From a virus: 25,600 nt of DNA. Where the stretch lies: IMG/VR virus record IMGVR_UViG_3300049491_000084, positions 1 to 25,600 of that record; one strand, written 5' to 3'. Positions 1 to 25,600 of the stretch are shown here, one piece after another (the first letter of the stretch is position 1; every line of letters begins with the position of its first letter). The notes under the pieces were generated by a model. It was not told where the DNA came from. It was given only the letters and a program-made list of their open reading frames with translations, and made no database searches. The position numbers were made by a program, and so were the translations under genes.

Positions 1-68
1 GCAACCTGAAGAAATTTGACTTTGATGTAAATCTGCTAAAATAGCTGTAAAAATTTTTCAAAAAGTGC

Positions 69-97
69 TTGACATTCTCAGGTGCCCGTGAGAATAT
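69..97 (+). promoter_or_regulatory. Sigma-70-like early promoter
   Basis: A perfect -35 hexamer TTGACA (69-74) is followed after 17 bases by GAATAT (92-97). A TG one base upstream of it (89-90) forms an extended -10. Initiation would fall near 104, giving a leader of about 60 bases ahead of the first gene. No other gene lies between this promoter and the left edge. The match suggests transcription by host RNA polymerase early in infection; that use is inferred. Confidence 0.75.
74..95. promoter_or_regulatory. Candidate operator: dyad inside promoter spacer
   Basis: The arms ATTCTCA (74-80) and TGAGAAT (89-95) are perfect reverse complements separated by eight bases. They sit between and partly over the -35 and -10 elements, so a protein bound here would block polymerase. 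The arm and spacer geometry suits a dimeric HTH repressor. No repressor binding it is identified; the LuxR-type protein in this window is one unproven candidate. Confidence 0.45.
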
Positions 98-162
98 ATA
101 CACATGCAGCGAATTGCTGTTGTTTTAAATGCAAACCTTTAATCAAATAGTGAGGCAATAAA

Positions 163-765
163 ATGCAACAAACCCAAGTATTGAAATTCCGTGAGCGCAA
201 ACAAGATGATGGCAGCGTAACTAAGCGTGCTGATATTGAATTTGTTGTCGAAGTGCCCAGCCCTCCTGAGTTGGTAGAATTGGTCAAGGATGAAACCTTT
301 GGTGCCTTTGTTACCAATCTTATAAATGACTACGTTCTTGACGTAGCCCGCGAATTGGCCAAGGATAATGCAGAACTAACAAATGATACATTTAAGCACA
401 AAGCTTTTGATAGTGTGCAAGGTCTTGTTGAGCATTACAACACACCTGGTGAAGGTCGTGGACGGCGTGCAATTGGTGAAGATATCTGGAATGCATTTTT
501 GGACGATTATGCCAGCATCATGCCTGAACTTATTGGCCGTACTCCTGAAATTATTACGCAACACGTTCTTATTCTTAAGAACAAGTTTGCACCAATTAAG
601 GAACACAAAAATAAGTTGGAATTGTTCCAAGCTAACTTGGCTGTGTACGCTGAAAACAGTTCACTGATCGAACTAACAAGCCCTGTTGTTGAATTACTTT
701 CCACTAAGTCTGATGCATTGCTTGAAGCTTTGGATACCAAAACATTGGCATACAGTGCACTGTAA
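163..765 (+). CDS. Early podophage protein, highly expressed type (function unknown)
   Basis: A 200-residue soluble protein with no signal peptide or membrane segment. The N-terminus is basic and strand-like (LKFRERK then EFVVEVPSPPEL). The rest is mostly helical and acidic. The overall pattern recalls a widespread early podophage family that I remember only as uncharacterised, so the assignment is tentative. The start is supported by GAGG eight bases upstream. The gene stands alone between its own strong promoter and a hairpin terminator. It uses CGT/CGC arginine codons and C-ending codons much more than the following genes, which favour AGA and ATA. That may reflect high expression or a different origin; the putative single-strand-binding gene shows a similar bias. 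No enzymatic motif is visible. Confidence 0.8.
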   Translation: MQQTQVLKFRERKQDDGSVTKRADIEFVVEVPSPPELVELVKDETFGAFVTNLINDYVLDVARELAKDNAELTNDTFKHKAFDSVQGLVEHYNTPGEGRGRRAIGEDIWNAFLDDYASIMPELIGRTPEIITQHVLILKNKFAPIKEHKNKLELFQANLAVYAENSSLIELTSPVVELLSTKSDALLEALDTKTLAYSAL

Positions 766-797
766 TCCTTTATTCTTAAAGTAAAATAGTAACTTAT

Positions 798-835
798 GGG
801 CTAGTTAGTTAATTCTAACTAGCCCTTATTATTTA
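798..835 (+). terminator. Rho-independent terminator after first gene
   Basis: An 11-bp perfect stem (798-808 with 815-825) with a six-base loop is followed by a T-rich run, TTATTATTTA. It lies 33 bases after the stop of the first gene and before the denV-like gene. It should end the strong early transcript and separate its expression from the accessory genes. Confidence 0.8.
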
Positions 836-875
836 TAAATGCCATGAATAAATATCTTATAAAGGAACACTTAAA

Positions 876-1337
876 ATGACACGCATAAATATCATACACC
901 CTTCCCATTTATCTGATAAACATTTACTTGCTGAATACAGAGAACTCCCCAGAACTGTAGATTTATTAGTTAGATATTATTACAGAAAACTTGTATTAAA
1001 TAAACAGGTAACAAAGATACCTGAAAATTATACAATGGGTACAGGACATGTTACTTTCTTTTATAATAAATACTATTATCTAGCAAATAGATTTGATAAA
1101 ATAGTTAAAGAGTGTATAAATAGAGGATTTAAGATACAGTATTTAGAACTTAAAAGTATCAGGCAAGCAGTTTATTGTTGTGAAAAAGATATTGCAAAAT
1201 TCTATTTAGATATATTAAATGAGCAAATTATTTGGACACCTGATAATGTAGATAATAAAGTTAACTTTATTAGATTATTAGAAAGAGATGGAGAATTTTA
1301 CACTAGATTATCTCAATCAGATTATTTAGCACCATAA
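876..1337 (+). CDS. denV: Pyrimidine-dimer DNA glycosylase / endonuclease V (DenV-like)
   Basis: This resembles phage T4 endonuclease V (Pyr_excise family), which flips and excises UV-induced cyclobutane pyrimidine dimers and cuts the abasic site. The first 26 residues retain the T4 signature: Thr2, whose amino group would be the nucleophile after Met removal, then His16, Arg22, Glu23 and Arg26 in the run HLLAEYRELPR. A second block, GTGHVTFFYNKYYYLANR, then ECINRGFKIQ, matches the T4 core. The C-terminal third is diverged and I cannot see the aromatic WYKYYGK tail of T4. At 153 residues it is slightly longer than the 138-residue T4 protein. The start has AAAGGA upstream. It is the first gene after the early terminator. 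AGA and ATA codons are abundant. Activity is inferred from the conserved catalytic residues. Confidence 0.9.
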   Translation: MTRINIIHPSHLSDKHLLAEYRELPRTVDLLVRYYYRKLVLNKQVTKIPENYTMGTGHVTFFYNKYYYLANRFDKIVKECINRGFKIQYLELKSIRQAVYCCEKDIAKFYLDILNEQIIWTPDNVDNKVNFIRLLERDGEFYTRLSQSDYLAP

Positions 1338-1338
1338 G

Positions 1339-1354
1339 TTAAATTGCGGGTATA
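1339..1354 (+). repeat. 16-bp direct repeat, copy A
   Basis: TTAAATTGCGGGTATA is identical to the 16 bases that lead into and include the first nine bases of the tRNA gene. This copy begins immediately after the denV-like stop codon and is not followed by a tRNA. The two copies are 197 bases apart and bracket a small reading frame that lacks a normal start codon. Confidence 0.85.
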
Positions 1355-1369
1355 AATTTTACGAATAAA

Positions 1370-1534
1370 ATTAGGTTCTTCAATGTATACACAAAAGAAA
1401 CTATTATTGAGGATAAGAACTTACATATAGATAGCTATGGTTTAGTAGTAGAAGTTAATGATATTGTTGGCGTGAGAAGAATGAAGCATTTAGATTGGAA
1501 AGAATTAGTAGATAACAATACTAAAGAAGTATAG
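1370..1534 (+). pseudogene. Small gene lacking a standard start codon (ATT start or decayed)
   Basis: An open frame of 54 codons ending at TAG reads as a plausible protein: it begins RFFNVYTKETIIEDKNLHI after the initial ATT and ends HLDWKELVDNNTKEV. The frame has no ATG, GTG or TTG at its natural beginning; the best-placed codon is ATT at 1370-1372. The first ATG in frame lies only 17 codons from the end. Upstream there is no convincing ribosome binding site. Either the gene uses a rare ATT start, or an ATG mutated to ATT and it is silent. It lies between two copies of a 16-bp direct repeat, just before the tRNA. No domain is recognised. Confidence 0.45.
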
Positions 1535-1535
1535 A

Positions 1536-1551
1536 TTAAATTGCGGGTATA
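1536..1551 (+). repeat. 16-bp direct repeat, copy B (overlaps tRNA 5' end)
   Basis: Identical to the copy 197 bases upstream. The last nine bases are the first nine of the tRNA gene (the acceptor 5' strand plus two). Confidence 0.85.
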
Positions 1552-1617
1552 GCTCAAGGGTAGAGCAGAGAACTCATAATTCTTTGGTTATAGGTTCAAA
1601 TCCTGTTGCTCGTACCA
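1543..1617 (+). tRNA. tRNA with CAU anticodon (Ile2 or elongator Met)
   Basis: A complete cloverleaf can be drawn. The acceptor is 1543-1549 with 1607-1613, the D stem GCTC/GAGC, the anticodon stem GAGAA/TTCTT with loop CTCATAA (anticodon at 1575-1577), and the T arm ATAGG/CCTGT with loop TTCAAAT. The discriminator is A1614 and CCA is encoded at 1615-1617. The first acceptor pair is G-U, and there are further G-U pairs at 4:69 and 6:67. The three G-C pairs of an initiator anticodon stem are absent, so it is not tRNA-fMet. CAU could be elongator Met or, with lysidine at position 34, Ile2 reading AUA. AUA is very common in this phage, which favours Ile2, but identity is not proven. Confidence 0.93.
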
Positions 1618-1653
1618 TTTATTATTTAAGTATTTATATTGAATGAGCTTAAA

Positions 1654-1716
1654 ATGAATGATAATTACGATATTCCTTATGAGGATTTATAGAAAGAAGT
1701 TGAGATAAAAGATTAA
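1654..1716 (+). pseudogene. Fragment of a tiny gene broken by an in-frame TAG
   Basis: The frame starts at ATG and gives MNDNYDIPYEDL, then TAG at 1690-1692, then KEVEIKD and TAA. Nothing resembling a strong ribosome binding site precedes it. The tail runs into the left arm of the large AT-rich hairpin. It may be the remnant of a small phage gene or chance; the main support is that other neighbouring small frames are broken in similar ways. Confidence 0.25.
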
Positions 1717-1754
1717 GTAATAATTTAAATATGGAATTTAAATTATTACTTAAT
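1712..1754. repeat. Perfect 19-bp AT-rich inverted repeat (hairpin)
   Basis: Arms 1712-1730 and 1736-1754 are exact reverse complements with a five-base loop ATGGA. Only one pair in the stem is G-C. No T-run follows on either strand, so it is not a classical intrinsic terminator. It lies between the tRNA and the DUF2829-like gene, in a non-coding stretch. A role in RNA processing (an RNase III-type duplex) or as a recombination scar is possible; neither is shown. Confidence 0.85.
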
Positions 1755-1793
1755 AAGAAAGCCATAGATAAGATAAAGAATTGGAGAAAATAA

Positions 1794-2174
1794 ATGAATT
1801 TTATGGAAGCTATAGCTCTTGTCCTAGAAGGAAGTAAAGTAAAACGGGAATCTTGGTATTTAGGTAAGTATTTATATAAAAATTTGGAATCAAAAGACTC
1901 CGGTTGTTTAGTTAATGACCCTATACTTTGTCATGAAGGATACTCTTATATGCTTAACACAGCTGATTCAACTGCTAATGACTGGGAAATTTATCAGGAA
2001 CCGGTTATTAAGGAAGAAAATACTAAGACTAATGATAATAACGAATTACTAGAAAATATAATTAAAGATTTAGAGAATTTAAAAGCTGACTATTACACTT
2101 CAGATGTACTTGCTTACATGAAAAGCCAAACAGCAGAAGAGATTATAAGCATTATAAAAGGATATATAAAATGA
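1794..2174 (+). CDS. DUF2829 / Tad2-like protein (possible anti-Thoeris sponge)
   Basis: Residues 1-75 fit the DUF2829 pattern. An opening FMEAIALVLEGSKVKRESW corresponds to the family's F-EA---L--G-KV-R--W. A YLYKN strand, a variable loop and SYMLNTADSTANDWEIYQE follow, the last matching the terminal ADDW-like motif. Tad2 proteins of this family bind the cyclic ADP-ribose signal made by Thoeris defence and block it. Here residues 76-126 form an additional charged helical tail, longer than the usual compact family member. The start has TTGGAG upstream. The stop TGA overlaps the next ATG in ATGATGA, so the two genes are probably coupled. Position among accessory early genes suits a counter-defence role. 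Family membership is fairly likely; signal binding is inference, since not all DUF2829 proteins are proven anti-Thoeris. Confidence 0.65.
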   Translation: MNFMEAIALVLEGSKVKRESWYLGKYLYKNLESKDSGCLVNDPILCHEGYSYMLNTADSTANDWEIYQEPVIKEENTKTNDNNELLENIIKDLENLKADYYTSDVLAYMKSQTAEEIISIIKGYIK

Positions 2175-2410
2175 TGACAAAACTAATTCGCTTATTTCAT
2201 GAATACATCCTAAGGACAAAGAACACTTACTTTATTACAGTACTGCTAATAGACAATGACGGTAAGAATAGTATACACAGTAACTAAGTTACTGTATCTC
2301 CCTGGTTACATAAAAATAATTGCCTAGCTTTAGTTAATGAACTGCAAGAAAGATTACCTCCTAATTGTAAAGAGTTTACAATAACTAATATAACATTATT
2401 GGGGATATAA
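2171..2410 (+). pseudogene. Small gene interrupted by an in-frame TAA
   Basis: The ATG lies in an ATGATGA overlap with the previous stop. The frame gives 38 residues (MMTKLIRLFHEYILRTKN onwards), then TAA at 2285-2287, and continues open for 40 more codons (VTVSPWLHKNNCLALVNE, then LQERLPPNCKEFTITNITLLGI) to a TAA at 2408-2410. That TAA ends one base before the next gene. Coupling at the left edge and a tight junction at the right edge suggest one 79-codon gene with a nonsense mutation. The inner stop sits at the centre of an 8-bp dyad (ACAGTAAC/GTTACTGT). It could also be two peptides. No domain is recognised. Confidence 0.55.
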
Positions 2411-2411
2411 A

Positions 2412-2756
2412 ATGTCTTGCAAAAATATGACTAAGAGAATGTACGAAATTGCAGAGTATGCCTCCAAAGGTTTATCTAATGCTAAGATAGCAAAGACTCT
2501 TAATATAAGTATTGAAACAGTAAGAACTCATTTAAGAAATACATACTTTGTTACAGGTTATTCTCGTGCAGAACTTTGGCGGTTGTTTCATATAAGCAAA
2601 GAAGAGCAAGCACTCCTAATTGAAAGCACAGTAAAAGTTATTGATGCTTATGATAAATTAGAAAGTGAGAAATGCTTTTCTTTACCTTTCCAACTCGGCA
2701 TAAGATTGGAGCAGTTAAAAAATACTCTAAAAGTTGTTGGTTTAATTAACTTATAA
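2412..2756 (+). CDS. LuxR/GerE-type helix-turn-helix protein
   Basis: A 114-residue protein whose first 55 residues form a LuxR C-terminal-type DNA-binding domain: RMYEIAEYASKGLSNAKIAK, then TLNISIETVRTHLRN for the recognition helix, followed by a last helix around YFVTGYSRAELWRLF. Classical LuxR regulators carry this domain after a receiver or ligand-binding domain, which is absent. The C-terminal half is helical and of unknown role. It could be a phage transcription regulator of early genes, or bind the dyad in the first promoter; both are guesses. The start is one base after the stop of the interrupted gene upstream, with GGGG and GATATAA ahead. Confidence 0.75.
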   Translation: MSCKNMTKRMYEIAEYASKGLSNAKIAKTLNISIETVRTHLRNTYFVTGYSRAELWRLFHISKEEQALLIESTVKVIDAYDKLESEKCFSLPFQLGIRLEQLKNTLKVVGLINL

Positions 2757-2777
2757 ATTAGATAAATGAGATAAATA

Positions 2778-3076
2778 ATGTCTACATATTGTAAAGTAAC
2801 TATTAAATACAAAGATGGCGAATTAGAAATTTGTGATGATGTAGATGATTTATATTACTTACCCTTAGATAATATCTTGCAGGATATTTAATAAGGTATC
2901 TATTAACCCCTGATGTAATTGCCGTATACTACGGCAGCGAATATATGGAATTGAGTGAACTGAAGAAAATAACTTTAGAAGATGTATTTGAAACTACAAG
3001 AAAAGTAGAGGCTATATTAAATGCGAAAAGAGCAGAGAGTTTATTACCAGGTGTGGGAGGAACTAAAGAAGAATAA
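2778..3076 (+). pseudogene. Small gene split by a frameshift
   Basis: The first frame (2778-2891) encodes 37 residues beginning MSTYCKVTIKYKDGELEI and ending at TAATAA. A -1 frame opens at about 2882, just before that stop, and stays open to TAA at 3074-3076. It reads GYLIRYLLTPDVIAVYYGSE, then YMELSELKKITLEDVFETT, then RKVEAILNAKRAESLLPGV. A single -1 shift near 2880-2890 would give one protein of about 100 residues. An ATG at 2945 could start a separate 43-residue product. I see no standard slippery heptamer at the junction, so mutation or sequence error is likelier than programmed frameshifting. No domain is recognised. Confidence 0.5.
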
Positions 3077-3296
3077 GACAATAACTTTAGCTATCCTATC
3101 TACTAATAAGAATAAATATAAAACAATAGTCAAAGCTGTTAGAAAAGAAAAGTGGATGGATAAGCAATTCAGAACTGACCCATCACATACATACTATAAA
3201 GTAATACTGACATATAGTATGGATTTTGGAAGCAATAAACTTACACTTAAACTTGAATACAAATTTGATATGAGCAGATATGGATATATTCTCTAA
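3021..3296 (+). CDS. Hypothetical basic protein
   Basis: A 91-residue, lysine-rich soluble protein without recognisable family. It begins MRKEQRVYYQVWEELKKNKT and ends with a beta-looking segment (YYKVILTYSMDFG, KLTLKLEYKF). The start has AGAGG upstream. Its 5' end overlaps the tail of the frameshifted gene by 56 bases, and its 3' end overlaps the next start by 17. Such overlaps are typical of compact phage early operons. The high basic charge would suit nucleic-acid contact, but no fold can be assigned. Confidence 0.6.
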   Translation: MRKEQRVYYQVWEELKKNKTITLAILSTNKNKYKTIVKAVRKEKWMDKQFRTDPSHTYYKVILTYSMDFGSNKLTLKLEYKFDMSRYGYIL

Positions 3297-3906
3297 TAAA
3301 GAACGCGGCTTTTTACATATGTTAGCTAATGCCTCAACTAAGGATGACTTAATATTAGGCAAGGACATGGTAATGGCTTTAGATATTATCATACAGAAAT
3401 TAGATAGGCTAAGGTCTCGCGGCGCAAAAGCTAATGGGATAGATAAGGCTTACTCTGCAAGGAAAGACACTTTGAATAATGTATACACCGTACTTAGATA
3501 TTATCTTTTAGATACTGGTCCTAAGACAATAGAAGATATACAGAAAACTATGGGATATGCAAATAAGAAAGTAACAATGGCTATGATATACAAAGCACGG
3601 CAGCAAGGCTTTTGTATATGTAAAGTTAGTGATACAGAGTTCAAATATATACCTAAGTATGACACTCCAGGTATTCAAAATGTTTTAGAATCTCGCGCAG
3701 CTTATATATGTAAAAGAATCTTAGAAGAAATACCTATGGGTATAACGGTAGGTGACACCATATTAGCTTCTATAACTGGCTGTTCTTTAAATTATACAAG
3801 GCAGACACTTATAAGAAGGTTATATAATTATTTCTACCTAGAAAGAACAGGCACTAAAAATAAGTTTATTGGAATTAAAAGATTACCTAAAGGAGTTACT
3901 GTATAA
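3280..3906 (+). CDS. Hypothetical protein, possibly winged-helix
   Basis: A 208-residue protein, helical and basic, with no recognised catalytic motif. Two segments look like helix-turn-helix or winged-helix units: around residues 85-120 (TIEDIQKTMGYANKKVTMAM, then IYKARQQGF) and again around 155-195 (GITVGDTILASITGCSLNYT, then RQTLIRRLYNYFYLERTG). Each has a short helix, a turn, a recognition-like helix and a strand pair, suggesting two similar DNA-binding domains in tandem. This is read by eye and could be wrong. It overlaps the previous gene by 17 bases and ends in TAATG, sharing one base with the next start. Confidence 0.6.
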   Translation: MDIFSNKERGFLHMLANASTKDDLILGKDMVMALDIIIQKLDRLRSRGAKANGIDKAYSARKDTLNNVYTVLRYYLLDTGPKTIEDIQKTMGYANKKVTMAMIYKARQQGFCICKVSDTEFKYIPKYDTPGIQNVLESRAAYICKRILEEIPMGITVGDTILASITGCSLNYTRQTLIRRLYNYFYLERTGTKNKFIGIKRLPKGVTV

Positions 3907-4223
3907 TGCTTAGTGAATACCAATCTAAAACTTCTGTCACAGAAATGTGGACAAATTATTACACCTTATTAGAGCTTGGCCCTATATGTAAAATTCCTGT
4001 ACATCATGATGCGGATTTTGGGTACTATTGGTACAATGGTTTTGTTATAGGACATGATGGGACAAGTTTATCTAGTAGTGATAAAAAGAATTATGTATTT
4101 AAAACTAGGGAAGAAGCTATAGAAGGAGTAAAGAAAGAAATTGCTGATACTAAAGAAAAGATTTTAGAATTGGAATTATTCCTAAGAGGATATATAGAAG
4201 AGGTTTACAAGGAGAATAGGTAA
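3906..4223 (+). CDS. Hypothetical protein, paralogue pair member 1
   Basis: A 105-residue soluble protein. Its core runs MWTNYYTLLELG, DADFGYYWYNGFVIGHDG, then FKTREEAIEGVKKEI and a helical, charged C-terminus. The next gene shares the same order of motifs, so the two look like a tandem duplication. Both genes join their neighbours by TAATG overlaps, indicating translational coupling. The pattern of aromatic strands followed by a TREEA helix resembles small phage inhibitor or interaction proteins, but no family is recognised. Confidence 0.65.
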   Translation: MLSEYQSKTSVTEMWTNYYTLLELGPICKIPVHHDADFGYYWYNGFVIGHDGTSLSSSDKKNYVFKTREEAIEGVKKEIADTKEKILELELFLRGYIEEVYKENR

Positions 4224-4552
4224 TGAATGATGGAGATAAAATAGAAAAATGGACAACTTATTATATAATTATAAAAGCGCAGTTGCCTAGGAAAGTTAAG
4301 TTAATTTATGATGCTTATTTTAATCACTATAGTCACAATGGATACATCATAAAATCTGAAGATTTATTTGATACAGAGGAAGAAGCTCTAGTAAAGACTA
4401 TGGAAATTCTTAACTCACTTAGGCTTAGGTATATGGCAGTTAATAGTAATAGCGCTAGTACGGAAATTGTATTACAACAACATTTTAATGATTTAATGCG
4501 TAAAGCAGAAAACCGTTACAGGCAATTAACTCAAATAAATAAAGGAGAATAA
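4223..4552 (+). CDS. Hypothetical protein, paralogue pair member 2
   Basis: A 109-residue protein related to the preceding gene product. KWTTYYIIIKAQ aligns with MWTNYYTLLELG, DAYFNHYSHNGYIIKSED aligns with DADFGYYWYNGFVIGHDG, and FDTEEEALVKTMEIL aligns with FKTREEAIEGVKKEI. Outside these blocks the two differ strongly, so the duplication is old or under diversifying change. It starts within the previous stop (TAATG) with AAGGAG upstream. The C-terminal 45 residues are helical and polar. Function unknown. Confidence 0.65.
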   Translation: MNDGDKIEKWTTYYIIIKAQLPRKVKLIYDAYFNHYSHNGYIIKSEDLFDTEEEALVKTMEILNSLRLRYMAVNSNSASTEIVLQQHFNDLMRKAENRYRQLTQINKGE

Positions 4553-4553
4553 A

Positions 4554-4808
4554 ATGTTATCACAACATGAAGTAGTTAAGATGAAGATTGCAGAGTTAGG
4601 TGAGAGACTTGAAAATAAGATGCCTAACATTGCTACACTCTTAAGAGAGATAAGAGCTACTCTTAAGAGTGATAAGGAAACAGTAACTCTCTTAACTGAG
4701 GAAGAAATAAATACAATAGTTACTTCCATTAAAAAATTATCAAACATTGTGTTAATAAATAAAAGCGCTAAATCTAAAAAAGTTACTATTGATTTTAATG
4801 AACTCTGA
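4554..4808 (+). CDS. Hypothetical small helical protein
   Basis: An 84-residue protein starting two bases after the previous stop, with AAAGGAG ahead of the ATG. It reads as two amphipathic helices (VKMKIAELGERLENKMPNIA, then TLLREIRATL) followed by TLLTEEEINTIVTSIKKLSN and a basic stretch, KSAKSKK. The pattern of a leucine-rich helix followed by LTEEEIN-IV recalls small uncharacterised phage proteins. It sits just upstream of the nuclease gene and is probably co-transcribed with it. No function is assigned. Confidence 0.65.
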   Translation: MLSQHEVVKMKIAELGERLENKMPNIATLLREIRATLKSDKETVTLLTEEEINTIVTSIKKLSNIVLINKSAKSKKVTIDFNEL

Positions 4809-4835
4809 AACAATTTATACAATGAAGGAAATAAC

Positions 4836-5876
4836 ATGGATGACTTAGATTTCTTTGATGACTTACCTGATGAATTAAAAGAAATTCCTATAGTATCAAA
4901 CAGTAAGATAATTCCAATAAATCCTTATGATGACCCAAGACTTAAATTACTTTCTTATTCAGGAAGGAATACATTACATTCTTGTGAGAGGAAATATCTA
5001 CTAAGTAGATTAGGTAGTAAGAATGTTTCTGTTGATGAAGATTATTTAGACTTAGAAGCTGAGACAACTAAGAATGTTACCTTTGCCTATGGCCATGCAG
5101 TAGGTAATGGAGTTCAGGAAATCTTACAAGGTATTCCATTAGATACAGTTATCTGGAATACTTTCTTAAACTGGGATATTGATTTATCTATTGAAGATGA
5201 AAAGAAATGTAAGTCATTATTCTATGCAGTAATAGCTATTCAAACTTTTGAAGGATTTTACAAAAATCCCCAAAATGATTTAAGTAAATATGAGATAGCA
5301 ACCTTTAATGATAAGCCCGCAGTCGAGTTACCATTTAAAGTTAAGGTAGGTGATGCTTGGGATAGGGGTAAAGTTGATGCTATTGTTAAGCATAAAACAA
5401 CTGGTGTTTATGCTATCGTAGAAGTTAAAACTTCTGGGTATACATTCATTGATGAAGCAAGTTATAGTAATAGTTCTCAAGGTTTAGGATATGGTATAGT
5501 ATTAGATTACCTTGCTAAGTTATCAGAAAGCAAAGCATCCTATAATGTGATATATCTTGTATATGCATCAAAGCAGTTAAAGTGGTATGCATTCGTTTTC
5601 CCTAAATCACTAAGTAAGAAAGCAGAATATCTAACAGACCTGGTGGCGGATGTTAATAAAGTAAGTTCAGGTTATTTTCCTAAGAGAGGAAATTCATGCT
5701 TATCATTTGGGCGCAGGTGTCCTTTCTATAATAACTGTGATTTAGATTTAAATCTTTTAATCAAGCCTTTAACAGAAGAAATTCTTGCAGAGATAGAAAA
5801 AGATTTAGAGCGTTACACATTCACTTTTGATATTAAGGATTTAATTGAAAATCAACTTAATTTAGCTAAGGAATAG
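4836..5876 (+). CDS. PD-(D/E)XK nuclease, Cas4/RecB-like with Fe-S cysteines
   Basis: This protein belongs to the Cas4/RecB-type exonuclease group, which processes DNA ends for recombination or packaging. Catalytic residues are visible: His87 in FAYGHAVG, Asp181 in RGKVDAI, Glu196 and Lys198 in VEVKTSG, and Gln215 in SSQGLGYG. One cysteine near the N-terminus (Cys50 in LHSCERKY) and three near the C-terminus (Cys288, Cys295, Cys301 in CLSFGRRCPFYNNC) have the spacing of the 4Fe-4S clamp in Cas4 and AddB. The 346-residue length exceeds typical Cas4 (about 200) and fits phage recombination nucleases. The N-terminus is very acidic (DDLDFFDDLPDE). It precedes a Sak4-like ATPase by 11 bases, so the two likely act together on recombination intermediates. 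The start has AAGGAA upstream. Confidence 0.85.
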   Translation: MDDLDFFDDLPDELKEIPIVSNSKIIPINPYDDPRLKLLSYSGRNTLHSCERKYLLSRLGSKNVSVDEDYLDLEAETTKNVTFAYGHAVGNGVQEILQGIPLDTVIWNTFLNWDIDLSIEDEKKCKSLFYAVIAIQTFEGFYKNPQNDLSKYEIATFNDKPAVELPFKVKVGDAWDRGKVDAIVKHKTTGVYAIVEVKTSGYTFIDEASYSNSSQGLGYGIVLDYLAKLSESKASYNVIYLVYASKQLKWYAFVFPKSLSKKAEYLTDLVADVNKVSSGYFPKRGNSCLSFGRRCPFYNNCDLDLNLLIKPLTEEILAEIEKDLERYTFTFDIKDLIENQLNLAKE

Positions 5877-5887
5877 AGGTTTAATAT

Positions 5888-6808
5888 ATGACAATAATTA
5901 CATTAGATTCTGAGATATATGATTTAGGAATTTATAACCGTGTTCTTATTTACGGTGGACCTAATACAGGAAAGACTACATTAGCAGGTACCTTAGCTAA
6001 GAAATATAATGTAGTGTACTTTGATTTAGATTCTGGTGCCAAGACATTAGCAAGATTACCTAAAGAACAAAAAGCAAGGATACAGCATATACCAATTCCT
6101 GATAGGCCAGATTATCCAATCGCCGTAGAAACTATCTCAACATATTTAAAAGGCAGTAAAGGGAAGATATGTTATAAGCACGGTAAATGGAATTGTTTAC
6201 TATGTGCTAAAGATGGCAGCCCCATGCAGGATGTACATTTCCATGGCAATGATGAAAATACTGTAGTTGTTATAGATACCTTAACACAATTGGCTCAAAG
6301 TTCTATGTTCTATATTGGAGAGAATGTAACTCTTGAGATGCTTAAAAAACAAGATGATGATAAGGCAGGCTATACAGAGTATCGTAAGCAAGGCAAAATT
6401 ATGGGAGATATTCTGGGATATATCCAAGCTACAGATAAAAAGATTGTATGTATAACACATGAGATTGAAGCAGTGTTAGAAGATGGGACTAAGAAATTAG
6501 TACCTATTTGTGGCACGACTAATTTCAGCCGTAACTGTGCAAAACATTTTGATACCATTATCTATGCAAAGCTAGTTGTTAATAAGCTAAAATACTTTAG
6601 CAGTCCTACATACAATGAACGTATCACGGCAAGTAATCGCAGTGGATTTTTAATTGAGAAATTAGCTGAACCTACGCTAGAGAATGTATTTGATTTAGTA
6701 AAGGATAGTCCTGTTGCAATTACTCAAGCTACAACTAAGGCACAAGATAAACCTGTTGCATCAGCAGCATTAGCAGCATTACAAGCAAAACTTAAAAGCC
6801 GGAGGTAA
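5888..6808 (+). CDS. Sak4/RecA-like ATPase with zinc-finger-like insert
   Basis: A 306-residue P-loop ATPase of the phage Sak4 (single-strand annealing/RecA-core) type. Walker A is GGPNTGKTT at residues 23-31 and Walker B is TVVVIDT ending at Asp130. DKKIVCITHE fits a following strand with a sensor position. Between Walker A and Walker B lies Cys95-x2-His98-x4-Cys103-x2-Cys106, which looks like a small zinc-binding finger. The C-terminus is an Ala/Lys-rich tail (AALAALQAKLKSRR) that could contact the SSB-like protein encoded next. Sak4 proteins bind single-stranded DNA and promote annealing, often beside an SSB gene, exactly as here. The last codons carry GGAGG. The ATPase fold is certain; the Sak4 assignment rests on context and size. 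Confidence 0.8.
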   Translation: MTIITLDSEIYDLGIYNRVLIYGGPNTGKTTLAGTLAKKYNVVYFDLDSGAKTLARLPKEQKARIQHIPIPDRPDYPIAVETISTYLKGSKGKICYKHGKWNCLLCAKDGSPMQDVHFHGNDENTVVVIDTLTQLAQSSMFYIGENVTLEMLKKQDDDKAGYTEYRKQGKIMGDILGYIQATDKKIVCITHEIEAVLEDGTKKLVPICGTTNFSRNCAKHFDTIIYAKLVVNKLKYFSSPTYNERITASNRSGFLIEKLAEPTLENVFDLVKDSPVAITQATTKAQDKPVASAALAALQAKLKSRR

Positions 6809-6817
6809 AATGAAATA

Positions 6818-6838
6818 ATTATTTAATACTTAAATAAT
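6818..6838. repeat. 9-bp AT-rich inverted repeat
   Basis: ATTATTTAA (6818-6826) and TTAAATAAT (6830-6838) flank TAC in the gap between the ATPase and SSB-like genes. It is weak and lacks a T-run. It resembles the longer AT-rich hairpin near 1.7 kb in composition but not in sequence. Confidence 0.5.
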
Positions 6839-6880
6839 CTCAAAAGCACAATGAACTCTTTTAATTAAATAGGATTTACC

Positions 6881-7339
6881 ATGAGTACTAATGAAATGCC
6901 AGAAATTGACTTTGACCTTTTCGACTTTGACTTGGACGCTATTCCAGAAGAGCCTAAAGATTTGCCTCCTGGACATTATAAACTTAATCTTAAAACTGGT
7001 TTCAGGTCTTGGGAAAAAGATGGTGTAAAGAAATCTGCTGTGCTAGTTAAACTAACAGTTATCGAAGTATTGGAAGCTAACAACCCCGCAGATGTTATGC
7101 CTGAACCTGGTACACCTGCTAGGGATTTATTGTTTATGGCCCCAACGCCTGATAACAATAAAGGCTTGATTGCTTTAGCTAAAGCACTTAAACCTATTTG
7201 TGAAGCCCTTCAGATGCCTTTGAAAGATTTAGTTAAAACTCTATCCGCAGAAGATACAGAAGGTATTGATGTGCTTGCTACAATGAGTGTCACTAAGGCT
7301 GGTTATAGTGTAATAAATTCCCTTACATTAGCTACCTAA
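6881..7339 (+). CDS. Putative single-stranded DNA-binding protein (DUF669-like)
   Basis: A 152-residue protein with a strongly acidic, aspartate-rich N-terminus (IDFDLFDFDLDAIPEEP) followed by a likely OB-type beta core: GHYKLNLKTGFRSWEKDG, then KKSAVLVKLTVIEVLEAN. Phage proteins of this shape (DUF669 and relatives) bind single-stranded DNA beside Sak-type annealing proteins. Classical SSBs carry the acidic tail at the C-terminus; here it is at the front. Codon use is richer in GAC and TTC than the neighbours, hinting at high expression as expected for an SSB. A hairpin terminator follows just after the stop. Role is inferred from position and composition rather than a diagnostic motif. Confidence 0.6.
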   Translation: MSTNEMPEIDFDLFDFDLDAIPEEPKDLPPGHYKLNLKTGFRSWEKDGVKKSAVLVKLTVIEVLEANNPADVMPEPGTPARDLLFMAPTPDNNKGLIALAKALKPICEALQMPLKDLVKTLSAEDTEGIDVLATMSVTKAGYSVINSLTLAT

Positions 7340-7348
7340 TTAGCTTAT

Positions 7349-7382
7349 GGGTGTATCTAAAATAGATACACCCTATTCTTAT
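7349..7382 (+). terminator. Hairpin terminator or attenuator after SSB-like gene
   Basis: GGGTGTATCT (7349-7358) pairs perfectly with AGATACACCC (7364-7373) around a five-base A-rich loop, followed by TATTCTTAT. The stem begins nine bases after the SSB-like stop. The T-run is interrupted, so termination may be partial, giving more SSB message than downstream ligase and polymerase message. It also occludes a possible upstream ATG at 7347, supporting the later start for the next gene. Confidence 0.65.
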
Positions 7383-7397
7383 AAGAAGAAGGAAACT

Positions 7398-7733
7398 ATG
7401 ATTGATTTTAATTACCAGTTACCTAAGTATATAGTAGAGGCAGGGGAAATACTTGGGAAGAAGTTTGCTGTGGATTTTGGTATAGAGCATTATAAGGCTT
7501 TATATAAAGAAAAGATAATGACAGAAATATCTGTTGACTTATATTTAGTGGGTGGAGATGCAACAAATAGGCCACATAATCCAGATATTCACATTTACGG
7601 GGAAGAGGAAGTATACGAAGGTTACTTAACAGTTGTAGAAGTTAAGAAAGCTTTAGATAAGTTATTAGAAAGAAGTAGTTTTAGGCAGGTAATACAGGAG
7701 CTATTAAATGAGCACTCCAATAAAAGTCATTAA
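7398..7733 (+). CDS. Hypothetical protein upstream of ligase
   Basis: A 111-residue protein with no recognised family. I choose the ATG at 7398 because GAAGGAAA lies directly ahead; the frame extends upstream to an ATG at 7347, but that one is buried in the terminator hairpin and has no ribosome binding site. Residues 45-75 look like beta strands (EISVDLYLVGG, PDIHIYGEEEVYEGYLTVVE), followed by a terminal helix rich in Lys and Leu. The 3' end overlaps the ligase start by 26 bases, so translation is probably coupled to ligase. Confidence 0.65.
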   Translation: MIDFNYQLPKYIVEAGEILGKKFAVDFGIEHYKALYKEKIMTEISVDLYLVGGDATNRPHNPDIHIYGEEEVYEGYLTVVEVKKALDKLLERSSFRQVIQELLNEHSNKSH

Positions 7734-8622
7734 GTATCATTTAATTGATAGAGATTATTTTAATAACACTATATTAAAAACTCCTTCACGTATAGAGTAC
7801 ATTATACAACCTAAATTAGATGGCATGAGGGCATCAATACAGTGTGGAAAAGTTCTAAGTTCTACATTAAAACCCATTCCAAATAAGAATATACAGAACT
7901 TATTTAAATCTTGGGAAGGATTAGATGGAGAGTTTATTCATCCTGAAGGACTAGCTAAAACTATATCAATAGTTATGAGCCAGGATGCCGCTATTGATGG
8001 CCTAAAGTTTGTTGTATTTGATGTTATTTCTCCACTAACTAAAACTTATGCAGAAAGGTTTCGTGACCTTTATATAGTCGATAAAGCTAAGTTGTGGGGA
8101 CTTCCTATAGATGTAATTCCATTTAGAACCTTAGATAAGGAAAAAGATACTTACGAATCGTTAGCTGTTAAAACCTTAAACACAGATGGCCACATGATTA
8201 AATCTGCAAGTTCCTTTTACGTAAAAGGGAGGGCGCCTAAATTTACTGGAGGTAAGATAAAGGCATATGATGAACATGAGTATCAAATTTTAGGGTTTGA
8301 TTACTTAAAACATAATCATAATGAACAATTTATATCTGAGTTAGGATTAAGTAAGCGTAGCTCCCACCAGGAAAATAAGGTAGCAGATAAAACATTGCTT
8401 GGTTCTTTCTATTGTAAGATAGTTATAAATGGAGTAGAGAAATACTTTTCAGTAGGTTCTGGGCTTACTGCGGAAGAACGTAGAACCTATGTAACAATGA
8501 TTGATAACCTAATGAATAACTACCTAGTTAAAGTTAAGCACCTTGGATTCACTAAAGATGGGTTTCCTAGGGAACCTATATTCACAGGTATCAGGCCAAA
8601 GATTGATGTAACTAATTGGTAG
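7708..8622 (+). CDS. ATP-dependent DNA ligase
   Basis: This enzyme seals nicks in duplex DNA using ATP. Nucleotidyltransferase motifs appear in order: motif I QPKLDGMR with Lys36 as the adenylated residue, motif III LDGEF (Glu75), motif IIIa FVVFDV (101-106), motif IV as DGHMIK (160-165, with Asp where Glu is usual), and motif V GKIKAY (Lys183, Lys185). A short OB-fold domain follows. At 304 residues it belongs with compact phage ligases, slightly smaller than T7 ligase. No BRCT or zinc-finger domain is present. It starts inside the previous gene and lies 13 bases ahead of the polymerase gene. It would join Okazaki fragments and recombination nicks during phage replication. Confidence 0.92.
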   Translation: MSTPIKVIKYHLIDRDYFNNTILKTPSRIEYIIQPKLDGMRASIQCGKVLSSTLKPIPNKNIQNLFKSWEGLDGEFIHPEGLAKTISIVMSQDAAIDGLKFVVFDVISPLTKTYAERFRDLYIVDKAKLWGLPIDVIPFRTLDKEKDTYESLAVKTLNTDGHMIKSASSFYVKGRAPKFTGGKIKAYDEHEYQILGFDYLKHNHNEQFISELGLSKRSSHQENKVADKTLLGSFYCKIVINGVEKYFSVGSGLTAEERRTYVTMIDNLMNNYLVKVKHLGFTKDGFPREPIFTGIRPKIDVTNW

Positions 8623-8635
8623 TGGGAGAATAATA

Positions 8636-10864
8636 ATGATGATGTATATTGGAACCGAAAAAGACAATTCATATCTAGCAAAGTTAAAACAAGCATTAGC
8701 TGGATTTAATTGTAAAGTTATTACAAGAGAGGTTCCTGATGTGCCTATTCTACATGAGGTTTTAAAATCAAAGGGGGTAGAAAAGGTACTTTTTTCTTCA
8801 TTAGCTATCTTAGAATTTTTTATTAAAAAAGAATTTAAAGGTAATTCAAAGTTATCAATTGATAACTATGTGGGTTCAATGTTTAATTACAAAGGCATGG
8901 AATTTTGTGCAGTGCTTCCTGCTGATAGGCTATACTCTAGCACTTATGGGGAATTTATATTCCGTAGAATGGCAAGTAAATTTGCAGAACCTGAGAAATT
9001 TTTCCCTTGCCCAGAATTTAATTGGGTATCCGTAGAAGATAAAGATTGTGAAGAAATGTTATTGACTTTATCTAATTCATCATTCATATCAATAGACATT
9101 GAAACAGCTAGAGAACCTGTACCACATATTACACACATAGCTTATACAGGAGTTTTCTGGGAAGAAGAAGGTAAAGTATATACAACTAAAAGCTATAGCT
9201 TTAGATTGGATACTATGTACAAGTATGAGGTAGCAAAGAAAATAAATAATTATCTACAACCAAAAATTTTCCAGAATGGAAGGTACGACAATGCTTATCT
9301 CCTTGCTTACGATTTACAGCCTACCAATTATCTATATGACACCAACTACTTATTTAACTGTTATTATTCAGAGCTACCTAAGAAGTTGGCATTTCTTGCG
9401 CCATTCTTTATAAGAGATGTTAAGTATTGGAAAGACTTATCTGATACAAATAATGAATATATCTATAGGCAATACAATGCTTTAGACACTTGGTCAACAG
9501 CTTGCGTATTTTTAGCTATGATTCATGAAATGCCTGAGTGGGCTATCAATAATTATGTAATGAAATTCCCTGCTAATTATCCTGCAATGATGTGTGAAGC
9601 TACAGGACTTAAAGTTGATGTGGATTCTATGTTGCGGGTAGCTAAAGAAAGTAAATTTGAATCTGATGCCAGACTTTTGAGGTTACGTAAGAGGATTGGC
9701 GAAATGGAATTTAATCCTAACTCACCAAAACAAGTTGTTAACTTATTAAAACTTCTAGGACATTCCGTAGATTCTTCCGATGAGGCAACCTTAGTTAGAG
9801 CAAGTGAGGCAGACCCTCTTACTTCACTTATTCTTTCAGATATACTAGAGATTAGAGGACTTAATAAAGTAATATCTACCTATCTTGATACTGATAAATT
9901 ATACAAGGGTACCTTATTATTCTCTGTAAATCCTCATGGTACAGATTCTGGAAGGTCAGCAAGTGGTGAACATGCTTTCTGGTGTGGAAGTAATATACAA
10001 AATCAACCAAGAGGTAATAAAGTTAAGCAATGTTACATAGCTCCTGATGAATTTGTATTAGCTGAAGCAGATTATAAAATGGCTGAGAGTTTTGGTACAG
10101 GTTATATCTCAGGTGATGAAAACTTACTTAAAGCCTTACACTCGGGGGATGATTTTCATAGTAGAAATGCCTCAGCTTTCTTTGGTATTCCTTATGAGCA
10201 AATATATGATAATGCCAGTAAGAAAAAACTTATGGGGGAGCTAAGAGATTTAGCTAAGAGAGTTAACCATGGAGCTAACTATGTAATGACTGCGCCCGTG
10301 TTATTAACTACAATGGGTGGCGCTAATGTTGATAAGGCAGCAAGGCTTCTTGGCTTACCTAAGAATTGGACAAGAAAGAAAGTTTGTGAGTTCTTACTAG
10401 AACAGTTCCACAAAACCTACCCAGATATTTCGGGTGTTTATTATCCTGGAGTAATACATGATGTGCTTACTACCCAAAGATTGGTAGGTGCTACAGGATG
10501 GACAAGGTATTGCTTTGGCCGCCCAGATTTAGAAAAGCGTGCATTAAATATGTATGCAGCACACTGCCCACAATCTCTTAATGCTATGATACTAGAAGCT
10601 TCTTTTATTGATATATTCCAAAACATTTCAATTAACCCTAAATACCGTGACCACTTTAAACTAATAGCACCTATACATGATTCCATATTCTTTAGATTTA
10701 GAAAAGGGCATGATTACATTTTAGATATGGTTAAAGAAGCAATGGAAAGAAATGTTCCAGTTGAAGGCTATGATGGCGTTACTAGAGTATTGAGAGTGCC
10801 TGTAGATTTTAAAGCTGGTGCAGATAATAAAGGCGCTTATAGATGGTCAGAGACTGAGGCATAA
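8636..10864 (+). CDS. Family A DNA polymerase with 3'-5' exonuclease
   Basis: The replicative polymerase, of the T7/Pol I family. The exonuclease domain shows Exo I SIDIETA (Asp154, Glu156), Exo II GRYDNA (Asp218) and Exo III YNALD (Asp284). In the polymerase domain, motif A is EADYKMAESFGTGY with Asp479, motif B is LRDLAKRVNHGANYVMT with Arg537, Lys541 and Tyr549, and motif C is PIHDSIFF with Asp682. Residue His545 sits where E. coli Pol I has Phe762, and Ser683 replaces the usual Glu of HDE. About 140 N-terminal residues precede Exo I and match nothing I recognise. No 5'-3' exonuclease domain is present. The start is the first of three consecutive ATGs, with GGGAG upstream. At 742 residues it is close to T7 DNA polymerase (704). 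Confidence 0.96.
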   Translation: MMMYIGTEKDNSYLAKLKQALAGFNCKVITREVPDVPILHEVLKSKGVEKVLFSSLAILEFFIKKEFKGNSKLSIDNYVGSMFNYKGMEFCAVLPADRLYSSTYGEFIFRRMASKFAEPEKFFPCPEFNWVSVEDKDCEEMLLTLSNSSFISIDIETAREPVPHITHIAYTGVFWEEEGKVYTTKSYSFRLDTMYKYEVAKKINNYLQPKIFQNGRYDNAYLLAYDLQPTNYLYDTNYLFNCYYSELPKKLAFLAPFFIRDVKYWKDLSDTNNEYIYRQYNALDTWSTACVFLAMIHEMPEWAINNYVMKFPANYPAMMCEATGLKVDVDSMLRVAKESKFESDARLLRLRKRIGEMEFNPNSPKQVVNLLKLLGHSVDSSDEATLVRASEADPLTSLILSDILEIRGLNKVISTYLDTDKLYKGTLLFSVNPHGTDSGRSASGEHAFWCGSNIQNQPRGNKVKQCYIAPDEFVLAEADYKMAESFGTGYISGDENLLKALHSGDDFHSRNASAFFGIPYEQIYDNASKKKLMGELRDLAKRVNHGANYVMTAPVLLTTMGGANVDKAARLLGLPKNWTRKKVCEFLLEQFHKTYPDISGVYYPGVIHDVLTTQRLVGATGWTRYCFGRPDLEKRALNMYAAHCPQSLNAMILEASFIDIFQNISINPKYRDHFKLIAPIHDSIFFRFRKGHDYILDMVKEAMERNVPVEGYDGVTRVLRVPVDFKAGADNKGAYRWSETEA

Positions 10865-10892
10865 TCTATAAGAAATAACAACTAGAGGAAAT

Positions 10893-12104
10893 ATGCAAGA
10901 TGATTTCATTTCTGCATACCTAGATTATGTGGGAGATACTGAATCTCCCAATATACATCATAGGTGGTGTTGCCTCTCTATAATATCAGCATTGTTAGGT
11001 AGAAATGTTTACTTTAACTTTGGCCATAAAGTTGTATACCCAAGCATATATGCTATGTTAATAGGTTCCCCAGGTACTAGGAAATCTGTAGCTATTAACA
11101 TTGGCAAGAATATGCTTGCTAATACAGGCTTTAGGAAATTCTCAGCTAATAAAACAAATGTCCAAGCATTCTTAGAAGATTTGGCAGGTGATAATATGTT
11201 AGCTGATTTAGAAGATGATATGGAAGAGTGCAATAAACTATTCGTTGCTTGCGATGAATTTAATAATTTTATGGGAAGAGATAATGAAGATTTTATTTCA
11301 GTATTAGGGGAGCTATGGGATTGCCCTCAGTATTTTAAATACAAACTAAGAAGGCAAAATGGTTCTGTAGATATTATGAACTCTTATGTAACAATATTAG
11401 GGGGGAATACTCCTAGAAGTTTTAGAAAAGCTTTTCCACCTGATTTACTAGACCAAGGTTTCTTTAGCAGATTGTTACTTATATTTGCTAGGCAGAAGCC
11501 TGAAAGACAAAAGATTACTTTTCCTGAAGTACCCACGAAAGACAAGTTAGATAAAATGTCTAACGCACTTTTAGAAATAGCTATTAAATGCCAAGGTGAA
11601 GTTTACATTACTGAAGAAGCAAGAACATTATTGGATAAAATATACAAAACTTATCCTGGCATAGATGATAGGCGATTCTCTTATTATAACTCTAGGAGGT
11701 TAGAACACTTACTTAAACTAAGTATGCTAGTTGCAGCTTCCAGGTACACAACAGTTATCAGCAAGGATGTAGTGATTTATGCAAACACTATGCTTATACA
11801 TGCTGAGATTTATATGCCCAAAGCTTTAGGAGAATTTGGTAGAAGTAAAATATCAGAATCTACAAATATTGTAGCAGATTTAATTGAGAGTAGCTATGTT
11901 CCCATAAGTGTTGATAAGATATGGAAAGAAGCTAGTAATGACATAACAAATTTAATGGAGCTTAGAACTATCTTAGATAATTTAAAAAGAGCAGAAAAAA
12001 TTATAGCAGTTAATGGGGGATTCTTACCAGTGCGTCCTGTAGCTGATTTAGGTAAATCAGCAATGTGGGATTTTAGTTTACTTACAGAAGAAGAGAGGAA
12101 CTAA
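10893..12104 (+). CDS. DUF3987-type ATPase, putative replicative helicase/primase part
   Basis: A 403-residue P-loop protein of the DUF3987 (YfjI-like) type, found in phage and plasmid replication modules and thought to act as the helicase half of primase-helicase proteins. Walker A is GSPGTRKS (58-65) and Walker B ends at Asp121-Glu122 (KLFVACDEFNNF). TILGGNTPRSFRK is followed by a likely arginine-finger region (FFSRLLLIFARQKPE). The C-terminal 90 residues read as a winged-helix-like module. No primase TOPRIM or zinc motif is seen here or in neighbours, so the primase remains unidentified. It starts 28 bases after the polymerase with AGAGGAA upstream and shares its stop with the next start (TAATG). 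Confidence 0.8.
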   Translation: MQDDFISAYLDYVGDTESPNIHHRWCCLSIISALLGRNVYFNFGHKVVYPSIYAMLIGSPGTRKSVAINIGKNMLANTGFRKFSANKTNVQAFLEDLAGDNMLADLEDDMEECNKLFVACDEFNNFMGRDNEDFISVLGELWDCPQYFKYKLRRQNGSVDIMNSYVTILGGNTPRSFRKAFPPDLLDQGFFSRLLLIFARQKPERQKITFPEVPTKDKLDKMSNALLEIAIKCQGEVYITEEARTLLDKIYKTYPGIDDRRFSYYNSRRLEHLLKLSMLVAASRYTTVISKDVVIYANTMLIHAEIYMPKALGEFGRSKISESTNIVADLIESSYVPISVDKIWKEASNDITNLMELRTILDNLKRAEKIIAVNGGFLPVRPVADLGKSAMWDFSLLTEEERN

Positions 12105-12376
12105 TGTTTACGGAAGTTCAGATAGGTAATAAGATTGTGCAGATGTATGATAGGTATTTAGTAGAATTAAATAAAGCTGTTTCACAACATCCTGATTTAA
12201 TTGAAATGTTGAGTAAAAAACCCCAGGCAGATATTGAAGAGAAGATTGCTTTAATTGCACATTACTGTGATATAGTTGTTGACGGCCCATTCTTAGCTTT
12301 AGGTATGCAGCACTTGTGTGAACAGTTAACTGATATACTAAGAGCTAAGAGTATTGGTATTATATTACCGAATTGA
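12104..12376 (+). CDS. Hypothetical small protein coupled to the DUF3987 gene
   Basis: A 90-residue helical, soluble protein (MFTEVQIGNKIVQMYDRYLV, ELNKAVSQHPDLIEMLSKK onwards). It starts in the TAATG overlap with the helicase-type gene, with AGAGGAAC ahead, so its translation is probably tied to that protein. A helicase accessory role is conceivable from position only. No family is recognised. Confidence 0.65.
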   Translation: MFTEVQIGNKIVQMYDRYLVELNKAVSQHPDLIEMLSKKPQADIEEKIALIAHYCDIVVDGPFLALGMQHLCEQLTDILRAKSIGIILPN

Positions 12377-12399
12377 TATTAAGAATTTTGGAGAATAGC

Positions 12400-12493
12400 T
12401 TGATTACATTTATAGACCTTAGAGGTCAAACTGGGGTGGCATAAGTTTGCTTTTTAAGCTGTGATTGATTTAATAGAAAAATTAAGGAAATGA
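12400..12493 (+). pseudogene. Remnant of a small gene with frameshift and stop
   Basis: A TTG with TTGGAG eight bases upstream opens a frame reading ITFIDLRGQTGVA before TAA at 12442-12444. In a different frame, 12446 onward reads FAF, a TAA, then AVIDLIEKLRK and TGA, ending two bases before the next gene. Joined, these pieces resemble one short phage protein damaged by at least one frameshift and one nonsense change. The good ribosome binding site and the exact fit between neighbours argue for a former gene. A live 14-residue peptide cannot be excluded. Confidence 0.4.
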
Positions 12494-12494
12494 A

Positions 12495-13079
12495 ATGAGC
12501 GAAATAATTAGTGTAATGATTGATATAGAAACATTAGGCATTACGCCTGGATGTAAGATAGTTAGTATAGGTGCGGTAGCTTTTAGTGGTGACGAATTAT
12601 TAGGCCACGAATTTTATGTTAGGATAAATAGATACTTAGGGCAAGATAATTATTTTGAGGAAGAAGATACAGTAAGGTGGTGGGCTAGTCAATCTGAAGA
12701 AGTCAGAAAAGAAATAGACCCTTCTCACAATCCAGAAACTGTTATATCTATTTATAACGCATTAAGGCAATTAAATAACTTCTTAACAGAATTAGCTATG
12801 TCTTGTGATGTTAAAATAGAAGATATTGAAATATGGTGTAAAGGTGCAAGCTTTGATTTTCCTATATTAAAAAGAGCGTACCAATTAGAAGGAATAATTT
12901 ATTTTTGGAATTTTAGAAAAGAACGTTGCTTTAGAACTTTACAAGGATTATTCCCTAATTTAAGCGAATCAGTTAAGCCTGAATTATCTGGAGGTATTAA
13001 ACACCATGCTTTATACGATGCCACAGAACAAGCACTTCACGCAGCGTATATTTTAGGAGCATTAGATAATGGATACTAA
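12495..13079 (+). CDS. DEDDh 3'-5' exonuclease (Rv2179c-like / DUF5051)
   Basis: A 194-residue exonuclease of the DnaQ-like fold. Motif I is VMIDIETLGITPGCKIVSIG with Asp10 and Glu12, motif II lies in IWCKGASFDFPILKRAY, and motif III is IKHHALYDATEQ with His170 or His171 and Asp175. EEEDTVRWWASQSEEVRKEI matches the insertion typical of the Rv2179c-like family seen in many phages. It would degrade single-stranded DNA or RNA in the 3'-5' direction with two metal ions; which substrate is unclear. The polymerase already carries proofreading, so this one more likely acts in recombination or RNA turnover. AAGGAA precedes the ATG. The end overlaps the next start by 11 bases. Confidence 0.88.
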   Translation: MSEIISVMIDIETLGITPGCKIVSIGAVAFSGDELLGHEFYVRINRYLGQDNYFEEEDTVRWWASQSEEVRKEIDPSHNPETVISIYNALRQLNNFLTELAMSCDVKIEDIEIWCKGASFDFPILKRAYQLEGIIYFWNFRKERCFRTLQGLFPNLSESVKPELSGGIKHHALYDATEQALHAAYILGALDNGY

Positions 13080-13782
13080 ACATGACAATGTAAATTCCCC
13101 AGTACATTATGTTATAGCACCTGGCTTGGAAGTTATAGATGTTAGGGAAGCTCTATTGGAAAAATTAGATTTTCATTACTCAGATGTTCCTGGGCTTAAA
13201 CCTAAGAGTTTTCAAATAGATTGTTGGAGCAGGGCTTGGGAATATTTAACAAGAATTTTCTTTAAGAACGGATTGGAAGATGCTAAGAAAGCTATGTATT
13301 ATTTAGATACTCTCATTAACAGTATGGAGAGTAAAGATATTCATTCTCAAGATAACAACACAGACACCCTAAATAAAAAACCTAGAACTGCTGAGATAGC
13401 AGAAAGCGTTCTTTATTGGCATGAGTTATGTCAAGGCCAAGGTGCAGACATACATAAAGTGCGAGTGCTTATTAAATGTACTTTAGAGGAATGTTGCGAA
13501 CTAATAGAATCATTGCATTTAGAAGAAGAAATAGAGCGTCCAATCTTTAAAGGCATTACACAAGTTCAGGAAATCTTAGATACTTATGAATTTAAAAATC
13601 AAGACCATATTGTTGAAGCAATAGACGCAGCCGCTGATATAACTGTAACTGCTCTAGGTACACTATTATTTCTTACAGGTTCAATTGAAAGTAGTCTTGC
13701 AGCATTGCATAAAGTTAATAACTCTAACTATTCAAAATTTGATAAAGCCGGAAATCCTATTAAGAATGAATGGGCAAAGTAA
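13069..13782 (+). CDS. DUF3310 - MazG-like fusion (nucleotide pyrophosphohydrolase)
   Basis: Residues 1-85 match DUF3310, a phage nucleotide-kinase-associated domain: NVNSPVHYVIAPGLEVIDV, then FQIDCWSRAWEYLTRIFFKN, then DAKKAMYYLDTLI. Residues 105-237 look like an all-alpha NTP pyrophosphohydrolase of the MazG type. Metal ligands are suggested by LEECCELIES and VEAIDAAADITV, with a final NNSNYSKFDKAGNPI typical of phage MazG-like proteins. Such enzymes hydrolyse NTPs or dNTPs, and in phages they may alter nucleotide pools or alarmone levels. The two domains are often separate genes, so this is a fusion. It overlaps the exonuclease gene and is the last sizeable rightward gene. Confidence 0.85.
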   Translation: MDTKHDNVNSPVHYVIAPGLEVIDVREALLEKLDFHYSDVPGLKPKSFQIDCWSRAWEYLTRIFFKNGLEDAKKAMYYLDTLINSMESKDIHSQDNNTDTLNKKPRTAEIAESVLYWHELCQGQGADIHKVRVLIKCTLEECCELIESLHLEEEIERPIFKGITQVQEILDTYEFKNQDHIVEAIDAAADITVTALGTLLFLTGSIESSLAALHKVNNSNYSKFDKAGNPIKNEWAK

Positions 13783-13862
13783 CTAAAGGCCCAGATTACT
13801 GGGAACCTAATTTTTTGTTAGCATTGAATGAAGCAGAAGTATTAAAACCTTCAAAAGAGTAG
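13770..13862 (+). CDS. 30-residue peptide gene at end of rightward operon
   Basis: The ATG overlaps the last codons of the MazG-like gene in another frame. The product reads MGKVTKGPDYWEPNFLLALN followed by EAEVLKPSKE and ends at TAG, four bases before the terminator structure begins. The overlap suggests translational reinitiation. It is polar, has no membrane segment and matches nothing I recognise. The composition looks like a real protein, but the length makes it uncertain. Confidence 0.4.
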   Translation: MGKVTKGPDYWEPNFLLALNEAEVLKPSKE

Positions 13863-13865
13863 GTA

Positions 13866-13899
13866 CAAAAATAGCCTGGTATATTTGATATACCAGGCT
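13866..13899. terminator. Two-sided terminator between convergent operons
   Basis: AGCCTGGTATA (13873-13883) and TATACCAGGCT (13889-13899) form a perfect 11-bp stem with a five-base loop. On the minus strand the stem is followed by ATTTTTG, a good T-run, so it should stop the leftward late transcript well. On the plus strand it is followed by TAAACTTA, weaker but possibly sufficient. It lies exactly at the meeting point of the two transcription units. Confidence 0.85.
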
Positions 13900-13904
13900 T
13901 AAAC

Positions 13905-13997
13905 TTAAATATGGCTTAATGCAATAAATATCACAACACTGAAAACAGCGCATAAAAATACTTTAACTAACTTTCTATCGTAAGTTATATTCTTCAT
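13905..13997 (-). CDS. 30-residue single-pass membrane peptide
   Basis: The product is MKNITYDRKLVKVFLCAVFS followed by VVIFIALSHI: a short basic cytoplasmic end, then one hydrophobic segment of about 18 residues reaching the C-terminus. The ATG lies within the last codons of the 1578-residue protein, in another frame, and is preceded by a purine-rich run (GGAGGAGGTGAAGGGGG) that would be a very strong ribosome binding site. It is the last gene of the late operon, directly before the terminator. Size and topology fit small phage membrane peptides, such as accessory lysis or superinfection proteins; that is inference. Confidence 0.55.
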   Translation of the reverse strand: MKNITYDRKLVKVFLCAVFSVVIFIALSHI

Positions 13998-16900
13998 AGT
14001 TTTCACCCCCTTCACCTCCTCCCATAATAGTTTGTAAAGTTTGAGAATAAGGAGAGCTTAAGTTTTTAATAATGGCATTAGCTTGTGAAGTATTAGAACT
14101 CTTCATAAGTTCCATAATCCACTTATTAAAATCTTTTTGCTTACCTCCTATTGCCACATACTCTTGCATAAAATTTTCCAACTGTGCTTCTGTTGGAATA
14201 TCCCCAGCGAGTAAGGTTGTCTTAACTGCTTTACCTAACTCGTTTCTATTTGCTGTATCATAGGCTTGGTAAACACCATACCTGTATACGCTATCTCTAA
14301 CTATTGCTTCGTCCAATGGTTTGCCGCCAGCCAATCTAGATATATTAGAAAAAGAAACTAAGTCATTAGCGTAAGATAAGTTGCCTTTATCTGTTAAGCT
14401 ATAAACTTTAGAATCAGCATTTCCAAATCCTCTAGCAACTTGTGCAAGACCTGCAAGCGGTCTATTTAATCCATTATTCTCTAAAGCAATTAACAAGCTA
14501 TCTGCAACTTCTCCACCATTAGTTATTTGCCTTATGGTGTTATAAGAGTTAGCTATAGTCTTGCTAAATATAGATACGATAGGAATATCGGCAGGGTTTA
14601 CAGGAACGATGGTTAAGTTCCTTGGGTTAATATCACCTCTTGAGTAGACATTAGTTTGTAGTATATTGGAAGGTAATCCATATACTAGCAAGTTACCAGC
14701 AGTTTCGCCTAGCGCCCCGTAAGTTAAATTGTACAAATCTCTGTTATTAGTATTACCAGAAGCAGTGCCAATTATATGAGTGTTAATCGCTTGAAATGCA
14801 GGTAAGCCATTAAGGCCGTTAAATGTACCTTGCAATCCAAGCAATAAACCTATATCCTTAACATTACCCTCTTGCGCATACCTAAAAATTTGCTGCATCA
14901 TGTTAAACATGTATGTTTGAAACAATCCAATAGATTGTCCAATAGGTCCTTGGAATATCTGGGGCCGTTGTGCAGCTAGATAATTACCTTGTGTCCTATT
15001 AACAAAAGTATTTACATACGCAAAGGCTTCCTTCTCATTTTTGAGCACGCCATACTTTAGTGCTAAATCCGTTATCTGTTCCATAACATTAGCAGCTACA
15101 AATCTGTTTAATTGTTCAGCAAATTCGTTACCTGTATATTTAGTTCCTTTAATGGCAAGTGATTTAGAAAAGTCTTTAAATTTCTTGAATCCTGAATTTT
15201 TCTTAGCTTCCAATAACTCAGCACTCTCAGTACCTTGTAAAGTAAAGTCATCCAATATAGAATGCATCCTCTCAGCTTCATCAGATATAAATCCAGCTTT
15301 CTTATACTTAGATATTAGAGCTTCTTTATTTGGGCCGAAAAATTCTTTATAAGCATTTCCTATAAGTTTAAAAGCAGAACCCAGTTTAGCATTAACTTCA
15401 GGAATATCTAAAGATATTAACTTACTTAATTCACCAGCAGCTTCAGGATTTGCTCCTTTTATTTGACGCAGCAGATATTTAGTTTCAGTACCCAAAAGCA
15501 CATTACTATTTATCATGTTTGCTACAGCATTTAATGGGTCAAAGTTAAGAGTTAAGTTAGCAATGACTGCATGAGCAGTTCTAACAAAAGAACTTAATAC
15601 ACCTTTCGGCGCAGGATGGTTAGCATAAAAGTATTCAGCAGCACTCTTATATCCAGAATCAATACCCAACTTATCCAATGCTTTGTTAACACTCTCTAAC
15701 TCAGCAGGATTTGCCGCAGTATTGGTTAACTCCTGTATATTCCTATATGCTCTACTAACAGCACTATCCAATAACTGGTTTAAGCCAGTAAGATATGGGT
15801 ATTCTTGACCTTTACTTACATTTAAAGCAGTCTTGATATAATCTGTGTAAGGATTGGGCGCACGAGAAGTTAACTTATCTTTTATTGTTCCATACTTAGA
15901 GTTCTCAAATTTACTGTATTCATCGCCAAGTTGTTTAAGCTGGGCAAATTCTTTTTCATATTTAGCAAATATGTATTCCCTAGCAAGAACAGATTCCCTG
16001 TTAAGCATAGACTCAATAACATCTTGAGTTATCTTTTCTGGATTAGTCTTTAAAAAGAAATTAGAATTTATACCTTTACGGTTTAAGTCTGCATCAATAT
16101 AGTTACTATTCAAAGTCCTTTCATATTCATATTCCTTAGAAGCTTTCTTAAATAACTCTCCAGCATCTTTATCAATAATCTTATACTTAGCAGGCAATTG
16201 CTGCGCCCTAGATACTAATTCTTTTAACTCAGTAGCACTGGCAGCATGAATCATACTAACGTGCCCAGCACCACTCACACTACCATCCACAACAAATACA
16301 TAATGTTGATAATCTCTAGTATTAGCTCTTACAGGGTAAAATTCATCCGCAGCTTTAGCGGATGTATACTTCTGTGCGTTCCTTAAATTAGTTTCTCTAG
16401 TAACCCAATCTCCATTACCTTCTATGTAAGCCTTAATAAATTCAGCAGTCTTTTCATTTGGTATATCAATAAGTTCATCAGCACCTTCTGCTAACTTAGG
16501 ATACTCCAACCCCTTTTCACCTTTAGCAATTGCATCCCTATATTCCTTAACTTTCTTACTGATAAGCCTATAAGAATCGCTCTTCTCTACATATTCTAAA
16601 ACATAAGGTTCTGCTGTTGAAGCTACTTTATCATTTATTTTCTGGAATAATATAGCAGCTTCAGGGTCTGAAGATAGCCTAACTGCTGCGCTCTCTATAA
16701 ACTCTTTACTTCTATTCCTGAAAGATTGAATAACTTTAGCAGCTACCTTACCAACGCCTTCAAAGAATGAAGCAGCACTTCCATAATTACCATTAGCTGA
16801 AGTAACTAATCCAGAGCCAGCACCTTCCGTAGTCGCTCTTGATAATAAATCAACAGGAGCATCAGGCAATAGGTTATACAATTCAGGTTCTACAGCACTA

Positions 16901-18711
16901 GCTATTACATTATCAACACCTTGTTTATATAGCTTATATTCAGACTCAAATAAAGCTATTGCATCCATTTCAAACTTTGAAGCCAGCTGTATTTTGGATG
17001 TATCATAAACAGCTTGCATATATTTAGGAGCATAGAAGGTATCAACAACCTTACCAGTCTCTTTCTGTATCTTAATGTCATCAGCTTGTTTAGCAAATAT
17101 ATCTTCAAATACATTAGTACTTCTTTGATTCTCAAGATAAGATACTTTAGTATTAGTTAAGAAAGCGGCTTCTTCAGTACTCTTAAGTGATTTAACAGCT
17201 TTATAAGCTAACTCTTCTTTAGATAATTGAATAACTTTAAGTAAGTCATCTGTGTTACCTACAACGTACTCATAACCATCCTTACCTAAAATACGTACAT
17301 TCTCTTTGCCAAGTCTATAAGCAGCTTCTAAGAAAGGAATGTCATTCTCTTTAATAAGTAAATCTTTGGGCAAATCTGTTAATTTATTTGCAAATATGTA
17401 CCTTGCTTCAACATATTTTAAATCATCCATCTTTGTTGCCAAATCAATGCTCTCTTTTGCCCTGAATTTTTGCTTACTTACAAAAGTGTCAATCTCTTTA
17501 GGAGTTTTAAAATTATCTGCTAATGTAGATAATTTAGGCTTCTCAAATCTAAGTTCCCCAGCATCGTCTCCATATACAGATATTAATCCCTTAACTTTTG
17601 TTGCAGCTAATTTAGGGTCAACAGGCAATTTAGAACTTAGCCTTCCTATGGAATCTACACCTAAGAAAGCTTCTTGTACTTTTTGTCCTGGAAGATTAAC
17701 AAACCTATCAGCAATTAAGTTAACTAAATCAGCATCATCGGATGCCAACTTCTGCATATCTAAACGCATCAGAGAATTTAGCTTACTTAATTTAGCTTCT
17801 TTAAGCCCTTCTAATTTAATTGCACTATCAGTTCCAGGTAATACACTAGGCAAAGCATCTTTATCCAAAGCTCTTTGGATAATAGAATCGCTAGTGTTTA
17901 ATCCAGTTGTTGGAGTAATTGCAGTAAAAGGTCTTTCAACTAAATCTTCAGCATTCTGCAATTTACGTAAAGAACCATATATTTTTGCAGAAGAGAATGC
18001 ACCAAATATACCTCCACCTAATAGAGTACCTGTTAATATATTGGAGGCAATATCACCTATTTCAGAGTTTTCTAATATGGGGGATTTATAAAGAGTGGCA
18101 GCAACTGCTAATTCAAAGGCTGTTGATTCTAAAGCAGCTTGCCCAAATCCAGCACCTAAAGCTTTAACTGTATTGGCATTGATTAAAGATATAGCATTGC
18201 GCCCTTGTGCTATATCAGTAGCGGCGGCAGCAATATACTTATCTATTGTAGGAGAAAGTAATCCCGTACTTTTAGATAAAGAATTACCTATAATACCTGT
18301 TTCTGAAGCTTTTAAAATCCTAGCACTGGAGTTAAGTAATTTAACTCCAGCTAACCCAGGAATAAAAGAACTTACAACAAATCCAAGAGCGTCTGCTGTT
18401 TCTTTGTTTTCTTCATAATACTTACCCAGGTCATCATCGTATTCCATTAGCTTGGCTGCTAAATCAACTTCTTTTAAATCTGCACCAAAGAAGTTACCAT
18501 AGGATACAGCGGTATTATAGAATGAAGCACCTCCACTGGCTAAAGAAGTAACTAATAACTTGCCTGCATTACCTATCTTATCTCCCCAAGTTTCAGTATC
18601 AGTAATAGCATAATTCCCATTACCATAGTTATGGGAATCTAAAGCATAGAAATAGTCTGGAGCATCTCCAACTTCTTGCTTATTGTCATCAAAGAATTTT
18701 AGCCCAGCCAT
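13975..18711 (-). CDS. Giant internal virion / DNA-ejection protein
   Basis: A 1578-residue protein, the largest here and the last large gene of the late operon. By size and position it corresponds to the large inner-core or ejection protein of podophages (T7 gp16 analogue), which leaves the capsid and forms a conduit for DNA into the cell. An early hydrophobic, glycine-rich region (about residues 85-130 and 205-245) could insert in membrane. The middle is long, charged and helical. The last 500 residues include VIANLTLNFDPLNAVANMIN and IGQSIGLFQTYMFNMMQQIF, a pattern I associate with large polyvalent-type domains in phage ejection proteins. No lytic transglycosylase motif like that of T7 gp16 was found. 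The start has AGGAG upstream. The end is Gly-rich (MGGGEGGENYEE). Confidence 0.75.
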   Translation of the reverse strand: MAGLKFFDDNKQEVGDAPDYFYALDSHNYGNGNYAITDTETWGDKIGNAGKLLVTSLASGGASFYNTAVSYGNFFGADLKEVDLAAKLMEYDDDLGKYYEENKETADALGFVVSSFIPGLAGVKLLNSSARILKASETGIIGNSLSKSTGLLSPTIDKYIAAAATDIAQGRNAISLINANTVKALGAGFGQAALESTAFELAVAATLYKSPILENSEIGDIASNILTGTLLGGGIFGAFSSAKIYGSLRKLQNAEDLVERPFTAITPTTGLNTSDSIIQRALDKDALPSVLPGTDSAIKLEGLKEAKLSKLNSLMRLDMQKLASDDADLVNLIADRFVNLPGQKVQEAFLGVDSIGRLSSKLPVDPKLAATKVKGLISVYGDDAGELRFEKPKLSTLADNFKTPKEIDTFVSKQKFRAKESIDLATKMDDLKYVEARYIFANKLTDLPKDLLIKENDIPFLEAAYRLGKENVRILGKDGYEYVVGNTDDLLKVIQLSKEELAYKAVKSLKSTEEAAFLTNTKVSYLENQRSTNVFEDIFAKQADDIKIQKETGKVVDTFYAPKYMQAVYDTSKIQLASKFEMDAIALFESEYKLYKQGVDNVIASAVEPELYNLLPDAPVDLLSRATTEGAGSGLVTSANGNYGSAASFFEGVGKVAAKVIQSFRNRSKEFIESAAVRLSSDPEAAILFQKINDKVASTAEPYVLEYVEKSDSYRLISKKVKEYRDAIAKGEKGLEYPKLAEGADELIDIPNEKTAEFIKAYIEGNGDWVTRETNLRNAQKYTSAKAADEFYPVRANTRDYQHYVFVVDGSVSGAGHVSMIHAASATELKELVSRAQQLPAKYKIIDKDAGELFKKASKEYEYERTLNSNYIDADLNRKGINSNFFLKTNPEKITQDVIESMLNRESVLAREYIFAKYEKEFAQLKQLGDEYSKFENSKYGTIKDKLTSRAPNPYTDYIKTALNVSKGQEYPYLTGLNQLLDSAVSRAYRNIQELTNTAANPAELESVNKALDKLGIDSGYKSAAEYFYANHPAPKGVLSSFVRTAHAVIANLTLNFDPLNAVANMINSNVLLGTETKYLLRQIKGANPEAAGELSKLISLDIPEVNAKLGSAFKLIGNAYKEFFGPNKEALISKYKKAGFISDEAERMHSILDDFTLQGTESAELLEAKKNSGFKKFKDFSKSLAIKGTKYTGNEFAEQLNRFVAANVMEQITDLALKYGVLKNEKEAFAYVNTFVNRTQGNYLAAQRPQIFQGPIGQSIGLFQTYMFNMMQQIFRYAQEGNVKDIGLLLGLQGTFNGLNGLPAFQAINTHIIGTASGNTNNRDLYNLTYGALGETAGNLLVYGLPSNILQTNVYSRGDINPRNLTIVPVNPADIPIVSIFSKTIANSYNTIRQITNGGEVADSLLIALENNGLNRPLAGLAQVARGFGNADSKVYSLTDKGNLSYANDLVSFSNISRLAGGKPLDEAIVRDSVYRYGVYQAYDTANRNELGKAVKTTLLAGDIPTEAQLENFMQEYVAIGGKQKDFNKWIMELMKSSNTSQANAIIKNLSSPYSQTLQTIMGGGEGGENYEEYNLR

Positions 18712-18720
18712 CAGAAACTC

Positions 18721-20406
18721 CTAATTAGGATTGCTATATATAAATTTATTTTTAAATACATCGCCTTGAGACTTAGTAGCTGCAAGATACTTGTTTAAGT
18801 ACAATTCCCTAGATTTAGAATCTGACATATTTACTAGCTGTTTCCCTGTGAACTGAGGCAAATCTTGCTCAACAAATCCAGCACCGCTATAAGCTAATGC
18901 ACCCAAACTCTTGGTCGTGTTAAAATTAAATGTATTTATTAGCGGCATTTCAGTATTAAAACTGCTCATTTCGGGAAGTGCATATTTAGTGTAGTTTTTA
19001 CTTGCATTGTTAATTTCCTTGGCAGCATTATAAATAGTCCCTAAACCTTCATTTAGTTCGTTATAAGAAATCTTACCTTTCTTAAATGCTGCAATTGCTG
19101 TAGATACAATAACATCATTATTAAATGGTACGGCATCTTTAGTGTCAGCAATGGGAGCTAAAGCTTCTCTCCATAATTTAGATTCCTGAACAGCTTTACT
19201 TTGTCCTACAGTATTCAATGAAGGAGGTGCATATATGTTATTACTAGCTGTAGGGTCAACATTCTTTAATTGGCTTTCAGCACTAGAAACTATTTTCTTA
19301 TTAACCTCTTTTGCTAAAGTTTTCTGGTCATAACCTTTAGCTTCTAAGCCTTTCCTAACTTGCTCACCCACAGAACTTACAAAACCTACTACTTGTTTCT
19401 CTGGTGCAGGAACTTGTGCAGAATACTTAGCGATAACATTTAAAGAATCTAAAGGAGCCGACGCCAATTGTACTCTATTATTTAGCGAAGAGGAGCCTAT
19501 TTCAAACCATGTAGATATATCTTCCTGCCCCTTAGCTAATTTTGCCATATTTTTTACTGTAGCAAAATTAACTGGTTGTTTACCTAAAGCAGCCAGACCT
19601 CTATTAACAGTATTTAAAAACTCTTCATCCTCTGCTTTCTTATCTTCAAGCTCCCTCATACGCAAGTTAGCTTCTCTCCTACTCTGAGCAGCCTGCTCTT
19701 GTCTTAGTGCTACTTCCTGTTCTTGATTTATCAAGGATTTAGCTCTAACTAGAGAATCTAAAGATTTGCTATCTAATTCAAGAGCAGTGACTACAGCTTG
19801 CATATTATTTTTAATAGCATCAGCCTCTAATGCATTAGCTACCAAAGTAGCAGCAAGTTTAGTGTTTTCAACCTCAGCTTTTATAGTTGCATCATTAACT
19901 GTTTTCTGCACAGCTTTCTGAGATATGGCAGCATTGTTAGCCATAGCACTAATCTCTTGAACACCAGACTTCTCAAAATCCATCTTATCGACAAGTGAAT
20001 TATATTTCTTAACTTCACTAGATAATTGGAACTGGGCCATAATATAGCCCAAGGGATTTTCCAATAAACTTGCATTTTCTAATTCAGTTATTTTATCTAA
20101 AGATTTCTGTGCTTCTACTCTAGCTTGTGCATAATTACTTGCAGCAGGTATAATCAAGTTACCTGTTGAAGAAGGATTACCACCAAGGGCTTCTACAATA
20201 GCACTAGCATTCGCTTCAGCTTGTTGTTTTTGTAGAAGTTCCTGCTCTTTAATAAGAGCAGAATTATCTCCTTGTTTAACAGTAGCTGCAATACGTCCTT
20301 GATTTATTTCATTTAATGCGCCGCTTTGCTCAGTAAGGGCTTGGCGGCTTTGTCCTATTGTTGAGTTAAAATTATTTATTGTTTGCAGTATACTATTAAG
20401 GTCCAT
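18721..20406 (-). CDS. Coiled-coil internal virion protein
   Basis: A 561-residue protein, alanine-, glutamine- and asparagine-rich with long predicted coiled coils: roughly residues 10-60 (RQALTEQSGALNEINQ), 150-200 and 225-270 (QEQAAQSRREANLRMRELED). It has no signal peptide or strong membrane segment. It lies between the glycine-rich 415-residue protein and the giant protein, the order usual for three-component podophage inner cores, so a structural role in DNA ejection is likely. I place the start at ATG 20406, six bases after GGGGAGCA; a TTG one codon upstream is less likely. It overlaps the previous stop by 11 bases. Confidence 0.7.
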   Translation of the reverse strand: MDLNSILQTINNFNSTIGQSRQALTEQSGALNEINQGRIAATVKQGDNSALIKEQELLQKQQAEANASAIVEALGGNPSSTGNLIIPAASNYAQARVEAQKSLDKITELENASLLENPLGYIMAQFQLSSEVKKYNSLVDKMDFEKSGVQEISAMANNAAISQKAVQKTVNDATIKAEVENTKLAATLVANALEADAIKNNMQAVVTALELDSKSLDSLVRAKSLINQEQEVALRQEQAAQSRREANLRMRELEDKKAEDEEFLNTVNRGLAALGKQPVNFATVKNMAKLAKGQEDISTWFEIGSSSLNNRVQLASAPLDSLNVIAKYSAQVPAPEKQVVGFVSSVGEQVRKGLEAKGYDQKTLAKEVNKKIVSSAESQLKNVDPTASNNIYAPPSLNTVGQSKAVQESKLWREALAPIADTKDAVPFNNDVIVSTAIAAFKKGKISYNELNEGLGTIYNAAKEINNASKNYTKYALPEMSSFNTEMPLINTFNFNTTKSLGALAYSGAGFVEQDLPQFTGKQLVNMSDSKSRELYLNKYLAATKSQGDVFKNKFIYSNPN

Positions 20407-21643
20407 CAATTGCTCCCCTTACAATTACTTTAGCGTAGTTAAATAACTCTTGGTATACATGCATAGCAGTCTCAAGTCGACCCTGCTTAATTAAAGCAAC
20501 TGCTAAGTTAATCTCTTTTTCTAATTTATCATAAGCTATTTTCATAATCTCGGGAGGGAGCTTATCTAATTTCTCTACAATGGCTGGAGCTTCTCTATAA
20601 TACTGTGCAACTAATTCTTCCCTTTCAGGAGAATACTTCATGTAAGTATCTCTGAAATTGCGTAGAGTTGTTAATTGCTCACAGTCATCAGGTAAATTTA
20701 ACTTACGGCAAACAGCAGTTGTTATAAAGCAACTTCCTCCCACAAAAGAACCTATAACAGTTCCAATAGCTCCACCTACGCCAGGGAATATGGCATTACC
20801 TATTGCTCCGCCAATTGCTCCACCTGCTGCCGTTCCTGCAGCACCTTTAGGGTCACCACTAAGTAATTTAATTGTTGGGCCAATAACAGGCACACTACCT
20901 GTTACCCCGCCTTCTAATCCTCCAGCATCAAATAAAGAAGCTATAGGGTCAGCACTTGCATTAGCAGCATCAATTAAACCACTATCAATTAAACTTCCAC
21001 CAAAATCAGGTATTAAGCTTCCTAAACTTTTTCCCAACTCACCTAAGGGTGAAGTAGTTATTGCTCCTGAAATACCTTGAATTGCTTGAGTTATTGGATT
21101 AACTCCGCCACCAAAAATAGCATCAGTTACGCCTGAGTTATCTATTCCCTCACCCGCGCCCATAGATATTAAATCTTTGGTAGAAGGAGAAAATACAGCA
21201 TTTTTTATTGTTTCTCCTATATTACTTACACCTGTTTTAGCTATACCTTCTTTAATTGTTGGCCCTAAAACTTGAGCACCTAATATAGTAGCAATTCCTG
21301 CCAAAGGATTTATTTCAGGTGCCGTAATACCTGTAGTTTGTCTAGTAGTAGAATTTCTTGCTTCAACTTCTGCCGCAGCCCTTGCTAATAAGTCACTTGA
21401 TAACAATTGACTTGTGGTGCTATTATAAAGCCCAGCACTTCTTTGGCCTTGAGTTAATGCACCCAAACCTTGGGTGTTAGATAATATATTATTTAATAAC
21501 TTCTGGGCACCCTCATTAGATATAGTATTTGTCTGAGTGGTAGTGCTACCTTTATTACCTAAAAATAATGAGCGCCCACCCTGAACCAGTTTTAATATAT
21601 CCTCTACTGGATTAGGTTGCGCTTTTTTAATACCTGCTCCCAT
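20396..21643 (-). CDS. Glycine-zipper virion protein with CFI-type C-terminal domain
   Basis: A 415-residue protein with a low-complexity, Gly/Ala/Ser-rich N-terminal two thirds. Around residues 265-300 a glycine-zipper pattern occurs (GAAGTAAGGAIGGAIGNAIF, then PGVGGAIGTVIGSFVGG), suggesting membrane insertion. At residue 305 it switches to CFITTAVCRKLNLPDDCEQL, then TTLRNFRDTYM, and a helical end. This resembles the bacterial CFI-box segment (CFIATAAYG followed by LR-FRD). It is the first of three adjacent candidate ejection proteins, so it may form part of the membrane-spanning channel; that is inference. Its ATG follows AGGAGG. Confidence 0.7.
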   Translation of the reverse strand: MGAGIKKAQPNPVEDILKLVQGGRSLFLGNKGSTTTQTNTISNEGAQKLLNNILSNTQGLGALTQGQRSAGLYNSTTSQLLSSDLLARAAAEVEARNSTTRQTTGITAPEINPLAGIATILGAQVLGPTIKEGIAKTGVSNIGETIKNAVFSPSTKDLISMGAGEGIDNSGVTDAIFGGGVNPITQAIQGISGAITTSPLGELGKSLGSLIPDFGGSLIDSGLIDAANASADPIASLFDAGGLEGGVTGSVPVIGPTIKLLSGDPKGAAGTAAGGAIGGAIGNAIFPGVGGAIGTVIGSFVGGSCFITTAVCRKLNLPDDCEQLTTLRNFRDTYMKYSPEREELVAQYYREAPAIVEKLDKLPPEIMKIAYDKLEKEINLAVALIKQGRLETAMHVYQELFNYAKVIVRGAIDGP

Positions 21644-21655
21644 ACAACCTCCTAA

Positions 21656-21961
21656 CTATTCTACAGTATTTTGTGGTTTAGTTCCAGTGTAGATATAAAA
21701 TAAAACTTTATCCAGTTTTTTATTTATCTCTTGCCTAGACGCATCATCAACTTTTTGCTGCTTCTCTATAGCAGCAATTCTTAATTCGTGCTTACTTATA
21801 TCTTGCTCATTAACAGAAGTCCATTTAACTAGACTGTAAAGCGCTGTTACTGCAAATAGAACATAGGCAGCATCAACACTTGCAAGTATAGAAAATAGTG
21901 AGCACTTCTTTTTATCATTACTATCTTTCTTATCTTCTACATCTTCCTCATTTTCTTTCAT
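21656..21961 (-). CDS. Membrane-anchored coiled-coil protein near endolysin
   Basis: A 101-residue protein. The first 20 residues are highly charged and acidic (KENEEDVEDKKDSNDKKK). One membrane segment follows at about 22-46 (LFSILASVDAAYVLFAVTAL), then a periplasmic or cytoplasmic coiled coil (residues 55-87). Topology suits an inner-membrane spanin-like or holin-associated protein, and the gene directly follows the endolysin. I choose ATG 21961 because GGAG lies seven bases ahead; the TTG 12 bases upstream is less likely. It overlaps the endolysin stop by 14 bases. No outer-spanin lipoprotein was found nearby, so the spanin idea is weak. Confidence 0.65.
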   Translation of the reverse strand: MKENEEDVEDKKDSNDKKKCSLFSILASVDAAYVLFAVTALYSLVKWTSVNEQDISKHELRIAAIEKQQKVDDASRQEINKKLDKVLFYIYTGTKPQNTVE

Positions 21962-22430
21962 AAGGTTCTCCAACTAAATTAGTTAAGCCAACAGCATATT
22001 TCTTATTCTTTAATAATGTTAGCACTTGGCGCCTATTCTTATAGTTGGGGTCGGCTTTCCACGATATGTGAACCCAAGAATGTTCTAAAATCATTTGGTC
22101 AAAATCTAACTTATCTATATTATCAAGAAGTCTAAAGCATAGGTCTTTAGGGCTGCCAAAACGAGAGCAAACAAAATCTACTGCTTCTCCTTTAGTATGC
22201 TGTGATTTACTATTAGTACTTCCGACAAGTTTATTAACTGTATAACTCCTATACCAAGAATTAACAGTTATTGGCTTATTATCTAATATAGCACGAACTA
22301 ACTCCATTTTAGCTGCTGTATTTTTAATAGCAGGAATTAAATAAGGTGGAGGCACGTTAGGTATTCCATGCCTCTCAGCCATGCCTGAAACTGTAACTTC
22401 ATCCCAAGTAAAGTTTTCTGTAATCTTCAT
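21948..22430 (-). CDS. M15-family peptidase endolysin
   Basis: A 160-residue enzyme of the peptidase M15 (D-Ala-D-Ala carboxypeptidase / phage L-Ala-D-Glu endopeptidase) fold, which cuts peptidoglycan peptides for lysis. The zinc ligands are seen in SQHTKGEAVDF (His then Asp eight residues later) and WVHISW (second His), with NSWYRSYTVNKLVGST as the family's usual R-rich substrate loop. It begins FTWDEVTVSG, typical of M15A phage members. No signal peptide, so it needs a holin for export. I start at ATG 22430 because AGGAGC lies seven bases ahead. An upstream codon 30 bases earlier overlaps the previous gene and lacks a site. Confidence 0.88.
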   Translation of the reverse strand: MKITENFTWDEVTVSGMAERHGIPNVPPPYLIPAIKNTAAKMELVRAILDNKPITVNSWYRSYTVNKLVGSTNSKSQHTKGEAVDFVCSRFGSPKDLCFRLLDNIDKLDFDQMILEHSWVHISWKADPNYKNRRQVLTLLKNKKYAVGLTNLVGEPYERK

Positions 22431-22440
22431 TTCAATGCTC

Positions 22441-23013
22441 CTATGGAATAACAACAGCACCTACAATATCTGGTTGAAAAAGTAGTGCTGTGTCTGATAA
22501 TGCTATACCTAAAAATTGTAATAATCTACCTGAACCTGAGGGCGCAGCAGGAGTTACTAACCCTGCCGTACCTGAAACATAATATTTACTTCCAGGAACT
22601 AATCCACTAAAGAAAGGGTGTAAACTTGGCCCTAAAGTAAATTCACCAAATTCCCCACTAGCTACTCCACTTTCCTGAGAACAATAACCAATGCAGGGTT
22701 CTGGGTTTAAATCTACAGAGTTTTTAACTATTATTTTATTCTCAAAAGTGCCTGATATAGATACCATAGCACCAAAGGCTATAGCTTCTGTAGCCTTTAA
22801 ATATATCTTACTTATATTTTGTACCCTATAACCTTCCTTTATTGAATTGAATGCTATAGAGGTTTCATCTATAGGAAGGCCGCCTGTGTATAAATCTATA
22901 GCAAGGGCTAGATTATTTATTGCATTATATACCCTCAAAAATTCATTATACATTTGAGGGTCAGTTATTGTTGGCTGCGAGGGTAGGCCTAAATTTATTG
23001 ATAAAAGAGGCAT
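22441..23013 (-). CDS. Fibre-type virion protein
   Basis: A 190-residue protein. An N-terminal helical segment (about 20-50, QMYNEFLRVYNAINNLALAI) precedes beta-rich sequence. The C-terminal 70 residues follow a pattern common in tail-fibre and decoration proteins: LVPGSKYYVSGTAGLVTPAA, then LLQFLGIALSDTALLFQPD. It lies between a propeller-like structural protein and the endolysin, so it is most likely a virion or receptor-contact component. Start follows GGAGG; the ATG shares a base with the previous stop (TAATG). It could instead be a capsid decoration protein. Confidence 0.6.
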   Translation of the reverse strand: MPLLSINLGLPSQPTITDPQMYNEFLRVYNAINNLALAIDLYTGGLPIDETSIAFNSIKEGYRVQNISKIYLKATEAIAFGAMVSISGTFENKIIVKNSVDLNPEPCIGYCSQESGVASGEFGEFTLGPSLHPFFSGLVPGSKYYVSGTAGLVTPAAPSGSGRLLQFLGIALSDTALLFQPDIVGAVVIP

Positions 23014-24539
23014 TATCTCCTCCCATGATTATTGTAATATATTACAATTGAACAAAGATTGAAAGTACCTTCAAACAGTAGAGAGAAATTTATACCTACC
23101 GAATTAAAAGCATGTCTACAAAGTAATCCTGATTGATACAATTTATACCCAGTAACTGTATTACTAACTGCTTTACCTTCTAAGGAAAATAAACCTGTAA
23201 GAGTAAAATTATCTCCCTCATTGATATTCTCTGCATCAACCATTTGCAATTGAATTAATCTAGTTCTTTGGTGCTGGAATTTACCAAGTATTAAAACACC
23301 CTCACCTAATTGTCCGCTCTCTTTTGTATTAGCTACTAATACACTGCCATCCTTTTTAAGCAAGCCTATAGATTCTTTGGCATTATCTCTATCTTCCTCA
23401 TAATCCCAAGTGAAACAATCTACATGAGGAGAAGCTAATTTACCAAATCTTTTAAGTGCGGTGTCATAAACAATTGCATGAGTTAGCTCAGTTTCCCCAT
23501 AAGAAACAACTAAATAACGATTGTTTATTAAATTTATCTTACGCACCATCGGTGCTGCTATTGTTTTTCTTGTGATAACTTTAGTTATCTTATCGTAATA
23601 CTCTATTGTTCTATTACTTATAAAATCAGTGATAGCAGGAAATTGAACGTTGGCAACTTTAGTATTGACTATCTGCAATCCAGAAGTACCATAAATCCAA
23701 TGATTTCCTTCAGTAGCATCAGAAGCTAAGAAATCCTGATTTAAGCATCCACCACTTCCTGATATAGCATTAAAATTAAATGGAAATCTAGGATTTCCTG
23801 AATACTCTGCTGCAACTGCATTAGCTGTAGTATATACTATGAATCCTAAATTATGTGGAGCACAGAAAGTTATCTCACCTAATTTTCCTTCAACACCTCC
23901 ACCACCTGCATTTGTTGTTAAACTTGGAACAAAATCTGTTGGGTCAATCGTACTTGACCAAGCTACTTCAGAAGCTGACCAAGCTATTAAATATCCTTTA
24001 GCTCCACATACGCCTACAATTTCTGATTCAGTTAGCCCTGTTAAAGTTACTGAAGCTAAAATATTAGTTGCTATATCATAAATGTAGCAACCTGTTTTTT
24101 CTATATAGATATAAGTAATGCCGCCCACATTAGCTACATACATTTCCTTAGTATCAAGTGTTACAGGTAATGCTACCTCAACCCAAGTGAATAAGGGAAA
24201 TGTTGCACTAAATAAACGCCCATCAGAAGTTAAGCCTAGTAAAGCTCTGGCGCCGCTCTCATTTCTTATACTAAATCTCTTTTTAAATAAAGATTCAGTA
24301 GTGTTTAGAGGTGCTACTTTCCTAGTGTATCCCACGCTTATTAAACCTTGTTCAGCAGGTAATACATTCTCTAAATAGTAGGCTTGAGGTACTCCAACAT
24401 CCCTATCTAAATCCTCTCTTGAAGTTATATTATCAATAAAGTTCTGGTCAAATTGACGTAGAACAATTCCCCTACCAGAGTTACTAGATAAGAAAGGAAA
24501 TGCTGTTGCACCCAAATTAGCTCTAAACACTAACTGCAT
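23013..24539 (-). CDS. Tail/connector structural protein, beta-propeller-like
   Basis: A 508-residue, beta-rich protein without membrane segments. Repeated strand pairs (GITYIYIEKTGCYIYDIATN, GYLIAWSASEVAWSS, LGFIVYTTANAVAAEYSGN, HWIYGTSGLQIVNTK, RYLVVSYGE then AIVYDTALKRFGKL) suggest a multi-bladed propeller. Comparable proteins in podophages form the tail hub, as T7 gp12 or P22 gp10 do. SSTIDPTDFVPSLTTNAGGG resembles a segment I recall from related podophage structural proteins. A tail stabilisation or tube role is likely. AAGGA precedes the ATG. Which tail component it is cannot be settled from the sequence. Confidence 0.65.
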   Translation of the reverse strand: MQLVFRANLGATAFPFLSSNSGRGIVLRQFDQNFIDNITSREDLDRDVGVPQAYYLENVLPAEQGLISVGYTRKVAPLNTTESLFKKRFSIRNESGARALLGLTSDGRLFSATFPLFTWVEVALPVTLDTKEMYVANVGGITYIYIEKTGCYIYDIATNILASVTLTGLTESEIVGVCGAKGYLIAWSASEVAWSSTIDPTDFVPSLTTNAGGGGVEGKLGEITFCAPHNLGFIVYTTANAVAAEYSGNPRFPFNFNAISGSGGCLNQDFLASDATEGNHWIYGTSGLQIVNTKVANVQFPAITDFISNRTIEYYDKITKVITRKTIAAPMVRKINLINNRYLVVSYGETELTHAIVYDTALKRFGKLASPHVDCFTWDYEEDRDNAKESIGLLKKDGSVLVANTKESGQLGEGVLILGKFQHQRTRLIQLQMVDAENINEGDNFTLTGLFSLEGKAVSNTVTGYKLYQSGLLCRHAFNSVGINFSLLFEGTFNLCSIVIYYNNHGRR

Positions 24540-24548
24540 GATATATCC

Positions 24549-24719
24549 TTATTTGCTAGATTTTTTATCTAAGACAGATAACAAGAAGCCAGCTAGTGCT
24601 AACACTCCACCACCAACAGCTTCAATAGTTTGTCCATCAACTCCATACTTAGTAGCAATTACGCCTCCACCTGCTGTAAGTACGTGACGAAAAATACCGA
24701 GTAAGACTTGATTATGCAT
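24549..24719 (-). CDS. Holin, Pam3-gp28-like
   Basis: A 56-residue membrane protein starting MHNQVLLGIFRHVLTAGGGV with a later hydrophobic segment AVGGGVLALAGFLLSVL and a basic tail KKSSK. The RHVLTAGGG motif and the short two-helix layout match small phage holins of the Pam3-gp28 type, which form the lesion releasing endolysin. The ATG has AGGAGG eight bases upstream. It sits between a tail-like gene and the propeller-like gene, two genes ahead of the endolysin, so the lysis genes are not contiguous. Confidence 0.75.
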   Translation of the reverse strand: MHNQVLLGIFRHVLTAGGGVIATKYGVDGQTIEAVGGGVLALAGFLLSVLDKKSSK

Positions 24720-24728
24720 ATAACCCTC

Positions 24729-25355
24729 CTAGGGTTCGGTTGATAAAACTTGCACAGCTCCAGTATTAAACCTAACACATAATTGTGTCTTACCTGAGCC
24801 ATTATCTTTGGTGAATAGTCTAGCTGTATTTGCTGCTGGTGCCGCAGGAGTTGTCATTTCAGTTATATCCATATACTGCTCTAGCTTAATAAAACCAGTG
24901 GATAGTCCTGCTATTGTTCCTGTATCTTCATTCCTAAATTCTAAATAAGGAGCACCTGTAACACCTGAATCGTGTGCTCTTATCAGAACACCAGAAATAC
25001 CTAAAGATTTAATAACAAGGCCGCCATCTACTATAGTACCTGTAGCATTTCTTGCGTTTGTTATTACCTTAACAACACCTTTACGACTTTCATCTACTAG
25101 AACTACATTAACAGGAATAGACAATAAAGAAGTATTAAATACATAACCATAAGGTACTCTGATAACATAATACTTTGAAGTATCTGTACCTAATATATTA
25201 AGTGCAGTATTCATTGCCGCAGTATTATCGGGGGAACTTTTTAATACATCATTCCAATCTGCTGCTGATAATACATCATATAACTTATCCCGTACATCCC
25301 TATTCTTTGTACCACTAAAGAATTGTTTAACTCTTTGAGCTATTGAAGAAGCCAC
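24729..25355 (-). CDS. Tail/fibre-like virion protein
   Basis: A 208-residue protein if started at GTG 25355, which has GGGAG seven bases upstream and follows the preceding stop by two bases. An ATG at 25400 is in frame but would overlap that gene by 43 bases. The N-terminal 60 residues are helical; the middle is beta-rich (YYVIRVPYGYVFNTSLLSIP, VNVVLVDE) and resembles the beta-helix or fold of short tail fibres. The C-terminus, PAAPAANTARLFTKDNGSGK then TQLCVRFNTGAVQVLSTEP, is a widespread phage tail-fibre ending. It lies upstream of the holin in the late operon. Role is inferred from that ending. Confidence 0.65.
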   Translation of the reverse strand: MASSIAQRVKQFFSGTKNRDVRDKLYDVLSAADWNDVLKSSPDNTAAMNTALNILGTDTSKYYVIRVPYGYVFNTSLLSIPVNVVLVDESRKGVVKVITNARNATGTIVDGGLVIKSLGISGVLIRAHDSGVTGAPYLEFRNEDTGTIAGLSTGFIKLEQYMDITEMTTPAAPAANTARLFTKDNGSGKTQLCVRFNTGAVQVLSTEP

Positions 25356-25357
25356 AA

Positions 25358-25600
25358 TTAAACTCCCAGTTTTTTCAATTTTCTGCGTATTAGGGCACAC
25401 TCTAGGGCTAAGGCTTCCTCATACCTAATACCATAAATATCCCCAGCATCTTTAACTTTAACCATCTTCCCTGTTTTAACTAACCTAGTTTTTGTAACAG
25501 GAGCAGATTCTATAGAAATAGTTTTGACAAATAATTTAGGTTTAGTTTTATCAAGAAGATTTCCTTTTAAATCTACAGGATTTCCAGCTTCATCACATAG
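25358..25600 (-). CDS. 3' end of a tail-type gene (cut by window edge)
   Basis: The last 80 codons of a gene that continues beyond the right edge. The visible part is basic (LLDKTKPKLFVKTISIESAP, VTKTRLVKTGKMVKVKDAG) and ends IYGIRYEEALALECALIRRK then LKKLGV. The YGIRYEEALA segment resembles the C-terminal helical stalk of some phage tail or fibre proteins, including those with an intramolecular chaperone. The evidence is thin because most of the gene is missing. The stop is two bases ahead of the next start. Confidence 0.5.
   Translation of the reverse strand, partial: LCDEAGNPVDLKGNLLDKTKPKLFVKTISIESAPVTKTRLVKTGKMVKVKDAGDIYGIRYEEALALECALIRRKLKKLGV

Follow-up and report, generated by a model that had tools for sequence, protein, structure and literature searches.

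A divergent short-form Tad2-like protein with a C-terminal helical tail, encoded among the replication genes of a tailed phage

Introduction

The Tad2-like family comprises sponges for immune signals, and the Tad2 proteins described to date bind several different ones. SPO1 Tad2 binds gcADPR, ModTad2 binds His-ADPR, HgmTad2 binds both cADPR and cGG, and SptTad2 binds cGG (PMC12043709; PMC13299392; PDB); the ADPR signals bound by SPO1 Tad2 and ModTad2 differ (PMC13299392). According to a recent review, the gcADPR pocket is formed by the loops beta1-beta2 and beta3-beta4, strand beta4, the loop beta4-alpha3 and alpha3, and cyclic dinucleotides are bound in some Tad2s by way of a beta2-beta5 insertion (PMC12043709).

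The protein considered here is encoded in a stretch of 25,600 nucleotides, hereafter the window, which makes up the whole of an IMG/VR virus record (IMGVR_UViG_3300049491_000084; 25.6 kb, 34% G+C). With SPO1 Tad2 (gp34.65; PDB 8SME, 8SMF and 8WJE) it shares the Pfam family, the modelled fold and the R, W, D, A, D and W of the opening and closing motifs, whereas its domain is shorter, is without the N of W-N-G-K and without W-x-x-S-Q, and is followed by a two-helix tail; SPO1 Tad2 scores 85.8 bits against PF11195, compared with 34.4 for the window protein. The fold is also common to ModTad2 (PDB 9EIB and 8V3E; His-ADPR; Z 8.9 and 30% identity for a structural alignment of 59 residues), which unlike the window protein has W-N-G-K and W-x-x-S and no tail, and to AcrIIA7/HgmTad2 (PDB 8KBI-8KBM) and SptTad2 (8WJD), at Z 8.3-8.8. 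The latter two retain W-N-G-K and W-x-x-S-Q and carry the long insertion linked to cyclic dinucleotides (PMC12043709), which is absent from the window protein.

The best PHROG match of the window protein is phrog_6670, made up of short forms of Lactobacillus phages (e.g. LVP1_g072 of phage P1). These likewise have a short domain without W-x-x-S-Q and an extension at the C terminus, and measure about 120-130 aa overall, although their tail proved unrelated in sequence to that of the window protein in every search made. Two short forms from IMG/VR (L200 and L203, 124-160 aa) also join a short Tad2-like domain, scoring above the Pfam cut-off, to a tail, but they belong to different phages and their tails are unlike that of the window protein.

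Family membership and predicted fold

The open reading frame (Table 1) is preceded by a GGAG ribosome-binding site 7 bases 5' of its ATG, and at its end it overlaps the next small ORF in an ATGA. Its 126-aa product matched PF11195 (Tad2-like, formerly DUF2829) with 34.4 bits (E 3.3e-8), above the curated cut-off of 25 bits, with residues 1-67 aligned to the full profile (1-73 of 73). This was the single PF11195 match in a six-frame scan of the whole record (E 5.9e-10). Against a profile of relatives built without the window protein, the protein scored 31.1 bits, compared with 10.5 bits for the best of 2,000 shuffles. Together, the full-profile match and the shuffle result indicate that the observation is real and not a chance one, and membership of the Tad2-like family is confirmed. 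The similarity to individual proteins is low, with at most about 40% identity to any single relative over the short domain and a best E of only 0.08 in tblastn against phages. Close relatives of the whole 126-aa protein were not found in IMG/VR, and an NCBIfam search returned no Tad2 model, the sole match being to an aminotransferase, far below threshold.

Table 1. Features in and beside the Tad2-like gene (window coordinates)
Feature	Position	Strand	Basis or remark
Gene for the 126-aa divergent Tad2-like (PF11195) protein with its helical C-terminal tail	1794..2174	+	ORF and PF11195 match (E 3.3e-8)
Tad2-like domain, residues 1-68	1794..1997	+	Pfam match to residues 1-67; AF2 model against solved Tad2, Z ~9
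Predicted two-helix tail at the C terminus, residues 80-125 (80-99 and 105-125 helical), after a linker of low confidence	2031..2168	+	AF2 models
Perfect 19-bp inverted repeat with 5-nt loop	1712..1754	.	39 bases before the Tad2-like start codon

An AlphaFold2 model of the single chain, based on an alignment of 58 homologous sequences that included canonical Tad2, had an overall pLDDT of 82. The modelled elements are a helix (3-11), strands 16-18, 27-29, 45-47 and 50-52, a second helix (56-59) and a strand at 64-66; confidence is low in the loop near residues 30-50 and in the linker near 70-79. A Foldseek search of the PDB placed Tad2 structures in all of the first nine ranks. A second-look aligner placed residues 1-68 on SPO1 Tad2, ModTad2, SptTad2 and AcrIIA7/HgmTad2 at Z 8.3-9.1 over 59-64 residues, the best being 8wje_A (Z 9.1, rmsd 2.1, 63 aligned), and the solved structures matched have gcADPR, hisADPR, cADPR and cGG bound. 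In a viral library, the best structural matches were short proteins of Lactobacillus phages Iacchus and Semele, along with proteins named Tad2-like. When canonical sequences were left out and only short forms were aligned, pLDDT dropped to 66 and the model was poor: none of Foldseek's top 50 matches was a Tad2, and in the second look Tad2 came first merely in a tie (Z 6.8) with helical hairpins. The fold assignment thus leans on homology, with no independent blind prediction behind it. A Tad2-type fold for residues 1-68 is nevertheless supported by the model obtained through the homologous alignment. The initial annotation, which had placed the protein in DUF2829 from its sequence, was borne out by the profile search and, as regards the fold of the domain, by the single-chain model, the latter less strongly once canonical sequences were removed.

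Conserved motifs and the ligand-pocket region

Across the 58 aligned sequences, the window protein keeps the invariant columns R18, W21, D58, A61, D63 and W64, and G24-K25 are kept as well. Several near-invariant positions are changed: the N of W-N-G-K is replaced by Y, the W of W-x-x-S-Q by Y, and the S-Q by N-T. The loop after the first strand accordingly reads W-Y-L-G-K in the window protein, where all solved Tad2s have W-N-G-K, and W-(N/S)-G-(K/R) is present in 158 of 160 canonical ORFs. In Tad2s, W-x-x-S precedes D-x-x-A-x-D-W, the S being followed by Q in most; the closing region of the window protein, Y-M-L-N-T-A-D-S-T-A-N-D-W, is without the W-x-x-S that every solved Tad2 carries. This comparison is fairly made only with the solved structures, as the canonical set was gathered partly by the S-Q pattern and its S-Q frequency is inflated. 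The motifs were as the initial annotation had described them, but the match of the closing region to Tad2 is incomplete.

From R18 to W64 the window protein counts 47 residues, against 51-90 (median 66) in the canonical set, and the residues missing from the domain fall within the beta2-beta5 region. With pocket positions inferred from the review and from conservation, the changed positions map to the loops named as the gcADPR pocket (PMC12043709). The window protein scored just 16.1 bits against a canonical-only profile and 31 bits after four short-form relatives were added. In a tree of 51 domains it fell outside the canonical clade, among divergent short forms, with weak support (80/79) and long branches.

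The tail and the short-form relatives

About 58 residues lie beyond the Tad2-like domain. Both predictions, from the 58-sequence alignment and from the shallow short-form alignment, fold this tail as a helical hairpin, with pLDDT about 76-86 for the helices in the first of them. A tblastn search of 50,697 phage records, with E values up to 10 allowed, returned no similar tail, and phrog_14308, of unknown function, gave a weak profile match (E 0.001). In twelve related records phrog_14308 gave no match, but neither did the controls, so its absence there does not follow. Short matches to glucagon/GLP-1 chains (E 0.15 and higher) were taken as chance, and structural matches to Hsp104, FemX, EnvZ and others (Z up to 7.1) were set aside as ordinary helical hairpins.

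The phages with short forms include those of lactobacilli and of gut bacteria, among others, and most short forms carry unrelated tails of 50-100 residues. C-terminal extensions were seen in the short forms of phage P1, Gut-P1, Semele, LP65, LpeD, Bacteroides phage C3_41T2LP and MT835742, as well as in L200 and L203, and these tails are unlike each other in sequence, near relatives excepted. One such group is covered at full length by phrog_6670 (E 1.8e-40 for phage P1). Only 2 of 160 canonical ORFs, in contrast, have more than 25 residues past the final D-W, and the canonical set shows N-terminal fusions instead. The additional helical residues that had been noted from the sequence are present, though a tail is not exceptional, being common among short forms. 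The signature pocket residues are lost across the short forms, and none of the short forms found in this analysis has a solved structure.

Two phages were found to pair a canonical Tad2 with a short form of the divergent kind, 521B (L006 with L002) and that of the L204 contig (L208 with L212), which fits different targets or ligands for the two. Two further proteins (L201:1989-2366 and L204:1551-2204) seem by eye to contain two tandem short Tad2-like domains, of which Pfam scores one per protein.

Two short forms of gut phages (L189:2501-2880 and L190:1501-1890) are about 90-100% identical over their first ~50 bases and over everything from about base 145 onwards, while the middle ~95 bases (residues 19-51) are unrelated and differ in length by 9 bases. 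Two scans for more members yielded no further near copies. From the sequences, the middle has the look of a pocket segment that was exchanged or changes very fast, in the part of the domain that binds the ligand in Tad2.

Genomic neighbourhood

The genes upstream encode a protein without assigned function (163-765), a DenV-like pyrimidine-dimer DNA glycosylase (876-1337; PF03013 E 6.8e-14, phrog_1183 E 1.8e-34) and a tRNA-Met (1543-1617); the phage that carries this glycosylase has no near match among 50,697 phage records. Downstream, a LuxR-type HTH protein (2412-2756) is followed by several unknowns, a PD-(D/E)XK protein and a Sak4-like protein, and further on by a DNA ligase, a DNA polymerase, a primase/helicase, an exonuclease and a DUF3310/MazG-type protein. 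A second contig, taken from a different sample (L009:7839-8053), matches the first 215 bases of the window with its last 215, at 99.5%, and ends inside the gene in which the window starts; judging from this overlap, the two are probably parts of one phage species. A Dda-like helicase was identified on the sister contig as well, with a terminase large subunit further up, encoded by the other strand. The gene content is that of a tailed-phage replication region, from which early expression may be inferred.

None of the neighbours had a convincing match to a counter-defence or defence family in Pfam, PHROG, NCBIfam or PADLOC, though several of them are of unknown function. The PADLOC matches of neighbours to CARF3 (in the HTH part) and PtuB (E 0.0017) were judged to reflect a shared HTH or to be weak. 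The suggestion that this stretch forms a counter-defence island was consequently not upheld, as no other counter-defence gene was found adjoining and the neighbours make up an early replication region.

Several smaller features were observed around the gene. The inverted repeat ahead of it is AT-rich, has no T-run behind it and folds as RNA at -17.3 kcal/mol (z -5.7); it is possibly a regulatory or processing hairpin. The 5' end of the tRNA-Met and the bases upstream of it (ATAAGTTAAATTGCGGGTATA) are duplicated 197 bases upstream (1334-1354 and 1531-1551), and the two copies are separated by an open frame that lacks a usual start codon. Positions 2171-2410, the ATG of which overlaps the Tad2-like stop, read as one coherent small protein split by an in-frame TAA (...GKNSIHSN*VTVSPWLH...), perhaps a broken gene. 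At 2778-3076, two frames (MSTYCKVTIKYKDGELEICDDVDDLYYLPLDNIL / AGYLIRYLLTPDVIAVYYGSEYMELSELKK...) resemble one frameshifted gene.

Discussion

The explanation preferred here, although tentatively and at somewhat less than even confidence, is that the protein is a divergent short-form Tad2-like protein that would bind an immune signal or a defence protein in the manner of its family, the ligand probably differing from that of SPO1 Tad2. Counted in its favour are the full-profile PF11195 match, the gap to the shuffles, the Z of 8.3-9.1, the conserved motif residues that are kept and those that are lost, the shortened beta2-beta5 region, the co-occurrence of canonical and short forms and the L189/L190 exchange; counted against it are the poor short-form-only model and neighbours that give no counter-defence context. 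That the resemblance to Tad2 is accidental and the ORF an unrelated small phage protein would suit the low identity to any one relative and the phage tblastn result, but is highly improbable given a full-length profile match above the cut-off, 2,000 shuffles none of which came near, and a PDB search in which matches 1-9 were all Tad2 structures.

The more demanding question is what such a protein binds. The initial annotation had proposed an anti-Thoeris Tad2, and a true sponge would form a homotetramer with two inter-dimer pockets and, with compensating changes there, hold 1''-3' gcADPR or His-ADPR as SPO1 Tad2 and ModTad2 do and so block Thoeris. The Pfam family and the modelled fold are those of these two proteins, the W of the closing motif is replaced by a residue that is still aromatic, the G-K of the W-N-G-K loop is kept, and the different ligands of SPO1 Tad2 and ModTad2 suggest that the pocket tolerates change (PMC13299392). 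Against this, the S of W-x-x-S, present in all solved Tad2s, has become N, the Q has become T and the loop N has become Y, and the canonical-only profile gave a poor score. The family and fold of the proposal therefore stand, while an anti-Thoeris function appears unlikely; as the W-N-G-K and W-x-x-S of all solved Tad2s are not found in it, the 126-aa protein should not be called anti-Thoeris. Somewhat less doubtful, though still improbable, is that the Tad2-like fold has been reused outside immune-signal binding, for instance in a protein-binding adaptor or an early regulator, with the tail as the partner interface. The loss of signature pocket residues across the short forms would agree with this, as would the many short forms with unrelated tails or tandem domains, which are typical of modular interaction proteins. 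AcrIIA7, which has the Tad2 fold, was deposited as a type II CRISPR-Cas inhibitor, and phrog_643, labelled a transcriptional regulator, matches the window protein weakly (E 0.033) and SPO1 Tad2 at E 0.0008; that label, however, is an annotation and not a test. The exchange of a central segment between near-identical gut-phage genes also speaks against reuse, as it resembles the outcome of an arms race over the ligand region.

For the divergent short-form Tad2-like protein favoured here, the most likely role, on the present analysis, would be that of a small-molecule or partner binder in counter-defence. The gene belongs to a tailed phage and is probably expressed early in infection. Its product may form an oligomer that takes up a small immune signal derived from a nucleotide, or else a defence protein, and so keeps it from the effector, and the tail would most likely stabilise or alter that oligomer. 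The ligand is probably other than that of SPO1 Tad2, and a further ligand is plausible given that known Tad2s bind several different signals.

These observations bear on how the family is annotated. As PF11195 now bears the label 'Thoeris anti-defense 2-like', automatic annotation will name such proteins anti-Thoeris, yet the label also spans a divergent short-form set without the residues common to all solved Tad2s. The segment exchange between L189 and L190 may prove of greater worth than the window gene itself. It is conceivable, if rather unlikely, that the tailed short-form proteins, the window protein among them, constitute a separate branch of phage sponges with a rapidly exchanged pocket and a signal not yet linked to Tad2. 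Should the short forms bind other signals, they would offer a route to immune signals that are not yet known.
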